This document shows, one piece after another, positions 1 to 64,000 of a stretch of DNA of 64,000 bases. The translations under genes were made by a program, and so were the position numbers. The stretch's first letter is position 1, and each line of letters opens with the position of its first letter. This stretch comes from Desulfurobacterium atlanticum (GTDB lineage Bacteria; Aquificota; Aquificia; Desulfurobacteriales; Desulfurobacteriaceae): NCBI RefSeq assembly GCF_900188395.1, contig NZ_FZOB01000001.1:186001-250000 (forward strand), in the 5' to 3' direction. The notes beneath the pieces are model-generated. The model saw nothing but the letters and a program-made list of their open reading frames with translations. It was not told where the DNA came from and did no database searches.

Positions 1-1012
1 CTTCCACTGTTTTATCGTTAAGACTTATATGTGTTATTTCAAGTTCGTCGGGTATTGTTTCTTCAGATACGGCAAAGCCGTGATTCTGGGCAGTTATTTC
101 AACCTTTCCAGTTTTTTTGTTTAGGACCGGCTGGTTTGCCCCTCTGTGACCGAATTTTAACTTGTAAGTTTTTCCTCCGAGGGCAAGGGCTGTAAGCTGG
201 TGTCCAAGACATATACCGAATATTGGTTTGTTAAATGTCGCTATCAAATATTTTATCGTTTCTATAGCATAATCAACGGCTGCAGGGTCTCCTGGCCCGC
301 AGGATAGAAATACTCCGTCAGGATTGTATTTTAAAATCTCTTCCGGTGGTGTCTTTGCCGGTAGAACAACCGGTTTAATTCCAGCATCAACAAGATTTCT
401 CAGTATATTTTTTCTTATTCCAAAATCAAGAACAGCAACGCTGTATTTGAAATCGCTCCTTTCCAGATATCCTTTGCCGAGAACCCATGTTCCTTTATTC
501 CACTCATAAGGTTCTTTACAGGATACCTTGTCAACGAGGTTTAATCCTTCCATTTTTGGACCGGACAGCGCTTTTTCTACAAGGGATTCGGGATTTAAAT
601 CAACAGTTGAAATTACACCCCTCATTGTTCCCGCATCTCTTAATTTTTTCACAAGAGCCCTTGTGTCTATTTCTGAAATTCCGACCACTCCATGTTTTGA
701 TAGATACTCTTCAAAGGAGAATTCTGCTCTCCAGTTTGAGTAGATTTCAGAAATCTCTTTTACAATAAATCCTTCTGCTTGAGGCCTTTCAGATTCAACA
801 TCTTCACTATTTGCTCCTACGTTTCCAATCAGCGGACAGGTCATTGTTACGATTTGTCCTTTAAAAGAAGGGTCTGTAACTATTTCCTGATAGCCTGTCA
901 TACTCGTTGTAAATACAACTTCTCCAAACACTTCACCTTCTGCACCAAATGAAACACCTTCAAATACTGTGCCATCTTCAAGAGCAAGGAGTGCCTTTTT
1001 TCTATTTAGCAT
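1..1012 (-). CDS. carA: Carbamoyl-phosphate synthase small (glutaminase) subunit, 3' end cut by window
   Basis: Partial gene, about 337 codons; the stop lies before base 1. It would hydrolyse glutamine and pass ammonia to CarB for carbamoyl phosphate, the precursor of arginine and pyrimidines. The N-terminal CPSase small-chain domain starts MLNRKKALLALEDGTVF and continues with TSMTGYQEIVTDPS. The C-terminal class I glutaminase domain shows SCGPGDP and the nucleophile motif GICLGHQ, and NHGFAV follows. The start ATG at 1010-1012 is preceded by GGAGAG at good spacing. It is divergent from the zinc-binding lipoprotein gene. Seen motifs are diagnostic, so the call is secure; only the catalytic His-Glu end is missing because of the window edge. 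Confidence 0.95.
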   Translation of the reverse strand, partial: MLNRKKALLALEDGTVFEGVSFGAEGEVFGEVVFTTSMTGYQEIVTDPSFKGQIVTMTCPLIGNVGANSEDVESERPQAEGFIVKEISEIYSNWRAEFSFEEYLSKHGVVGISEIDTRALVKKLRDAGTMRGVISTVDLNPESLVEKALSGPKMEGLNLVDKVSCKEPYEWNKGTWVLGKGYLERSDFKYSVAVLDFGIRKNILRNLVDAGIKPVVLPAKTPPEEILKYNPDGVFLSCGPGDPAAVDYAIETIKYLIATFNKPIFGICLGHQLTALALGGKTYKLKFGHRGANQPVLNKKTGKVEITAQNHGFAVSEETIPDELEITHISLNDKTVE

Positions 1013-1057
1013 AACTCTCTCCATCAATTATGGATTATAATTGTAACTGTTAGTTTA

Positions 1058-1069
1058 CCAAATATTTGG
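1058..1069. promoter_or_regulatory. Perfect 12-bp palindrome CCAAATATTTGG in the carA/znuA-like divergent region
   Basis: The palindrome ends on the ribosome-binding site (GGAGGT, 1068-1073) of the zinc-type lipoprotein gene. Upstream at 1034-1041 is ATTATAAT, which reads as a -10-like TATAAT on both strands. No convincing -35 hexamer is seen on either strand. An operator for a metal-responsive repressor is possible but is only inference from position. Confidence 0.3.
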
Positions 1070-1076
1070 AGGTGGT

Positions 1077-1928
1077 ATGAGAAATTTACTTAAAGGAATT
1101 CTGGTTTTGTTATTTATCGTTTTTGCAGGATGTAATCTCTCAGAAAACAAACCTCTTATCGTTTCATCCATTCCTGTCTGGAAGCACGTTGCAGAGTATA
1201 TAGGTGGAAGAGATTTTAGATATTACTCGGTTTTAAAAGGTGGAGAGTCACCTCACGGTTATGAGATAAAGCCTTCTGATGTGTTAAAGCTTAAAGAAGC
1301 AAAGCTTGTGATAATTCACGGGCTCGGTCTGGATGATTGGATTTTAAAAGGGATTGAGGATAAGGGGAAAGTTTTTAATATTGGAGAATTGATGGCAAGG
1401 AAGTATCCTGAGATTAAGAAGCCCGGTTACCATATATGGACAAATCCTGTGATGATGGAAGAGGTTTATTTTGAAGTTGCAAGAAAACTGTCTGAATTCT
1501 ATCCTTCAAAGGAAAAGTATTACGAAAAGAGGGCTGATGATTATGCAGCTATGATACAGCAGCTTCTCCAAAGAACAGATAACTGTTTGAAAGGTGTAAA
1601 GATTAAAAAAGTTATTGCATATCATCCTGTATGGGAACCTCTCTTTGAAACGATAGGGGTTGAATGTATCGGTTATATTACAGATAATCCTGAAAAAGAG
1701 CCCGGTCCTGAGAGGATAAGGAAACTGATAGACAGGGCAAAAGCCGAAGGTATTAAGCTTGTGATAACGGAGAAGGGAGAAGGAGAGATTCTTGCTAAAA
1801 AGGTTGCTTCTGAGATAGGTGCGAATGTTCTTGTTCTAAATCCTTTGCCCGATGATGATTATGTTGTAGCTTTAAGCAGGTGGTGTAATAAGATATGTAA
1901 AGCTTTAAAGGAGGCTTATGGGAAATGA
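1077..1928 (+). CDS. Metal (zinc/manganese-type) ABC transporter substrate-binding lipoprotein
   Basis: A 283-residue ZnuA-like (cluster A-I, TroA family) binding protein. The N-terminus is a lipoprotein signal: basic MRNLLKG, a hydrophobic run, then lipobox FAGC with Cys19 as the lipidation site. Likely metal ligands are in SPHGYE, HIWTNP (family form HxWLDP) and YHPVWEPL, each with a His. The long His-rich loop of many ZnuA proteins is absent. It overlaps the next gene by ATGA. No permease or ATPase gene is adjacent; a ZnuB-type permease lies about 43 kb away at 44520. The metal could be zinc, manganese or iron; zinc is inferred from family resemblance only. Confidence 0.8.
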   Translation: MRNLLKGILVLLFIVFAGCNLSENKPLIVSSIPVWKHVAEYIGGRDFRYYSVLKGGESPHGYEIKPSDVLKLKEAKLVIIHGLGLDDWILKGIEDKGKVFNIGELMARKYPEIKKPGYHIWTNPVMMEEVYFEVARKLSEFYPSKEKYYEKRADDYAAMIQQLLQRTDNCLKGVKIKKVIAYHPVWEPLFETIGVECIGYITDNPEKEPGPERIRKLIDRAKAEGIKLVITEKGEGEILAKKVASEIGANVLVLNPLPDDDYVVALSRWCNKICKALKEAYGK

Positions 1929-2497
1929 TTTTGATGATAGATAATTACGATTCTTTTACCTATAATGTTGTTCAGTATTTTGGCTCGCTTGGTACTGATA
2001 TTAAAGTGGTGAGGAATGACAAGATAACAGTTGAGGAGATAGAGTCTTTAAATCCTGAAGCAATAGTTATATCTCCGGGGCCCTGCACTCCTCGGGAGGC
2101 AGGAGTTTCGGTTGATGTTATAAGAAAATTTGCAGGTAAGCTTCCCATTCTTGGAATATGTCTTGGCCATCAGTCTATCGGTTTTGCGTTTGGAGCTAAA
2201 ATAGTAAGAGCGAAAAAACTTATGCACGGTAAAGCGTCTTTAATTAGACACGATGAAGAATTTCTATTTGAAGGAATGAAAAATCCTTTTTCTGCGATAA
2301 GATATCACTCTCTTGTTATTGATAAAGATACTTTGCCAGATGATTTTGTGATAACTGCTGAAAGTGAAGATGACAGAGAGATAATGGGAATAAGGCATAA
2401 ATCGTTTCCACTGTTTGGTGTTCAGTTTCACCCTGAATCTATTCTGACAGAAGATGGGATAAAGATAATAGATAATTTTCTGAAGCAGGTAAAATGA
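1925..2497 (+). CDS. trpG: Anthranilate / aminodeoxychorismate synthase glutamine amidotransferase subunit
   Basis: A stand-alone class I glutamine amidotransferase of 190 residues, the usual TrpG/PabA length. It supplies ammonia to chorismate-using synthases of tryptophan or folate synthesis. It begins MILMIDNYDSFTYNVVQYF, has the oxyanion motif SPGPCTP, the nucleophile elbow GICLGHQ, and the His-Glu pair in VQFHPESILTEDG. Start ATG overlaps the upstream stop (ATGA), and its own stop overlaps the truD start in the same way, so all three are translationally coupled. No trpE or pabB is in the window, so TrpG and PabA roles cannot be separated; many bacteria use one protein for both. Confidence 0.9.
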   Translation: MILMIDNYDSFTYNVVQYFGSLGTDIKVVRNDKITVEEIESLNPEAIVISPGPCTPREAGVSVDVIRKFAGKLPILGICLGHQSIGFAFGAKIVRAKKLMHGKASLIRHDEEFLFEGMKNPFSAIRYHSLVIDKDTLPDDFVITAESEDDREIMGIRHKSFPLFGVQFHPESILTEDGIKIIDNFLKQVK

Positions 2498-3657
2498 AAC
2501 TTTACGCTCACATAAAAAAATATCCTGAAGATTTTGTTGTTGAGGAGATTCCTGATATAGAGGTAAAATCTTCAGGAAAGTTTGATGTTTATAAGCTGGA
2601 AAAACGGAATGTTTCAACCCTTGAATCGGTAAGGTTGATTTCTCGTTTTTTAAAGATTCCTCTTAAAAGTATAGGTTTTGCCGGGTTAAAAGATAAGTAT
2701 GCTGTTACAACTCAGTTTATCACTGTTCCTTCAGGTTCTCTTGAAGATAGATTTGGATTTGTTCATGAGAATGGCTGGAGAAGGACAGAAAGCTTTAATA
2801 AAGGAAAAACCTGCTTTTTTCTTGAAAAAGTGGGAAAGACAGATGAGCCGCTTTCGCTTGGGAAAATAAAAGGAAATCGCTTTACCGTTAAGATACGGAA
2901 TTTTGAAAAAAATATGCGGGAGCGGTTCTACAGGAATTTGCAGATTGTAAAACTTTTTGGGTTTGCCAACTATTTTGGGGAGCAGCGGTTCGGGAGTGTA
3001 AAAAGTAGAGATGATTTTGTTTTAAAGTATCTTTTAAAAGGTGATTTTGAAACAGCTTTGAAAGTTTATTTTTTAGGCAAGGAGAAAATCTCTTTTATCA
3101 CAAGCTGGCGGGATATTTACAAAACCTTGAAGCCAGCTCTTGAAGAGTATGAGAAGGATATGATTAAGGGGCTTTTGAGAGGTTTATCGGCGGAAAAAGC
3201 TTTCAGGATACTTCCAAAGAATGTTCGGCTTATGTTTAACTTTGCTTTTCAAAGTTTTTTATGGAACGAGATTTTAGCCCTTTACATTAAAGAGAGATAC
3301 CCTTATGTGCAGATTCCTTTTGTAAACAACTGGAAGCTTAATTTCTATCTTGAAGTTGATGATTTGAATTATCTTAAAAATCTTGAAATTCCTTATACCG
3401 GAAAAGTTTACAATGTAAAAGATAGGCTGTTAAAAAGGATAATGGAAAAGGTATTCAGGCTAAGGGGTGTAGAGAAGGAGTTTTTTGATAGGGAAGTTGC
3501 AGGTATGAAAGTTTTAACTGACGGGATTAGAAAAGCCGTTGTGTTCCCTGAAGATTTTAGAATTGTTTCAAAAACAAAAAAAGATGTTGTTTTACAGTTT
3601 AAACTGCCCCCAGGGTCTTACGCCACTATTCTTTTAAGAAAGCTTCTTTCTGTATAG
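2494..3657 (+). CDS. truD: tRNA pseudouridine(13) synthase TruD
   Basis: 387 residues. TruD converts uridine 13 of tRNA-Glu to pseudouridine. Family signatures are clear: GLKDKYAVTTQ carries the catalytic Asp region near residue 68, and NYFGEQRFG near residue 160 is the second conserved motif. The inserted TRUD domain follows. The start overlaps the trpG stop by ATGA. The family has archaeal and bacterial branches; the length (about 390) is intermediate between E. coli (about 350) and archaeal forms (above 400). No oddity beyond unusual gene neighbours. Confidence 0.93.
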   Translation: MKLYAHIKKYPEDFVVEEIPDIEVKSSGKFDVYKLEKRNVSTLESVRLISRFLKIPLKSIGFAGLKDKYAVTTQFITVPSGSLEDRFGFVHENGWRRTESFNKGKTCFFLEKVGKTDEPLSLGKIKGNRFTVKIRNFEKNMRERFYRNLQIVKLFGFANYFGEQRFGSVKSRDDFVLKYLLKGDFETALKVYFLGKEKISFITSWRDIYKTLKPALEEYEKDMIKGLLRGLSAEKAFRILPKNVRLMFNFAFQSFLWNEILALYIKERYPYVQIPFVNNWKLNFYLEVDDLNYLKNLEIPYTGKVYNVKDRLLKRIMEKVFRLRGVEKEFFDREVAGMKVLTDGIRKAVVFPEDFRIVSKTKKDVVLQFKLPPGSYATILLRKLLSV

Positions 3658-3667
3658 GGAGGATGTT

Positions 3668-3955
3668 GTGAGTGTCTCCATAGGATATCTTGAAATTAAA
3701 CTTTACATTCCTTACAGCCACTCTTTAAAAGAGAAAAGAATGGTGGTTAAAAGGTTGAAAGAGAGGCTTAAAAATAAATTTAATGTGGCCGTTTCAGAAA
3801 TTGCAGAACATGATATGTGGCAGACGGGGGTGCTTGGAATTGTCACAATAGCCACCGATTCAAGGAAAGCTGATGAAACCCTTGAAAAGGTGGTTGGATT
3901 TATTGAGAGGATATCTCCGGGAATTATTGAAAGCTATCATAAAGAGTTGCTTTGA
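3668..3955 (+). CDS. DUF503 (YlxP-like) small protein
   Basis: 95 residues with a GTG start behind GGGAGGATG. The hallmark is the N-terminal stretch LKEKRMVVKRLKERLKNKFNVAVSE, followed by WQTGVLGI and a C-terminal helix. DUF503 proteins are often encoded near nusA-infB-rbfA or ribosome genes; their function is not established, though a role in RNA metabolism or ribosome assembly is suspected. Here it follows truD, another RNA gene, by 10 bases. Its last 19 bases overlap the convergent V-ATPase subunit D gene. Confidence 0.85.
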   Translation: MSVSIGYLEIKLYIPYSHSLKEKRMVVKRLKERLKNKFNVAVSEIAEHDMWQTGVLGIVTIATDSRKADETLEKVVGFIERISPGIIESYHKELL

Positions 3956-4560
3956 GATTTTTTCTCTTTTAGTTTTTTTATAGTTGATAAAAATTCAAGT
4001 TCCTGCTCTTCAAGGGCTGTTTCTATCTCTTTTATCGCTTTTTCATACATAGGAATATAATACTTCTCTACAGCATTAACTCTTATAACTGTTTTTTTCA
4101 GTTCTTCGGCCATTTTCCACGCCTTTATCTCCATCTCTGCAAGTTCCATAACCTTTTTTACAGAATCTATAAAAGCTGTCCTTGCAAGGTCAACGAATAT
4201 GGATTCAGACACTATATCTACGGGGAATTTTTCAAGGTCAAGCTGATAGGATATGGAGGGTACAGGAATTCCTATGAAACTTTTCTCTTTCGCTTCTATT
4301 TTTCCTTTTAGTGCAGTGGTGTCAACGTACTCTTTTACCGATTCTCTTCCCTCTTCCATATACGCTTTTTTAAGCATTGCATACGCCTTTTGAACATAAA
4401 TGTTTAACTCTTCCCTTGCTTTTTCTACCCTGTCAAGATGTTTCAGGATTTCTTTTATCAGGACATTTCTTTTATGTTGAAGAATATCTTTTCCTTCTTC
4501 CATTACGTTCAGATCTTTTTTCAGTTCAAGAAGCTGCGTTTTACTCTTTGTGAATTTCAT
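3937..4560 (-). CDS. atpD: V/A-type ATPase subunit D (central stalk)
   Basis: 207 residues, almost all helical, with long heptad-like N- and C-terminal stretches separated by a short globular part (about residues 65-130), as expected of the rotor shaft that runs through the A3B3 head. Starts [17 protein letters not shown], close to the family start. It is the last gene of the V-ATPase run, overlapping atpB by four bases (ATGA). It converges on the DUF503 gene with a 19-base overlap, so transcription from both sides meets here without a clear hairpin. Confidence 0.9.
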
Positions 4561-5915
4561 CTTATGTACGCCTCTATCTCCTCTTTTTTCAGTCGTGTAA
4601 GTTCAGAATCAGGCAGGATAGCAAGAAGCTTCCAGCCTATTTTCATAGTTTCTTCAAGAGACCTATCTTCGCTTTCTTCCTGGGTTAAGAATTTACTCTC
4701 AAAAGCTCTACCAAACTCAAGATACTTTCTGTCTATATCACTTAATTCAGATTCTCCAATAATTGCTGCAAGCATTTCAACCCGTTTTGAACGGGCATAG
4801 GCTGAATATATCTGGTTTGCCCAGCGTCTCTGAAGTTTACTTATACCCTGATTCATGAGTCTTGAGAGAGAAGGAAGAATGTTTATGGGGGGATAGATAC
4901 CTTTTTTAAACAGTCCTCTATCAAGAACGATCTGCCCTTCTGTAATGTAACCTGTAAGGTCTGGAATTGGGTGGGTTATGTCATCATCTGGCATTGTGAG
5001 AACCGGTATCTGTGTGAGGGAACCTTTTTTTCCTTTTATTAGTCCTGCCCTTTCGTAGATTGTTGCAAGGTCGCTGTACATATATCCGGGATAACCTTTT
5101 CTTCCCGGAATTTCATCCCTTCTGGAGGACATTTCCCTTAAAGCGTCACAGTAGTTTGTCATATCGTATAAAACTGCCACAACATCATACTCTTTCTCAA
5201 AGGCAAGATATTCTGCAAGTGTAAGAGCAGCTCTTGGAACAAGAACGTGATTTACACACGATTCACTTGCAAGACTCATAAATACAGCAGTTTTCTGGAA
5301 ATTACCACCGGCCTTTATACTTTCTATTAGATTTGTTGCAATTTCGTATTTTATACCTATAATGCCGAGGATTATTGCTGTTTTAGGATTGTCTCCTGGA
5401 ATTTTTATCTGTTTTACAAGCTGTGCCACAAGTTTATCTGTCGGGACACCGGAAACTGCAAATACAGGCAGTTTTTGCCCTCTGACAAGGGTGTTTAGAC
5501 CGTCAATTGCAGAAATTCCCGTATGGACAAAGCTATTCGGGAAATTTCTCCATGCGGGATTTATGGCTTCTCCGTTTATGTCAGCTTCTTTTTTTGAGAT
5601 TATTCCTCCGAGATTATCCATCGGTTCACCGAAGGCGTTAAATATTCTACCAAGCATTCTCTCTGATACAGGAATTGTAAACGGCTTCCCTGTAAATCTC
5701 ACTCTTATGCTGTTTACCTCTATACCTTCAGTCTGTCCCAGAATTTCTATAAGAGTTACCTTTTCGGTAAGTTCTACAATCCTTCCGGGAACTCTCCTAT
5801 TCTTCCACCTTACTAAAACCTTCTCTCCAAAACGTGTTCCGTCCACAGTTTCAAACGCAAGAAGAGAACCTTTTATTCCAAGTGCACCTTCATACTCTAT
5901 TATCATTTTTCCCAC
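4557..5915 (-). CDS. atpB: V/A-type ATPase subunit B (non-catalytic)
   Basis: 452 residues. The regulatory, non-catalytic head subunit. It has the beta-barrel N-terminus, the family motif [18 protein letters not shown], and in place of a P-loop the sequence [11 protein letters not shown], which fits the loss of catalysis in B subunits. [22 protein letters not shown] and the signature [20 protein letters not shown] are typical. It lies between A and D in the usual A-B-D order, overlapping atpA by 13 bases and atpD by 4. Confidence 0.96.
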
Positions 5916-7633
5916 TCACTGTATGATTTTAAAAGGTTTTTATAGGTTTCTTCTATCTTCTCAATAATGTTTTCTGGTATCTTTTCAACAAATCTAAGCC
6001 TTAAAATCTCTTCAACTACTTTCTGTTCTTTAAGTATTTTTATAGGGATTCCTTTCTCTTTAAGGCACGCTTCCCACCACTGGTAGAGTGTTTTAAGGAT
6101 TTCTGCTATCTTTATTTGCCTTTCAGGCGGGCAGTAGGCGTCTATCGGGTCAAAAGCGTTTTGCTGGAGGAAAACCTCTTTGATAAAGTGGGAGATTTCA
6201 ACTATCAGTTTCTGTTCTTCAGGTAAAGCCTCAGAACCAAGGAGTTTTACTATTCTCTGGAGCTTGTCATCCTCTTGAAGGAGTTTCATCATCCAGCTTC
6301 TTAGCTCATACCAGTTTCTGTATATCTCCTCCCACCATTTTCTGACAGTTCCACCGTAAGCACTGTAGCTCTGGGTATAGTTTATAGCGGGATAAAACCT
6401 TGCATTTGCAAGTTCTTTATCAAGTGCCCAGAACACACTTGTGAATCTTCTTGTGTGTCTTGTAACAGGTTCTGAAAAGTCTCCGCCGGGGGGTGATACT
6501 GCTCCGATTATTGTAAGAGAACCGACACTTCCTGAAAGTGTTTCAACAAATCCTGCCCTTTCATAAACACCGGCAATTCTTGAAGAAAGGTAGGCGGGAA
6601 ATCCTTCCTCTATCGGGAGTTCTCCCATTCTGGTTGAAAGTTCTCTCATCGCTTCAGCCCATCTTGATGTTGAATCAGCCATGAGAGCTACATGATAGCC
6701 CATGTCTCTAAAATATTCTGCTATTGTTATTCCAAGATAAATTGAAGCTTCCCTTGCAGAAACGGGCATATTTGATGTGTTTGCTATAAGGATTGTTCTT
6801 TCTATAAGTTTCTTTCCTGTTCTTGGGTCTTCAAGTTCGGGAAACTCTTCAAGAACTTCTGTCATTTCGTTTCCACGTTCACCGCACCCTATATAAACTA
6901 TAATATCAGCATCGCACCACTTTGCGAGAGTTTGCTGTAAAATCGTTTTTCCTGTTCCAAACCCGCCGGGAATTGAAGCGGTTCCTCCCTTTGCAATCGG
7001 AAAGAGAAAATCTATTATCCTCTGCCCTGTTATAAGGGGAATATCCGGGTTCAGTCTTTTTCTGAATTTTCTCGGAAATCTTACAGGCCATTCCTGAACC
7101 ATAGTAAGAGTTTGTCCAGAGTCAAGAGTTAAAAGTTCCTCTTCAACAGTGTATTCTCCTCCTTCCTCTATCGCATCAATAGTTCCTTTGATTCCCAAAG
7201 GAGCGGTGAGAAAATGTTTAATATTCCCTTCAGTTACGTATCCGAAAATTTCACCTTCGTTAATCTTTTCTCCCTTTCTTTTAAGGGGAACAAAGTGCCA
7301 CCTTTTATCTTTTGATACAGGGAAAACCGATTTTCCTCTTTCTATTCTTTCTCCCAGCTTTTCAAGAGGTCTTTCTATTCCATCATAGATTGAACCAAGA
7401 AGTCCTGGTGCAAGCACCGCTTTTAACATTTCACCACTCAGTTTAACCGGTTCTTTAAGTTTCAGCCCATCTGTCGTTTCATATACCTGAATTGTTATGG
7501 TGTTTTCCTGTATTGCAACAACTTCTCCGATAAGTTTATCTTCTCCGACAAATGCAACTTCAAGGAGTTTTGGAGATTCTCCTTCAAGTTCAGCTTTCAC
7601 AATTGGTCCGGATATGTAAGTTATCTTTGCCAT
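5903..7633 (-). CDS. atpA: V/A-type ATPase subunit A (catalytic)
   Basis: 576 residues, the catalytic head subunit. The P-loop is GGFGTGKT (about residue 222), a variant of the commoner GPFGSGKT. The catalytic Glu is in [11 protein letters not shown], and [12 protein letters not shown] follows. The non-homologous insertion that separates A subunits from F-type beta is present between the barrel and the P-loop (about residues 110-190), including [11 protein letters not shown]. Together with B it forms the ATP-hydrolysing or -synthesising hexamer. The start ATG directly follows the atpE stop. Confidence 0.97.
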
Positions 7634-8188
7634 TTAAACCTCTAAAATAGAAGCTATCTCTTTATCTATTTCTCCTTTGAACTCTTCAAGGATAGATTCA
7701 AGGGAAAACTCAATAACCATCCGTTCTTTTTTAAAAATAACCCCGTTTATGGATGGATCGGTTTCTATCTCAAACTGTTCCCCGACCATTTCTTTAACCC
7801 TGTTTTTAAATTCCGGTGATGTGATGATTTTCCCTGTTGTGTAGTTGTTCTTTATCCAGGTAAGAAAGCATCCGAGCATCATCGGAAACCGTTCCTGTAA
7901 TTTTTCTTTAAGTGTGTTTAAAAGCTCTTCTCTTATAGCTATCTCTCTGTTTTCTATTTTTTTCCTTACTTCGGCGTCTATCTCTGCTATTTTGTTAAAC
8001 TTAAAAGCTTCAATATCTATCAAAGCAGCCTGCCGTTTTTCTTCAAAAATTCTCTTTCCCTCTTTCTCTGCTTCAATCAACTTTTCCTGGGCATACAATC
8101 TGGCAGACTTTACCCTTTGTTCTGCTATCTCTTTTGCCCTTTCAAGAACCTTCTTTTCAAACTTACTGTAATCTGATTCCGAGTACAC
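7634..8188 (-). CDS. atpE: V/A-type ATPase subunit E (peripheral stalk)
   Basis: 184 residues. The N-terminal two thirds is a long charged helix (KKVLERAKEIAEQRVKSA onward) and the C-terminal part is a small mixed domain, the layout of the E subunit that pairs with H/G to form the stator stalk. GTG start at 8186-8188, with AAGGAG about ten bases upstream inside atpF; it overlaps atpF by 26 bases. Assignment rests on architecture and operon place rather than on a catalytic motif. Confidence 0.85.
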   Translation of the reverse strand: MYSESDYSKFEKKVLERAKEIAEQRVKSARLYAQEKLIEAEKEGKRIFEEKRQAALIDIEAFKFNKIAEIDAEVRKKIENREIAIREELLNTLKEKLQERFPMMLGCFLTWIKNNYTTGKIITSPEFKNRVKEMVGEQFEIETDPSINGVIFKKERMVIEFSLESILEEFKGEIDKEIASILEV

Positions 8189-8468
8189 TTGCCAAAAACT
8201 CCTTTAAACTTTGTTTTGATGTAACTCCTTCAAATGAAGGCACAAAAACAACCGCCGGAAGAGCTTTTTTACCCAGCTTCTCTTTTAAGCTTTTGTTAAA
8301 AAAGTCAACAAATTTCTCTGAAACAACAATAACTGCCACAGAAGGTTCCTTTAAAAGTTTCAGCATCTCCTGCTGAAACTCTCTTTCTGTTTCAACTACT
8401 ACCGTTTCAACACCTGCAAGTCCAAAACCGGTACATTCATCGTCCGTGCCGACAAACACCATTCTCAT
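8163..8468 (-). CDS. atpF: V/A-type ATPase subunit F
   Basis: 101 residues, a small Rossmann-like domain: MRMVFVGTDDECTGFGLAGV at the start is characteristic of subunit F, which binds the central stalk and tunes ATP hydrolysis. AVIVVSEKFVDF and VVFVPSFEG match the later strands. It starts in a TAATG overlap with the K subunit stop. Position between K and E differs from the E-C-F-A-B-D order common in Thermus and archaea. Confidence 0.88.
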   Translation of the reverse strand: MRMVFVGTDDECTGFGLAGVETVVVETEREFQQEMLKLLKEPSVAVIVVSEKFVDFFNKSLKEKLGKKALPAVVFVPSFEGVTSKQSLKEFLASVLGIRLQ

Positions 8469-8743
8469 TACACTTTTCCGAGAATTAGAATTGCAATGAT
8501 GAGACCGTAAATTGCTATACCTTCTGCCAGCCCAAGGAACACTATCGCTTTACCTGAAATCTCTGGCCTTTCACCAATGGCGCCCATAGCCGCAGAACCA
8601 ACAAGTCCGACGGCTGCTCCGGCAGCTATAGTTGAAAAAGCAACAGATGCTGCTGCTGAGATATATGCCCACATTGCGTCACCTGCAAAAACTGTTAAAG
8701 GAAATAGGACAAGTAAAACGGTTCTTAATGCTGTTTTTCTCAT
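8468..8743 (-). CDS. atpK: V/A-type ATPase proteolipid subunit K (c ring)
   Basis: 91 residues: a signal-peptide-like N-terminus (MRKTALRTVLLVLFPLTVFAG) then one hairpin of two membrane helices. The ion-carrying acid is Glu74 in GLAEGIAIYG on the second helix. The first helix is Gly/Ala-rich and has no Gln, and the residue after Glu74 is Gly, not Ser/Thr; both differ from the Gln-plus-Ser/Thr pattern of sodium-binding c subunits, which suggests protons (inference). A single hairpin contrasts with the double-hairpin K of Enterococcus. GGAGGAAGAGAA precedes the ATG. Confidence 0.92.
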   Translation of the reverse strand: MRKTALRTVLLVLFPLTVFAGDAMWAYISAAASVAFSTIAAGAAVGLVGSAAMGAIGERPEISGKAIVFLGLAEGIAIYGLIIAILILGKV

Positions 8744-10557
8744 TTCTCTTCCTCCAGTTTAAAAGGCTTGAAAGGTTTTCCGCCACCTTTGAAGAACTTT
8801 CCGAAAAATTCATAATATTCAAGTCTCATAGTTTGAATGGAAACAACAAGGGCTTCAAGAACAATAACTATGATATTTCCAACTATCATTACCAGCCAGT
8901 AACCTATCCCGTGCCCGCTTTCTCCAGAAATAGCTTTTCCTATTGCAAAAATTGCAAGCATAAGGGCTGCATGGGCAAGGGCAAAAGCGCCAAGCCTTAC
9001 AAATGAAACGGTTCCTGTTATACTTTCAAGAAGAGCCATGAATGCGTCAAGAAAAGAGCCAAATATCTGCTTCTTTCTGTATATCTCATAACCTATTGCT
9101 ATAGCAAGCAAAATTCCAACTATCGCAAGTTCTACTTTTACATCTCCTTTATATACTACAGCTTTTATGCCTATACCTATTAAAAACCAGTAGATCAGAA
9201 ACCACAAAATTCCTCCTTCTCCGGCTATCATTTCGCCGTACTCTTTCTCTCTGAATTTAGTGAAAATATTTATAAGGAATCCAAGAGAGAGTACAAATAC
9301 GCCAACACCGAGACTGAACATAATAAGCTTATCTATCTCTTCCATCGGGTTGAAAAGTAGAGGGTGGATAAGGTGTTCATTCCCGAAAATTGAACCGTAA
9401 AGAAATCCGAAGATTGTTGAACTGATACCGCAAAAGATAAGAACTTTTCCGTAGCTTTTAAGAATTTCTGTCTTCTTTGAAAGGATGTATCCTGCAATGG
9501 CAAGAACAATGCCGTGTCCTACGTCTCCAAACATAACGCCAAATAGTAGAACAAAGATAAGAGCAAAAAATGGAGTAGGATTCAGTTCTTTGTAGGACGG
9601 GTATGCAAATCCTGTTACAAGCTCTTCAAACGGCTTTAACAATTTAGGTGTTTTTAAAAGTACCGGAGCGTCCTCTGTTTCACTGAAAACAACTTTTGAA
9701 TGCTTTAAATTATTGACAAGTTTCTCCTTTTCGCTTTCTGGAATCCATCCTTCAACAACGTATCCTTCCGCAGTTCTTTTCACAAGATTTTCGGTCTCAA
9801 GGATTTTCTTCATGATATTTAGCTTTATCAGTATTTCAAGGACTTTTTTACCGTACTGATCTATGGCTTCTTTTTTCTGTTTTTTAAATATCTCTTTCTC
9901 TTTTAAAACCTTTTCTTTCGTTTCAGAGAGAAAATCCTGAAGATTTAATGTTCTTCCTTCAGTTTTTTCTATAGATTTTTCTATTACATCTTCAATGTCG
10001 TCGGTGTAAAAAACAGCAACGGCGACAGAACCTTCACTTAGCTGATTGTGAACAGTAAATCCCTTATAGCTTTTTACTGTTAAAAGCAAAGATTCAACAG
10101 TCTCAGCAGGTATTAAAACAATTTTAAGTTTTATAAATTTCAGTTTTTTTATAACTTTCTCAAGGTCTATCTCCTCTTTTAGCGTGGATTTAACCTCGTC
10201 GGCTGTAAGAACATCTTTCACTTTTTGGGCTATTTTTTTTCCTTCACTTGAAAGTTTGTCCACAATTTTTGATATGTTATTTAAAATAGTTTCGGCTTTA
10301 TCTATCTCTTTTGGAATTTCTGTAAGAGTTATTTCTCCGGCTTTAACTTTTTCTTCTCTTATTCCCAGAGCATCAAGTGTTGTTTTTGCGAGAGAAATCA
10401 GGGATTCCACCCGGTTAAGTTCAGATTCAAATATCTTTGTCTTTTTTGAATCATCAATATGAAGAACCCCTAATTTTCCCAGAGTTTCTATCTCTTCATC
10501 AAGATACTTTTCAGGTATCGTTACTGTAACCTTAAACATTTTCTCTGGAAAAAGCAT
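8740..10557 (-). CDS. atpI: V/A-type ATPase subunit I (membrane stator, a-like)
   Basis: 605 residues. The N-terminal half (about 1-310) is soluble and rich in helical hairpins; the C-terminal half has about seven membrane segments, with the family motifs FGVMFGDVGHGIVL and FVRLGAFALAHAAL. The Arg in the latter (SFVRLGAFA) faces the c ring and drives ion passage. It overlaps K (ATGA) and begins in a TAATG overlap with subunit C. Length is a little below the 620-660 typical of the family. Confidence 0.95.
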   Translation of the reverse strand: MLFPEKMFKVTVTIPEKYLDEEIETLGKLGVLHIDDSKKTKIFESELNRVESLISLAKTTLDALGIREEKVKAGEITLTEIPKEIDKAETILNNISKIVDKLSSEGKKIAQKVKDVLTADEVKSTLKEEIDLEKVIKKLKFIKLKIVLIPAETVESLLLTVKSYKGFTVHNQLSEGSVAVAVFYTDDIEDVIEKSIEKTEGRTLNLQDFLSETKEKVLKEKEIFKKQKKEAIDQYGKKVLEILIKLNIMKKILETENLVKRTAEGYVVEGWIPESEKEKLVNNLKHSKVVFSETEDAPVLLKTPKLLKPFEELVTGFAYPSYKELNPTPFFALIFVLLFGVMFGDVGHGIVLAIAGYILSKKTEILKSYGKVLIFCGISSTIFGFLYGSIFGNEHLIHPLLFNPMEEIDKLIMFSLGVGVFVLSLGFLINIFTKFREKEYGEMIAGEGGILWFLIYWFLIGIGIKAVVYKGDVKVELAIVGILLAIAIGYEIYRKKQIFGSFLDAFMALLESITGTVSFVRLGAFALAHAALMLAIFAIGKAISGESGHGIGYWLVMIVGNIIVIVLEALVVSIQTMRLEYYEFFGKFFKGGGKPFKPFKLEEEK

Positions 10558-11402
10558 TACACACCTACCAGCATACGTTTTATTTCCTGTTCAGGAAGCC
10601 CGAGTCTTATTCCTTCAATACAGGCTTTAAGGTTTTTTATTTCAATTTCTTTAAGTCTTAAAAGTGCAAAGGGAACCGAAAGTTTAAACGGATATCCCAA
10701 CCATACCTTTTTCAAAACGCTTATATGGTAGTTATAAAGTTGGTTTCTCATATCGGTAAAATCAGTTATGGGTTTTCTGAATATCTCCGGAACTATCAAG
10801 GAAATTTCAGAAAGTTTATCCGTTTTTAAAATTTTTTCAGCTTTCTCTTGTGATAGAAAGTTTCCAAAAGGAATAATGAATGAGCGGATTTCGTCTGTTT
10901 TGAAGTTGTATATAAACTTTAATCTTACAACTGTTAAAATATTTATAAGGTCAAAGTAACTTCCTGCAATTGTTTTAAGGTCTCTTCTGTCTATCCTGTC
11001 AAGCTTCAGTATAGCCTGTTTTAGTTGCTTTATGTATTGTGTATCAAGTTTTTTGAAAAGCTCTTTTGCGTTCTTTCTGTTTTGAAGTTTCTTTTTCTTT
11101 TCTTTTAAAAGTTTCCTTTCTATGAAAAAGAGTGAAAAGACTGCCTGTTCATTTTTGGATAGTTTTTCTGTAACTTTCTCGTAAAGGTATGTAAAGTAAA
11201 GATCAAGCCCTTTCTCTATTGAGTCCTGAAGCACGGAACGGACAAATTTCCCGTAAGGAGTGTCTTTTATGACGATTATGATATCTCCAACTGTTGTCGC
11301 ACTGATAAGCTTTTCAAAAACTGAAAAATCAAGGAGTGTTGATTTTATGGTGCGGCACATTGCATTTACGTAGCTAAATCTTACCGGTTTAGCTATCCAC
11401 AA
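10557..11402 (-). CDS. atpC: V/A-type ATPase subunit C (d-like)
   Basis: 281 residues, mostly helical, shorter than the 320-350 typical of subunit C, which sits as a funnel on the c ring and connects it to the central stalk. RFSYVNAMCRTIKSTLLD at the N-terminus and the repeated helical bundles fit. The start appears to be TTG at 11402, inside the end of atpH (10-base overlap), with a G-rich ribosome-binding site before it. Identity is mainly from operon position and helical layout, so it is less secure than A, B, I and K. Confidence 0.75.
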   Translation of the reverse strand: MWIAKPVRFSYVNAMCRTIKSTLLDFSVFEKLISATTVGDIIIVIKDTPYGKFVRSVLQDSIEKGLDLYFTYLYEKVTEKLSKNEQAVFSLFFIERKLLKEKKKKLQNRKNAKELFKKLDTQYIKQLKQAILKLDRIDRRDLKTIAGSYFDLINILTVVRLKFIYNFKTDEIRSFIIPFGNFLSQEKAEKILKTDKLSEISLIVPEIFRKPITDFTDMRNQLYNYHISVLKKVWLGYPFKLSVPFALLRLKEIEIKNLKACIEGIRLGLPEQEIKRMLVGV

Positions 11403-11713
11403 ATCCGCCCCCTCAAATTGTTAAATACTTTCTCTATAAATTTTTCTCTATTTTCTTTTGAGAGTTTTTCAAATTCTGAAAGAATTTTTTGAAGTTCAGC
11501 TTTTCTCTTTTTTCTGTATTCTTCAATCTCCTTTTTTGCCTGTTCAAAGAGCATTTCTCTTTCTTTTTCCACTTTCTCTATGTAGGAAGAGATTATCTGG
11601 TTGTATTCAACATTTGCTTTTTCTGTTATTTCAGCAGCTGAATTTTCCGCAGATATAACGATAGAGTGTGCCCTTTCATCAAGAGAGATGATGCGACCTG
11701 TAAGATCCCCCAT
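11393..11713 (-). CDS. atpH: V/A-type ATPase subunit H/G (stator coiled coil)
   Basis: 106 residues, nearly one long charged helix (AENSAAEITEKANVEYNQ onward), as expected for the partner of subunit E in the peripheral stalk. First gene of the V-ATPase block; its ATG follows the radA TAA stop without a gap, so the block is most likely co-transcribed with glmS-purU-radA. Low sequence complexity makes family assignment rest on context. Confidence 0.75.
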   Translation of the reverse strand: MGDLTGRIISLDERAHSIVISAENSAAEITEKANVEYNQIISSYIEKVEKEREMLFEQAKKEIEEYRKKRKAELQKILSEFEKLSKENREKFIEKVFNNLRGRICG

Positions 11714-13048
11714 TTATCCCTCTAAAGCGATTTTAACTGCATCTACAATAAATTTTATTCTATTATGATTTTTTTGTAAAGATATAAATCTATTTTTTTC
11801 TATCTCTTTTTCTCTTAACTCTTCAAGCTTTACATTTCTTATCTCACCGGAAAGGCCAACTTCTCCAAATACAGCAATCTCTTTTCTAACCGGCTTTCCG
11901 GTGTAGCTTGAGGCTATTGCAATAGCTACCGGAAGGTCTATTCCCGGTTCGTCAATCTTTACTCCGCCAACAACATTCACAAACACATCAAAGTTTCTTA
12001 AAGGATAACCAAGTTCTTTTTCAATAATGGCTATTATGATGGAAAGCCTGTTTATGTCTATTCCTTTTGCCCTCCTCTGCGGTGTACCAAAAGCTGCTCG
12101 TGTTACAAGAGCTTGAACTTCAAGGAGTATTGGTCTTGAGCCTTCTATTCCGCAGTAGATTACAGAGCCGGATTTTCCTTCAGGTCTTTGAGATAGGAAA
12201 AATTTGGACGGATTTTCCACCTGAATAAGTCCTTTCTCTTCCATTTTGAAGACGGCAATTTCTCCTGTTGCCCCGAAGCGATTTTTAAGACTTTTAAGAA
12301 TGCGGAAGTTGTATCCCCTGTCTCCTTCAAACTGATAGACGGCATCAACAATATGTTCTAAAACTTTTGGCCCTGCTATGTTTCCTTCTTTGTTAACATG
12401 TCCGACTATAAAAGTGGTTATTCCTTTTGACTTTGAAATATTGGTAATTAATGCCGTTCCCTCTCTTACCTGGGAAACAGAGCCTGCAGCTGATTCAATA
12501 GAGGGAATGAAAGTTGTCTGGATTGAATCAACGATGAGGAAAGAGGGTTTTAATTTTGCTATGTGTTCTTTTATCTTTTCAAGATTTCCTTCTGCATAGA
12601 TGAAAATATTGCTGCTCTTTATTCCAAGCCGTTTTGCCCTTAAAGATACCTGTTCTGGTGATTCTTCTGCAGTTACATAAAGAACTTTTCCGTAAGTGGA
12701 TAGCTTTTCTGATAGCTGTAGAAGAAAAGTGGATTTTCCGATACCCGGTTCTCCTGAAAAAAGAGAGACAGAACCTTTTACAACACCTCCCCCAGCCACT
12801 TTGTCAAATTCAGTGATTCCTGTTTTAAATCTTTCTTTTTTTATCTCTTCAATTTCGTTAAGCAGTATCGGTTTTTCCTGAGATGAACTAACCCATGAAA
12901 TTGATGGGGGAGTTTTCGGAGAAATTTTTGTTTCCTCTTTTTCTTCAACAAAAGTGTTCCACTTGCCGCATTCAGGACATTTTCCTGCCCATTTAGGACT
13001 TTTGTATCCGCAGTTTTGACATACATAAACTGTTTTAACTTTTCCCAT
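11714..13048 (-). CDS. radA: DNA repair protein RadA (Sms)
   Basis: 444 residues. RadA is a RecA-like, Lon-related helicase that promotes branch migration in recombination. In order: a four-cysteine zinc finger (YVCQNCGY...KCPECGKW, residues 9-32), a RecA core with Walker A GEPGIGKST near residue 98, the RadA-specific KNRFG motif (SLKNRFGATGE), and a C-terminal Lon-protease-like domain (GIDLPVAIAIASS, GEVGLSGEIR) without the catalytic Ser-Lys dyad. Starts two bases after the purU stop. Confidence 0.96.
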   Translation of the reverse strand: MGKVKTVYVCQNCGYKSPKWAGKCPECGKWNTFVEEKEETKISPKTPPSISWVSSSQEKPILLNEIEEIKKERFKTGITEFDKVAGGGVVKGSVSLFSGEPGIGKSTFLLQLSEKLSTYGKVLYVTAEESPEQVSLRAKRLGIKSSNIFIYAEGNLEKIKEHIAKLKPSFLIVDSIQTTFIPSIESAAGSVSQVREGTALITNISKSKGITTFIVGHVNKEGNIAGPKVLEHIVDAVYQFEGDRGYNFRILKSLKNRFGATGEIAVFKMEEKGLIQVENPSKFFLSQRPEGKSGSVIYCGIEGSRPILLEVQALVTRAAFGTPQRRAKGIDINRLSIIIAIIEKELGYPLRNFDVFVNVVGGVKIDEPGIDLPVAIAIASSYTGKPVRKEIAVFGEVGLSGEIRNVKLEELREKEIEKNRFISLQKNHNRIKFIVDAVKIALEG

Positions 13049-13050
13049 TT

Positions 13051-13905
13051 CTACTCAAAGATAACCGTTTTGTTGTCATATACAAGTATTTTATTCTCAA
13101 GGTGAAGTCTTACAGCTTTTGCAAGGACTACCTTTTCAAGGTCTCTCCCTTTCTTTATCATTCCTTCAATAGTGTCTCTATGGGTTACCCTTACAACATC
13201 CTGTTCTATGATAGGTCCCTGATCTAAGTCTTCTGTGACATAGTGGCTTGTTGCTCCTATTATTTTGACTCCCCTTTCGTAGGCTCTGTGGTAAGGTCTT
13301 GCTCCTACAAATGCTGGAAGGAACGAATGGTGTATGTTTATTATTCTGTTTGGATAAGCTTTTACAAATTTAGGGGTTAAAATCTGCATATAGCGGGCAA
13401 GAACGATGAGGTCAATATCATTTTCCTTTAAAAGTTTTAACTCTTCCTCTTCAACCTTCTCTTTTGTTTCTTTTGTTTTTGGAAAGTGGTAAAAGTCTAT
13501 ACCGTACATTTTTACAACATTCTCAAGGTCTTTGTGGTTGCTTATAACAAGTTTCAGGTTTCCTTTCATTTCGTTTGCTTTAAAACGGTAAAGAAGGTCG
13601 TAAAGGCAGTGGTCATATTTTGAAACAAATATGGCTACACTTGGAATATCTGTATTAAATTTTAGTTCCCATTTCATTGAGAATTTATCGGCAATAAAAG
13701 AGAAAGCTGTCGCTATCTTTTCTTTCGGGATTTTAAAGCCGTCAAGAGACCACTCTATTCTCATAAAGAATATTTCCTTCTGAAAATCTATGTGCTGGTC
13801 TGCGTGGATTATATTCCCATCGTTTCTTGCGATAAATCCGGTTATTTCAGATAATATTCCTTTCCTGTCGGGGCAGGAGATCAGCAGTGTGGCAGTTTCT
13901 TTCAT
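13051..13905 (-). CDS. purU: Formyltetrahydrofolate deformylase
   Basis: 284 residues, the usual length. PurU hydrolyses 10-formyltetrahydrofolate to formate and tetrahydrofolate. An N-terminal ACT domain (about 1-80; LLISCPDRKGILSEITGFI) is followed by the formyltransferase fold with the catalytic region RIINIHHSFLPAFVGARPY and VTEDLDQGPIIEQD, which includes the family Asn-His-Asp set. GGAGG lies before the ATG. Placed between glmS and radA, with a 12-base gap from glmS. In this organism it may help set the folate C1 pool together with the HmdII protein at 34503; that link is inference. Confidence 0.95.
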   Translation of the reverse strand: MKETATLLISCPDRKGILSEITGFIARNDGNIIHADQHIDFQKEIFFMRIEWSLDGFKIPKEKIATAFSFIADKFSMKWELKFNTDIPSVAIFVSKYDHCLYDLLYRFKANEMKGNLKLVISNHKDLENVVKMYGIDFYHFPKTKETKEKVEEEELKLLKENDIDLIVLARYMQILTPKFVKAYPNRIINIHHSFLPAFVGARPYHRAYERGVKIIGATSHYVTEDLDQGPIIEQDVVRVTHRDTIEGMIKKGRDLEKVVLAKAVRLHLENKILVYDNKTVIFE

Positions 13906-13917
13906 GAAGCCTCCTGA

Positions 13918-15735
13918 TTATTCCACAGTAACGCTTTTTGCAAGATTTCTTGGCTGGTCGACATCATATCCGAGAAAATCTGCTATGTAATAGGCAAACA
14001 GCTGGAGAGGAACGACAGTTAGAAACGGAGTCAGAAGTTCATCTGTTTCAGGGATTTCAATGATTCTATCTGTTAATCTTCTTATCTCTCCACATCCAGC
14101 GTTTGTTACTGCAATAACCCTTCCTTTTCTTGCCTTTACCTCTTCTATGTTTGATACCATTTTTTCGTAAACTCTGTCTTTTGGTGCTATCACGATGACC
14201 GGCATCTTTTCATCTATTAATGCTATGGGGCCATGTTTCATTTCACCTGCCGGGTATCCTTCGGCGTGTATGTAGGATATTTCTTTAAGCTTTAATGCCC
14301 CTTCAAGTGCTATAGGATAGTTAACGAATCTTCCGAGAAACAGTGCGTCCTTTGCCATGTAAAATTCAAGTGCAAGTTGCCTTATCCTCTTTTCCTTTTT
14401 TTCTGTTTCAAGAAAATCTTCCATTTTTGATGGGATTTTTATAAGTTCATCTATATATTTTTGCTCCTCTTCTTTGGTTACTGTTCCTTTTATAACTCCG
14501 ATTTCAAGTGCAGTTAGAAAGAGTGCTGTAAGCTGCGTTGTAAAAGCTTTTGTTGAAGCAACACTTATTTCAGGACCTGCGTAAGTATAAATTGTGTAAT
14601 CTGCTTCCCTTGTAAGTGTTGAGCCGATAACGTTGCATATTGCTATAACTTTTGCCCCTTTTAACTTTGCAAGTCTTACAGCTGCAAGGGTGTCTGCTGT
14701 TTCTCCAGATTGAGATATTGCGACAACAACCGTATTTGAGTCTATCAGCGGGTCTCTGTATCTAAATTCTGATGCGTAATCAACTGAAACGGGAATTTTT
14801 GATAAGGTTTCTATGAAAAATTTACCTATAAGCCCTGCGTGGTAGGATGTTCCACATGCCACAATCTGGATTTTATTAAAATCAAAAGGAAGCTCTGCTT
14901 CTCCCTTTATTAGAGATAGTTTCCCTGAAATTGTGTCTGAAATACCTTTTGGTTGTTCATATATCTCTTTAAGCATAAAATGCTTATACCCTGCCTTTTC
15001 CGCCTGAGCGATAGACCATGGAATCGTTTTTATGTTTTTGTTAAGGATTTCTCCACTTTTATCGTAAACGGTTACCCTATCTCTTTCTATAACTGCAAAC
15101 TCATCGTCATCAAGGAAAATCACTTTATTTGTATACTGTAAAAATGCAGGAACATCAGAAGCAAGGAAGTTTTCATCTTCTCCAATTCCTATCACGAGAG
15201 GACTATCTTTTCTGGCGCACACTATTTTTTCAGGTTCTCCTTCATAAATAACAGCAATAGCATAGGAGCCTTTTAACTTCTGGGAGGTATTAAATACCGC
15301 TTTTAAAAGGTCTTTCCCTTGTGCAATCTCCTCTTCAATCAGATGGGCTATTACCTCTGTGTCGGTGTCCGATTTAAAAACATGTCCTTTTTCTTTTAGG
15401 ATATTTTTAAGCTCAACAAAGTTCTCAATAATACCGTTGTGAACAACAGCTATTTTTCCTGTACAGTCTGTGTGAGGATGTGCATTTTTATCTGTTGGCT
15501 CTCCGTGGGTTGCCCATCTTGTATGTCCTATTGCCACAGATGGTAGGGATAGATCTCTGTTTACTTCTATTTCAAGATTTCTTAGTTTTCCACTTCTTTT
15601 AAATATCTTTAATTTTCCACTATCTATAAATGCGATACCTGCAGAGTCGTATCCTCTGTATTCAAGTCTTGAAAGTCCATTTATTACAACGGATTTTGCG
15701 TTATCTTTTCCGATATATCCAACAATTCCACACAT
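13918..15735 (-). CDS. glmS: Glutamine-fructose-6-phosphate aminotransferase (isomerizing)
   Basis: 605 residues. Makes glucosamine-6-phosphate for peptidoglycan and LPS. The N-terminal Ntn glutaminase begins MCGIVGYIG, with Cys2 as nucleophile after Met removal. HTRWATHGEPTDKNAHPH is the glutaminase signature. Two SIS sugar-isomerase domains follow (about 285-425 and 455-590), with SQSGETADTLAAV and the C-terminal NLAKSVTVE. First gene of the long minus-strand run ending at 3937. No glmS ribozyme consensus was recognised in the about 100-base leader. Confidence 0.97.
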   Translation of the reverse strand: MCGIVGYIGKDNAKSVVINGLSRLEYRGYDSAGIAFIDSGKLKIFKRSGKLRNLEIEVNRDLSLPSVAIGHTRWATHGEPTDKNAHPHTDCTGKIAVVHNGIIENFVELKNILKEKGHVFKSDTDTEVIAHLIEEEIAQGKDLLKAVFNTSQKLKGSYAIAVIYEGEPEKIVCARKDSPLVIGIGEDENFLASDVPAFLQYTNKVIFLDDDEFAVIERDRVTVYDKSGEILNKNIKTIPWSIAQAEKAGYKHFMLKEIYEQPKGISDTISGKLSLIKGEAELPFDFNKIQIVACGTSYHAGLIGKFFIETLSKIPVSVDYASEFRYRDPLIDSNTVVVAISQSGETADTLAAVRLAKLKGAKVIAICNVIGSTLTREADYTIYTYAGPEISVASTKAFTTQLTALFLTALEIGVIKGTVTKEEEQKYIDELIKIPSKMEDFLETEKKEKRIRQLALEFYMAKDALFLGRFVNYPIALEGALKLKEISYIHAEGYPAGEMKHGPIALIDEKMPVIVIAPKDRVYEKMVSNIEEVKARKGRVIAVTNAGCGEIRRLTDRIIEIPETDELLTPFLTVVPLQLFAYYIADFLGYDVDQPRNLAKSVTVE

Positions 15736-15834
15736 AGTTGCCTCATTGTTTAATATTTATTCACTCTTTCTTTTAAGGTAAAAATATACCATAATAACTT
15801 TGTCAAAACACTAATTTTTGCAGGAGGAAGGTAA

Positions 15835-17034
15835 ATGAATCTAAACGTAACTCCACTTGATTTTCAGCCAGCTAATGAGCTTGGTGTTGAGATTGTTGAG
15901 AGGAAAGGCATAGGCCACCCTGATACTATATGTGATGCTCTTGCTGAGAAACTTTCGGCAGAGCTTTGCAAGTTTTATAAAGAGAAGTTTGGTTTCGTTC
16001 TTCATCACAATGTTGATAAGGGTTTACTCCTTGGTGGAAGTGCAAGTCCAAAGTTTGGCGGTGGGGAAATTACAGCTCCTATAGAAATTTATCTTGTTGG
16101 TAGGGCTATAAAAGAGTATAAAGGGATTAAGGTTCCTGTTGAGGAGTTTGCTATTGAAGGGACGAAAGAGTGGTTAAAGGAAAATATCCATGCTCTTGAC
16201 CCTGAAAAAGATGTGAAAATTCACTGCCTTGTAAGGCCTGGTTCTGTTGATCTTGTTGATATCTATATGAGACAGCTTGAAACTGGTGTTCCCCTTGCAA
16301 ACGATACCTCTTTTGGTGTTGGTTTTGCGCCGTTTGATGAAGTGGAAAATATCGCCTTTAATGTTGAAAAGGTATTGAACAGTAAAGAGATGAAGAAGAA
16401 ATATCCTGAAATCGGTGAAGATATAAAAGTTATGTGTGTAAGAAAGAGAGATGTTATAGATGTAACGATAGCCTGTGCTTTTGTTGATAGATTTGTTAAA
16501 GATATTAACGATTACATTGAGAAAAGGGAAAATGTGAGAAAAATAGCTGAAGAGGTTGCCAGAAAGTATACAAACAGAGAAGTTCTGATTCATGTTAACA
16601 CAGGTGATGATGATAAGAGGGAAAACGTTTATATCACTGTTGCAGGAACATCAGCAGAGGCCGGAGATGATGGTGAAGTTGGAAGAGGAAACAGAGTAAA
16701 TGGACTTATTACTCCGTATAGACCGATGAGTCTTGAAGCTGCTGCTGGCAAAAATCCGATAACACATGTTGGTAAACTTTACAATATTACAGCCATGGAG
16801 ATTTGTGAAGCTGTTGTTAAGGAGATTCCGGAAGTTAAAGAAGCTTACTGCTACATTGTAAGCCAGATAGGTAAGCCGATAAGTGAGCCTCTTGCTCTTG
16901 ATGTGAAAATAAGGACAGAGGATGGCAAAGTTGAAGCTTATAAAGATAAGATAGAACCGATAGCCAGAGAGCACCTTTCAAATATTGGGAATATCTGGAA
17001 AAGACTTGTTGATGGAGAGATAGTTGTTTATTGA
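15835..17034 (+). CDS. S-adenosylmethionine synthetase, archaeal type
   Basis: 399 residues, of the archaeal MAT family (PF01941) and not the bacterial MetK family. It makes S-adenosylmethionine from ATP and methionine. [20 protein letters not shown] near the N-terminus and [18 protein letters not shown] in the centre are strongly diagnostic; the MetK signatures GAGDQG and GGGAFSGKD are absent. GCAGGAGGAAGG precedes ATG. It is a single-gene unit followed by a strong terminator, divergent from glmS. Acquisition from archaea is the usual explanation for bacterial members, but direction cannot be read from one sequence. Confidence 0.95.
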
Positions 17035-17061
17035 TGAGTTTGGTTGAAATTTCATTTAAAG

Positions 17062-17090
17062 CCCGGGAATTTTCCCGGGTTTTTTTGTTT
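17062..17090 (+). terminator. Intrinsic terminator after archaeal-type MAT
   Basis: Stem CCCGGGAA/TTCCCGGG (17062-17069 with 17072-17079), two-base loop as drawn, then T7 and further T-rich sequence. It lies 28 bases after the MAT stop and is among the strongest hairpins in the window. Confidence 0.92.
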
Positions 17091-17103
17091 TGATTTTTTG
17101 TTT

Positions 17104-17109
17104 TATAAT
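17104..17109 (+). promoter_or_regulatory. Candidate -10 box of the TauE permease gene
   Basis: A consensus TATAAT 34 bases before the GTG start. The 17-base upstream position is in the terminator T-tract, so there is no good -35 hexamer. It could be a weak promoter or chance in AT-rich DNA. Confidence 0.3.
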
Positions 17110-17143
17110 CGTATTAAGTTTTTAAATACATGGAGGCGGTTTA

Positions 17144-17971
17144 GTGTTATCTCATCTTCTTGAAGCCGGAATTGTTCTTTTTGTTTCAGGTTTCTTTATA
17201 GGATTCCTTTCCGGGCTTCTTGGAAAAGGCGGAGGATTGTTACTTATCCCGACTTTCTGGTTTATTTTTCCTTTTATAGGGATTCCCGAAAAGATAGTTC
17301 CCAAGGCTGCTGTAGCCACATCGTTAGCATGTATGACAGTTACTTCTTCAACATCTGCATGGCAGCACATTAAAAAGGGTTATTTAAAGAAAGATATCTT
17401 TTTTAATCTGCTTATAGGTGCTGTTCCTGGAGTTTTTATAGGAAGTGCTATTACTGCAAGACTTCTCTCTCCAGAGATGACAAAACTGCTTTTTGCTATT
17501 TTCCTTATCTTTATGTCGTTAAAGATGTTGAAAAAACCGGAAAAGGGAGAAAAAACAGAGAAAATTAATAAAAGGAAAGTTTTGTTAACAGGTTTTGCTT
17601 CCGGTTTTATAGCGGGTTTACTTGGAATAGGTGGTGGTTCGCTGGTAACTCCTATGCTTTATTCCTTTGCAGATGTTCCTATAAAAGTTGCTATGGCAAC
17701 ATCAACAGGAATAGTATTTTTCAACTCATTCTTTTCTGTTTTAAACTACATTTATTACGGTTTAAATAAAGTTAATTTTCCTTACTTTTTTGGGTATGTT
17801 TATATCCCTGTTCTAATATTTATGGTTCCTTCTCTTTATATCGGCACAAGAATTGGTGTAAGATTGATGCACAGGGTTAATTCAGAAAAGTTAAGAAAGT
17901 GGTTTGCTGTTTTTTTAATTTTTGTTGCCTTTGAAGTTATACTTAAACTTGTTGGTGGATTTTTAAAGTAA
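17144..17971 (+). CDS. TauE/SafE (DUF81) family permease
   Basis: 275 residues, about eight membrane segments in two related halves. The repeated family motif appears as GFLSGLLGKGGGLLLIP near residue 21 and as GFIAGLLGIGGGSLVTP near residue 155, the glycine-rich loops of the TauE/SafE family. Such proteins export or import sulfite, sulfoacetate or similar anions; the substrate cannot be read here. In a sulfur-reducing organism a sulfur anion is plausible but inferred. The start is GTG at 17144, with TGGAGGCGG just upstream. Confidence 0.88.
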   Translation: MLSHLLEAGIVLFVSGFFIGFLSGLLGKGGGLLLIPTFWFIFPFIGIPEKIVPKAAVATSLACMTVTSSTSAWQHIKKGYLKKDIFFNLLIGAVPGVFIGSAITARLLSPEMTKLLFAIFLIFMSLKMLKKPEKGEKTEKINKRKVLLTGFASGFIAGLLGIGGGSLVTPMLYSFADVPIKVAMATSTGIVFFNSFFSVLNYIYYGLNKVNFPYFFGYVYIPVLIFMVPSLYIGTRIGVRLMHRVNSEKLRKWFAVFLIFVAFEVILKLVGGFLK

Positions 17972-17987
17972 TTAGAGTGAATTTTTG

Positions 17988-17996
17988 TGTTATAAT
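17988..17996 (+). promoter_or_regulatory. Extended -10 promoter of pilT
   Basis: TGTTATAAT fits the extended -10 consensus TGnTATAAT exactly. It lies between the permease stop and pilT, giving a leader of about 50-55 bases. No -35 element is apparent, which is common for extended -10 promoters. Confidence 0.5.
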
Positions 17997-18055
17997 TTGA
18001 GTAAAATTAGGATAATTTAACGATTAATCCGGTGTAATGTTTAAGGGGAAATTGA

Positions 18056-19129
18056 ATGGCATCTATAGTTGAGTATTTGAAAGAGCTTGTTGATAGAGGT
18101 GGATCAGACCTTCATATATCTCCTGGTAGTCCTCCGAGAATAAGAGTAAGCGGGGATCTTACACCTATAGAGGGGGCGGAAGTTTTAACTCCAAGTGACA
18201 CTAAAAGGTTGATATATAATGTTTTAACCGATATGCAGAAAAAGAGACTTGAGGAAGATCTTGAGCTTGACTTCTCTTTTGGAATAGAGAATCTTGCAAG
18301 GTTCAGGGGAAACGCTTTCTATCAGAGAACAACACTTGCAGGAGTTTTCAGGCTTATTCCTTATGAAATACCGCCTTTTGAAAAGCTTGGACTTCCAGAA
18401 GTCGTAAAAAGCTTTGCCAGCCTTGACCAGGGACTTGTTCTTGTAACTGGTCCTACCGGTTCAGGTAAATCTACAACTCTGGCAGCTCTTATCAATATAA
18501 TAAATGAAACCTATCCTTACCATATAATCACCATAGAAGATCCGGTTGAGTTTGTATATGAACATAAAAAATCTCTTGTTAATCAAAGGGAACTTGGAAG
18601 TGATACCAAGTCATTTGCCAATGCTCTTCGTTCTGCGTTAAGGGAAGACCCTGATGTTATTCTTGTTGGTGAGATGAGGGATATGGAAACCATAGCTGCA
18701 GCTTTAACAGCTGCTGAGACAGGTCACCTTGTTTTCGGAACACTTCACACCAACTCTGCGATAGAAACCATTAACCGTATAGTTGATGTTTTCCCTGCTG
18801 ATAAGCAGTCTCAAATCAGAACTCAGCTTTCATTTTCACTTCAAGGCATTGTTGCCCAGAAACTTTTAAAAAGAAAAGATGGTAAAGGAAGAGTTGCAGC
18901 AGCAGAAGTTTTTATACCAACACCTGCAATTAGAAATCTGATAAGAGAAAATAAATTGCATCAGATATACTCTTTAATGCAGACAGGTCAGGCGGAAACA
19001 GGTATGGTTACAATGAATCAAAGTCTTGCAAGGCTTTACCTTGCCGGTGTGATAGATATTGAAACGGCAAAGAGTGTTTCACCTGAACCGAAAGAGCTTG
19101 AAACGTTAATAAAAACTTATGGTCGGTGA
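18056..19129 (+). CDS. pilT: Type IV pilus retraction ATPase PilT
   Basis: 357 residues, standard PilT length. Powers pilus retraction from the inner face of the membrane. The N-terminal PAS-like domain contains GGSDLHISPGSPPRIRVSG. The core has Walker A GPTGSGKST (from residue 132), the Asp box with ITIEDPVEF, Walker B LREDPDVILVGEMRD, the His box HLVFGTLHTNSA, and the C-terminal AIRNLIRENK that resembles the retraction-specific AIRNLIRE motif. That motif separates PilT from PilB. pilC follows after 17 bases; the extension motor pilB is elsewhere (51696). Confidence 0.97.
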   Translation: MASIVEYLKELVDRGGSDLHISPGSPPRIRVSGDLTPIEGAEVLTPSDTKRLIYNVLTDMQKKRLEEDLELDFSFGIENLARFRGNAFYQRTTLAGVFRLIPYEIPPFEKLGLPEVVKSFASLDQGLVLVTGPTGSGKSTTLAALINIINETYPYHIITIEDPVEFVYEHKKSLVNQRELGSDTKSFANALRSALREDPDVILVGEMRDMETIAAALTAAETGHLVFGTLHTNSAIETINRIVDVFPADKQSQIRTQLSFSLQGIVAQKLLKRKDGKGRVAAAEVFIPTPAIRNLIRENKLHQIYSLMQTGQAETGMVTMNQSLARLYLAGVIDIETAKSVSPEPKELETLIKTYGR

Positions 19130-19146
19130 TTTGGGGAGATTAGCTT

Positions 19147-20364
19147 ATGCCAACGTTTGTTTATAAAGGAAAAACGATTTTAGGTAAGGTTAAAAAGGGG
19201 AAGGTTACTGCAGATAACATAGATGTTGCAAAAAATCTCATAAGAGCGAAAGGTGTTGTGGTTATTGAAAGTATTAAAGAGGAATCTTCCTCCGGCTTAA
19301 ATATGGAGATAAATTTATCTTTTCTTGATAAAGTTAAGTTAAAAGATATTGTTATTTTTACCCGTCAGCTTTACTCAATGATAAATGCAGGTATTCCTCT
19401 TGTAAGTGCTTTGAGGGCTCTTGAGCAGCAGGTATCAAACAGGAAATTGAAAGAGGTGATTAAAGACATAGCAAAACAGGTTGAGGAGGGAGGAAGATTT
19501 TCCGCTGCCCTTGCAAAGCACAAAGATGTTTTCAGTGATCTTTATGTCAGTATGATAAAAGCGGCAGAGGAAGCTGGTACTCTTGATTCTACTCTTAAAA
19601 GACTTGCAGAATACCTTGAAAAAATCGAGCATTTAAGGGCAAAAGTAAAAAGTGCAATGTTTTACCCAACATTTGTTCTTATTATTGCCGGAATTATTGT
19701 TTCAGGTATTTTGATTTTTGTTATACCAACATTTCAAAATATATATGCCGACCTTGGTGGGCAGCTTCCTGCCCTTACCCAGATGGTTATAAAGCTCAGT
19801 GATTTTTTAAGGGATTATATAGGTTGGATGATAGGTGGAATTGTCGTTTTTATCTTTGTGTTTAAGCGTCTTCTGAAAATTCCGAAGTTTAAGTATTATT
19901 TTGATATGGTAATGCTTAAGGTTCCTGTCTTTGGAGAACTTATTCTGAAAAGCTCAATAGCAAATTTTGCAAGGACACTTTCTTCTATGATTTCAAGTGG
20001 TATAAATATTTTAAAAGCTCTTGAGATTGCAGCAGAAACATCAAATAACAAGATAATTCAGGAAGAGATACTTAAGGTTAAAAATCAGGTGGAAAGAGGT
20101 ATAAGCCTTGCCGTTGCTCTTTCAAGGAGTAAGATATTCCCTCCGATGCTTATAAATATGGTTGCAATTGGAGAGGATGCAGGTAATCTTGATGAGATGC
20201 TTGCTAAAGTTGCGGAGTTTTATGAGGAAGAAGTGGATACAATGGTTGATGGTCTTACCTCTCTTATAGAACCGATGATGATGGTTTTGATAGGTGGGGT
20301 TATAGGTTTTATTATTATTGCTATGTATCTACCGATATTCAAGATGGGAGATCTTGTTAAGTAA
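19147..20364 (+). CDS. pilC: Type IV pilus inner-membrane platform protein PilC
   Basis: 405 residues, the family size. An N-terminal cytoplasmic region (about 1-65) is followed by two GspF domains (about 70-190 and 275-395), with three membrane helices around 170-195, 220-245 and 375-400. Motifs include FTRQLYSMINAGIPLVSALR and its repeat ANFARTLSSMISSGINILKAL. It anchors the PilB/PilT motors to the pilus base. It follows pilT closely. The last eight bases overlap the convergent U32 gene and no hairpin separates them. Confidence 0.95.
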   Translation: MPTFVYKGKTILGKVKKGKVTADNIDVAKNLIRAKGVVVIESIKEESSSGLNMEINLSFLDKVKLKDIVIFTRQLYSMINAGIPLVSALRALEQQVSNRKLKEVIKDIAKQVEEGGRFSAALAKHKDVFSDLYVSMIKAAEEAGTLDSTLKRLAEYLEKIEHLRAKVKSAMFYPTFVLIIAGIIVSGILIFVIPTFQNIYADLGGQLPALTQMVIKLSDFLRDYIGWMIGGIVVFIFVFKRLLKIPKFKYYFDMVMLKVPVFGELILKSSIANFARTLSSMISSGINILKALEIAAETSNNKIIQEEILKVKNQVERGISLAVALSRSKIFPPMLINMVAIGEDAGNLDEMLAKVAEFYEEEVDTMVDGLTSLIEPMMMVLIGGVIGFIIIAMYLPIFKMGDLVK

Positions 20365-21547
20365 CTCTTTCTCTTAATATAGTTAGCTCTGGTATGGTTA
20401 TTTTGTTCTTAAATTCAATTTGAACTTTAAAGTTCGGATGTGCTTCTTCTATCTTTGATTCATCCTTGCTTATAGTGACTATTTCAGTTTTTTTTGAAAA
20501 ACCTTCCTTAAAGAAAAGTTCAACTTTTGCTCCTGTTTTTATTTTGTTTCGTATCTGCCATATTCCGTCTTTGTAAATTCCAAGAAACCTGTAATTTCTT
20601 ATGTAGGAGCTTGTTTCAAAATGTTGCAATTCTTTCTCTTCTGTTAAAAATCCTGTAGTGTAGGGTCTGTGGCTTACTTTTTCAAGCTCTTTTACAAATT
20701 CTCCTATTTTCTCTTTAAATTTTTCTCTTTTTCCTTCTTTTATCAGGTTTATTGCCTGCCTGTAAATGGCCGTTGTTACAGCCACGTAATAGGAGCTTTT
20801 TACCCTTCCTTCAATTTTTACAGAATCAACACCTGCATCATATAGCTTATCAAGAAGTGGAAGAGCACACAGGTCTTTGGAGTTAAAGATGTAAGTTCCG
20901 TGGCTATCCTCTTCTATCTGGTAAAGTTCTCCTTCTCTTTTCTCTTCCATTACATAATATTTCCACCTGCAGCTCTGGGAGCATGCACCTTTGTTGGAAT
21001 CTCTATGGGAGAGATAATTTGATAGAAGGCATCTTCCTGAATACGCCATACAGAGAGCTCCATGAACAAACACTTCAATTTCCATTTCAGGAAGCTTTTC
21101 CTTTATCTCTCTTATCTCTTCAATAGATAGTTCTCTTGCAAGGACGATTCTTGAAGCTCCTAAAGATTTATAAACTTTTACAGCTTCATAATTTGTTACA
21201 TTTGCCTGCGTGCTTATGTGAATTGGAATGTTTGAATTTTCAGCAGCAATTGATAAACCGCCGATATCAGATACGATAAATGCGTCAGGTTTAAGGGGAG
21301 TTATCTCTTTTATAGCTGTTTTAAATTCTTCCAGGTCCTTGTTTTTTAAAAATGCGTTAAGTGTTACATAAACTTTCACTCCTTTTTTGCGGGCGTAGTT
21401 TATTCCCTCTTCAAGCTCCTCTATAGTGAAATTTCCTGCTCTTTCTCGTAAACTTAACTTTTTTACTCCAAGATAAACTGCATCAGCTCCATAATCTACT
21501 GCAACTCTCAGCTTCTCAAGTGTTCCGGCTGGCGATAAAAGTTCCAT
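20357..21547 (-). CDS. Peptidase U32 family protein (collagenase-like / tRNA or rRNA hydroxylation type)
   Basis: 396 residues from the preferred start at 21547, MELLSPAGTLEKL; an in-frame ATG exists 42 bases upstream but CAGGAGTAGAG sits correctly before 21547. The TIM-barrel part has AVDYGADAVYLG. The U32 signature region is EVFVHGALCMAYSGRCLLSNYL. Cysteines in SGRCLLS and SNKGACSQSCRW could ligate an Fe-S cluster, as in the RlhA/TrhP/UbiU branch. Family members act in rRNA or tRNA hydroxylation and O2-independent quinone hydroxylation; which applies here is unclear. Divergent from the activase gene. Confidence 0.88.
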   Translation of the reverse strand: MELLSPAGTLEKLRVAVDYGADAVYLGVKKLSLRERAGNFTIEELEEGINYARKKGVKVYVTLNAFLKNKDLEEFKTAIKEITPLKPDAFIVSDIGGLSIAAENSNIPIHISTQANVTNYEAVKVYKSLGASRIVLARELSIEEIREIKEKLPEMEIEVFVHGALCMAYSGRCLLSNYLSHRDSNKGACSQSCRWKYYVMEEKREGELYQIEEDSHGTYIFNSKDLCALPLLDKLYDAGVDSVKIEGRVKSSYYVAVTTAIYRQAINLIKEGKREKFKEKIGEFVKELEKVSHRPYTTGFLTEEKELQHFETSSYIRNYRFLGIYKDGIWQIRNKIKTGAKVELFFKEGFSKKTEIVTISKDESKIEEAHPNFKVQIEFKNKITIPELTILRERVT

Positions 21548-21652
21548 CTCTACTCCTGATGTTTGTGTTGCAGTATTAAACATAGACATTTGTTGCCATT
21601 ATTCAATAAACCTCTTAACTTTTTATAAAAGCTTTTTCTTGCAGGAGTTTAT

Positions 21653-24600
21653 ATGTATTCAGTCGGTATAGATATAGGTTCAACAACAATTAAGTGTGTG
21701 GTTATAGATGAGAACGGAAAAATTCTGTTCAAAAGTTATGAGAGGCATGAAGCAAAACAGGGAGAAAAACTTTTAAATCTTCTTTTTGAAATAGAGAAAC
21801 GGTTTGGTAAGAAGTTTTCTCTTTTTATGACAGGAAGCGGTGCTACTATTTTTTCAAACATTCTGGATGTGAAATTCATTCAGGAAGTTAACGCTGTTAG
21901 TATAGCAGTTGAGCATTATGAAGCTGATACCAGAACCGTTATTGAGCTTGGCGGTCAGGATGCCAAAATGATTTTCTGGCAGGAGGTAAAAGGAAAAAAA
22001 AGAAAGATTACAACTATGAACGATAAGTGTGCTGGCGGAACCGGTGCAACGATAGATAGAATTGTTTCAAAGTTAAAAATACCTGTAAAAAAGGCTGTTG
22101 ATGTTAAATATGACCCTTCAAAGGTTTATCCCGTTGCTGCAAAGTGCGGTGTTTTTGCTGAAACGGATATAACAGGATTGCAGAAGTGTGGAGTTGAGCC
22201 GGATTCTTTACTTATTTCCCTTTTTGATGCCATTGTGTTACAGAATTTAACCGTCCTAACAAGGGGATACACAGTTGCTCCAAAGGTTTTGCTTCTTGGT
22301 GGTCCAAATACATTTTTTAAAGGACTGCAGGAAGCATGGAGATACCATATAGAAAATCTCTGGAAAGAAAAATCTATACCCTATTCTGAAAAAAGTGTTG
22401 TTATTCCTGAAAATTCCCAGATTTTTGCAGCCCTTGGAGCGGCAATTTACGGATTAAAAGAACCATGTATTTATAATGGAACAGAGTCTCTTTTGTCTTT
22501 TCTTTCAAAGGGTGAGGATGAACTGAAGAGAAAGACAGGAGTTGTAGGACTTTTAAAGAATAAAGAGGAACTTGAAGAGTTTAAAAAGGAAGTTTTTCGG
22601 TTTAGTTCTCGCTCGGTTGAATATACTTCTTTTTCATCTGAAAAAATAGATGTTTTTATAGGGATAGACGGTGGTTCCACGTCAACAAAAGTTGTCCTGA
22701 TAGATAAAGAAAAAAGGGTTGTGGAAAAGGCTTATACCCTCTCTTCTGGAAATCCTATAACAGATGTTAAGAGACTTTTTAAAGAGATAAGGGAAAGGTT
22801 AAAAAAGAAGGGAATTGAAGTTTCTGTTAGGGGTGTGGGTGTTACTGGATATGCCAAAGAGATGATTAAAGAGATTGTAAGTGCTGATGTGGCTGTGGTT
22901 GAGACGGTAGCACATACCATTTCTGCTCTTTCCTTCTTTAATGATATAGATGTGATTGTTGATGTAGGTGGTCAGGATATAAAGGTGATTTTTATGTCAA
23001 ACAACACTGTAAAAGATTTTAAATTAAATACTCAGTGTTCAGCAGGTAACGGATATTTTCTTCAGACAACTGCTGAAAGGTTTGGATTTTCGGTTGAAGA
23101 GTATGCAGATGTGGCTTTCAGGGCAAAGTATGTTCCTGATTTTAATTTTGGATGTGCTGTTTTCCTTGAGCAGGATATTGTTGATTTCCAGCGTCTTGGC
23201 TGGGAGCCGCACGAGATAATGGCAGGACTTGCAAAGGTTTTACCCAAAAATATCTGGCTTTATGTGGTTCAGGAGCCGAACTTAAGAAAATTCGGAAAGA
23301 GATTCCTTTTACAGGGAGGAACCCAGAGAAACCTTGCAGCTGTAAAAGCCCAGTATGATTTTATAAAAGAGCGGGTTCCTGATGCTGAGATTTTTGTTCA
23401 TCCTTTGACAGGGGAAGCCGGAGCTTTCGGGGCTGCTGTAGAAGCCATGAAGACAGAAAAAACGGTATTTCCCGGCTTTGATGTTGTAGAAAATATGGAG
23501 ATAGATGTTAAAAGTGATGAATCTACCCGTTGCACGTTCTGTTCTAATAGATGTGTAAGAACGTTTATTTACTTTAAAAATAAGCTTTACATCATAGCAC
23601 CCTGCGAAAAGGGAAGTGTTGAGACGATTGATGAACTGAAAGAGAAAATCAATGAGTTGAAGGAGATAAAGAACAAGTATCCCAATATGCAGGAAATTTC
23701 GGCACAGCTTTGTTTTAAAGAACCAACGGTAGATTTGATTTCAAATAAGTTAAGCGGAATAACCGTTGGAATGCCAAGGGTTTTAAACTTCTACTCTATT
23801 GCTCCCTTCTTTTACGGTTACTTTAAATCTCTCGGGGCAAAAGTAATTTTCTCTCCGTATACTACCGAAGAGATGATTAAAAAGGACCTTGTAGGCGGAG
23901 CCATAGACCCCTGTTTTCCGAGTAAAATAGCTCTTGCCCATGTTGTTAATCTTATAAGAAAAAAGCCAGATATTATATTTTTCCCGAAAATCTTAACCCT
24001 TCAAAAAATGATACCAGATTCTGAAGATTCAAAGGCGTGTCCTACTGTCTCTGGAACTCCTATGGTTGTTAAAGCTGCATTGACAAAAGAGAGGAATGTT
24101 TTTGCCGAAAAAGGTATAAAGTTTGTTTCTCCGATTATCCATTTTCACGATCTGGATTACCTTGAGTTTGAAATGTTTGAAACATTTAGAGAGTTTGGAA
24201 TATCAAAAGAGGAGAACAGTAAAGCTGTAAGGGGAGGGTTGTTGGCACTTAATAAATATTACAACACTTTAAAAAGTATGGGGAAAGAGATTTTGGACAG
24301 AGCTGAGCAGGAAGGTAAGATTGTAATTCTTGCCCTTGGAAGGCCTTACCACAATGACCCGGGAATAAATCACGGGATTACAGGAGAACTTCAAAAGAAA
24401 GGTTATCCCATTATTTCAGTTGATTCACTTCCTGAAAACAGAAATATCTCTTTATCTTCTGTTTATAAGAAATCTTATAGTGAGAATACCAACAGAAAAC
24501 TCTGGGCTGCACTTTATGCAGCATCCTGTCCAAACATGGCGGTTCTTGACTTTTCAAGTTTCAGGTGTGGTCCAGATGCCCCAACATACAGATTGATTGA

Positions 24601-24751
24601 AAAGATTATGGAGGAAAGTGGAACTCCGTATTTTACCTTCCATGAAATCGATGAGAATAAACCTTCAGGTGCCATAAAGATAAGGGTTGAGACGATAGAT
24701 TACTTTCTCAGGCAGTATGAAAAGAATCTGCTTAACTCTTCTCGCCGGTAA
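21653..24751 (+). CDS. Double acyl-CoA dehydratase activase fused to DUF2229/HgdB-like domain
   Basis: 1032 residues. Two tandem BcrAD/BadFG ATPase modules (about 1-265, GIDIGSTTIKCVVID; about 335-600, GIDGGSTSTKVVLID), each with a GGQD phosphate loop (ELGGQDAKM, DVGGQDIKV) and conserved Cys (NDKCAGGTGAT and AKCGVFAETD; NTQCSAGNGY and FGCAVFLEQD) for an inter-subunit [4Fe-4S] cluster. Then a four-Cys stretch RCTFCSNRCVR (about 625), DUF2229 (GMPRVLNFYSIAPFF, GAIDPCFPSK) and a C-terminal LGRPYHNDPG motif. Related proteins use ATP to push a low-potential electron into a dehydratase or double-cubane protein. The partner reaction is unknown. It stands alone. Confidence 0.88.
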   Translation: MYSVGIDIGSTTIKCVVIDENGKILFKSYERHEAKQGEKLLNLLFEIEKRFGKKFSLFMTGSGATIFSNILDVKFIQEVNAVSIAVEHYEADTRTVIELGGQDAKMIFWQEVKGKKRKITTMNDKCAGGTGATIDRIVSKLKIPVKKAVDVKYDPSKVYPVAAKCGVFAETDITGLQKCGVEPDSLLISLFDAIVLQNLTVLTRGYTVAPKVLLLGGPNTFFKGLQEAWRYHIENLWKEKSIPYSEKSVVIPENSQIFAALGAAIYGLKEPCIYNGTESLLSFLSKGEDELKRKTGVVGLLKNKEELEEFKKEVFRFSSRSVEYTSFSSEKIDVFIGIDGGSTSTKVVLIDKEKRVVEKAYTLSSGNPITDVKRLFKEIRERLKKKGIEVSVRGVGVTGYAKEMIKEIVSADVAVVETVAHTISALSFFNDIDVIVDVGGQDIKVIFMSNNTVKDFKLNTQCSAGNGYFLQTTAERFGFSVEEYADVAFRAKYVPDFNFGCAVFLEQDIVDFQRLGWEPHEIMAGLAKVLPKNIWLYVVQEPNLRKFGKRFLLQGGTQRNLAAVKAQYDFIKERVPDAEIFVHPLTGEAGAFGAAVEAMKTEKTVFPGFDVVENMEIDVKSDESTRCTFCSNRCVRTFIYFKNKLYIIAPCEKGSVETIDELKEKINELKEIKNKYPNMQEISAQLCFKEPTVDLISNKLSGITVGMPRVLNFYSIAPFFYGYFKSLGAKVIFSPYTTEEMIKKDLVGGAIDPCFPSKIALAHVVNLIRKKPDIIFFPKILTLQKMIPDSEDSKACPTVSGTPMVVKAALTKERNVFAEKGIKFVSPIIHFHDLDYLEFEMFETFREFGISKEENSKAVRGGLLALNKYYNTLKSMGKEILDRAEQEGKIVILALGRPYHNDPGINHGITGELQKKGYPIISVDSLPENRNISLSSVYKKSYSENTNRKLWAALYAASCPNMAVLDFSSFRCGPDAPTYRLIEKIMEESGTPYFTFHEIDENKPSGAIKIRVETIDYFLRQYEKNLLNSSRR

Positions 24752-24950
24752 CAATTTTTTTCAATACAACTATGGTTATAAAGCCGTTAACAATTGCAAA
24801 GGGAAGACTTTTTAGGAGAATGCTGTAAACGGTTAATGTAAAGGAAGCAAACAGGTTAAACCATAAAAATAATCTGAATCTCTTTAAGTAAAGGAAAAGA
24901 TAGGCTAAAAGCAGTAGAAAACATCCAAGCCAGCCGATAAGTTCAACCAT
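24732..24950 (-). CDS. CBU_0592-like small membrane protein
   Basis: 72 residues from ATG 24950 (MVELIGWLGCFLLLLAYLF). Three membrane helices and the WLG...AY opening resemble the CBU_0592 family of unknown function. An alternative ATG at 24962 forms an ATGA overlap with the upstream AEC stop; GAGAGGTG between the two ATGs could serve the shorter form, so the start is uncertain by four codons. Its 3' end overlaps the convergent activase gene by 20 bases. Likely last gene of the kdsD-lpt run. Confidence 0.65.
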   Translation of the reverse strand: MVELIGWLGCFLLLLAYLFLYLKRFRLFLWFNLFASFTLTVYSILLKSLPFAIVNGFITIVVLKKIVTGEKS

Positions 24951-24958
24951 TTCACCTC

Positions 24959-25849
24959 TCATATTAAAGGAAGCAGGAATTTTACAACTATAAAAAGCCA
25001 TACAGGTGAGATAAGCGTTGAAAAAAATATAATTGACGCACTTATGTCAGGGTCCTGTTTAAATCTATCGCAAAGGACGAAATTTAAAATTGCTGATGGC
25101 AGCGTTGATTGGACAAAGATTGTTTTTTTAAGTAGTTCAGGGCAGGAAAATGTTTTAACTGTTAAAAATGAAATAAAGGTTCCTCCTATAAGCCTTAGTA
25201 AAGCACCTGAAATGCCTGTATGCAGATTTTCCATCTTTATGCTGGAAAGTTTTATGCCTATTGTTATAAGCATTAGCGGCATAGTTGAATCTCCCATTAG
25301 TTTTAACATCTTTTCCATACCGTCTGGTAAAGGTATGTTTTTAAAAAAGAAGGAAAAAATTACTGCATAAATGAGCGGGATTTTTAAAGTTTCAACTATT
25401 CCATCTTTTAAGCTGTCAGGATTGAGAGCTACAACTGCTATTGTAAAATGTATTATTGTTACAAGCACCATGTATGTAACCGCATATCCGAGAGCGTTTT
25501 CTCCAAAAAGAACATAAATAAGCGGAAGTCCAAGATATCCGATATTCATTATTGAGGACGAAAGTTCAAAAGCAGGGATACGCCTTTTATAGAAAATTTT
25601 TGCAAACAGGAAAGCTATGAACCAGATACTACCTATAGTTACTGTTCCATTGATAGCTATATATGTAAAACTTTCTACTGTTATGTGAAGTTTCCTGAAA
25701 GAAGAAAAGACAAGAGCAGGAGCGAGGAAGTAGAGAACAATAAAAGTTATTCCTTCTGTATCAAGTCTTTTTTTGGCTTTTCCCGCAATAAACCCGAGAG
25801 CTATTAGTATGTATATAGGGAAAATAACATTCAGTATTATTGTTTCCAT
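24959..25849 (-). CDS. AEC (auxin efflux carrier) family transporter
   Basis: 296 residues with about ten membrane helices in two inverted halves, beginning IILNVIFPIYILIALGFIAGK, a typical AEC/MleP start, with the N-terminal repeat continuing LYFLAPALVFSSFRKL and the second half having GDSTMPLMLITIGIKL. Family members move malate, malonate or similar organic anions, or are poorly defined. Start 13 bases after the lptB stop. No linked metabolic gene suggests a substrate. Confidence 0.85.
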   Translation of the reverse strand: METIILNVIFPIYILIALGFIAGKAKKRLDTEGITFIVLYFLAPALVFSSFRKLHITVESFTYIAINGTVTIGSIWFIAFLFAKIFYKRRIPAFELSSSIMNIGYLGLPLIYVLFGENALGYAVTYMVLVTIIHFTIAVVALNPDSLKDGIVETLKIPLIYAVIFSFFFKNIPLPDGMEKMLKLMGDSTMPLMLITIGIKLSSIKMENLHTGISGALLRLIGGTFISFLTVKTFSCPELLKKTIFVQSTLPSAILNFVLCDRFKQDPDISASIIFFSTLISPVWLFIVVKFLLPLI

Positions 25850-25861
25850 GAAATTCCTTTT

Positions 25862-26599
25862 TTATAAAACAAAATGTTCTCCAAGGTAAACTTTCTTGAC
25901 TTTCTCTGAAGATATTATCTCTTCAGGTGTTCCTTCTGCAAGCACTTTTCCATGGCTTATAATGTAAGCTCTATCTATAATTCTCAGAGTTTCTCTTACA
26001 TTATGGTCTGTTATTAAAATACCGATGTCTCTTTTTTTCAACTCTTTTATAAGATTTTGAATATCTGCAACAGCTATGGGATCGACTCCTGCAAATGGTT
26101 CATCAAGAAGAAGAAATTTCGGCTTTATTGTTAAAGCTCTTGCTATTTCAAGCCTTCTTCTTTCTCCTCCTGAAAGGGTATCTGCCCGATTTTTTCTTAA
26201 ATGTTTTATTCCAAACTCTTCAAGCAGTGTTTCTGTTGTTTTCTCTATCTCTCTTTTTGGGTAGTTGTGCATCTCCATTACGGCAATAAGATTCTCTTCA
26301 ACAGTAAGCTTTCTGAAAATTGAAGCTTCCTGTGGAAGGTATGATAAACCTTTCCTTGCACGGATGTATGTTGGATCGTTTGTTATCTCTTCCTCTCCGA
26401 TGAAAACTTTTCCATCTTCAGGTTTTACAAGTCCGATTATGCAATAAAAAGTGGTTGTTTTTCCTGCACCGTTTGGCCCAAGCAAGCCTACAACCTCTCC
26501 TTCTTTTACTTTAAGAGAAACATTTTCAACAACTGTTCTACTTCCGTAAACTTTTTTAAGGTTAACTGCTGAAAGCACATTCAGGTCAGAAGTGTTCAT
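25862..26599 (-). CDS. lptB: LPS export ABC transporter ATPase LptB
   Basis: 245 residues. LptB powers removal of LPS from the inner membrane by LptFG. Walker [10 protein letters not shown] near residue 40, Q-loop in [18 protein letters not shown] (typical of LptB), signature LSGGERRR, Walker [15 protein letters not shown]-loop ITDHNVRET. The text [13 protein letters not shown] separates it from LivG-type relatives. ATGA overlap with lptA. lptF and lptG are not in the window. Confidence 0.96.
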
Positions 26600-27069
26600 T
26601 TTTCTGTTTCCTCTGGATAGATTATGGTTTTGACCTTCTGTTTTATCCCTTCAACTGTTACATTTCCGTTTCTAAATGCTACGATTCTATCTCCTATGAT
26701 CACATTTTTTCCCTGTTTTAACTGGGCGTTTCCTTTCAGTATCACTTTTTCCTGTCCAGGAAAGTATTCAAGTTCATCGCATTTACCACTTCCCTGCTTC
26801 CATCTAAATGTAACATTACCAACCATTACCGCTTTTTCAACAACCTTTCCGGTTTTATCAAAGTAAAGGTATAGTTTGTCTCCTTTTATTGTCAGGTCGC
26901 CTTTCTCAACAATAACGTTCCCGATGTATGTGGCTATCTGTTTATTTTTGTCGTAGGTAAGCTGTCTTGCTTCAACAATAAGCGGGAAATTTTCATTTTT
27001 AGCTGTTTTTCCGTAAACATTAAGTGTCAATGAAACGGCAGTGATAAAAAGTATTATCAGTTTTTTCAT
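26596..27069 (-). CDS. lptA: LptA periplasmic LPS-transport protein (OstA domain)
   Basis: 157 residues with a cleavable signal ([21 protein letters not shown]). The rest is an OstA/LptA beta-jellyroll: [27 protein letters not shown], then [25 protein letters not shown]. It bridges the periplasm between LptC and the outer-membrane LptD. Between lptB and lptC with four-base overlaps on both sides, the normal order. Confidence 0.9.
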
Positions 27070-27611
27070 CTTTTCTCTCCTTCTTTAAATGCTTCTCCAA
27101 TTACTGTTGAAACCCCTTGCTTAATTATAACTTTTCCGTTTCTTAAATTTATAAGGCACTGATTGCCTTTTATAGTGTAGCCGTTTTTAAAATCTATAAT
27201 ACATGGAGTTATTGATTTGAAAATTTCTGTTTTTCCGTTGAAAATGCCTTCTGTGGTTTTAGCTATAAAGTCTCTACTTTCAAGTTTTATGTTTTTTAAA
27301 ATTGTTATATTTTCTTTTTGATTGTATGTTGCTTTTTTTGCGTATATTGTAGAGTTGCTTGAGAATATTTTAAAAATGGGATCTTCAAGAATTACCACAT
27401 CTTTTCCTTTAAAAGAAGCTTTTGGAGATTTTAATGTCCATTTTTCTCCTTTTTTTGATAGTTCTGTAAATGTAAATTTCTCAACAGTTTGTTCCTTATA
27501 TCTTTTAAGCTCTTTTTTAGGGTAAGGTTCACTTTTAAGAGTGAAGTAAAGTAAGGGCAGTAAGCCTATAAGCAGAAGCAAAAGGGCTAATTTAAAGAGT
27601 TTTTCTCTCAC
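27066..27611 (-). CDS. lptC: LptC, inner-membrane-anchored LPS-transport protein
   Basis: 181 residues. One N-terminal membrane helix (LFKLALLLLLIGLLPLLYFT) and a periplasmic jellyroll with repeated strands (EKFTFTELSKKGEKWTLKSPKASFKGKD; IYAKKATYNQKENITILKNI). The sequence is weakly conserved, as is normal for LptC, and the call leans on its place between kdsC and lptA. GTG start overlaps the kdsC stop (GTGA). Confidence 0.85.
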   Translation of the reverse strand: MREKLFKLALLLLLIGLLPLLYFTLKSEPYPKKELKRYKEQTVEKFTFTELSKKGEKWTLKSPKASFKGKDVVILEDPIFKIFSSNSTIYAKKATYNQKENITILKNIKLESRDFIAKTTEGIFNGKTEIFKSITPCIIDFKNGYTIKGNQCLINLRNGKVIIKQGVSTVIGEAFKEGEKR

Positions 27612-28075
27612 TCTATCTCACCTATTATTCTCTCTATAAATTCTCTTACTGCTCCTTTGCCACCGGGATATACGCTTACAAAGTCAACTTCTTTTTTTAC
27701 TTTCCTTACAGCGTCTATTGGTGCTCCTGAAAATCCAACTTTTTTAAGAAGAGGGAGGTCTGGAATGTCATCGCCCATATAGGCAACCTGATAGTAGGTT
27801 ATTCCTAACTTTTCTACCAGTTCATCGCACACTTTTACTTTGTCTTCTACATTTTGAAACACATAATTTATTCCCAATTCGCCGCATCTTTTTTCAACCA
27901 TTGAGGAGATACGTCCTGTTATTACAGCAAAAGTTATGCTTTTTTGTATGGCGTATTTTATTGCAAATCCGTCTTTTACGTTGAATCTTTTATACTCTCT
28001 GCCTTCACTATCGTAATATATAGAACCATCGGTCATTACACCATCAACATCAAGAACTATAAGCTTAATATCCAT
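27608..28075 (-). CDS. kdsC: 3-deoxy-D-manno-octulosonate 8-phosphate phosphatase
   Basis: 155 residues, a capless HAD phosphatase of the KdsC type. It dephosphorylates KDO-8-phosphate in LPS inner-core synthesis. Motif I is VLDVDGVMTDGSIYY, with nucleophile Asp9 and Asp11; motif II FAVITGR; motif III Lys in the VEDKVKV region; motif IV YMGDDIPDLPLLK. It starts in a TAATG overlap with kdsD, so the two consecutive KDO steps are coupled. Confidence 0.95.
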   Translation of the reverse strand: MDIKLIVLDVDGVMTDGSIYYDSEGREYKRFNVKDGFAIKYAIQKSITFAVITGRISSMVEKRCGELGINYVFQNVEDKVKVCDELVEKLGITYYQVAYMGDDIPDLPLLKKVGFSGAPIDAVRKVKKEVDFVSVYPGGKGAVREFIERIIGEIE

Positions 28076-29040
28076 TAAAACCTCCTGCCTAAAATATCGT
28101 GAAGGTGAATTATTCCTTTAAGATTTCCTTTCTGGTCCACTACTGGTAGAACTGTTATTTTATACTTTTCCATCTTTTCTATCGCTTTTTCTGCAAACTC
28201 CTCCTCTTCAATAGTTTTTGGCGATATGGTCATAGCATCTCTTACAGGAGCTTTAATGTTTCCGTCCTTTTCAAAAAATCTTCTTAAATCGCCATCTGTC
28301 AATATACCTACAAGTTTTCCGTTTTCCACTACAAGTGTTGCTCCCACTTTTTTGGAGGATATCTCATATATGGCATCTTTTATTGATGTTTCAGGAGATA
28401 CTACAGGAACATCTTCTCCCTTTCTCATAAGTTCTTTTACCTTTGAAAGTCTTATGCCCAGTTTGCCGCCAGGGTGGTATCTGGCAAAATCTTCACTTTT
28501 AAAGCCTTTTTCAACCATTAAAGCTGCTGCAATTGCATCTCCAAGCGCAAGGGTGGCTGTTGTTGTTGTCATTGGAGCAAGACCGAGTGGACATGCTTCC
28601 CTTTCAATTCCAAGATAAAGAGAAATATCAGCAAGCTTTGCAAGTGATGATGTTGGGTCATTTGTTATTGCTATTATAGGAATTCCAAAACTTTTGATTA
28701 CTGGAATGATATTTAAAACCTCTTTAGTTTCTCCGCTATTTGAAATGGCTATTACCGTATCATCACCTTTTAGCATTCCAAGGTCTCCGTGAATTGCATC
28801 TGCTGGATGAAGAAAGAATGCTGGTGTCCCTGTGCTTGAGAGTGTTGCTGCTATTTTTTTACATATAAGTCCAGATTTACCCATACCTGTTAATACAACT
28901 CTCCCCCTGGTAGTTAAAAGTAAGTTTACTGCTTTTGAAAAGTTCTCACCTATTTTCTCTTTAAGGGATATTATTGCTTTTCCTTCTTCTTCAAGCACCT
29001 TTTTCGCTGTTTCAACTATTCTTCTTTTTCTATTTTCCAC
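28075..29040 (-). CDS. kdsD: D-arabinose 5-phosphate isomerase
   Basis: 321 residues. Converts ribulose-5-phosphate to arabinose-5-phosphate, the KDO precursor. A SIS domain (about 30-175; GRVVLTGMGKSGLICKKIAATLSSTGTP and ISNSGETKEV) is followed by two CBS domains (about 200-320). KdsD/KpsF/GutQ share this layout; the kdsC neighbour favours KdsD. GTG start at 29038-29040 behind AAGGAG. First gene of the LPS run, divergent from rpoN. Confidence 0.95.
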   Translation of the reverse strand: MENRKRRIVETAKKVLEEEGKAIISLKEKIGENFSKAVNLLLTTRGRVVLTGMGKSGLICKKIAATLSSTGTPAFFLHPADAIHGDLGMLKGDDTVIAISNSGETKEVLNIIPVIKSFGIPIIAITNDPTSSLAKLADISLYLGIEREACPLGLAPMTTTTATLALGDAIAAALMVEKGFKSEDFARYHPGGKLGIRLSKVKELMRKGEDVPVVSPETSIKDAIYEISSKKVGATLVVENGKLVGILTDGDLRRFFEKDGNIKAPVRDAMTISPKTIEEEEFAEKAIEKMEKYKITVLPVVDQKGNLKGIIHLHDILGRRF

Positions 29041-29062
29041 TTAATACTCCTTGAATTTAAGG

Positions 29063-29068
29063 TATAAT
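29063..29068 (+). promoter_or_regulatory. Candidate -10 box in the kdsD/rpoN divergent region
   Basis: A consensus TATAAT about 100 bases before rpoN, in the 124-base gap. No matching -35 at 16-18 bases. Its complement ATTATA can also serve in part as a minus-strand -10 for kdsD. Weak evidence; no other motif was recognised in this gap. Confidence 0.25.
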
Positions 29069-29164
29069 TTAAAAGTAGTTCTTTGTTTAGCTTTGTCAGT
29101 CTGCTTATCTTCAATCTGCAGCCTAATTTTACAATAGAAATTTTATGATGGGGTCACGAAAATT

Positions 29165-30475
29165 ATGGATATAAAACCGTTACTTCAGCAAAAGTTGACA
29201 GTTGAGCTTAAGTTAACTCCGGCTCTTATGCACAGTATGGAGTTATTACAACTTCCTATTATTGAACTTGAAAACGCTTTAAAAGATGAAATAGAAACAA
29301 ATCCTGTTATTGAAATTGAAGAACAGGAAGAAGATTCAGTGGTCAGTGTAGATAAAGAAGGTTCAGAAAGTGTATGGGATTTTGTTGTTGATGGGGGAAA
29401 TCTTGTTTTTATTGATGATTCAGAAACTTTTGATCCTCTTTCAATAAAGCCCTCTCCTGTTTCTTTAAGGGATAGACTGCTTAAGCAGGCTTCTCTTGAG
29501 TTTGATGGTAAAGATTTTGAGATTGCGAAGTTTATTATAGATAACCTTGATACGACCGGTTTTTTAAAAATTCCTTTTTCAGAAATTGCTTCAGAATTTG
29601 GTGTTTCTACTGAACAGGTTGAGAGTGTCAGGAAAAAAATATTGCGATTTGATCCTGTCGGTTGTGCTGCAAAAGATATTATTGAGTGTTTTAAAGTTCA
29701 GGCGGAAGAGATTGGTGCTCCTGAAAAATTTGTAAAAGCTATTGAGTATATTGATGAATTAAGGAAAGGAAGCTCCTTTTTTGTGAAAAAAACCGGATTT
29801 TCAGAAAAAGAGCTTGAGGAGTTTCTTTCTCTTTTAAGACATTTAGACCCTCAGCCTGGAAGTGATACTGAGACTGTAAGGATAGTGCCAGACCTTTTTG
29901 TTGGATTAAGGGATGGTAAGCCAGAAGTAAAGGTTTTAAAAACAAAAATGTTTAATTTCAGGTTAAACACCGCTTATCTTAAAACGGCAGATACTAAAGA
30001 ACTTAAAAAATATCTTATGGAGAAATATCAGAGGGCTTTAAACCTAAAGAAAGCCATAGACCAGAGAAATCAAACATTAAAATCTATTGGAGAGGTAGTT
30101 TTTTCTCACCAGATAGAGTTTCTTAAAAAAGGGGAGAAATACATTAAACCCCTTGGATATAAAGATGTGGCTGAAAAACTTTCTATTCATGAATCAACAG
30201 TCAGCAGAGCTGTTAAAGATAAGTTTGTTGAGACACCTTTCGGTGTCTATCCTTTTAAGGTCTTCTTTAAAAGAGCTGTTTCAGGGACAAGTTCTGACAG
30301 AATAAAAGAGTTAATAAAAGAGATAATAGAGAGTGAGGATAAAAGGAAGCCATTTAGTGACCTGAAGATTTCTCAGATTTTGAAAGAAAAAGGTGTGAAA
30401 GTTGCAAGAAGGACTGTGGCTAAATACAGGGAAGAGATGGGAATACCCGGAGCTTTTGAAAGGAGAGAGAGATGA
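29165..30475 (+). CDS. rpoN: RNA polymerase sigma-54 factor
   Basis: 436 residues. Region I activator-interacting segment, QKLTVELKLTPALMHSMELLQLPI at the N-terminus; an acidic region II (about 45-100); the core-binding region; the HTH (EKLSIHESTVSRAVKDKFVE, about 330-350); and the RpoN box ARRTVAKYRE near the C-terminus that reads the -24 element. In many genomes rpoN directly follows lptB; here it is divergent from the LPS genes. It is coupled to glnE by ATGA, which fits nitrogen control. No clear -24/-12 sites (TGGCAC-N5-TTGC) were seen in the window's gaps. Confidence 0.96.
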   Translation: MDIKPLLQQKLTVELKLTPALMHSMELLQLPIIELENALKDEIETNPVIEIEEQEEDSVVSVDKEGSESVWDFVVDGGNLVFIDDSETFDPLSIKPSPVSLRDRLLKQASLEFDGKDFEIAKFIIDNLDTTGFLKIPFSEIASEFGVSTEQVESVRKKILRFDPVGCAAKDIIECFKVQAEEIGAPEKFVKAIEYIDELRKGSSFFVKKTGFSEKELEEFLSLLRHLDPQPGSDTETVRIVPDLFVGLRDGKPEVKVLKTKMFNFRLNTAYLKTADTKELKKYLMEKYQRALNLKKAIDQRNQTLKSIGEVVFSHQIEFLKKGEKYIKPLGYKDVAEKLSIHESTVSRAVKDKFVETPFGVYPFKVFFKRAVSGTSSDRIKELIKEIIESEDKRKPFSDLKISQILKEKGVKVARRTVAKYREEMGIPGAFERRER

Positions 30476-33159
30476 AATACCTTTTACCCAGGTTGAGGAA
30501 TGAATATTCAGATAGATGGCAAAAAGTGCTTGATATTGTTGAAAGTGAACCTCTGCCAAATCCTAAAAGAGCATTGATTTTTATTGATAAACTTAAAACA
30601 AAACTTGAGCATAAATTTCCCGATTTTTTTCTTGATGAAGCTTTTTTAGTGGATTTAATTTACCTGTTTTCCTATTCTCAATTTTTAGGTGATTTTTTTG
30701 TTAAATATCCAGAAGAGATAGAAAAATTAGCTTCCATTTACAGGAAAAAGTTATGCAGAAAGGATTTTCTGTTGTCTTTTCCTGAAAGTATGGATGAAAC
30801 AAACTTTAAAAAACTTATCAGATTTCATCATCGTCTTCATATGGCAAGGATTGTTCTAAGAGATATAAGGAAGCTGGATTCTCTGCTCTATCTTACAAGG
30901 GATGTTACCCTTCTTCATGATGCTATTTTAGATGCTTCTTTAAGGTTTGCAACAGGTGTAATGGAAAAGAGGTATGGAAAACCTGAAGGTAGTGGTTTTT
31001 GTATCGTTGATATGGGAAAGGCTGCCGGGTTTGAACTTAACTACTCTTCCGATCTTGATGTTATATATGTTTACTATTCAAGATACGGAAGAACCACTGG
31101 CGGGAGCTATGGAAGTCTTGATAACCACGATTATTTTTCTCTTTTTTCAGAATACATAACAAAGCTTATTACAGAAAACACGAAAGAAGGTAAATGTTTT
31201 GAGCTTGATTTAAGATTGCGACCTAACGGGACAATGGGGCCTATATGTAACGATATAGAGGCACTGGAAGAATACTATACGGCGGTGGCAAGGCCGTGGG
31301 AGAGATTTGCTCTTTTAAAATCAAGACCGTCTGCGGGAGATTTAAAAACAACAGGAATTGAATTTGTAAAGCTTATCACTCCTTTTGTTTATCGTAAATA
31401 TATAGATTTTACTCTTATAGAGGAGGTTTTGAGATTAAAAGAACTTATAAAAGCCAAGGTTTCCAAAAAGCTTTCAAAGATTGATGTTAAACTCGGTGAA
31501 GGCGGAATTAGAGAAATTGAGTTTATTGTTCAAGCGTTTCAGATAATTTTTGGAGGAAAAAATCCCCATATAAGGTCCCGTAACACTCTTATAGCCCTTG
31601 AAAAATTACGTCACTGGGGATTCCTTACAGAATCAGAGTATAGGGTGCTGAAAGAGAGTTATCTGTTTTTAAGACGTACCGAACACATGATTCAGATAAC
31701 AAATTTTCGTCAGACTCAAACTTTTCATCCAGACAGTGAAGAAGCGGAAGAACTTGCAAAGAAACTTGGCTTTGAGACAAAAGAAAAGTTTTTAAGTTAT
31801 TTAAAAGAAATTATGTCAGCAGTTCATCAAATGTTTGAAAGGTTTTTCCCTACAGAAAAGAAAAAAACACTTTCTTCTCTTACAGTTGAAGATTTGAAAA
31901 AGAAAGAATTTTTTGAGCCTGAAGAGATAAAAAGATTTATTGATTATCTTTTTAACGGAAAACTTTTATCTGCAGAAGCACAAAATCGTCTTGATATTAT
32001 GGGAGAAACATTTATAGACCTTATATTTGAGATGCCAGACTCAAGGGAGTGTATGAAAAATCTCATAACTTTTCTTGAAAAGGAAGAAGGGAAAATCTAT
32101 TTTCTGTCCTATCTGAAAGAGATAAATACTTTGAAAGTTATTTTGATGCTTCTGTCTATGAAAGAATTTTTCATAAAGAGATTTTTAAAAAATCCTGAAA
32201 TACTGGAGTATATCTTTGACCCAGAGGGTATAGAACGTGAACGGAGCATAGAAATTATAAGTAAAACTTTTGATTTAATTAAAAATGATAACCTTGCCAA
32301 GGATTTGGAAGAGGTCAGAGCGGTTTTAAGATATCTTCTTGGTAGAAGTGATGTTAAAACTTTAAACAGAGAGCTTACAAATGTTGCAGATGTTGTTATA
32401 AATAGAGTTTATAAGGATTTAAAGCCTCCTTTTCTTGTTGCTTCTCTTGGAAAGCACGGTAGCAGAGAGATGAATATAGGTTCTGACATAGACATACTTT
32501 TTATTTTTTGTGATGAGAAGGATAAAGAGAGCTATATGAATCTTATAGTAGATTTTATAGAAAAACTTAAATGTTTTGATTACGAAGTTGACACAAGGCT
32601 CAGACCTTTTGGAGAAAAGGGAGAGCTTGGTTTTACAGTAAATTATATGGAGAGTTATTTTAAAGAATCTGCACGTGTATGGGAAAGGCTTGCTTACACA
32701 AGGTTTAGAGTGGTTGCAGGGAATGATGATTTTAAAAAGCTGGTTAACTTAAAAGTGAAAAAGTTTTTGTTTGAAGAAAATCTTGACGAAAAAACTTTAA
32801 GAGAGATTTTAAAGATGAGAGAAAGGCTTGAGAAAGAACTTTCCAAAAAATCTAAATTAAAATATAGTGTAGGTGGAATTGTTGATTCTGAATTTATAGC
32901 TTATACTTATCAACTTCTGAGGAAAAAGTGGATAGGAAACGTTTATGACGTTCTTCATGAGATTGCCAGGGAAAATGCCCGATTTTCAGAGCTTCCTGAA
33001 CTTTTTATACATTTGAGAGAAGCTGAAGTGGAAAAACGGTTTTACGGGAAGTTTATCAGTTGTGAAAATAAACTTTCTGATATTATGGAGAAAAACAGAA
33101 AGCTTTATCTGGAGTTTTTTGAATGGATAAGACCCTTAGTGAATACAAACGGGAAATAG
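30472..33159 (+). CDS. glnE: Glutamine synthetase adenylyltransferase/deadenylyltransferase family protein
   Basis: 895 residues against 946 in E. coli. GlnE adds and removes AMP on glutamine synthetase under PII control. Two nucleotidyltransferase halves are visible: MGKAAGFELNYSSDLDVIYVY (about residue 180) and SLGKHGSREMNIGSDIDILFIF (about residue 660), each with the G-E-SD-D metal motif, and each followed by an Arg-rich stretch (ELDLRLRPNGTMGP; EVDTRLRPFGEKGEL). The second motif reads EMN rather than ELN. ATGA overlap with rpoN, 37-base overlap with the next gene. Both catalytic sites look intact. Confidence 0.92.
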   Translation: MKYLLPRLRNEYSDRWQKVLDIVESEPLPNPKRALIFIDKLKTKLEHKFPDFFLDEAFLVDLIYLFSYSQFLGDFFVKYPEEIEKLASIYRKKLCRKDFLLSFPESMDETNFKKLIRFHHRLHMARIVLRDIRKLDSLLYLTRDVTLLHDAILDASLRFATGVMEKRYGKPEGSGFCIVDMGKAAGFELNYSSDLDVIYVYYSRYGRTTGGSYGSLDNHDYFSLFSEYITKLITENTKEGKCFELDLRLRPNGTMGPICNDIEALEEYYTAVARPWERFALLKSRPSAGDLKTTGIEFVKLITPFVYRKYIDFTLIEEVLRLKELIKAKVSKKLSKIDVKLGEGGIREIEFIVQAFQIIFGGKNPHIRSRNTLIALEKLRHWGFLTESEYRVLKESYLFLRRTEHMIQITNFRQTQTFHPDSEEAEELAKKLGFETKEKFLSYLKEIMSAVHQMFERFFPTEKKKTLSSLTVEDLKKKEFFEPEEIKRFIDYLFNGKLLSAEAQNRLDIMGETFIDLIFEMPDSRECMKNLITFLEKEEGKIYFLSYLKEINTLKVILMLLSMKEFFIKRFLKNPEILEYIFDPEGIERERSIEIISKTFDLIKNDNLAKDLEEVRAVLRYLLGRSDVKTLNRELTNVADVVINRVYKDLKPPFLVASLGKHGSREMNIGSDIDILFIFCDEKDKESYMNLIVDFIEKLKCFDYEVDTRLRPFGEKGELGFTVNYMESYFKESARVWERLAYTRFRVVAGNDDFKKLVNLKVKKFLFEENLDEKTLREILKMRERLEKELSKKSKLKYSVGGIVDSEFIAYTYQLLRKKWIGNVYDVLHEIARENARFSELPELFIHLREAEVEKRFYGKFISCENKLSDIMEKNRKLYLEFFEWIRPLVNTNGK

Positions 33160-33743
33160 TTTCATATATTTCTCAAACGTTCCCGAATTTACAGTTTCGG
33201 GGAAGTGCAGATATTAAGTTGCTTGAAAGATGGTATTATCTTGGAATTCCTCACACATTTATTTTGAAATATGTTACGGAGATGGAAGATAATCCTCCAA
33301 AAAGTTTAAAGGAACTTCAAGAAGTAATAGAGAGAAGATTCAAGGCGGATAAGAAGAAAGAAAAAGAACATTTAAATATGCTTTTTAAAAGCTACTCTTC
33401 TCCGCAGGAAAGACTCAGGTATCTTTATGATATTTTGCAGGCTATTCTTATTTCAATATCAGTGGATAACGTTTTAATTCTTGAAAAACTAAAAGAACTT
33501 GAAAATTGTGATGTTGAGACTGTAGAAGTTGAACTTGAGAGATTTGAAGAACTTTTTTATAAGTTTTTGTTTGAACATTCCAGGGATAAAGATGAAATTT
33601 TGCTTGAAGCTGTTAAAGAACTTGAGCCTTACCGCTTTTACTGGGATGAAAAAATTTATAAAATGACTTTGAAAGCTTTGATAAAAAAATTATTGAAGGA
33701 AAGGTATGAAATTCCTGACTTCACAACCGTTATTAGCAGTTGA
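33123..33743 (+). CDS. Uncharacterised helical protein between glnE and a kinase gene
   Basis: Not recognised. 206 residues, predicted almost wholly helical and charged, no membrane segment and no Cys pair. It begins MDKTLSEYKREIVSYISQ; the part around 30-60 (ERWYYLGIPHTFILKYVTEM) could be a small winged-helix or DnaD-like helix bundle, but that is a guess. It overlaps glnE by 37 bases and the kinase gene by 38 bases, so it is firmly embedded in this operon and codon use is like its neighbours. Confidence 0.75.
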   Translation: MDKTLSEYKREIVSYISQTFPNLQFRGSADIKLLERWYYLGIPHTFILKYVTEMEDNPPKSLKELQEVIERRFKADKKKEKEHLNMLFKSYSSPQERLRYLYDILQAILISISVDNVLILEKLKELENCDVETVEVELERFEELFYKFLFEHSRDKDEILLEAVKELEPYRFYWDEKIYKMTLKALIKKLLKERYEIPDFTTVISS

Positions 33744-34404
33744 TTATCCGGCTGGAAGAGAAGATATAGTAAAAAAAAGAATTGAAAAACTTGAAAGATA
33801 TGGCATATCGCTGGAAAAGTTTATTGCCAAAGGTTACAGAGGGACAGTTTTTTCAGGAAAAATGTTTCCTCCCAGTTACTTTTCAACACCTATTAAAGTT
33901 GCTGTAAAGTTTGCAAGAAGTGATGTTGATAAAGTAAATTTTCTGCTCAAAGAAGCAGAAATTCTTGAGTATCTTTCCAATAATGATTTTGTTCCTGCTG
34001 TTTATTTTTATGATAAAGATTTTCTTGTTATGGAGTTTGTGGATGGAGAGCCTTTTGATAGTAAGACTTTTCTGCACAGGAAAGATTTTAAAGAGATTGT
34101 TTCCGTAATTTTAGAAAAATGTTACTTGATGGATGAACTTGGAGTAGAACACACAGAACTTAAAGGCAAGGATCACATAGTTGTTAATAGATTTTCAGTT
34201 AAATTTATAGACTTTGAGAGTGCAAAGTTTGCAAAATCTCCGAGGAATCTGTTTCAATTTTTAGGTGCCCACCTTTTTAATTTACCTGATGATGCTTTGG
34301 AAAGAAAGGGTATTAATGTTGAAAGAGTAAAGAAAGGTATGAAAACGTATAAGGAAAACAGAGAAAAAGGCTTGAAAGAGGTTTTAGAAGGTCTAAATCT
34401 TTAA
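33706..34404 (+). CDS. Predicted archaeal-type serine/threonine protein kinase (COG2112-like)
   Basis: 232 residues, a minimal protein-kinase fold. Glycine-rich loop KGYRGTVFSGK (42-52), catalytic Lys in VAVKFAR (Lys68), hinge FLVMEFVDGEPF (106-117), a catalytic loop HTELKGKDHIVV in which HxEL replaces HRD (149-160), and a metal-binding Asp in FIDFESAK (Asp169, DFE instead of DFG). These features match the small RIO/Bud32-like kinases common in archaea. Target unknown. Position behind glnE might suggest a link with nitrogen signalling, but this is only from co-location. Confidence 0.75.
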   Translation: MKFLTSQPLLAVDYPAGREDIVKKRIEKLERYGISLEKFIAKGYRGTVFSGKMFPPSYFSTPIKVAVKFARSDVDKVNFLLKEAEILEYLSNNDFVPAVYFYDKDFLVMEFVDGEPFDSKTFLHRKDFKEIVSVILEKCYLMDELGVEHTELKGKDHIVVNRFSVKFIDFESAKFAKSPRNLFQFLGAHLFNLPDDALERKGINVERVKKGMKTYKENREKGLKEVLEGLNL

Positions 34405-34442
34405 AGAACTTTAAGATTTTTCCTATTTCATTTTCTTTATCA

Positions 34443-34451
34443 TGTTAAAAT
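34443..34451 (+). promoter_or_regulatory. Candidate extended -10 promoter of hmdII
   Basis: TGTTAAAAT matches the extended -10 form TGnTAnnAT, 51 bases before the start codon, inside the only gap between the kinase gene and hmdII. No -35 match. The strong ribosome-binding site AGGAGGAGG (34489-34497) suggests high expression of hmdII. Confidence 0.4.
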
Positions 34452-34502
34452 TTCTTTTGTTTTAAATCTATAAATATCTTTACTTCATAGGAGGAGGTTT
34501 TG

Positions 34503-35564
34503 ATGAAAGTTGCTGTTTTTGGTTTTGGTAACCAGAGTTATTACAGAGATGTTATAAATATGGAAAGCCTACTTGGAGGGGAGCCACCTTTTGGTGGTGC
34601 AAGAATGGCTATGGAGTTTGCGCAGGCTGGCTATGAAGTTGTTCTTTCTGACCCACATATATCAACTATTGATGCGTCTCTTATTGAAAAGGTTAAAGCA
34701 GCTGGAGTTGAATTGACTACCGATGATGCTGTTGCTGCAAAAGATGCAGAAGTGGCCATTTTATTTACTCCTTTCAGAAGTGGCATTTCAATGAAGATAG
34801 CAGAGAGGATAATTCCACATCTTGGGAAGGGTGCTGTAATCTGCACAACATGTACAATGCCGGTTCTTGTTTTTGAAGTGGCAGTTAAAAAGACGCTCTT
34901 TATGGAAGATAGAGAAGATATCGGCTTCTCAACAATGCATCCGGCCGCTGTTCCTGGGACCCCTAAGCATAAACATTATTTTATAGCAACAAATGAACTT
35001 CTTGAGGATCATATTGTTGAACCTGAGCAGATTGAGAAGTTGAAAAAACTTGCCCAGGATACAGGTAAAACACCCTATCTTATACCGGCTGAGCTTGTGT
35101 CAGCTATGGGGGATATGGGAGTTGTTGCTACATCTGCAGCTTTTGCAAGTGCCCTTGAGTACTATGCTGTTTCCAGGAAATATTTGAAAACCACAAAAGA
35201 GATGACAGAATTTCAGCTTGCTCAGGCGTTTCAGGTAATGGCAAGTATTATTGCAAAGTATGGCCTTGAAGGTCTTGTAAAATTTATAAATTCTGAAGCT
35301 TTGAAAGTTTCTTTAAGTTCTATGCTGTATGATGAGAAAATTCAAAAGGTGGCTTTCTCTTCTATGGAGGCTCTTGAAAATATTAGGGCTATATCTGAAG
35401 ATTTACCGGAGAAAACAAAAATTTTTACTAAATATGAACCAACCTTTCTATCTGCTCCATCTCCAATGCTTATATCTTACATAGAAGAGCTTGCCGGTGA
35501 AGATGTTGCAAAGGGTATTATCAGAGAGGCTTTAAGGAAACTTTACGAAGGAAATAAATCGTAA
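34503..35564 (+). CDS. HmdII, paralogue of [Fe]-hydrogenase (H2-forming methylene-H4MPT dehydrogenase-related)
   Basis: 353 residues from ATG 34503; a TTG one codon earlier is possible. The N-terminal Rossmann domain starts MKVAVFGFGN and binds the FeGP cofactor in Hmd. The Hmd iron-ligand Cys (HACTIP in methanogens) corresponds to Cys117 in ICTTCTMP. MHPAAVPG (His146) aligns with the Hmd motif YHPGCVPE. The helical C-terminal part follows SAMGDMGVVATSAAFASAL. Known biology: bacterial HmdII of Desulfurobacterium has been studied and acts on tetrahydrofolate derivatives, with little or no H2 activation. Cofactor (hcg) genes are not in the window. A roadblock gene follows by 15 bases. Confidence 0.9.
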   Translation: MKVAVFGFGNQSYYRDVINMESLLGGEPPFGGARMAMEFAQAGYEVVLSDPHISTIDASLIEKVKAAGVELTTDDAVAAKDAEVAILFTPFRSGISMKIAERIIPHLGKGAVICTTCTMPVLVFEVAVKKTLFMEDREDIGFSTMHPAAVPGTPKHKHYFIATNELLEDHIVEPEQIEKLKKLAQDTGKTPYLIPAELVSAMGDMGVVATSAAFASALEYYAVSRKYLKTTKEMTEFQLAQAFQVMASIIAKYGLEGLVKFINSEALKVSLSSMLYDEKIQKVAFSSMEALENIRAISEDLPEKTKIFTKYEPTFLSAPSPMLISYIEELAGEDVAKGIIREALRKLYEGNKS

Positions 35565-35579
35565 GAGGGGGAAATTGAT

Positions 35580-35960
35580 ATGCCAAGTAAAAGAGAACTA
35601 CTTGAAGAAGTATTGGCCAATTTAACTGATGCTCTTGGTGCTGATATTTTTGGGGCTCTTGTAGCCACTCCAGATGGTCAGGTTGTTGTATCAGCAATGC
35701 TAAAAGGTGGCCTTAGTGCTGAGAAGCTGGCAGCTATGGCTGCTGCAGTTGTTGGAACGTCTGAAAGATTGTCAAAAGTTGTTGAGGCAGGAGAGTTTAA
35801 TGATGCTCTTATAAGGTGCTCCAGTCAAAACATTTTAACTAAAAGGGCTGGAAGAAGAGCTATTCTTGTTTGTGTTGTTAAATCGGATGCAAATGTTGGT
35901 CTTTTAAATATAGAAGTTGAAGACGCGATTGATAGAATAAAGTCAATTCTTGGAGTTTAA
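35580..35960 (+). CDS. Roadblock/LC7 domain protein
   Basis: 126 residues, one roadblock/longin-like domain: MPSKRELLEEVLANLTDALGADIFGALVATPDGQVV, then GLSAEKLAAMAAAVVGTSERLSKV and a last strand-helix pair. Such proteins dimerise and usually bind or regulate small Ras-like (MglA/CvnD-type) GTPases. No GTPase is next to it, but one lies at 45338. It sits 15 bases after hmdII behind GAGGGGGAAATTG and ends the unit before a terminator. Whether it works with HmdII is unknown. Confidence 0.88.
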   Translation: MPSKRELLEEVLANLTDALGADIFGALVATPDGQVVVSAMLKGGLSAEKLAAMAAAVVGTSERLSKVVEAGEFNDALIRCSSQNILTKRAGRRAILVCVVKSDANVGLLNIEVEDAIDRIKSILGV

Positions 35961-35985
35961 CTTTTTATGGATTGATGCCGATTTT

Positions 35986-36016
35986 AAAGGTGGCTTTAAA
36001 GCCGCCTTTTCTTTTT
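35986..36016 (+). terminator. Intrinsic terminator after the hmdII-roadblock unit
   Basis: Stem AAAGGTGGC / GCCGCCTTT (35986-35994 with 36001-36009, one G-T pair), loop TTTAAA, followed by a T-rich tail TCTTTTTG. It begins 25 bases after the roadblock stop. Confidence 0.88.
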
Positions 36017-36035
36017 GCTTTTAAATAAATGAGGC

Positions 36036-37706
<1,671 letters not shown>

Positions 37707-37714
37707 CTGTTTTG

Positions 37715-37740
37715 TCAGGAGGCATACGCCTCCTGATTTA
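37715..37740 (+). terminator. Hairpin terminator after guaB
   Basis: Perfect stem TCAGGAGGC / GCCTCCTGA (37715-37723 with 37728-37736), loop ATAC, starting nine bases after the guaB stop. The tail is only TTTA, so Rho-independent strength may be moderate. Confidence 0.7.
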
Positions 37741-37777
37741 AAGATCTTTCAAAATCCCCTCCAGAATTTTTCAAAAA

Positions 37778-37806
37778 TTAACACTTTCTCTTCTTGTAGA
37801 TAATAT
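37778..37806 (+). promoter_or_regulatory. Candidate promoter of the HMA/P-type ATPase cluster
   Basis: TTAACA (37778-37783), 17-base spacer, TAATAT (37801-37806; four of six to consensus). The -10 lies inside a 12-bp perfect palindrome ATAATATATTAT (37800-37811), which could be an operator. About 45 bases before the first gene. AT-rich DNA makes chance matches likely. Confidence 0.35.
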
Positions 37807-37852
37807 ATTATTAGCATACCCATAATCTATTTTTACTATTCAAGGATTAGCA

Positions 37853-38227
37853 ATGAAAGTAGTTTCCAGAATAGATGGAAGAGTCAGGATAAAGTTTGAC
37901 AATATATATGAGCAGAGAAGCTTTGTTGAAAATATTTCAAAAATTCCAGGTGTGATAAATATAGAAACAGGAAAAGCTTTAAGTGCACTTGTTATTTATA
38001 AATCTGGTTCTCCTGCTGATTTTGTTCTACGGAATTTAAGAGAAACAGAAGAAGTGGTAAGGGCCGGGAGAGAAGAGATTTATCACTATGGAAATGCTGT
38101 TTTAACCCATCCTGCGGCTAAAGCTTTATGGACAGTTATGTGGCTTGGGTTTAGACGAGGAATTGTCACTTTTGCAGCGTGCAGTTTGATTCTTAACAGA
38201 TATATAAAAGCTGCATTTGAAAAATAA
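37853..38227 (+). CDS. HMA-like domain protein without CxxC, with C-terminal membrane segment
   Basis: 124 residues. The first 70 look like a ferredoxin-fold heavy-metal-associated (HMA_2-like) domain, KVVSRIDGRVRIKFDN with FVENISKIPGVINIETGKALSALVIYKSG, but the metal-binding CxxC is absent. A hydrophobic segment follows (about 88-115: AAKALWTVMWLGFRRGIVTFAACSLIL by composition, with internal Arg pairs). It resembles the N-terminus of the P-type ATPase encoded three genes downstream, so it may be a separated domain or regulator. No good ribosome-binding site is seen; AAGGATTAGCA precedes ATG. First gene of the cluster. Confidence 0.75.
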   Translation: MKVVSRIDGRVRIKFDNIYEQRSFVENISKIPGVINIETGKALSALVIYKSGSPADFVLRNLRETEEVVRAGREEIYHYGNAVLTHPAAKALWTVMWLGFRRGIVTFAACSLILNRYIKAAFEK

Positions 38228-38244
38228 AGAGAGGAGGAGAAGTT

Positions 38245-38559
38245 ATGAAAATTTTGGGAGTTGGTGCTGCGGTTGGAGAGTGCATTTCTAAAAACTACTT
38301 TTTAGCAGGTCTTGGAACCGTTGCAGGAGTGGTTATTCTCGGAAGACTTCTAAAAGAAGCAAAGCCTTTGCTTGTTGGTGTAACAAAGGAAGCTATCGCT
38401 TTTCAGCAGTGGCTTAGTTCAAATATTGCTGAAGGGCAGGAAACGTGGGAGGATATTCTTGCCGAGGCAAGACATCAATATAAGCTTGAGATAGAAAAAA
38501 AACTTGAAATTATTCAAAAACAGCAGGAAGTTCTTGAAAAGCTTAAAGCAAGTCTTTAA
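38245..38559 (+). CDS. Small membrane protein with C-terminal coiled coil (DUF5132-like)
   Basis: 104 residues. A Gly-rich hydrophobic segment (about 18-38, FLAGLGTVAGVVILGRLLKE), then an amphipathic part, then a charged coiled coil from about residue 60 (EDILAEARHQYKLEIEKKLEII). The membrane segment followed by EDxxAEAR resembles DUF5132, a family often next to HMA_2-type P-type ATPases; this is recalled, not computed. GAGAGGAGGAG precedes the start. Function unknown; a membrane adaptor or subunit of the ATPase is an inference from context. Confidence 0.72.
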   Translation: MKILGVGAAVGECISKNYFLAGLGTVAGVVILGRLLKEAKPLLVGVTKEAIAFQQWLSSNIAEGQETWEDILAEARHQYKLEIEKKLEIIQKQQEVLEKLKASL

Positions 38560-38586
38560 TAAAAACAAACATCAGGAGGTGTGAAA

Positions 38587-38793
38587 ATGAGCATTTTAAA
38601 TACAGCAGGGAAAGTTGTTTGTTCTGGACCATTTTCTTTCTTTTTAGGTGTAAGTGCAGGCTTAATCGGGCTTTATATGGTGAGCAGAATTGAGGAGCAG
38701 AGAAATCTTGAAAAGATGCAAAAGGAGATAGAAGCTGCAGTTAAAGCACTTGAAGCTCAAAAGAAGGCGGCTGAAGCTACTTCAACAAAATAA
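38587..38793 (+). CDS. Very small membrane protein with coiled-coil tail
   Basis: 68 residues from ATG 38587 (a GTG two codons earlier is too close to the ribosome-binding site CAGGAGG at 38573-38579). One membrane helix with SFFLGVSAGLIGLYMVS, then a charged helix EEQRNLEKMQKEIEAAVKAL. The layout repeats that of the gene before it on a smaller scale. Not recognised as a named family. Spacing (27 bases before, 19 after) and orientation tie it to the ATPase gene. Confidence 0.7.
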   Translation: MSILNTAGKVVCSGPFSFFLGVSAGLIGLYMVSRIEEQRNLEKMQKEIEAAVKALEAQKKAAEATSTK

Positions 38794-38812
38794 ACATTGA
38801 AAAGGTGAAACT

Positions 38813-40963
38813 ATGAGTCTCCCATATAAGATAGTTAGTTTCATGGAAGGCAGGGTTCAGGTTAAGAGTGATTTTTTTAAGTATATATGTGTGTCTGAAG
38901 CTGGAATAGAGAGCTATATAAAATCTCACTTTTCCGGTGTTATTTCTGTAAAAGTAAGCAAAAAAACGGGCAGGGTAACTGTTGAGTATGACCCTGCTTC
39001 CTTTGATGTTAAAGAGTTTTTCTCTTTTCTTGCTTCCATTACTTCTGAGACAGTTCTTGATATGCTTTCTCAGTGGGATAAAGAGAACGGAAATGAGCAA
39101 AAAGAGGAAGAAACAGGTGAAGCAAAAAGAAGGTTTATTTTAAACTCACTTGCAATGGGTTTTGGAATTTCAAAGATTTTGCCTGTAAATGCTCTTTCAG
39201 CTCTTACACTTGCGCTTGCAATGCCAGTTTTTAAGAAAGCGTATAATTCATTAAAGCAAAAGAAAATAGATGTCTATTTCCTTGATTCTTCAGCAATAGC
39301 AATCCTTGCATTAAGAGGAACTCCCATTTCTTCTCTTCTCATGGTGTGGTTGCTTTCCCTTGGTGATTATATAGAAGAAATGACTCAAGGTTCTGCCCAT
39401 AAGGCTATTCGTGAACTTCTTGATTATAAAAACGAGGAAGCCTGGCTTGTCAAAAACGGTAGTGTTGAGAGGGTTTCGGTAGAGCTTTTAGAAAAAGGGG
39501 ATAAAGTAGTTGTTTACACTGGAGAGAAAATTACTGTTGATGGTGTTGTTTATGACGGTGAAGGACTTGTAAATCAGGCTTCATTAACGGGAGAATCCAA
39601 TCCGGTTCTTAAGAAAAAAGGAGATAAAGTTTATGCTGGCACCTATCTTGAGGATGGAAAGCTTTATGTAATAGCTGAGAAGGTTGGAGATGAAACGGCT
39701 CTTGCAAAAATAGTTAAAATCATAGAGGAAAGTGCTGCTGAACAGTTGCAGCTTCAGGAGAAAGCAGAGGAGCTTGCCAATAAAGCTGTTATACCAACGC
39801 TTGCTCTTGCATCTTACGCTGCTTTAACCGGGAACCTTGAAAGGGCAACAGCCACTTTGATAGTTGATTATCATACAGGTATTCATGTTTCAACTCCTGT
39901 TGCGGTTATGTCTCACATGGCATATGCGGCAAAAAAAGGAATTCTCTTTAAAAGTGGTAGATACCTTGAGATAATGCACAAAGTTGATACGGTAGTTTTT
40001 GATAAAACAGGAACTCTAACAATAGGTCATCCTACAATTACAGAAGTTGTTCCATTAAAGGTTTCTGAAGAAGAAGTTATTCAAATAGCTGCCACTCTTG
40101 AGCAGAGATTGACCCATCCTGTTGCTAAAGCGGTTGTGGCTTATGCTAAGGAAAGGAACATTGAACTTTTAAAGAGAGAAGATTCTCAGTATTATATGGG
40201 ACTTGGGGTAGAAGCTAAGATTAATGGTGTTACATATTACATAGGAAGTTCAAAATTTATGGAACATAAGGGAATAAAAATTCCCCAACGTATAATGAAG
40301 TTTAGAGAGGAGATGCACAAAAAAGGAGAATCGGTCCTCTATCTGGTGAGAGGTAAAGTGATAATAGGTCTTATTGGATTTACCGATCCTCCAAGGAAGG
40401 AGTCAAAATTTATTGTTGAAACTCTACATAGCCTTGGTAGAGAAGTTATTCTTTGCACAGGGGATAACGAAGGGGCTGCAGCTTTGATAGCTCAGAAACT
40501 GGGTATTAAGAAGTATTATGCCAGGGCTTTTCCTGATGAGAAAGCAAGAATAATTAAAGAGTTGAAAAAGCAGGGCAAAGTTGTAGCGTTTCTTGGGGAT
40601 GGAGTTAACGATTCTCCTGCTCTTTCGGTTGCTGATGTTGGCATTTCAATCCGTAGCGGTGCTGATATAGCTATAGAAGTTGCAGATGTGGTTATTAATG
40701 AAAGTTTATGTAATCTCGTTGAGGCTTTTGAGATTTCTGACCTTGCGATGAGAAATATAGAGGAAAACTACAAAATAAATACCATAGCAAATACGCTTGG
40801 TCTTGTAGGTTCTTTCTTTGGTTTTATAAATCCTGTTGTTGCAACTCTTATAAATAATGGGACTACTATTCTCATAGGTTTAAATGCTTTAAAACCTATG
40901 TGGAAGAAAAAGTTCAGAGAGATAGAAAAGATAGAGCAGCAGTGTGAAATGTTTGCTTATTAA
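38813..40963 (+). CDS. P1B-like P-type ATPase with CPC motif replaced by Tyr-His-Thr
   Basis: 716 residues. N-terminal HMA-like domain (about 1-85) without CxxC; actuator domain with TGES (259-262); phosphorylation site DKTGT (Asp397); nucleotide-domain HP motif in RLTHPVAKAVV; hinge GDGVNDSP (595-602); membrane pairs before TGES, before DKTGT and at the C-terminus (NTIANTLGLVGSFFGFINPVVATLINNG). All catalytic residues are intact. The transmembrane site that is CPC, SPC or a Cys variant in P1B ATPases reads DYHTGIHVSTP (352-362), so no Cys is available there. Transported ion unknown. Centre of a gene cluster with small membrane proteins. Confidence 0.88.
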   Translation: MSLPYKIVSFMEGRVQVKSDFFKYICVSEAGIESYIKSHFSGVISVKVSKKTGRVTVEYDPASFDVKEFFSFLASITSETVLDMLSQWDKENGNEQKEEETGEAKRRFILNSLAMGFGISKILPVNALSALTLALAMPVFKKAYNSLKQKKIDVYFLDSSAIAILALRGTPISSLLMVWLLSLGDYIEEMTQGSAHKAIRELLDYKNEEAWLVKNGSVERVSVELLEKGDKVVVYTGEKITVDGVVYDGEGLVNQASLTGESNPVLKKKGDKVYAGTYLEDGKLYVIAEKVGDETALAKIVKIIEESAAEQLQLQEKAEELANKAVIPTLALASYAALTGNLERATATLIVDYHTGIHVSTPVAVMSHMAYAAKKGILFKSGRYLEIMHKVDTVVFDKTGTLTIGHPTITEVVPLKVSEEEVIQIAATLEQRLTHPVAKAVVAYAKERNIELLKREDSQYYMGLGVEAKINGVTYYIGSSKFMEHKGIKIPQRIMKFREEMHKKGESVLYLVRGKVIIGLIGFTDPPRKESKFIVETLHSLGREVILCTGDNEGAAALIAQKLGIKKYYARAFPDEKARIIKELKKQGKVVAFLGDGVNDSPALSVADVGISIRSGADIAIEVADVVINESLCNLVEAFEISDLAMRNIEENYKINTIANTLGLVGSFFGFINPVVATLINNGTTILIGLNALKPMWKKKFREIEKIEQQCEMFAY

Positions 40964-40984
40964 ACCGTATAAAAGGGGGAAACT

Positions 40985-41299
40985 ATGGTGAAGAAAAAAG
41001 ATGTAACAGAGAAAGACATAGAAAAAACACTTGAAGAGGTAAAGAAAGAGCTTGAAGAGTTAAGAGAAAAGCTTGGCATGACCGATGATGGGAGTATAGT
41101 AAAACTTCCTGTTGAAGCGGCTAAAAAGATAACAGATAAGGCTGGCGAGATTGTAAAGTCTGCTACAGAGATAGCGGAAAAAGCTCTTAATGTGATAAAG
41201 GCATCTGCTACCGGTGCTGTTGAGGGGGCTAAAGCGGCACTTAAGGAAGATTCTGAAGAGTGCAGGAAGGAAGATAATTCTGAAGAAAATAACAAATGA
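40985..41299 (+). CDS. Amphipathic helical / LEA-like small protein
   Basis: 104 residues. An N-terminal charged coiled coil (DVTEKDIEKTLEEVKKELEEL) is followed by an Ala/Lys/Glu-rich amphipathic stretch with roughly 11-residue periodicity (AAKKITDKAGEIVKSATEIAEKA), like LEA or apolipoprotein-type helices, and an acidic, Ser-rich tail. No membrane helix. It starts 21 bases after the ATPase stop behind AAAAGGGGGAAAC and is the last gene before a terminator. It could lie on the membrane surface; function unknown. Confidence 0.68.
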   Translation: MVKKKDVTEKDIEKTLEEVKKELEELREKLGMTDDGSIVKLPVEAAKKITDKAGEIVKSATEIAEKALNVIKASATGAVEGAKAALKEDSEECRKEDNSEENNK

Positions 41300-41311
41300 A
41301 GATGAGAAAAT

Positions 41312-41338
41312 GGGAAAGGTTATTCCTTTCCCTCTTTT
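41312..41338 (+). terminator. Intrinsic terminator closing the P-type ATPase cluster
   Basis: Perfect eight-pair stem GGGAAAGG / CCTTTCCC (41312-41319 with 41325-41332), loop TTATT, tail TCTTTT. It separates the cluster from the two small genes that follow, although only partial termination may occur because the next start is at 41349. Confidence 0.85.
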
Positions 41339-41348
41339 GAGGTAAATT

Positions 41349-41621
41349 ATGGGTTCAGGTAAAGTTTTTATAAGGACAAGAAGTGGAAGGTATCTTTTGC
41401 TTGAACATATTATAGGTTTTGATGTAGTATCTCAAAAAGTTGAGATAGATGGGAAAAGAGTTCTTGTGTTTGAAGTAATAGCATATCTTCCAGGCAATCT
41501 CCTTCCGGCTGTTCTTGGTATCTATTACAATGAGAAAGATGCCTATGAATGGCTTAATTATCTTGTGGGACAGATTTTGAAAACAGAAAAAGGGATTGTT
41601 TTTATTCCTACGGAGATTTAA
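41349..41621 (+). CDS. Uncharacterised 90-residue protein
   Basis: Not recognised. MGSGKVFIRTRSGRYLLLEHIIGFD then a predicted beta-rich middle and a helix YNEKDAYEWLNYLVGQIL. No membrane segment, signal or Cys. TTGAGGT precedes ATG. Three bases separate its stop from the next gene, so the two are a likely pair. Either a small independent domain or a partner of the SCP2-like protein. Confidence 0.6.
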   Translation: MGSGKVFIRTRSGRYLLLEHIIGFDVVSQKVEIDGKRVLVFEVIAYLPGNLLPAVLGIYYNEKDAYEWLNYLVGQILKTEKGIVFIPTEI

Positions 41622-41623
41622 AG

Positions 41624-41938
41624 ATGTATTCTGAGGTTTATAAAATAGTTGAAAATCTAAATGAAAAGCATAAAAACGATTTTTCTTCTATAGAAAATCC
41701 TGTTCTTATAGAGGTTAAATTTCCAGATGGTGCAGTTAAAACTTTTGAAGTGGGAAAAAGGGGAATAGTTGAAGTTGATGGTGGACAGAAAATAGAGGAT
41801 AAAATAGTTATATCATCCAGAGACCTTATAAGAGTGGAGAGGAACAGAAAGCTTATTCTTCCCTACTTAATGTCTGGAAAAATAAAATTAAGGGGGAATG
41901 TAAAGAGGCTTATGTCGGTTATTCAGGATATTCTTTAA
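41624..41938 (+). CDS. SCP2-like small protein
   Basis: 104 residues. The pattern VLIEVKFPDGAVKTFEV, DKIVISSRDLIRV, PYLMSGKIKLRGNVKRLMSVIQDIL resembles the SCP2 sterol-carrier fold (a hydrophobic ligand-binding domain): beta strands, a short helix, the SGKIKxxG turn and a final helix. Bacterial SCP2-like proteins bind lipids or acyl chains, with many of unknown role. Shorter than usual at the N-terminus. Assignment is by pattern only. Confidence 0.6.
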   Translation: MYSEVYKIVENLNEKHKNDFSSIENPVLIEVKFPDGAVKTFEVGKRGIVEVDGGQKIEDKIVISSRDLIRVERNRKLILPYLMSGKIKLRGNVKRLMSVIQDIL

Positions 41939-42017
41939 AGTTTATTTCTTTACACATTCTTAACAAATTTGCCATTATACTTGTCAAAATACGATAAGGT
42001 TTTTCAGGAGGAGTATA

Positions 42018-42233
42018 ATGGCTAACAGAGCTGTAGAGTTTTCAAAAATAGAAAAAGAACTTGAGATGTTAAAAAGAAAATATTCCAGCTTTATAGAAGA
42101 GAAAGAAAGAAAAAGAAGGAAGATGAGAGATGTTCACTTTTCAGAAGGGGACAGGGAAGTTTTAATTCAGTCAATAGTTATAGGCGGTTTGATTGAGAAT
42201 ATGATAAGCCACTTTGTTGCAAAGGTTTTTTGA
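42018..42233 (+). CDS. Uncharacterised 71-residue helical protein
   Basis: Not recognised. N-terminal basic coiled-coil (KIEKELEMLKRKYSSFIEEKERKRRK) and a hydrophobic C-terminal helix (VLIQSIVIGGLIENMISHFVAKVF) that could be membrane-associated. CAGGAGGAG precedes ATG. It has its own AT-rich upstream gap of 79 bases and lies 77 bases before ppa. The start and good ribosome-binding site make it a likely real gene. Confidence 0.65.
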   Translation: MANRAVEFSKIEKELEMLKRKYSSFIEEKERKRRKMRDVHFSEGDREVLIQSIVIGGLIENMISHFVAKVF

Positions 42234-42310
42234 TAAATTTCTTTTACATTGCCTGCTGGTAATTTCTTTATAAAAGTGTAAAATTTGTCAAAAACTTTAG
42301 GAGGACTGTT

Positions 42311-42832
42311 ATGGATGTGAAGAAAATTCCAGCAGGGAAAAATGTTCCAGAAGATATCTATGCGGTTATAGAAATTCCGCAGGGTTCAAACATCAAATAT
42401 GAAGTTGATAAAGATAGTGGTGCTATTTTTGTTGACAGATTTTTATTCACTCCGATGTTTTACCCTGCAAACTATGGATTTGTTCCAAATACACTTGCAG
42501 ATGATGGTGACCCTATAGATGTTCTTGTTATTTCAAGAGCTCCTGTTGTTCCAGGTTCTGTAATAAGATGCAGGCCTATCGGTGTTCTTATAATGGAAGA
42601 TGAAAGCGGTCAGGATGAGAAAATCCTTGCTGTGCCAGTAGATAAACTTGACTTAAAATACAAAAATGTTAGAGAAATAACTGACCTTCCAGAAGCTGTA
42701 TTAAACGAGATTAAACACTTTTTTGAACATTACAAAGACCTTGAACCTGGTAAATGGGTTAAGCTAAAGGAATATAAAGGTTCTGAAGAAGCTAAAGCTC
42801 TTATTATGAAAGCTGTTGAAAACTGTAAATAA
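42311..42832 (+). CDS. ppa: Inorganic pyrophosphatase (family I, soluble)
   Basis: 173 residues. Hydrolyses pyrophosphate to phosphate with Mg2+. Family I signature [10 protein letters not shown] (the three active-site Asp) and upstream [31 protein letters not shown] with the conserved Lys, Arg and Tyr; later [19 protein letters not shown] and GKWVKL. TTTAGGAGG precedes ATG. A single-gene unit closed by a hairpin. phoU follows, another phosphate gene. Confidence 0.97.
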
Positions 42833-42837
42833 TCTCT

Positions 42838-42858
42838 CCCGCCGTCTGGCGGGTCTTT
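42838..42858 (+). terminator. Short hairpin terminator after ppa
   Basis: Stem CCCGCC / GGCGGG (42838-42843 with 42848-42853), loop GTCT, tail TCTTTC. Six G-C pairs; it starts six bases after the ppa stop. Confidence 0.75.
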
Positions 42859-42989
42859 CATTCTATCTGTATCTGTTTTTATAAAAATCTTTTCAAATTT
42901 CTTCCCAAATTAAGGAAAAATTTATAATTTATACGTTATAGTTATATTTGAACAAATTTTCATAACTTCTTTAAGGAGGAAAGTAACTG

Positions 42990-43691
42990 ATGGTAAATAA
43001 ATACGTTGAAGAACTTGATGAGCTAAAAAGGGATTTTATTGAAATTTCTGACATGGCAAGAAGAATCATCTCTGAAGCTATGGAGGCTCTTATAGATAGG
43101 GATTCTGATAAGGCAAGGGCAACTTACGAGTATGACAAGCTTATAGATTTAAAAGAGCTTGAAATTGAAGAAAAATGTGTGAGAATTTTTGCTCTTTATC
43201 AGCCTGAAGCTTCTGATTTAAGGTTTGTTGTTTCTATTTTAAAAAGCATTGCAGACCTTGAGAGAGTGGGAGACCTTGCAAGAGATATATGTGAAATTGC
43301 TATTTATCTTTCTGAATATCCTCCGATAAAACCTTATGTTGACCTGCCCAGAATGGCTATTATTGTGAAAGAGATGTTAAAAGATGCTATTCTTTCTATT
43401 TTAAAAGGTGATATAGAGATGGCAAAAGAGGTTATTGAAAAGGATGATATTGTTGATAGTTTTTACGATAGAATAACTGATGAGCTTATAGAAGTGGTTG
43501 AAAATGACCCTAAGACAGCACATATAGCTGTAAGACTTATCCTTGTTACCCGTTCTCTTGAAAGGGTTGGAGACCATGCTACAAATATAGCTGAATATGC
43601 TGTTTATATGAAAACAGGAGAGATTATTAAACATCAGAAAGCTTTAAGATGGCTTAGAGAGCAGGAGGAGAAGAAGAATGACAGAGAGTGA
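42990..43691 (+). CDS. phoU: Phosphate-transport regulator PhoU
   Basis: 233 residues, two three-helix bundles. Each has the metal-binding motif region: QPEASDLRFVVSILKSIADLERVGDLARDI (about 72-101) and the second TAHIAVRLILVTRSLERVGDHATNIAEY. PhoU links the Pst phosphate transporter to the PhoR kinase and protects cells from phosphate excess. No pst or phoBR genes are in the window. TTAAGGAGGAAAG precedes ATG. Overlaps the SPFH gene by 14 bases. Confidence 0.95.
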   Translation: MVNKYVEELDELKRDFIEISDMARRIISEAMEALIDRDSDKARATYEYDKLIDLKELEIEEKCVRIFALYQPEASDLRFVVSILKSIADLERVGDLARDICEIAIYLSEYPPIKPYVDLPRMAIIVKEMLKDAILSILKGDIEMAKEVIEKDDIVDSFYDRITDELIEVVENDPKTAHIAVRLILVTRSLERVGDHATNIAEYAVYMKTGEIIKHQKALRWLREQEEKKNDRE

Positions 43692-44523
43692 CCGGTTAAA
43701 GAAAACACCGTTGAAACCGTTTTTCTTTATACCGGTTTTCTTCTTGATAATTATACTTCTGGTAAATTCGTTTATAACGATAGATGCCGGGGAAGTGGGG
43801 GTAAGGCTTCGTCTTGGTAAGATAGATAAAGAGGAGCTTTATCCTGGCTTTCATTTTATAATTCCTGCTGTGGATAAAGTTGTTATCTTCTCAACCAGAG
43901 TTGAGAAGATAGATATGACTCAAGCTCATAGAAATCCCATATCTGCTTTAAGTATGGAAGGATTACCTGCTGTTCTTGATGTTACCATTCTTTACAGAAT
44001 TGTTCCTTCAAAAGCTGATGAGATATATAAAAATTTTGGAACAGATTACGCTCAAAAGCTAATTGTACCGATTGCGAGAGAATCTGTAAGGAATATCGTT
44101 GCTCAGTATAAGATTGAAGATCTTTACTCTTCTAAAAGGGCAGAACTTCAAAAACGTATATTTGATGAGATAAGAACAAGGCTTGAAGGGGATAATATTA
44201 AAGTTACCGATGTTCTTCTGAGAAATGTGAAGCTTCCTGCTAAAGTGGTTGAGAAGATAGAGGAGAAACTTCGTGCAAAAGAGGAAGCAGAAAAGATGAA
44301 ATTTGTTATCCAGAAAGAGAAGCTTGAGGCTGAAAGAAAAATTACAGAGGCTAAAGGTATTGCTGAATCAAATAAAATAATAGCCGATTCTCTTTCTAAC
44401 TCCTATTTGCAGTGGTATTATCTGCAAACTATTAAATCACTTGCTAATGGACCAAACAACACATTTATAATAACGCCTTACGATAAAAATCTTGTTCCGC
44501 TTCTTAACCTTAATAAAAAATGA
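43678..44523 (+). CDS. SPFH/prohibitin family membrane protein
   Basis: 281 residues. A single N-terminal membrane anchor (FFFIPVFFLIIILLVNSFI, about 15-33) and a band-7/SPFH domain: VDAGEVGVRLRLGKI by pattern (here IDAGEVGVRLRLGKI), YPGFHFIIPAVDKVVIF, then a long coiled coil (VVEKIEEKLRAKEEAEKM) and AKGIAESNKIIADSL. Closest in layout to prohibitins and HflC-like proteins that form ring scaffolds around proteases such as FtsH. Starts inside phoU and overlaps the permease gene by ATGA. Confidence 0.9.
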   Translation: MTESDRLKKTPLKPFFFIPVFFLIIILLVNSFITIDAGEVGVRLRLGKIDKEELYPGFHFIIPAVDKVVIFSTRVEKIDMTQAHRNPISALSMEGLPAVLDVTILYRIVPSKADEIYKNFGTDYAQKLIVPIARESVRNIVAQYKIEDLYSSKRAELQKRIFDEIRTRLEGDNIKVTDVLLRNVKLPAKVVEKIEEKLRAKEEAEKMKFVIQKEKLEAERKITEAKGIAESNKIIADSLSNSYLQWYYLQTIKSLANGPNNTFIITPYDKNLVPLLNLNKK

Positions 44524-45341
44524 TAGAAATTGCCAATCCTTTTATATTTTTTAAATACGGCATTTTTCAGAAGGCAATTGTTGCTTCCCTGCTTTCAGGA
44601 ATTTTGTGTTCTATTGTAGGTGTTTATGTTTACTTGAGAAAGATGACATTTATTGGTGCTGGTCTGGCTCATATAGCTTTTGCAGGTATCTCTTTTGGAT
44701 TGCTTGTTGGCTATTTTCCGATGCTGTGGGGGTTTATTTTTACTTTATTGGCGGCGATTATGGTTTGGTTTTTCAGTTATAGAGGAAAACTTACAGCTGA
44801 TTCAACTGTTGGAATTCTGTTTGCTACAAGTATGGGACTTGCTGTTTTCCTTCTCAGTATTTCTGGAAAGTATCGTGCTGAAGCTTTATCTTATCTTTTT
44901 GGAAGTCCTTTAACAGTAAACTGTATTGATATAGTTTTTCTTTTTCTTACCTGTGTTCTGCTTTTAATACTTGTAGTTTACTACTACAGAGATATTTATT
45001 TGACTATTTTTAGTGAAGAGATTGCTAAGGCTTCCGGCATTTCAACGGAAAAAATCACTTTTGTAGCGACATTTTTTATTTCTGTAGCTGTAGTAAGTGC
45101 AATGAAAGCTGTTGGTGCTCTGCTTGTTTTTTCTCTTATTGTTGTGCCGCCGGCAGCTGCGTATGAGATAGCTGAAAGTTTTACTGGAATGATACTTTTT
45201 TCGGTTTTATTTGCTTCTTTTTCTGTTGTTTTAGGGTTGTTCTTTTCTTTCTTTTTTAATGTTCCTTCTGGGTCAATGATTACTTTTGTAGCTTTTGCAG
45301 TATTTGTGTTATCATATATAAAAAAATGGAGAAGCTTATGA
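44520..45341 (+). CDS. ZnuB-type (ABC-3 family) metal ABC transporter permease
   Basis: 273 residues, about eight membrane helices. Typical ABC-3 sequence: FQKAIVASLLSGILCSIVGVYVYLRKMTFIGAGLAHIAFAGIS near the start and VGALLVFSLIVVPPAAAYEIA in the second half, with STVGILFATSMGLAVFLLS between. It would take up zinc or manganese with a binding protein like that at 1077. No ATP-binding partner is next to it. ATGA overlaps on both sides suggest translational coupling with the SPFH and GTPase genes. Confidence 0.9.
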   Translation: MIEIANPFIFFKYGIFQKAIVASLLSGILCSIVGVYVYLRKMTFIGAGLAHIAFAGISFGLLVGYFPMLWGFIFTLLAAIMVWFFSYRGKLTADSTVGILFATSMGLAVFLLSISGKYRAEALSYLFGSPLTVNCIDIVFLFLTCVLLLILVVYYYRDIYLTIFSEEIAKASGISTEKITFVATFFISVAVVSAMKAVGALLVFSLIVVPPAAAYEIAESFTGMILFSVLFASFSVVLGLFFSFFFNVPSGSMITFVAFAVFVLSYIKKWRSL

Positions 45342-45853
45342 AAAGAAGATTGAAAGTTCTTGTTGCAGGAGCTTTTGACTCTGGAAAGACGACGTTTGTT
45401 AAAACTTCCAATTCTGAAGGCTATGATGGAGTTGAAGTTTCCAATTTTGATGTAGAGGAGTTGAAAGAGATAGAAGGCACCACAACAGTTGGGCTTGATA
45501 TTTCCAATGTAAAAATTGGAGATAAAGAGTTTCTCCTTGTAGGACTTCCAGGTCAGAAGCGGTTCTCTTTTCTGTGGGATACCCTTGGTAGCGATTTTGA
45601 TGCAATAATAATTCTCCATTCTGCCGAACATCCTGTTGAAGAGACAAAGTTTTATATAGACTTCTTTTCAAAGACTTCAGCATGGGAAAAGGCAAAGAAA
45701 TTGATAGTGCTTACAAAAACAGATCTTTATCCAGATTTTGATAAACAAAAACTTGCATCTTTTGGTATTCCCGTTCTATCTTGTGACCCAAGGAATAAAG
45801 AGGAGGTTCAGGGAGTGCTTCAGTTTCTGTATCAGATTGCACTCCCCCGTTAA
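45338..45853 (+). CDS. Small Ras-like GTPase (MglA/CvnD type)
   Basis: 171 residues from ATG 45338, chosen because GGAG lies six bases before it and it forms ATGA with the permease stop; an ATG four codons upstream is possible. P-loop GAFDSGKT (11-18), switch I Thr in GTTTVGLDI, switch II GLPGQKRF where the usual Asp of DxxG(Q) is replaced (VGLPGQ), and TKTD for the guanine. Bacterial relatives such as CvnD work with roadblock proteins; one is at 35580. Role unknown. Confidence 0.82.
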   Translation: MKRRLKVLVAGAFDSGKTTFVKTSNSEGYDGVEVSNFDVEELKEIEGTTTVGLDISNVKIGDKEFLLVGLPGQKRFSFLWDTLGSDFDAIIILHSAEHPVEETKFYIDFFSKTSAWEKAKKLIVLTKTDLYPDFDKQKLASFGIPVLSCDPRNKEEVQGVLQFLYQIALPR

Positions 45854-45862
45854 TTTAAAGAT

Positions 45863-46855
45863 TTATCCAAGCCATTTAGCTACATCTTTTGCGAAATAGG
45901 TAAGGATAAGGTCAGCTCCAGCTCTTTTCATTGATAGTAAAGTTTCCATAACAAGTTTTCTTTCATCTATCCAGCCGTTTAAAGCAGCAGCCTTAATCAT
46001 TGAGTATTCACCACTTACATTATATGCTGCTGTTGGATATTTAAATGTATCTTTAACAGCTTTTATGACATCCATATAGGAAAGGGCAGGTTTAACCATT
46101 ACTATGTCGGCTCCCTCTTCTATATCAAGGGCAACTTCTCTTAACGCTTCATTTATGTTTGCAGGATCCATCTGATAACTTCTTCTGTCTCCAAAACTTG
46201 GAGTTGATTCAGCGGCATCGCGGAAAGGTCCGTAATAGGCTGAGGCGTATTTTGCTGCGTAAGACATTATCGGAATTTCTGTAAAACCTGCTCTGTCAAG
46301 TCCTTCTCTTATAGCTTTTATCATTCCATCCATCATTCCAGATGGTGCAACCATATCAGCACCTGCTTTTGCATGGGAAACAACCTGTTTTTTGAGAAGT
46401 TCAAGTGTTTTATCATTGTCAACATCGCAATAGCCATTTTCACATTTAAGATATCCGCAGTGACCGTGGGAAGTGTATTCGCAAAAGCAAACGTCCGTAA
46501 TAATATACATCTCAGGAACTGCATCTTTAATCGCTTTTATACTTCTTTGTATTATTCCGTCATCTGAAAAACTGTCGCTACCAAGTTCGTCTTTCTCTTC
46601 TGGAATTCCAAACAAAATAATGCCTGGAATGCCAAGTTCTTTAATCTCTTTGACCTCTTCAACTATTTTATCAATGGAATATCTGTATTGTCCTGGCATC
46701 GAACTTATCTCTTCCTTTATCCCTTCTCCTTCAACGATAAAAAGAGGATAGATAAGGTCGTCAACTGTTAAAACAGTTTCTCTTACCATTCTTCTTATGT
46801 TTTCATTTTTTCTTAATCTTCTTGGTCTTAACTGAGGAAATTTTCCTGTAATCAT
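45863..46855 (-). CDS. hemB: Delta-aminolevulinic acid dehydratase (porphobilinogen synthase)
   Basis: 330 residues. Condenses two 5-aminolevulinates to porphobilinogen. Key regions: [15 protein letters not shown] gives the three Cys of a catalytic zinc site; the Schiff-base lysines are in [17 protein letters not shown] and in [12 protein letters not shown]. Length is normal. TAATG overlap with hemD. It closes the minus-strand heme run and converges on the GTPase gene ten bases away. Confidence 0.97.
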
Positions 46856-47577
46856 TATGCCTCCAGCAACTTTAGGTTTTTTATTATTGTGTTTACTATT
46901 CCGTTTAAAGTAAATTCATCGGGAATTTTCCACACTTTATACCCTTTTTTTTCTACTGCCTTTGCTGTGACTTCACCTATCGGGATTATTTTTCCTTCTT
47001 TTAAAGCTTTTTCTCCTGTAGATTGAGAAAGTTTCAAAAAGCTTTTAAATGTTGATGGACTTGTAAACACAAATACATCTATTTTTTCTTTTAGAGTTTT
47101 TAAAAGTTCGTCTTTCATCTCTTTGTTGATAATAGTTTCATATACAATAATTTCTTTTACATCTGCTCCATTTTCCTCAAGAAATTCCTTTAGGACTTTA
47201 CGGGCTATTTTGGGTCTTACTATTAGAAACTTTTTTCCTTTGACATTTTTGCTGGAAAAAAAGGATATGAGGCCTTCTCCGCTGAACTTTTTAGGTGTTT
47301 CAGAAGGTATTCCTACTTCTTTTAGCTTTTCAGCAGTGCTTTTCCCCACAGCTATAACGTTGCATTTGGCAATTTTGGATGGAGGAACTCTGGATAAGAA
47401 GTGCTTTACACCGTTTTTACTTGAAAAGATAACATAGTCAAATGATGAAAAGTCTATATTTGTATTAAAATCTACAGGAACTGTTTTAATAAGAGGTATT
47501 TCAACACAAGTAATGGCTTTTTTCTGTAGATTTCTTTTCAAATTTTCAGGTAAGAAAGAGGGAAAGAAAACCCTCAT
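46855..47577 (-). CDS. hemD: Uroporphyrinogen-III synthase
   Basis: 240 residues. Cyclises hydroxymethylbilane with D-ring inversion. The family is poorly conserved; here the two-domain alpha/beta layout, [52 protein letters not shown] and [21 protein letters not shown] match HemD. Gene order hemC-hemD-hemB with overlapping stops and starts supports it. Confidence 0.92.
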
Positions 47578-48503
47578 TACTGCTCCGTTTTAAGATTTTC
47601 AAGGATTTCTCTTCCGCCTCTTTCAAGAAGTCTTTCTGCTATTTCTTTTCCTATTTTTTCAGGGTTTTCGTGGGGATAAAGACCACTTTCCTTCAAAAAG
47701 AGTGTTCCGTCAAGAGATGAAATAAAAGCTGTAATATATATTCCGTTTTCTTTTACCTGAGCGTAGCAACCCATTGGAACCTGACAACCACCTTCAACAG
47801 TTTTAAGGAATGAGCGTTCAACTTTTGCTGCTATTTCGCTTTTTTCATCGTTGATAACTTTTCTTACAATTTCTTCAATTTCTTTATCGTTTTCTCTTCC
47901 TTCTATTCCCAGTATTCCCTGTGAAACAGATGGAATCATTATATCAGGAGAGAGTATTTCGTCTATCTCTTCCTCAAAACCGAGTCTTTTCACTCCTGCA
48001 GCAGCAAGGATTATTGCATCATACTGTCCCTCTTTCAATTTTCTTATACGGGTATCAACGTTACCCCTTAAATCTTCTATCTGAAGGTCAGGTCTTAATT
48101 TTTTAAGCTGAGCCTTTCTCCTTAAAGAACTTGTTCCAACTTTTGCGTTTTCAGGAAGTGTATTTAAGGTATATTTTCCACTTGAAAGAAAAGCGTCCCT
48201 TGGGTCTTCCCGATGGGAGTATGCTATCAGTTTAAGACCTTCTGGCAGGATACTTGGAACATCTTTAAGGCTGTGAACAGCTATATCAACCTCACCTTTA
48301 ATCATCGCTTCTTCTATCTCTTTTGTGAACAAACCTTTATCGCCTATTTTTGCAAGCGGTGCGTCAAGGATTTTATCTCCTTTAGTAACTATTTTTACAA
48401 GTTCAACCTTTATTTCTGGAAATGCTTTTTCTATCTGGTTTTTGACCCATTCAGATTGCCATAATGCAAGTTTACTTTTTCTTGTTCCTATTTTTATTAT
48501 CAA
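47577..48503 (-). CDS. hemC: Hydroxymethylbilane synthase (porphobilinogen deaminase)
   Basis: 308 residues. Joins four porphobilinogens on a dipyrromethane cofactor. Begins IIKIGTRKSKLALWQSEWV; catalytic Asp in HSLKDVPS; Arg-rich cofactor binding in GTSSLRRKAQL and DLRGNVDTRIRKL; the cofactor Cys in VEGGCQVPMGCYA. TTG start at 48501-48503, preceded by AGGAGG at five bases. Confidence 0.97.
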   Translation of the reverse strand: MIIKIGTRKSKLALWQSEWVKNQIEKAFPEIKVELVKIVTKGDKILDAPLAKIGDKGLFTKEIEEAMIKGEVDIAVHSLKDVPSILPEGLKLIAYSHREDPRDAFLSSGKYTLNTLPENAKVGTSSLRRKAQLKKLRPDLQIEDLRGNVDTRIRKLKEGQYDAIILAAAGVKRLGFEEEIDEILSPDIMIPSVSQGILGIEGRENDKEIEEIVRKVINDEKSEIAAKVERSFLKTVEGGCQVPMGCYAQVKENGIYITAFISSLDGTLFLKESGLYPHENPEKIGKEIAERLLERGGREILENLKTEQ

Positions 48504-48516
48504 TTTTTCCTCCTAT

Positions 48517-49782
48517 TTAATCTTTTGAAAGTCCGAATATCTCTTTGAATACCTGAATATACGTTTTTTCTTCAGGGGCTTTTTGACGAAATGTTGTTAT
48601 AGGGGTATGGAGCAGTTTATTTATTATTATCTGGGTAAGGTATTCTACCTGTGCTTTCTCTTCATCTGTAAGGTTCAATTTTGAAAGTCTTTTTTCAAGT
48701 TCCTGTTTTCTTATTTGTTCTGCTTTCTGTTTAAGCTCCACTATAAGAGGTGCAACTTCATACTCTTTTAGCCAGTGAACAAACCGTTTTACGCATCCTT
48801 CAATAATCTCTTCAGCTTCTTTTGCCGCTCTTTTTCTCTCTTCAAGGTTTGCTTCAACAACTTCTTTTAGATTGTCAATGTCAAAAAGATAAACATTATC
48901 TATTTTATCTATTTCAGGGTCTATATCCCTTGGAACAGCAATATCTATAAGAAATAGTGGACGGCTGCTACGGTCTTTCATGATTGTATTTATTAAATCG
49001 TAGGTAAGAACATACTCTGGAGCTCCTGTCGAGCTTATTACAATGTCAGATTTCTTTATCACTTTTTCAAGTTCATTGAGACTGAATGCTTTCCCTCCAA
49101 ACTCTTTAGCAAGTTTCTCCGCTCTTTCAAGAGTTCTGTTTACAACAAAAACATTATTTACTCCAGAATTTATCAGATGCTTAACAGCAAGTTCTGCCAT
49201 TTCTCCTGCACCGATTATTGCTACATTTTTATCGTAGAGCTGGCAGAAGATTTTTTTTGCCAATTCAACGGCTGCAAAACTGATGGAAACAGCGTTTTTT
49301 GCTATTGCTGTTTCAGTTCTTACTTTTTTTGATACTTTCAGGGCTGTTTCACAGAATCTGTTGATTACAACTCCTGCAGTTCCAAGTTCTTTGGCTTTTG
49401 AAAATGCCGTTTTAAACTGAGATATTATCTGCGGTTCTCCTATAACCATTGAGTCAAGGCTTGAAGCAACTCTGAAACCGTGGCGTACTGCATCTTCTTG
49501 TGTTTTGAAATAAAGAAATCTGTTTATCTCTTCAATGGATATGTTTCCAAGATTGGAAAGGAATGGTTTTATATCTTTAAATGGAACATCTTCACGTGTA
49601 ACAAAGTAAAATTCAACCCTGTTGCAGGTTGAAAGAATCATACATTCATCTATTTGAGGAAGTGCATTTAAAGATAGTATGGCTTCTTCCAGTCTGCCAT
49701 CCTTCAATGCAAATCTTTCCCTTATTTCAACCGGGGCGGTTTTATGGTTCATTCCTGCAACGCAAAGTTTAATCTCTTTCAT
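48517..49782 (-). CDS. hemA: Glutamyl-tRNA reductase
   Basis: 421 residues from ATG 49782, with GAGG seven bases upstream; a TTG two codons earlier is less likely. Reduces Glu-tRNA to glutamate-1-semialdehyde, the C5 route to tetrapyrroles. VAGMNHKTAPVEIRE and the catalytic Cys in ILSTCNRVEFYF are diagnostic; NADPH domain with IIGAGEMAELAVKHL and VVNRTLERAEKLAKEFGG; C-terminal dimerisation helices. A ccsA-like gene lies 20 bases upstream, a common pair. Confidence 0.97.
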   Translation of the reverse strand: MKEIKLCVAGMNHKTAPVEIRERFALKDGRLEEAILSLNALPQIDECMILSTCNRVEFYFVTREDVPFKDIKPFLSNLGNISIEEINRFLYFKTQEDAVRHGFRVASSLDSMVIGEPQIISQFKTAFSKAKELGTAGVVINRFCETALKVSKKVRTETAIAKNAVSISFAAVELAKKIFCQLYDKNVAIIGAGEMAELAVKHLINSGVNNVFVVNRTLERAEKLAKEFGGKAFSLNELEKVIKKSDIVISSTGAPEYVLTYDLINTIMKDRSSRPLFLIDIAVPRDIDPEIDKIDNVYLFDIDNLKEVVEANLEERKRAAKEAEEIIEGCVKRFVHWLKEYEVAPLIVELKQKAEQIRKQELEKRLSKLNLTDEEKAQVEYLTQIIINKLLHTPITTFRQKAPEEKTYIQVFKEIFGLSKD

Positions 49783-49802
49783 CCACAAACCTCAATTTAT
49801 AA

Positions 49803-50612
49803 TTAAAAAGAGTGTACTCCTTTAAACGCAATGTTAACTCCAATAAAGTTTATCATAACAAGCGCTGTTCCACCAATTGAAAGATAACACAGTTTTTTAC
49901 CGTTCCATTTTCCTGTAACATAAAGATGAAGTATGGCAGCGTATATAAACCATGTTATAAGGGTTAAAACCTGTTTCGGGTCCCAGCTCCAGTAAGTTCC
50001 AAACAGCTTTGCTGACCAGATTGCACCGGTAAACATGGATATAGTGATAAACATAAATCCAAAAGATATACTGCTGTAAATAATATTTTCAAGTAGTTTT
50101 AGAGATGGTATTTTATGATAAAAGACGGAAAATTTCTTCTTTTTAAGCTGTCTTTCAAGGATTATATAAAGGATGGATACGATTGTTGAAAACATAAAGG
50201 CAGCATAACCGGTAAGGGCACTGAAAATGTGTATGGTTCCTATTATACCTATCGGAAACATATCTTTTGGGATACCTTTACTGAACGTTGCTATTCCGGC
50301 AAAAAGGGCTGCCCAGGGAGTTAAAAATGCTCCAGATATATGAAGTTTATATTTTGTTGAAAAGTATAAGAAAACGGAAATTGTTGAAATTGAGAGTAAA
50401 GCAAAAACTCCTTTAGGTGTGAAAAGCACGGCAGTTCCTTTGGTATAGATAAGAGCTGTTAAAAACAGAAGATTTGTTAAAAATCCTATTCTGCTTGCAT
50501 AGAGCCCAACAGTTGCTATTTTGTCTTTTTTTGTAATAAGAAAAAGAAGGTAGTGAAGTGTTGATAGAAGGTAAAGAATAAGTGTTGTAAAACCGAAACT
50601 ATTTACCGTCAT
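49803..50612 (-). CDS. Cytochrome c assembly / HemX-type membrane protein (CcsA family)
   Basis: 269 residues, about eight membrane helices. The Trp-rich heme-handling motif is WSAKLFGTYWSWDPKQV (family form WGxxWxWD), with His residues on flanking helices (GIIGTIHIFSAL, AAILHLYVTG). CcsA/CcmC/HemX proteins carry heme across the membrane for cytochrome c assembly or support HemA levels. No ccsB/resB is adjacent, and the hemA neighbour fits HemX. Overlaps aroD by four bases. Confidence 0.88.
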   Translation of the reverse strand: MTVNSFGFTTLILYLLSTLHYLLFLITKKDKIATVGLYASRIGFLTNLLFLTALIYTKGTAVLFTPKGVFALLSISTISVFLYFSTKYKLHISGAFLTPWAALFAGIATFSKGIPKDMFPIGIIGTIHIFSALTGYAAFMFSTIVSILYIILERQLKKKKFSVFYHKIPSLKLLENIIYSSISFGFMFITISMFTGAIWSAKLFGTYWSWDPKQVLTLITWFIYAAILHLYVTGKWNGKKLCYLSIGGTALVMINFIGVNIAFKGVHSF

Positions 50613-51358
50613 AGGGCTTCCTTAAAATATAGATGTTTTGATTTTCTATATTCTGGATAAAATTTTGCAAGTAGCTTTACTAACTCTTCAAGTTCAATCT
50701 GTCCTGGTGCAACAGCCTTCCCTATAAAGGTATATGTAAGTAAAGATCCAAAAATAAACCCATCAACTCTGGATATTGAACCTTTCTCTCCCATAAGCAT
50801 GAATATTTTAGGAAAAGAGATTTTGTTCATCAAGCTGGATACGTTTGTAACATCACTGTAACTGTTTGCTTTGAATGCACATTTAACAATATCAGCTTTA
50901 AGATTCCTTGCTTTTTCAAATATATCCTGTATGGATTTTTCATCTGGAGTTTTCTCAAAATCGTGATAGGAAATGATAACTTTTTTCCCGTTTGCTTTTG
51001 CAAAAGTGATGGTGCGTTTTAAAATAGCTTCAGCTCTTAACTCTATATCTATTGCAGCAACAGCTGGATGAGAAATGATATTGTGAAATACAGCAAACCT
51101 CTCTTCTTCATCTTTTTTGAACTTTCCACCTTCCCAGATGGGTCTTACTGTTGCAATACAGAAAAATCCAAAATCTGCGATTGTATCAAGAAATCTTTTA
51201 ACAGACTTTTTTGATACAGTTTCAAGAAGATCAACTCTTGCTTCTATAAGGTCTGCTTTCAGCTCTCGCGCTTTGAAAAGCTTATCTTTTAAATTGACTC
51301 CATCTATTGCAACAATTACTCTTGGTATTTTTCCAAGCTCTACCGTTCCTAAAAACAT
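50609..51358 (-). CDS. aroD: Type I 3-dehydroquinate dehydratase
   Basis: 249 residues. Dehydrates 3-dehydroquinate to 3-dehydroshikimate by a Schiff base. Motifs: ADLIEARVDLLE, catalytic His in VIISYHDFEKTPD, Schiff-base Lys in IVKCAFKANSYSD, and GSLLTYTF near the C-terminus. Length is normal. AGGTGAAACA precedes ATG. Placed between DUF190 and ccsA-like genes, away from other aro genes. Confidence 0.95.
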   Translation of the reverse strand: MFLGTVELGKIPRVIVAIDGVNLKDKLFKARELKADLIEARVDLLETVSKKSVKRFLDTIADFGFFCIATVRPIWEGGKFKKDEEERFAVFHNIISHPAVAAIDIELRAEAILKRTITFAKANGKKVIISYHDFEKTPDEKSIQDIFEKARNLKADIVKCAFKANSYSDVTNVSSLMNKISFPKIFMLMGEKGSISRVDGFIFGSLLTYTFIGKAVAPGQIELEELVKLLAKFYPEYRKSKHLYFKEAL

Positions 51359-51362
51359 TGTT

Positions 51363-51686
51363 TCACCTGTGCCTGTATATTTTTACTTCTACATCTTGAA
51401 CAGTTATAAGTCCTTCTTCCACTATTTCGTCAAGTATATTAATAAACTTTTCTATTTTTTCTTCAAGGTCAACTATTTCTATTATAAGAGGGATATTAAT
51501 GGATAGAGATAACAGATTGATGGTGTGTATTTTTGAATGAGAGCCTATGCCAGCTACAGCTTTTAGAACTGTAGCACCTGCAATTCCGCTTTCCTTTGCT
51601 TTACTAAGTATAACTTTCCACAACGGTTTTCCGTTGTATTTATCTTCACTGTCTATATATATTTTGAGCAGTTTCTCTTTTTTCAC
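51363..51686 (-). CDS. DUF190 protein (PII-like)
   Basis: 107 residues. Pattern LKIYIDSEDKYNGKPLWKVILSKAKESGIAGATVLKAVAGIGSH by segments, then SINIPLIIEIVDLEEKIEKF and VEVKIYR, typical of DUF190. The fold is PII-like and trimeric; function is not established, with fluoride-exporter (CrcB) genes as common neighbours, absent here. GTG start behind AGGAGA. Between pilB and aroD with short gaps. Confidence 0.88.
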   Translation of the reverse strand: MKKEKLLKIYIDSEDKYNGKPLWKVILSKAKESGIAGATVLKAVAGIGSHSKIHTINLLSLSINIPLIIEIVDLEEKIEKFINILDEIVEEGLITVQDVEVKIYRHR

Positions 51687-51695
51687 TGTTCTCTC

Positions 51696-53417
51696 CTAAT
51701 ATTCTCTTGTAACTCTCAATACTTCTTCAGGTGTTGTATAGCCTTTCGCTATTTTTATTCTACCTATATCCCTTAGTGTCCTCATACCTTCAAGTTTGGC
51801 TATCTGTCTTATATCGTCGCTTGTTTTACCTTTAAGTATTGCATCTCTAACTTTGTGTGTCATTTCAAGAACTTCATAAAGCCCCACTCTGCCTTTATAC
51901 CCACTGCCGTTGCAGTACTCACATCCTTTTCCTTTATAGGTTTTAACTGACATCGCTTCTTCTTTGGAGAATCCAACTTCCATAAGAACTTCTAAAGGGT
52001 ACTTATAAGGTTCCTTGCAATGTGAACATATTTTTCTTGCAAGTCTTTGGGCTATAACAATCAAGACGGATGAAGAAACAAGGAACGACTCTATTCCCAT
52101 ATCAATAAGCCTTGTAACGGTACTTGGAGCATCGTTTGTGTGAAGGGTGGAAAATACAAGGTGACCTGTAAGAGCTGACTCTATTGCTATCTGGGCAGTT
52201 TCTTTATCCCTTATCTCACCGACCATGATAATGTCCGGGTCCTGTCTTAAAAACGCTCTTAGCACCCTTGCAAAGTCAAGTCCTATTTCATGTTTTATCT
52301 GAACCTGGTTAATCCCGTAAAGGTTATATTCTACAGGATCTTCTGCAGTCATTATATTTACTTCAGGGGTATTAACGGTAAGTAGAGAAGAGTATAGAGT
52401 GGTTGTTTTACCTGAACCTGTTGGTCCGGTAACAAGCACCATACCGTAAGGTGCCTTTATCGCTTTTAAAAGTAGTTTATATTCTCTATCTTCAAGTCCG
52501 AGTTTTGAAAGGTCAAGCTGTAAGTTCCCTTTATCCAGAATTCTTAAAACTATCTTTTCACCGAAAATCGTTGGAAGAGTAGATACCCTGAAATCTATTT
52601 TTCTACCTTTATATTTAACTGACATTCTTCCGTCTTGAGGAAGGCGTTTTTCTGCTATGTCAAGATTACTTAAAACTTTAAATCTGGCTGCTACTGCATC
52701 TTTAATTTCGGGAGAGTATTTCCCTACAATGTGGAGCACTCCATCTATTCTGTATCTTATTCTCAGCTCTTTTTCAAAAGGTTCTATATGAATATCACTT
52801 GCTCCTCTTTTAAGAGCTTCAAGAACAATTGCGTTAACAAGTTTTACTATAGGCGCTTGAGTTGCAAGTTGTTTTAGATTATCAAGAGAGACAACTGTTT
52901 CTTTTGAAGGAGTTTCCTCTTCAAGTTCTTCTGCTTCAGCAGTTTCTTTTTCACTTAACAATTCCTGTTTTAGTTTTGAGAAAAAATCCTCTTCTATCTT
53001 TCCGTAAACTTCTTCAAGTTTCTGTTTTATTCTGAAAGGAAGAGCTACAAACGGTTCTATTTTGAAGCCTGTTGAGAATCTGAGTTTTTCTATTGTCTGT
53101 AGGTCTGAAGGGTCAGCCATTGCAAGTTTTAAGTTTGGTCCTATTCTTCCGATTGGAAGAATCATATTTTTTTCGGCGGTACTTTGAGGTATTAGTTTAA
53201 TCACGTCTTCACTGGGTTTTATTTCCCTAAGATCTACGAAAGGAACGTTGTAAACTTGAGAAAGCATTTCAAGAAGTTCTGTTTCATCTATAAGTTTGTT
53301 TTTTATAAGCTGTTCAAAGAAATCCCCTTCAGATGTTTTTAATTTTTGGATAGTTTCCTTTGGAATACCACTTGCTATCAATCTTTTTTCTATTTGCTCT
53401 ATTAAATTTTTATCCAT
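51696..53417 (-). CDS. pilB: Type IV pilus assembly ATPase PilB (GspE family)
   Basis: 573 residues. Extension motor for type IV pili. MshEN-type N-terminus (about 1-150, VYNVPFVDLREIKPSEDVI), linker, N2 domain with GASDIHIEPFEKELRIRYRIDG by segments, Walker A GPTGSGKTTTLY, Asp box TAEDPVEYNL, Walker B RQDPDIIMVGEIRD, His box HLVFSTLHTNDA, and a four-Cys zinc site (CSHC and CEYC, about 480-520) that is typical of PilB/GspE and absent from PilT. Separate from pilT-pilC at 18056. Confidence 0.93.
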   Translation of the reverse strand: MDKNLIEQIEKRLIASGIPKETIQKLKTSEGDFFEQLIKNKLIDETELLEMLSQVYNVPFVDLREIKPSEDVIKLIPQSTAEKNMILPIGRIGPNLKLAMADPSDLQTIEKLRFSTGFKIEPFVALPFRIKQKLEEVYGKIEEDFFSKLKQELLSEKETAEAEELEEETPSKETVVSLDNLKQLATQAPIVKLVNAIVLEALKRGASDIHIEPFEKELRIRYRIDGVLHIVGKYSPEIKDAVAARFKVLSNLDIAEKRLPQDGRMSVKYKGRKIDFRVSTLPTIFGEKIVLRILDKGNLQLDLSKLGLEDREYKLLLKAIKAPYGMVLVTGPTGSGKTTTLYSSLLTVNTPEVNIMTAEDPVEYNLYGINQVQIKHEIGLDFARVLRAFLRQDPDIIMVGEIRDKETAQIAIESALTGHLVFSTLHTNDAPSTVTRLIDMGIESFLVSSSVLIVIAQRLARKICSHCKEPYKYPLEVLMEVGFSKEEAMSVKTYKGKGCEYCNGSGYKGRVGLYEVLEMTHKVRDAILKGKTSDDIRQIAKLEGMRTLRDIGRIKIAKGYTTPEEVLRVTREY

Positions 53418-53443
53418 AATAGGAATACTCCTTAAAGAGCCTT

Positions 53444-54067
53444 TTATCTACTTTCGGATACTTCTCTCAACTTGTGGAGAAGATCCGCAGGGCTTTTAAT
53501 GGGAAATTCTATCATATCTATTAACTCTTCAGCATCTCTTCCTTTTACAGAAATTCCTTTTAATCTTTGTTTTAGTAGTTCCTTTTCATTTTCATAAATG
53601 GGAAAGTCAATACCTTTTATAGATGTAAGAACTTCTACAGGCCATACTACATCAAAAAGCTGGGAAAGATAAGTTTTACATACTGCATTAACAAAAGAGA
53701 TGTTGTCTCTCCCTTCTTTTACTTCTCTGTATGCTAATTTTGCAAGACCTCCTGCAGTATGCACTTTTATCTCTTTACTTTCCAGTTCTCCTTCAAGTTT
53801 TTTTAGTACAAGTTCAGGATCTGCTGCAAGCATATTTCTTACTGTTTGTTTTGTTATACCTATAAATTCTGCAATCTCATCTTCTGTTTTCATTCCCTCT
53901 TCTTTAAGAACCACTGCATAGCAGGCTTCCATTAAGCTTGGAACCCACGTAAGATTTCTATATTCAAACAGTTTCCTTGGCCCTCCAATGATTTCAAGAG
54001 CTTTTAGAAATACTCTGAGTGCAATAGTATCGTAGTCTTTCTCTTGAGGTTTCACTTCTATTACCAT
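53444..54067 (-). CDS. HTH regulatory protein of the KaiC-neighbour type
   Basis: 207 residues, soluble. The conserved part is about residues 15-90: LRVFLKALEIIGGPRKLFEYRNLTWVPSLMEACYAVVLKEE, then an HTH, EDEIAEFIGITKQTVRNML. This domain is recalled as the regulatory domain found beside KaiC-like ATPases (TIGR03879 type), mainly in archaea and thermophiles; it would need a search to confirm. The C-terminal 90 residues are not recognised. No KaiC gene is in the window. GGGAGGAAAAAG precedes ATG. First gene of the minus run that ends at hemB; divergent from fabF. Confidence 0.65.
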   Translation of the reverse strand: MVIEVKPQEKDYDTIALRVFLKALEIIGGPRKLFEYRNLTWVPSLMEACYAVVLKEEGMKTEDEIAEFIGITKQTVRNMLAADPELVLKKLEGELESKEIKVHTAGGLAKLAYREVKEGRDNISFVNAVCKTYLSQLFDVVWPVEVLTSIKGIDFPIYENEKELLKQRLKGISVKGRDAEELIDMIEFPIKSPADLLHKLREVSESR

Positions 54068-54121
54068 CTTTTTCCTCCCGGGTTGATATTTTGGCTGTTT
54101 CTTTTCATTTACTTTATTTTA

Positions 54122-54127
54122 TATAAT
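54122..54127 (+). promoter_or_regulatory. Candidate -10 box of fabF
   Basis: TATAAT 57 bases before fabF in the 116-base divergent gap. No good -35 at 16-18 bases. AT-rich context weakens the call. Confidence 0.3.
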
Positions 54128-54183
54128 TTCACTTAACACTTACAGTCTGAAATTAAATTTCACTAAGTATTTAGGAGAAGGTT

Positions 54184-55428
54184 ATGAAAAGAAGAGTTGT
54201 GGTAACAGGAATAGGTGTTGTTTCACCTGCTGGAAGTGATGTTGATACGTTCTGGAAGAACATTACAAACGGGCTTTCCTGTGTTTCAAAGATTACAAAA
54301 TTTGATACTTCTGGTTTTCCCGTTCAAATAGCTGCAGAAGTTAAAGACTTTGATCCGTTGAATTATTTTGACAAAAAAGAGGTCCGGAAAACTGACGAAT
54401 TTATTCAGTATGCAGTTGCCGCTTCTGCTCAGGCTATAGAGATGTCTGGACTTGATCTTGAATCTATAAATCTCAATAGGGCCGGTGTTCTCATCGGTTC
54501 AGGTATAGGCGGTATAGGTACTATAGAAAAGCAGCATGAAATTTTAATGACAAAAGGTCCAAAAAGGGTATCTCCATTTTTTGTTCCTATGGAAATAATA
54601 AATATGGCTTCTGGTTACGTTTCTATCCGTTTTGGTTTTAAAGGTCCAAACCTGTCTGTTGTTACTGCATGTGCAACAGGTACTCATGCTATAGGGGAAG
54701 CTTTTAGAACAATACAGTATGGTGATGCTGATATTATGATAGCCGGTGGAACAGAAAGTGCAATTACTCCTTTAAGTGTTGCTGGATTTGCTGCTGCTAA
54801 AGCTCTTTCAAACAGGAATGATGAGCCTGAAAGGGCGAGTCGTCCATTTGAGAAAAACAGAAACGGATTTGTTATGGGAGAAGGTTGCGGAATTTTAATT
54901 CTTGAAGAATATGAGCATGCTGTTAAAAGGGGAGCTTCTATACTTGCAGAGGTTGTAGGTTATGCTACTACAGGAGATGCGTATCACATAACGGCTCCAG
55001 CACCTGAAGGTGAGGGGGCTGCAAGAGCGATGGCAAATGCCATTAAGGATGCGGGTATAGAGCCTGATGATATTGATTATATAAATGCTCACGGAACATC
55101 TACTAAGTTTAATGATCTTTTTGAAACAATGGCTATAAAGAAAGTTTTTGGGGATTATGCCTACAAGCTGAAAATAAGCAGTATAAAATCCATGATAGGA
55201 CATCTTCTTGGAGCAGCAGGAGGAGTGGAGTCTGTGGCATCTGTTATGACTTTAAGGACGGGAATTATTCCTCCTACTATAAACTATGAAGAACCTGATC
55301 CTGAGTGTGATCTTTATTATGTTCCGAATAAAGCTGAAGAGGCTGATGTTAGATATGTTTTAAAGAACAACTTTGGTTTTGGTGGGACAAATGCCTGTCT
55401 TGTGTTTAAAAAGTATGATGGGGAGTAG
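54184..55428 (+). CDS. fabF: Beta-ketoacyl-ACP synthase II
   Basis: 414 residues. Elongates fatty acyl-ACP with malonyl-ACP. Begins [16 protein letters not shown]; nucleophile Cys in [13 protein letters not shown]; His residues in NAHGTST and [16 protein letters not shown]-terminal [10 protein letters not shown]. acpP, its usual upstream neighbour, is not in the window. rnc follows two bases later, as in many genomes. TTTAGGAGAAGG precedes ATG. Confidence 0.97.
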
Positions 55429-55430
55429 TA

Positions 55431-56132
55431 GTGAGTTTAATAGATGTTAAGTTGGATGAGCTTGAAGAGAAACTTGGCTATAGTTTCAAAAATAGAGAGC
55501 TCCTTTACAGGGCTCTCACTCATACCTCTTATGCTTTTGAGAAAAAAGATGTAACAGAGAATTACGAGGTTCTTGAATTTCTTGGAGATTCTGTTATAGG
55601 GTTAATTGTGAGTGAAAAACTTGTGGAAAGGTTCCCGGAAAAGTCGGAGGGAGAGTTATCCCAGATAAGGGCATTTCTTGTGAGTGAGCCGTCCCTTGCA
55701 AAGCTTGCAAGGAGTGTTGATTTGGGGAAATTTATATTTCTTGGAAAAGGGGAAATAAAATCTGGAGGGAAGGAGAAAGATTCAATTTTGTGTGATGTTT
55801 TTGAATCCATATTTGGTGCTATATATCTTGATTCAAACTTTGAGACTGCTAAAAAAATTTTTGAAAATAAATTTATTGATGAAATGTGGCAAATACTTGA
55901 AAAGACAAGAACATATAAAGATTACAAAAGTTATCTTCAGGAAATTACACAGAGAGATTTTAAAACTATTCCTCAATACAGAGTTATTAAAGAAGAGGGG
56001 CCAGAACACTCTAAGGAATTTACTGTAGAGTGCTGGGTTAACGATTATGTTTCAGTTGCTTCTGGAAAATCAAAAAAGGAAGCTGAGCAGCTTGCTGCAG
56101 AAAAAATGTTGGAGAAATTGGGGATTTTATGA
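55431..56132 (+). CDS. rnc: Ribonuclease III
   Basis: 233 residues. Cleaves double-stranded RNA in rRNA processing. Signature ENYEVLEFLGDSVIGL with the catalytic Glu-Asp residues; later DVFESIFGAIYLD; C-terminal double-stranded-RNA-binding domain (about 160-230) with GKSKKEAEQLAAEKML. GTG start two bases after fabF, without a separate strong ribosome-binding site, so coupling is likely. Confidence 0.96.
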   Translation: MSLIDVKLDELEEKLGYSFKNRELLYRALTHTSYAFEKKDVTENYEVLEFLGDSVIGLIVSEKLVERFPEKSEGELSQIRAFLVSEPSLAKLARSVDLGKFIFLGKGEIKSGGKEKDSILCDVFESIFGAIYLDSNFETAKKIFENKFIDEMWQILEKTRTYKDYKSYLQEITQRDFKTIPQYRVIKEEGPEHSKEFTVECWVNDYVSVASGKSKKEAEQLAAEKMLEKLGIL

Positions 56133-56716
56133 TAAATAGATTGCTTCTTCTTTCGTCTTCTCCAAGGAGGAGAGAAATTTTATCAATGGTTGGTGTGCCT
56201 TTCAGGGTTTTTTCAAACTTTAATGTTGAAGAAGTAATGGAAGGTGATCCTTTAAAGATTGCTGTGTCAAATGCATTGTTGAAGCTGCAAGCTGGAGCTT
56301 TTTTCCAAAAAAAGGATGAAATTGCACTTGCGGCAGATACACTTGTTGTTTTTGAAGACAAAATATATGGAAAACCGAAGGATGAAAAAGAGGCTGTAGA
56401 GATTTTAGAGGAACTTTCAGGTAACGTTCATACAGTTATAACAGGTTTTGCTATGAAGCTACCGGATAACAGAGTTTTGAAAGGATTTGACATTTCAAAT
56501 GTGAAATTTAAAAGTCTTTCAAATGAGGAAATAAAATGGTATGTTGGAACGGGAGAACCTCTTGACAAAGCAGGGGCTTACGGTATTCAAGGTAAAGGAG
56601 CCTTATTTGTGGAGCGTATAGAAGGGGACTTCTTTAACGTTATGGGTTTACCTATAGGAAAGATTTATGATATTCTATTAAATAACAATATAGACATTAA
56701 AAGTTTTGGTGGGTAG
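56129..56716 (+). CDS. maf: Maf-like nucleotide pyrophosphatase
   Basis: 195 residues. Maf proteins hydrolyse non-canonical or pyrimidine NTPs. LLLLSSSPRRREILSMVGVPF is the N-terminal hallmark; ALAADTLVVFEDKIYGKPKD and GDFFNVMGLPIGKIYDIL are the other conserved blocks. ATGA overlap with rnc. dTTP/UTPase (YhdE) versus m7GTPase (YceF) type is not decided from these motifs. Confidence 0.93.
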   Translation: MINRLLLLSSSPRRREILSMVGVPFRVFSNFNVEEVMEGDPLKIAVSNALLKLQAGAFFQKKDEIALAADTLVVFEDKIYGKPKDEKEAVEILEELSGNVHTVITGFAMKLPDNRVLKGFDISNVKFKSLSNEEIKWYVGTGEPLDKAGAYGIQGKGALFVERIEGDFFNVMGLPIGKIYDILLNNNIDIKSFGG

Positions 56717-56720
56717 AAAG

Positions 56721-57440
56721 ATGAATACTGGAATGATAACTATTTTGGTTGCTGCACTATTTTGTGGGATAGGGGTTGTTGCTGGCTTTTTAATAGGTAG
56801 AATGGCGGGGGGCTCTCCTAAGGAAGATAAAGAGATGCCTTCTATAGATGTGCATTCTATTGAAGCGGCTATCAGTGACTTAAAGAATTTAACTGAATCA
56901 TTAATAAAAGAGATAGAAAGTTCTACTAAAGAGGTTGTCTCATCCCAGAGAGAAAAAATATCTAAAATAATTTCTATAGTAGAGAGTCTTAAAGAACAGT
57001 TAAAATCTTCAGAGTTGCCGTTGAAGAGTTCTTCTTATATTGATGATATTTTGTTTTCGCTAAAAAGTATAGATATGAATTCTCTGCCATCTCTTGAAAT
57101 TGATGAAAATCTTGTTGTTAAATTGAAAGATAAAGTAGATATTATAAGAACGGAAATTGAGTCTTTAAAGCTTTCTATTAATGAAAAGAAAGATAAAGAA
57201 ATTAAAGAAAAGCCTGAAGTTTCTATGGATTTTGGAAAAATAGAGGAAGCTATTAGATTTGCAAGAGAGATAAATGAAGAAGCGGTAAAGGGAGATTTGA
57301 TAAGTTTGATGTATGCTTTTAAGGACTATGATAAAACAGATTTATTAAAGACCATTGATAATATAGCTTTAAATTCCAAGCAACTTGTATTTATTTTAGA
57401 AGATTTTCTTAATAAGGCAAAAGAGAGGGAAATAAGATGA
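56721..57440 (+). CDS. Single-span membrane protein with coiled coil, partner of the receiver protein
   Basis: 239 residues from ATG 56721; in-frame TTG/GTG starts upstream overlap maf. One N-terminal membrane helix (MITILVAALFCGIGVVAGFLIG) and then a long charged, mostly helical cytoplasmic part (about 40-239) with heptad-like stretches such as KEVVSSQREKISKIISIVESLKEQL by segments. No catalytic motif and no Cys beyond the helix. ATGA overlap with the receiver-like gene suggests a shared task. Not recognised as a named family. Confidence 0.75.
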   Translation: MNTGMITILVAALFCGIGVVAGFLIGRMAGGSPKEDKEMPSIDVHSIEAAISDLKNLTESLIKEIESSTKEVVSSQREKISKIISIVESLKEQLKSSELPLKSSSYIDDILFSLKSIDMNSLPSLEIDENLVVKLKDKVDIIRTEIESLKLSINEKKDKEIKEKPEVSMDFGKIEEAIRFAREINEEAVKGDLISLMYAFKDYDKTDLLKTIDNIALNSKQLVFILEDFLNKAKEREIR

Positions 57441-58468
57441 AGGTCCTTTACGCAGATGCTAAAAATATGTGGCATAAGCTTATGGAGAAAGTTCTTGAAC
57501 CAAGGGGAGTTGAAATTGTCCATGCTTACTCTCTAAAAGAAGTTTTAAATAAAATCAATTCAGAGAAGCCAGAAGTTGCCATTTTAAATGTATCACTTAG
57601 AAATGGTAAAGCTTATGAAATAATTCCAAATATTTTTTCTTTAGGTGTTCCTGTTATTCTTATAGGTCTTAAAAGTGAAGGGCTTGATGAAGAGAAAGCT
57701 AAAGCTCTGGGAGTTAAATTTGTCCTGCCAAAACCTTTTACTGTGGATGATCTTTTCAGGGCGATAAATGAAGCAAGGCTTGAAAAGCCGAAAGTGGAGG
57801 ATAAAGAAGAACTTCCGGCTATTGTTCATAGTGGTGGAGTAAAAGAACCTGTTGAAGATGAAGAGGTTATAGATTTGACTCCAGTTGAGCAGGAACAGCA
57901 TGTTGATGAATTAGAAGTGGAGCCTATCGTTACAGAAGCTTCTGTTATCCCTAAAATTGAAGATGAGCATGATGAGTTAGTTATGGAGCCTTCAGAAGAA
58001 GGTGTTATTGAGATAGAGCCTGTTTCCGATTTATCAATTGAAGAGGAAACTTCACAACATGAAGAACTTTCTCTGGAACCGGAAGAGAAAGATATGCTTT
58101 CAAAAGCTTTTGGAATTACTAAAGAAGGAGATGTAAATTCATCAAAAGAGGAAGAAGAGATTCCGGTTGTTGAGGAGAATGTGCAGTCTGAAATGGAAAC
58201 TGAAAAGGAAGAAGAAAAAGAGCCTGAGGTATTATCAGAACCTGAATCTGAAGGGACTAAAGAGATTGAAAGAGAAACAGAGAAAGTGGCTTTATCCACT
58301 CAGGATTTTAAAGAGTTAAAGGAGGAGGTTAAAGCCAAAATTTTAAAAGATCTTGAAAAAGAAATAAGAGAAGAGATAAGGGCTGTTATATGGGAAGTTA
58401 TCCCAGATATGGCAGAAAAGGTGATAAGAGAAGAGATAGAGAAATTTATAAAAAGCAGGTTAGTATAG
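57437..58468 (+). CDS. Degenerate receiver-domain protein with acidic linker and C-terminal helix
   Basis: 343 residues in three parts. Residues 1-115 are a receiver fold (MKVLYADAKNMWHKLMEKVL...), with Lys99 in LPKPF, but the phospho-acceptor Asp is Asn51 in VAILNVSL and only Asp7 remains of the acidic pair. Residues 120-285 are a very acidic, low-complexity linker (Glu/Asp/Val/Ser). Residues 290-343 are a conserved-looking helix with IWEVIPDMAEKVIREEIEKF, similar to the tails of some deltaproteobacterial response regulators (recalled). It probably does not signal by Asp phosphorylation. Confidence 0.8.
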   Translation: MKVLYADAKNMWHKLMEKVLEPRGVEIVHAYSLKEVLNKINSEKPEVAILNVSLRNGKAYEIIPNIFSLGVPVILIGLKSEGLDEEKAKALGVKFVLPKPFTVDDLFRAINEARLEKPKVEDKEELPAIVHSGGVKEPVEDEEVIDLTPVEQEQHVDELEVEPIVTEASVIPKIEDEHDELVMEPSEEGVIEIEPVSDLSIEEETSQHEELSLEPEEKDMLSKAFGITKEGDVNSSKEEEEIPVVEENVQSEMETEKEEEKEPEVLSEPESEGTKEIERETEKVALSTQDFKELKEEVKAKILKDLEKEIREEIRAVIWEVIPDMAEKVIREEIEKFIKSRLV

Positions 58469-58471
58469 TTT

Positions 58472-58960
58472 ATGTTTAGGGTAGGAATAGGTTTTGATGT
58501 TCATAGGTTCGTTGAGGGTCGGCCATTAAAAATTGGTGGGGTTGAGATTCCCTTTGAGAAAGGTCTTTTAGGCCATTCGGATGCAGATGTTCTTCTTCAT
58601 GCTATTTCAGATGCTATTTTAGGAGCTGTAGCACTTGGTGATATTGGAAAACATTTTCCAGATAGTGATGAGAAGTATAAAGGAGCTAACAGCTTGGTTT
58701 TATTGGGTGCAGTTTATAGACTTCTGAAAGAAAAAGGGTTTAAAATTATCAATGTTGATTGTGTGGTAATTGCTCAAAAGCCAAAGTTAGCTCCCTATAT
58801 TGATGAAATGAGAAAAAATATATCTGTTGTTCTTGAGACTTCTTTTGAAAATGTATCTGTTAAAGCGACAACTACCGAAAGGCTTGGTTTTACAGGGAGA
58901 GAAGAGGGAATTGCAGCTCAAGCGGTAGTAATGGTTCAGGAGGTGAATAGTGGAATTTGA
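58472..58960 (+). CDS. ispF: 2-C-methyl-D-erythritol 2,4-cyclodiphosphate synthase
   Basis: 162 residues. Makes MEcPP in the non-mevalonate isoprenoid pathway. Metal-binding GIGFDVHRF (Asp and His), [27 protein letters not shown], and [19 protein letters not shown]. Length normal. Starts three bases after the receiver gene. fabZ begins inside its end (11-base overlap). No other isp genes are nearby. Confidence 0.97.
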
Positions 58961-59393
58961 GATGGATATTTTTGAAATAATGGAAGTGCTCCCCCATAGG
59001 TATCCTTTTCTTTTGGTTGATAGAATTGTTGAGTTTGAACCAAAAAAGAAAATAGTAGGGATAAAAAACGTTACCATTAATGAGCCTTTTTTTAATGGGC
59101 ATTTTCCTGGTCATCCAATAATGCCTGGAGTGCTTATCATTGAGGCTATGGCTCAGGTTGGTGGGATTTTGATGCTTAAGTCTTTTGAGATGAGAGCAGG
59201 AGATGTTGTTATCTACTTTATGGGTGTTGATAAGGCAAGGTTCAGAAATCCTGTGAGGCCGGGAGATCAGCTAAAGCTTGTTCTTGAGCCTATAGTTTTA
59301 AAGAGAACTGTTTCCAAAATGAAGGGTATTGCTTATGTTGGTGATAAAGTAGCAGCAGAAGCAGAAATTATGGCATCGGTGGTGAAAAAATGA
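58950..59393 (+). CDS. fabZ: 3-hydroxyacyl-ACP dehydratase FabZ
   Basis: 147 residues from GTG 58950, where CAGGAGGTGAATA gives a good ribosome-binding site; the ATG at 58962 is too far from it. Dehydrates 3-hydroxyacyl-ACP. [17 protein letters not shown] and the catalytic [22 protein letters not shown] by segments (His and Glu). fabZ-lpxA order is conserved in LPS makers. Overlaps lpxA by four bases. Confidence 0.96.
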
Positions 59394-60169
59394 GTGTAAA
59401 TATTCATAAACTTGCTGTTGTTGAAAAAGGTGCTGAGCTTGATGATGGAGTTATTGTAGGTCCTTTTGCTTTTGTAGGTAAAGACGTAAAGGTAGGTAAG
59501 GATACTATTATAAAGACTGGTGCTGTTATTGAAGGTAAGACAACTATCGGAGAGAAATGCACCATCTATTCTGCAACCATAGGAGTTGCTCCGCAGGATT
59601 TAAAATATAAGGGAGAATCTTCAGAGGTTGTAATAGGGAATAGAACAGTAATAAGAGAGTATGCTACTATCCATCGTGGCACTGAAGGTGGTGGAATGGT
59701 AACTAAAGTTGGAGATGAGTGTCTGATAATGGCTTATTCCCATGTTGCTCATGATTGTAAACTTGGTAATCATGTTATTCTTGCAAATGTTGCAACTTTA
59801 GCAGGACATGTTGAAGTTGGAGATTGGGCAATTATTGGCGGAATGAGTGGGGTACATCAATTTGTAAGAATTGGAAAACACGCAATGATAGGAGGAGCAT
59901 CTGCTGTTGCAAGAGATGTTCCGCCTTTTACTGTTGCTATAGGGAACAGAGCAAAACTTGAGGGTATAAATCTTATAGGATTGAAAAGAAGAGGTTTTTC
60001 AAAAGAAACAATAAGAGCTCTTGCAACTGCGTTTGAGATGGTGTTTAAAACTGATGAGCCTTTAAGAGTTTCTCTTGAAAAAGTTAAAGAGGAGTTTCAA
60101 GATATTCCTGAAATTATTGAGTTTGTTGAGTTTATAGAGAAAAGCAAAAGAGGCGTTTGCACAGCTTAA
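59390..60169 (+). CDS. lpxA: UDP-N-acetylglucosamine acyltransferase
   Basis: 259 residues. First step of lipid A synthesis: O-acylation of UDP-GlcNAc. Left-handed beta-helix of hexapeptide repeats ([19 protein letters not shown] by segments), [15 protein letters not shown], the catalytic His in AYSHVAHDC, and [11 protein letters not shown] with a second conserved His, then the helical C-terminal domain [19 protein letters not shown] overlap with fabZ. Confidence 0.97.
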
Positions 60170-60186
60170 AATTTAAGGGGTGAAAG

Positions 60187-61644
60187 ATGGAGTTTGAAGC
60201 AGTTATAGGGCTTGAGGTACACGCTCAACTTTTAACAGATACGAAAATTTTCTGTTCGTGCAGGAATAGGTTTGGAGATCCGCCTAACACAAATGTTTGT
60301 CCTGTGTGTCTGGGGATGCCTGGTTCTTTGCCGGTGCTTAATAAAAAAGCTGTTGAGTATGCTGTTAAAGCTGCTCTTGCTTTAAACTGTAAAATTAATA
60401 CCTATTCCATTTTTGCGAGGAAACACTATTTCTATCCGGACCTGCCGAAAGCTTATCAGATAACCCAGTATGAGCTTCCTTTTGCAGAGCACGGATGGAT
60501 TGAGATAGAAAAGCCTGATGGGACAAAGAAAAAGATAAGAATCAGAAGAATTCACATGGAAGAGGATGCCGGGAAAACCCTTCATGGTGAAGGGTATGAC
60601 CAGAATTCTTATGTTGATTTGAACAGAGCCGGGACACCGTTGATAGAGATAGTTAGTGAACCTGATATTTCCTCTCCTGAAGAGGCAAGACTTTATATGC
60701 AAAAATTAAGAGATATTCTTGTCTGGATAGGTGTAAATGATGGGAACCTTGAAGAAGGTTCACTAAGATGTGATGCAAATGTTTCCATAAGGCCTAAAGG
60801 TTCTGATAAATTGGGAACAAGAACAGAGATTAAAAATGTTAACTCTTTCAGATTTATTCAAAAAGCACTTGAATATGAAATTGAAAGGCAGATAAAAGTC
60901 GTTAAAGGTGGTGGAGAGGTTGTTCAGGAAACAAGATTGTACGATTCACAGAAAAACATTACCAAAACAATGAGAACTAAAGAGGAAGCTGAAGATTACA
61001 GATATTTCCCGGAACCGGATTTGCCTCCTTTAATAATTGACAGTGAATGGCTTGATTCTATAAAAGCTTCTTTGCCAGAGCTTCCAGACAGTGTAAAAGA
61101 AAGGTTTGTGAAAGATTACTCATTGACTCCTTACGATGCCTCTATACTGGTAAAGGAGCGTGCCCTTGCTCACTTTTTTGAAAGTGCAGTTTCGTCCTAC
61201 AGTGGAGAACCGAAAAAAGTTGCTAACTTTATTATTTCCGATTTTCTTGGTATTTTAAATGAAGAGAAAATCGGGATTTCAGATGTAAAGGTTAAACCTG
61301 AATATATAGCGGAGCTTCTAACTCTTGTTGATAAGGGAACAATATCTTTGAGAGTTGCTAAAGAGGATGTTTTGCCTGAAATGGTAAAAACCGGCAAATC
61401 TCCAGAAAAGATAGTTAAAGAAAAAGGTCTGGTGCAGATATCTGATGAGTCAGCTTTAGTTGAAATAATAGAAGCGGTTCTTAATAAGAACGAGAAGGCG
61501 GTAAATCAGTATAAGACAGGAGATGATAAGAAGAAAACAAAAGCAGTTAAGTTTCTGATAGGTCAGGTTATGAAAGAAACGAAAGGAAAAGCAAATCCGA
61601 AAGTTTTAAACGAGCTTATTCCTAAAATTCTTGATAAAAAGTAG
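60187..61644 (+). CDS. gatB: Aspartyl/glutamyl-tRNA amidotransferase subunit B
   Basis: 485 residues. With GatA and GatC converts misacylated Glu-tRNA-Gln or Asp-tRNA-Asn. Starts EFEAVIGLEVHAQLLTDTKIFC; zinc-site cysteines in FCSCRNRFG and NVCPVCLGMPG; RIHMEEDAGKT; YFPEPDLPP; C-terminal YqeY-like helical domain (about 380-485, ending VLNELIPKILDKK). Last of the plus run from fabF; AGGGGTGAAAG precedes ATG. gatA and gatC are not in the window. Confidence 0.97.
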   Translation: MEFEAVIGLEVHAQLLTDTKIFCSCRNRFGDPPNTNVCPVCLGMPGSLPVLNKKAVEYAVKAALALNCKINTYSIFARKHYFYPDLPKAYQITQYELPFAEHGWIEIEKPDGTKKKIRIRRIHMEEDAGKTLHGEGYDQNSYVDLNRAGTPLIEIVSEPDISSPEEARLYMQKLRDILVWIGVNDGNLEEGSLRCDANVSIRPKGSDKLGTRTEIKNVNSFRFIQKALEYEIERQIKVVKGGGEVVQETRLYDSQKNITKTMRTKEEAEDYRYFPEPDLPPLIIDSEWLDSIKASLPELPDSVKERFVKDYSLTPYDASILVKERALAHFFESAVSSYSGEPKKVANFIISDFLGILNEEKIGISDVKVKPEYIAELLTLVDKGTISLRVAKEDVLPEMVKTGKSPEKIVKEKGLVQISDESALVEIIEAVLNKNEKAVNQYKTGDDKKKTKAVKFLIGQVMKETKGKANPKVLNELIPKILDKK

Positions 61645-61647
61645 TCA

Positions 61648-62142
61648 CTACTGGGAGCTCTTTTTATGGAGCTCCCTTTTAAGGTTTTCTGCATCTTTTA
61701 CGAGAGCCGGTATAGGACATAGATCCTTTACAATTTCAATAAATTCAAAAGCTTCTTTTGTAAATTCTCCCTTTTCTACTGAGAACTTTACAAAATCGAT
61801 GAGAGATTTAAAAGCTTCATAATCAAGGCCTCTTTTTACTAAAGCTCTAAAAAGAATTCTGTAAATCTTAGGATGCTTTACATAAAATGTCACTTTTTTA
61901 AGATACCCTATAACTGTATCGTAAAAACCTTCTTTTAAAAGCTGTTCGGAAACTTCTGTAGCTATATCTATTGCTCTATTTTTGTTTCCCATGTTGTAAT
62001 AAATATCAAACAGTAGCATTTTTATCTGATAGTTATTAGGCTCCCTTTTAAGTACTTTTAGAAGCTTTTTAAGAGCCTCGTTATATTTTTCTTCAAGTAT
62101 CAATTGAACGATTTCTAACTTCGGGTCAATTCTTGAAACCAT
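61648..62142 (-). CDS. TPR-like helical-repeat protein
   Basis: 164 residues, all helical. EEKYNEALKKLLKVLKREPNNYQIKMLLFDIYYNMGNKNRAIDIA by segments is a tetratricopeptide pattern; later helices (VTFYVKHPKIYRILFRALVKRG) follow the same spacing. No signal or membrane helix. The gene's last codons form the hairpin after gatB. Single gene, divergent from mnmH. A scaffold or adaptor is all that can be said. Confidence 0.75.
   Translation of the reverse strand: MVSRIDPKLEIVQLILEEKYNEALKKLLKVLKREPNNYQIKMLLFDIYYNMGNKNRAIDIATEVSEQLLKEGFYDTVIGYLKKVTFYVKHPKIYRILFRALVKRGLDYEAFKSLIDFVKFSVEKGEFTKEAFEFIEIVKDLCPIPALVKDAENLKRELHKKSSQ
61653..61680. terminator. Bidirectional hairpin terminator after gatB
   Basis: Perfect stem GGGAGCTC / GAGCTCCC (61653-61660 with 61669-61676), loop TTTTTATG, tail TTTT on the plus strand. 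It starts eight bases after the gatB stop and lies in the last ten or so codons of the convergent TPR-like gene. On the minus strand it is followed by few T bases. Confidence 0.82.
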
Positions 62143-62204
62143 TTCTTTTCCATATATTTTTATGATTTAGGAATTCTACAGTAAATTTTAAGAGAGTTAA
62201 AGGG

Positions 62205-63242
62205 ATGAATGTTCCAGAGATAGATGTTAAGAAGGCTTTAAATGGAAATTTCACTTTTGTTGATGTTAGAACAGCTGAAGAATTTAAGAATTTCCACATT
62301 CCAAAAGCTTACAATGTTCCTCTGTTTAATAAAGAGGAGAAGGAGTTTATCTCAAAAATTTATAGGGAAAAGGGAGAGAAAGAAGCAAGATTTGAAGCGG
62401 TTAAGGTGGTTTCTCCTAAAATATATTCAATAGTTGAAAGAGTAGATGAGATAAAGAAAAGGCATGAGAATGTAGCGGTTTACTGCTGGAGAGGCGGATT
62501 GAGAAGTCTTGCTGTGACTTCGTTTTGCCAGCTTGCAGGAGTATTTGTTTTCAGATTAAAAGGGGGTTATAGGGCTTTTAGATACTTTATTCTTGCTGAT
62601 ATGGAAAAGCTTTTGTCTGATAAAAGAGTTTATGTTCTCTACGGTCCTACAGGATGCGGGAAAACCGCAGTTTTAAGATACTTAAAAGCAAAGAATTTTC
62701 CTGTAATAGACCTTGAAGGACTTGCAGGTCATAGAGGTTCTGTTTTTGGAAGTATTGGTATGAAACAACCATCTCAGAAAATGTTTGATGCTCTACTGTG
62801 GTGTCAGTTAAGAAGATTTAAGAATAGTCCTTTTATTATAGTTGAGGGGGAGAGTAAAAAGATAGGAAATCTTTATCTTCCAGATTGCCTTTTTAATAAA
62901 ATGAAGGAAGATTTTAAAATAGCCGTTTCTGTTCCATTGGAAGAGCGGGTAAGATTTTCTCTTAAGGAGTATGGTGTTGGTAAATTTGAAAGTTCTGTTT
63001 ATCTTGATGCTCTTTCAAAAATAAAAAGGTATCTCTCTCCAGAAGTTTATAAAGAACTTGAAAGTGGAATAAGGTGTGAAGATTATCCATCAGTAGTAAG
63101 AAATTTGATAATTTTTTATTACGATAAATTGTATAAACGTTCAATGCCGGGAAAGTTTGATTTTGAAATTAAAGCTTCAAGTGTTGAAGAGCTTAAAGTA
63201 AAACTTGAAAAATTCTTTTTATACTTAAAAGACTCTGAATAG
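62205..63242 (+). CDS. mnmH: tRNA 2-selenouridine synthase
   Basis: 345 residues. Swaps sulfur of 2-thiouridine at the tRNA wobble position for selenium. N-terminal rhodanese domain (about 1-130) with the active Cys in YCWRGGLRS; P-loop domain with YGPTGCGKTAVLRYL (about 148); then LEGLAGHRGSVFGSIG and VEGESKKIG, typical of MnmH/SelU. It implies selenophosphate supply (SelD) in this organism; selD is not in the window. The 3' end overlaps the convergent cbiO gene by 18 bases. Confidence 0.95.
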   Translation: MNVPEIDVKKALNGNFTFVDVRTAEEFKNFHIPKAYNVPLFNKEEKEFISKIYREKGEKEARFEAVKVVSPKIYSIVERVDEIKKRHENVAVYCWRGGLRSLAVTSFCQLAGVFVFRLKGGYRAFRYFILADMEKLLSDKRVYVLYGPTGCGKTAVLRYLKAKNFPVIDLEGLAGHRGSVFGSIGMKQPSQKMFDALLWCQLRRFKNSPFIIVEGESKKIGNLYLPDCLFNKMKEDFKIAVSVPLEERVRFSLKEYGVGKFESSVYLDALSKIKRYLSPEVYKELESGIRCEDYPSVVRNLIIFYYDKLYKRSMPGKFDFEIKASSVEELKVKLEKFFLYLKDSE

Positions 63243-63875
63243 TTTTCCTTTTTCAAGTCTAAATACTGGCCATTTTAGTTCTTCTATCATATCCTTATCA
63301 TGGGTAATAATAAGTGTTGTTTTAGGTGTTGTTTTTAGAAACTGAAGGAGAAGCTCCAATTTCTCATTGTCAACTCCGGTGGTAGGTTCATCCATTACAA
63401 ACCATTCAGGGTTCATTGCAAGGACAGATGCTATTGAAACAAGTCTTTTTTCTCCACCGGAAAGTTTAAAGGTCAATTTGTTTTTAAGATAATGAATATC
63501 CAGCATTTTAAGAGTTGTATCTATTATTTCGGGTATTTTTTCTCTGTCTATACCTATGTTAAGAAGCCCAAAAGCTATGTCTTCTTCAACAGTAGGAGAA
63601 AATAGCTGGTCATCAGGATTTTGAAACACATATCCGGTAGATATTCTGAATCTATAAAGGTCTTTTTCTGTTTTTATCTCTTTTCCTTTAAACAGGATTT
63701 TTCCTGATATAGGTTTTACAAATCCCATTATCGTTTCTATCAATGTTGTTTTTCCTGCTCCGTTTGGGCCTGTAAGAAAAAATTTCTCTCCCTGATTTAT
63801 CGTGAGGTTGATGTTTTGAAAAAGGAATTTTCCATCTCTTTTAACAGAAAGGTTTTCTATCTTTAAAATCTCCAA
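63225..63875 (-). CDS. cbiO: Cobalt/nickel ECF-type ABC transporter ATPase
   Basis: 216 residues. Walker [10 protein letters not shown] near residue 36, Q-loop YVFQNPDDQLFSPTVEEDIAFG (typical of CbiO/EcfA), signature LSGGEKRLV, Walker B WFVMDEPTTGVD, H-loop ITHDKDM. The start is TTG at 63873-63875, with GGAG six bases before it inside the cbiQ end. Shorter than most CbiO (about 270), lacking the C-terminal extension. Metal (Co or Ni) is not decided; nickel would suit hydrogenases. Confidence 0.93.
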   Translation of the reverse strand: MEILKIENLSVKRDGKFLFQNINLTINQGEKFFLTGPNGAGKTTLIETIMGFVKPISGKILFKGKEIKTEKDLYRFRISTGYVFQNPDDQLFSPTVEEDIAFGLLNIGIDREKIPEIIDTTLKMLDIHYLKNKLTFKLSGGEKRLVSIASVLAMNPEWFVMDEPTTGVDNEKLELLLQFLKTTPKTTLIITHDKDMIEELKWPVFRLEKGKLFRVF

Positions 63876-64000
63876 ATTTCACTCCACGTAAATGCAAGCA
63901 GAAAATATGCTACCGAAATTGTAGCAAAGAGGATGTCTTCTTTTTTAAGTTTAAAGTGCTTATATACCGGAAATTCGCCTTTAAATCCTCTACAAAGCAT
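63863..64000 (-). CDS. cbiQ: Cobalt/nickel transporter permease CbiQ, C-terminal end only
   Basis: The last 45 codons of a gene that starts beyond the window. CRGFKGEFPVYKHFKLKKEDI matches by segments the conserved end of CbiQ/EcfT (the RCRGF region), followed by a last membrane helix ILFATISVAYFLLAFTW and stop at 63863. The Met at 64000-63998 is internal. It overlaps cbiO by 13 bases, the normal CbiQ-CbiO pair. Confidence 0.85.
   Translation of the reverse strand: MLCRGFKGEFPVYKHFKLKKEDILFATISVAYFLLAFTWSEIWRF

Follow-up and report, generated by a model that had tools for sequence, protein, structure and literature searches.

A putative cysteine-less sister branch of the SC-type P1B-6/FezB metal pumps in Desulfurobacterium atlanticum and its phylum

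P1B-type ATPases are classed, and their metals predicted, by a Cys-bearing motif in M4. FezB was reportedly recognised as a P1B-6 ATPase by Grant et al. in 2022. The P1B-6 group is listed as comprising Fe(II) pumps (PMC7558416); in ferrosomes, FezB is considered a putative transporter of ferrous iron (PMC10979944), and FezA and FezB are both required for ferrosomes in C. difficile (PMC12574912). HN in TM6 is a feature of P1B6 pumps, which have DUF6110 partners, and CtpC serves Zn (PMC9374683). A literature search on ferrosomes in the phylum studied here, the Aquificota, and on Cys-less P1B pumps returned nothing relevant.

The window analysed here, a stretch of 64,000 nucleotides from Desulfurobacterium atlanticum, contains a P1B-type ATPase lying in a conserved gene cassette (Table 1). 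A frame of 716 codons is open across 38813-40963 (+); its product scores 500 bits against the heavy-metal P-type family TIGR01525, whose curated cut-off is 346, contains the Pfam domains E1-E2_ATPase and Hydrolase, and has an HMA_2-like N-terminal domain without CxxC. The catalytic motifs TGES, DKTGT, HP and GDGVND, which a first-pass annotation of this DNA had described as intact, are all found in the translation, and TGES, DKTGT, HP and GDGxND are invariant. Searched by fold, the predicted model (mean pLDDT 83.6) comes closest to P1B pumps, with Z 34.5 over 575 residues for 7qbz and Z 33.2 for 7r0g; Foldseek likewise returns P1B pumps. The P1B-1/P1B-2/P1B-4 structures 7qbz, 7r0g and 4umv share the fold (Z 29-35) and the catalytic motifs of the window ATPase, but they have CPC or SPC in M4 and are about 28-30% identical to it. 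The protein is therefore P1B-type by its catalytic motifs and by a score above the curated family cut-off, whereas the Cys (or CPH) expected at the CPC-equivalent site of M4 is absent, with YHT instead. To judge by the intact motifs the enzyme would be catalytically competent, which forms part of the best explanation.

Table 1. Features of the ATPase gene and its cassette (window positions).
Feature	Coordinates	Strand	Basis
HMA_2-like membrane protein, 124 aa, opening gene of the cassette	37853..38227	+	Pfam, profile match, position in relatives
DUF5132/DUF6110-like small membrane protein, 104 aa	38245..38559	+	Pfam, family HMM, hhalign
Single-helix membrane protein with cytoplasmic helix, 70 aa	38581..38793	+	position kept in every intact cassette read
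P1B-type ATPase, Cys-less branch (putative), 716 aa	38813..40963	+	TIGR01525; Pfam E1-E2_ATPase and Hydrolase; fold matches
TGES, A domain, residues 259-262	39587..39598	+	translation
M4 transport-site motif D352-Y-H354-T355-G-I-H358-V-S-T-P362	39866..39898	+	translation, alignment
DKTGT phosphorylation motif, residues 397-401	40001..40015	+	translation
HP, N domain, residues 435-436	40115..40120	+	translation
GDGVND, P domain, residues 595-600	40595..40612	+	translation
M6 motif I-N681-N682-G-T-T, where SC-type P1B-6 has H-N	40850..40867	+	alignment
Acidic helical/coiled-coil protein, 104 aa, 21-base gap 3' of the ATPase	40985..41299	+	homologues in relatives
Conserved cassette protein, 90 aa	41349..41621	+	relatives
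Conserved cassette protein, 104 aa	41624..41938	+	relatives
71-aa protein; most relatives have it close to the cassette, often on the opposite strand	42018..42233	+	relatives

Residues 352-362 of this ORF, DYHTGIHVSTP, occupy the site that holds CPC, SPC or SC in other P1B pumps. That this stretch is free of Cys, as first read, agrees with the translation and with the positions of the Cys residues: just four are present in the ATPase (26, 548, 633 and 711) and none lies within a predicted membrane helix. In the model M4 consists of two helices, 342-350 and 354-374, with the break at D352-Y353. The alignment of M4 and M6 is gapless against CPC, CPH, SPC, CtpC-like and SC-type pumps; a Cys motif elsewhere in the helix, for which a check had been proposed, does not emerge from it, and a misaligned or displaced motif is thereby ruled out.

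The closest known clade in the motif-free tree is that of the SC-type P1B-6/FezB pumps, with which the window ATPase has in common the HMA_2-like N-terminus, Asp352 of M4 and Asn682 of M6; it differs from them in M4, where SC is replaced by HT and the basic K/R by H, and in M6, where HN is replaced by NN. The ATPase does not fall within the SC clade, has no SC after its Asp and lacks the His-Asn of M6, all of them marks of an SC-type pump. The change of M6 and the operon were not part of the first-pass annotation. In the alignment D352 is invariant (27/27 SC-type, 12/12 YHT and 4/4 YNT rows), and N682 is retained in all rows of these three types. All YHT (12) and YNT (4) rows have T at position 355, where C is found in 27/27 SC-type rows; at position 681, N in 12/12 YHT and 4/4 YNT rows stands against H in 27/27 SC-type rows. 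A thiolate and an imidazole have thus been lost together from the P1B-6 site (C355 to T, H681 to N), and in the YHT clade an imidazole is back in M4 as the i, i+4 pair H354/H358. Position 354 is S/A in SC-type pumps, H in YHT, N in YNT and G/A elsewhere; position 358 is K/R in SC-type pumps, R in other Cys-less rows and H in YHT only, the Cys-less branch as a whole showing H, R or K. Related members show R at 358 and N, G or A at 354, so the two His are local states of variable or basic positions; the branch is defined by the loss of Cys and not by two His, and a lone new subtype set by His ligands is not supported. It is presumably the M4 and M6 residues that bind the metal.

The tree comprised 67 proteins, from which the M4 and M6 motif columns had been removed. 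The 26 SC-type rows form one clade (100/99) with the window protein outside; the YHT rows and the YNT rows form one clade each (100/100 in both cases) and join at 100/98, and all the Cys-less rows come together at 98/96, in a group drawn as an open fork. SC-type and Cys-less rows are set apart from all the Cys-bearing CPC, CPH, SPC and CtpC-like rows at 100/99. In a 36-row subset tree the Cys-less rows group once more (support 89), and in an AU test on the 36 rows a YHT, YNT and SC clade, apart from the other Cys-less rows, is not rejected (p 0.15). On these trees the P1B-6 neighbourhood of the Cys-less pumps is firm and a single loss of Cys likely, and within the P1B-6 group the window ATPase would stand for a branch without Cys, whose sister is the SC-type P1B-6/FezB clade. 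The tree suggested by the first-pass annotation has thus yielded a distinct Cys-less clade, but one that is sister to SC-type pumps and not isolated. At one locus (L219) an ATPase with the SC-type M4 DYSCGVR and HN in M6 groups with the CPC-bearing CtpC-like pumps, so that motif and clade sometimes disagree.

Among the matches listed, the top ones from other phyla read D-[FY]-S-C-A-x-K in M4 and H-N in M6. The scan of genome contigs for relatives took in at least 80 loci; the Pseudomonadota and the phylum of locus L035 were sampled. Other Cys-less relatives belong to the same main-tree clade (98/96), are about 29-35% identical to the window ATPase and differ from it at residues 353-358: Gloeothece (L136) has DFGTGIR in M4 and INNGS in M6, with DUF5132 and HMA2-domain genes adjoining; Deinococcus (L172) has DFASGIR and ISHGT; Methylobacterium (L173) has DLGTGIR and FNNAS; in Pseudomonadota (L181-L188) M4 is GFGYNMR or GHVAQNIR. 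The annotated HMA2-domain protein that adjoins the cyanobacterial ATPase (L136:6831-8118) resembles the N-terminal part of an ATPase. The GHVAQNIR pumps, with SQSG in M6, are found in small Pseudomonadota genomes (L186-L188 and G485:C45), and three tandem copies of this group lie on one contig.

A close homologue (E <= 1e-100) of the window ATPase is present in 28 of the 136 genomes of the phylum that were searched, and the motif was read in all of them: YHT in 22, the window genome included, DYNTNLR in five, and a decayed copy in one. These 22 intact genomes, one of them with F in place of Y at 353, answer the earlier proposal to look for other YHT sequences. The YHT relatives are 49-70% identical to the window protein, and H354, T355 and H358 are kept in every intact copy found. 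At position 354 the codons are CAT (13) and CAC (11), in counts that take in one record twice as well as the decayed copy, and all four Thr codons are used at 355; synonymous change at conserved residues indicates that the YHT motif is under selection. The sole change of H358 (to Tyr) is in the decayed copy, which has eight in-frame stops; at L133/L159 the decayed ATPase lies inside an otherwise recognisable cassette. An SC-type query against the same 136 genomes meets nothing but YHT/YNT genes at E <= 1e-86 (26 genomes), and thus YHT/YNT pumps fill the P1B-6 slot in the phylum. Within its own taxonomic family the gene was found in the window genome only, among the genomes searched, and the nearest relative (70%) belongs to another family, which suggests horizontal transfer of the ATPase gene. 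Viral contigs searched with the window ATPase gave no relative. A second P1B-type ATPase was not found in the window genome, where the other P-type ATPases amount to one 847-aa non-P1B pump on a separate contig.

The genes starting at 37853, 38245, 38581, 38813 and 40985 are separated by 17-21 bases and their order is kept in relatives, where the five genes are followed by homologues of those at 41349 and 41624 and often of that at 42018. The first protein matches Pfam HMA_2 below cut-off (E 0.005), and its family gives a profile match to the N-terminal domains of the ATPases (probability 94.6%); a FezC-like haem cytochrome was considered for it and set aside, its C-terminal His not being conserved. 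The second matches DUF5132 (E 0.0016), and an orthologue of this protein matches DUF6110 (E 0.023), both below the Pfam cut-off. The HMM of its family matches a true DUF6110 neighbour at L104 (7e-7) and another at L039 (1e-3); hhalign gives E 1.5e-4 with a probability of 51%. A remote homology of these two partners to HMA_2 and DUF6110/DUF5132, the companions of P1B-6 pumps, is thus plausible. CtpC-type (P1B6-like) pumps with PacL/DUF1490 also have a small single-helix membrane partner and belong to the M6 HN-type motif family (PMC9374683; L177), but they keep CPC in M4 and branch with Cys-bearing pumps; the CtpC-like reference is one clear case, obtained by searching 149 genomes from another phylum for DUF1490. 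No DUF1490 match was found among the cassette proteins, and a CtpC-type assignment is ruled out by the absence of CPC from the window ATPase and by the tree. A search against Rfam found no RNA element in 36000-43000.

Among the loci listed, FeoB adjoins 15 of the 68 SC-type loci and 0 of the 11 others. The window cassette has no Feo, Fur or ferritin gene next to it, so that the link to iron is by kinship only; FeoB, one ferritin-like gene and two CDF genes are found elsewhere in the genome. On the 3' side of the cassette are genes for an inorganic pyrophosphatase and PhoU (42311-43691), then for a Band_7 protein and an ABC-3 family metal permease (43678-45341), the permease 3.5 kb downstream; a ZnuA-type binding protein is encoded at 1077-1928, far from this permease. 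Pst-PhoU genes lie 5' of the cassette at L151/L160 and 5' of the SC-type gene at L104; in so few cases the proximity of phosphate genes is suggestive only.

The best explanation, which we hold to be about as probable as all others combined, is that the window ATPase belongs to a Cys-less sister branch of P1B-6/FezB that handles Fe(II) or a similar ion together with small membrane partners. The ATPase would run the usual phosphoenzyme cycle; its M4/M6 site, without a thiolate, would hold a harder divalent cation by D352, H354/T355/H358 and N681/N682, with Fe(II) as the likeliest cargo on the evidence of kinship; together with the HMA_2-like and DUF6110-like small membrane partners it would move the metal out of the cytoplasm, whether across the membrane or into a ferrosome-like compartment inside the cell. 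In favour of this explanation are the conservation of the motif, the tree, the shared D352 and N682, the joint replacement of C355 and H681, the filling of the P1B-6 slot, the partners, the iron-linked SC-type kin and the CDF gene found within the cassette of one YHT and two YNT genomes. Against it, both diagnostic P1B-6 motifs are changed, so the cargo may have changed too; the Pfam matches of the companions are weak, no iron genes stand beside the cassette and the AU test gives p 0.15; the ABC-3 permease could equally hint at Zn or Mn.

A detoxification exporter of Zn(II), Mn(II), Co(II) or Ni(II) placed in the cell membrane and uninvolved in iron storage, with H354/H358, one turn apart, as a borderline-metal site, would fit the Zn service of the related CtpC (PMC9374683), the permease, and a CDF cation-efflux gene (PF01545) that lies 3' of the ATPase in the cassettes of three relatives (L147, YHT; L156/L157, YNT), these genes being in keeping with Zn/Mn handling; a general export role is also left open by the fact that this is the sole P1B-type ATPase found in the genome. 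However, CtpC-type pumps retain CPC and are outside the joint SC and Cys-less clade, and the YNT sister clade is without both His, which are hence dispensable across the group; we judge this alternative unlikely.

Improbable in our estimation is a pump whose cargo is no transition metal, or an ATPase with a vestigial transport site that serves in regulation or assembly: with the loss of Cys and of the M6 His the known ligands are gone, and the Cys-less branch varies at position 354 (H, N, G or A) and at position 358 (H, R or K), but no YHT or YNT row departs from D352, T355, N681 and N682 and the phosphorylation motifs are unbroken, which points away from a dead site. Chance drift, a sequencing error or a pseudogene, to which the presence of the gene in one genome only of its own family in the set might point, has next to no probability and is refuted by a motif kept in 22 genomes with synonymous change and by the open frame of 716 codons.

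The first-pass annotation had proposed a new P1B subtype or a pump for a harder ion. Returning to our preferred reading of a Cys-less sister branch of P1B-6/FezB, part of that proposal stands, in that the protein is P1B-type, belongs to a conserved and distinct Cys-less branch and could reasonably use harder ligands; a lone subtype set by His does not, given the sister position to SC-type pumps and the variation at 354 and 358. A wider claim, possible but doubtful, is that of a Cys-free subtype whose Asp/Thr/His/Asn site takes Fe(II) or another hard divalent metal and which would build ferrosome-like compartments and fully replace SC-type P1B-6 in this deep-branching, mostly heat-loving phylum. 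If a compartment is indeed loaded, ferrosome-like storage would be extended to a phylum from which we found no report of it. The whole conserved Cys-less branch would constitute an exception, with a site of its own, to the rule by which P1B pumps are read from a Cys motif, and its placement beside FezB would offer a natural test of how selectivity for ferrous iron arises.
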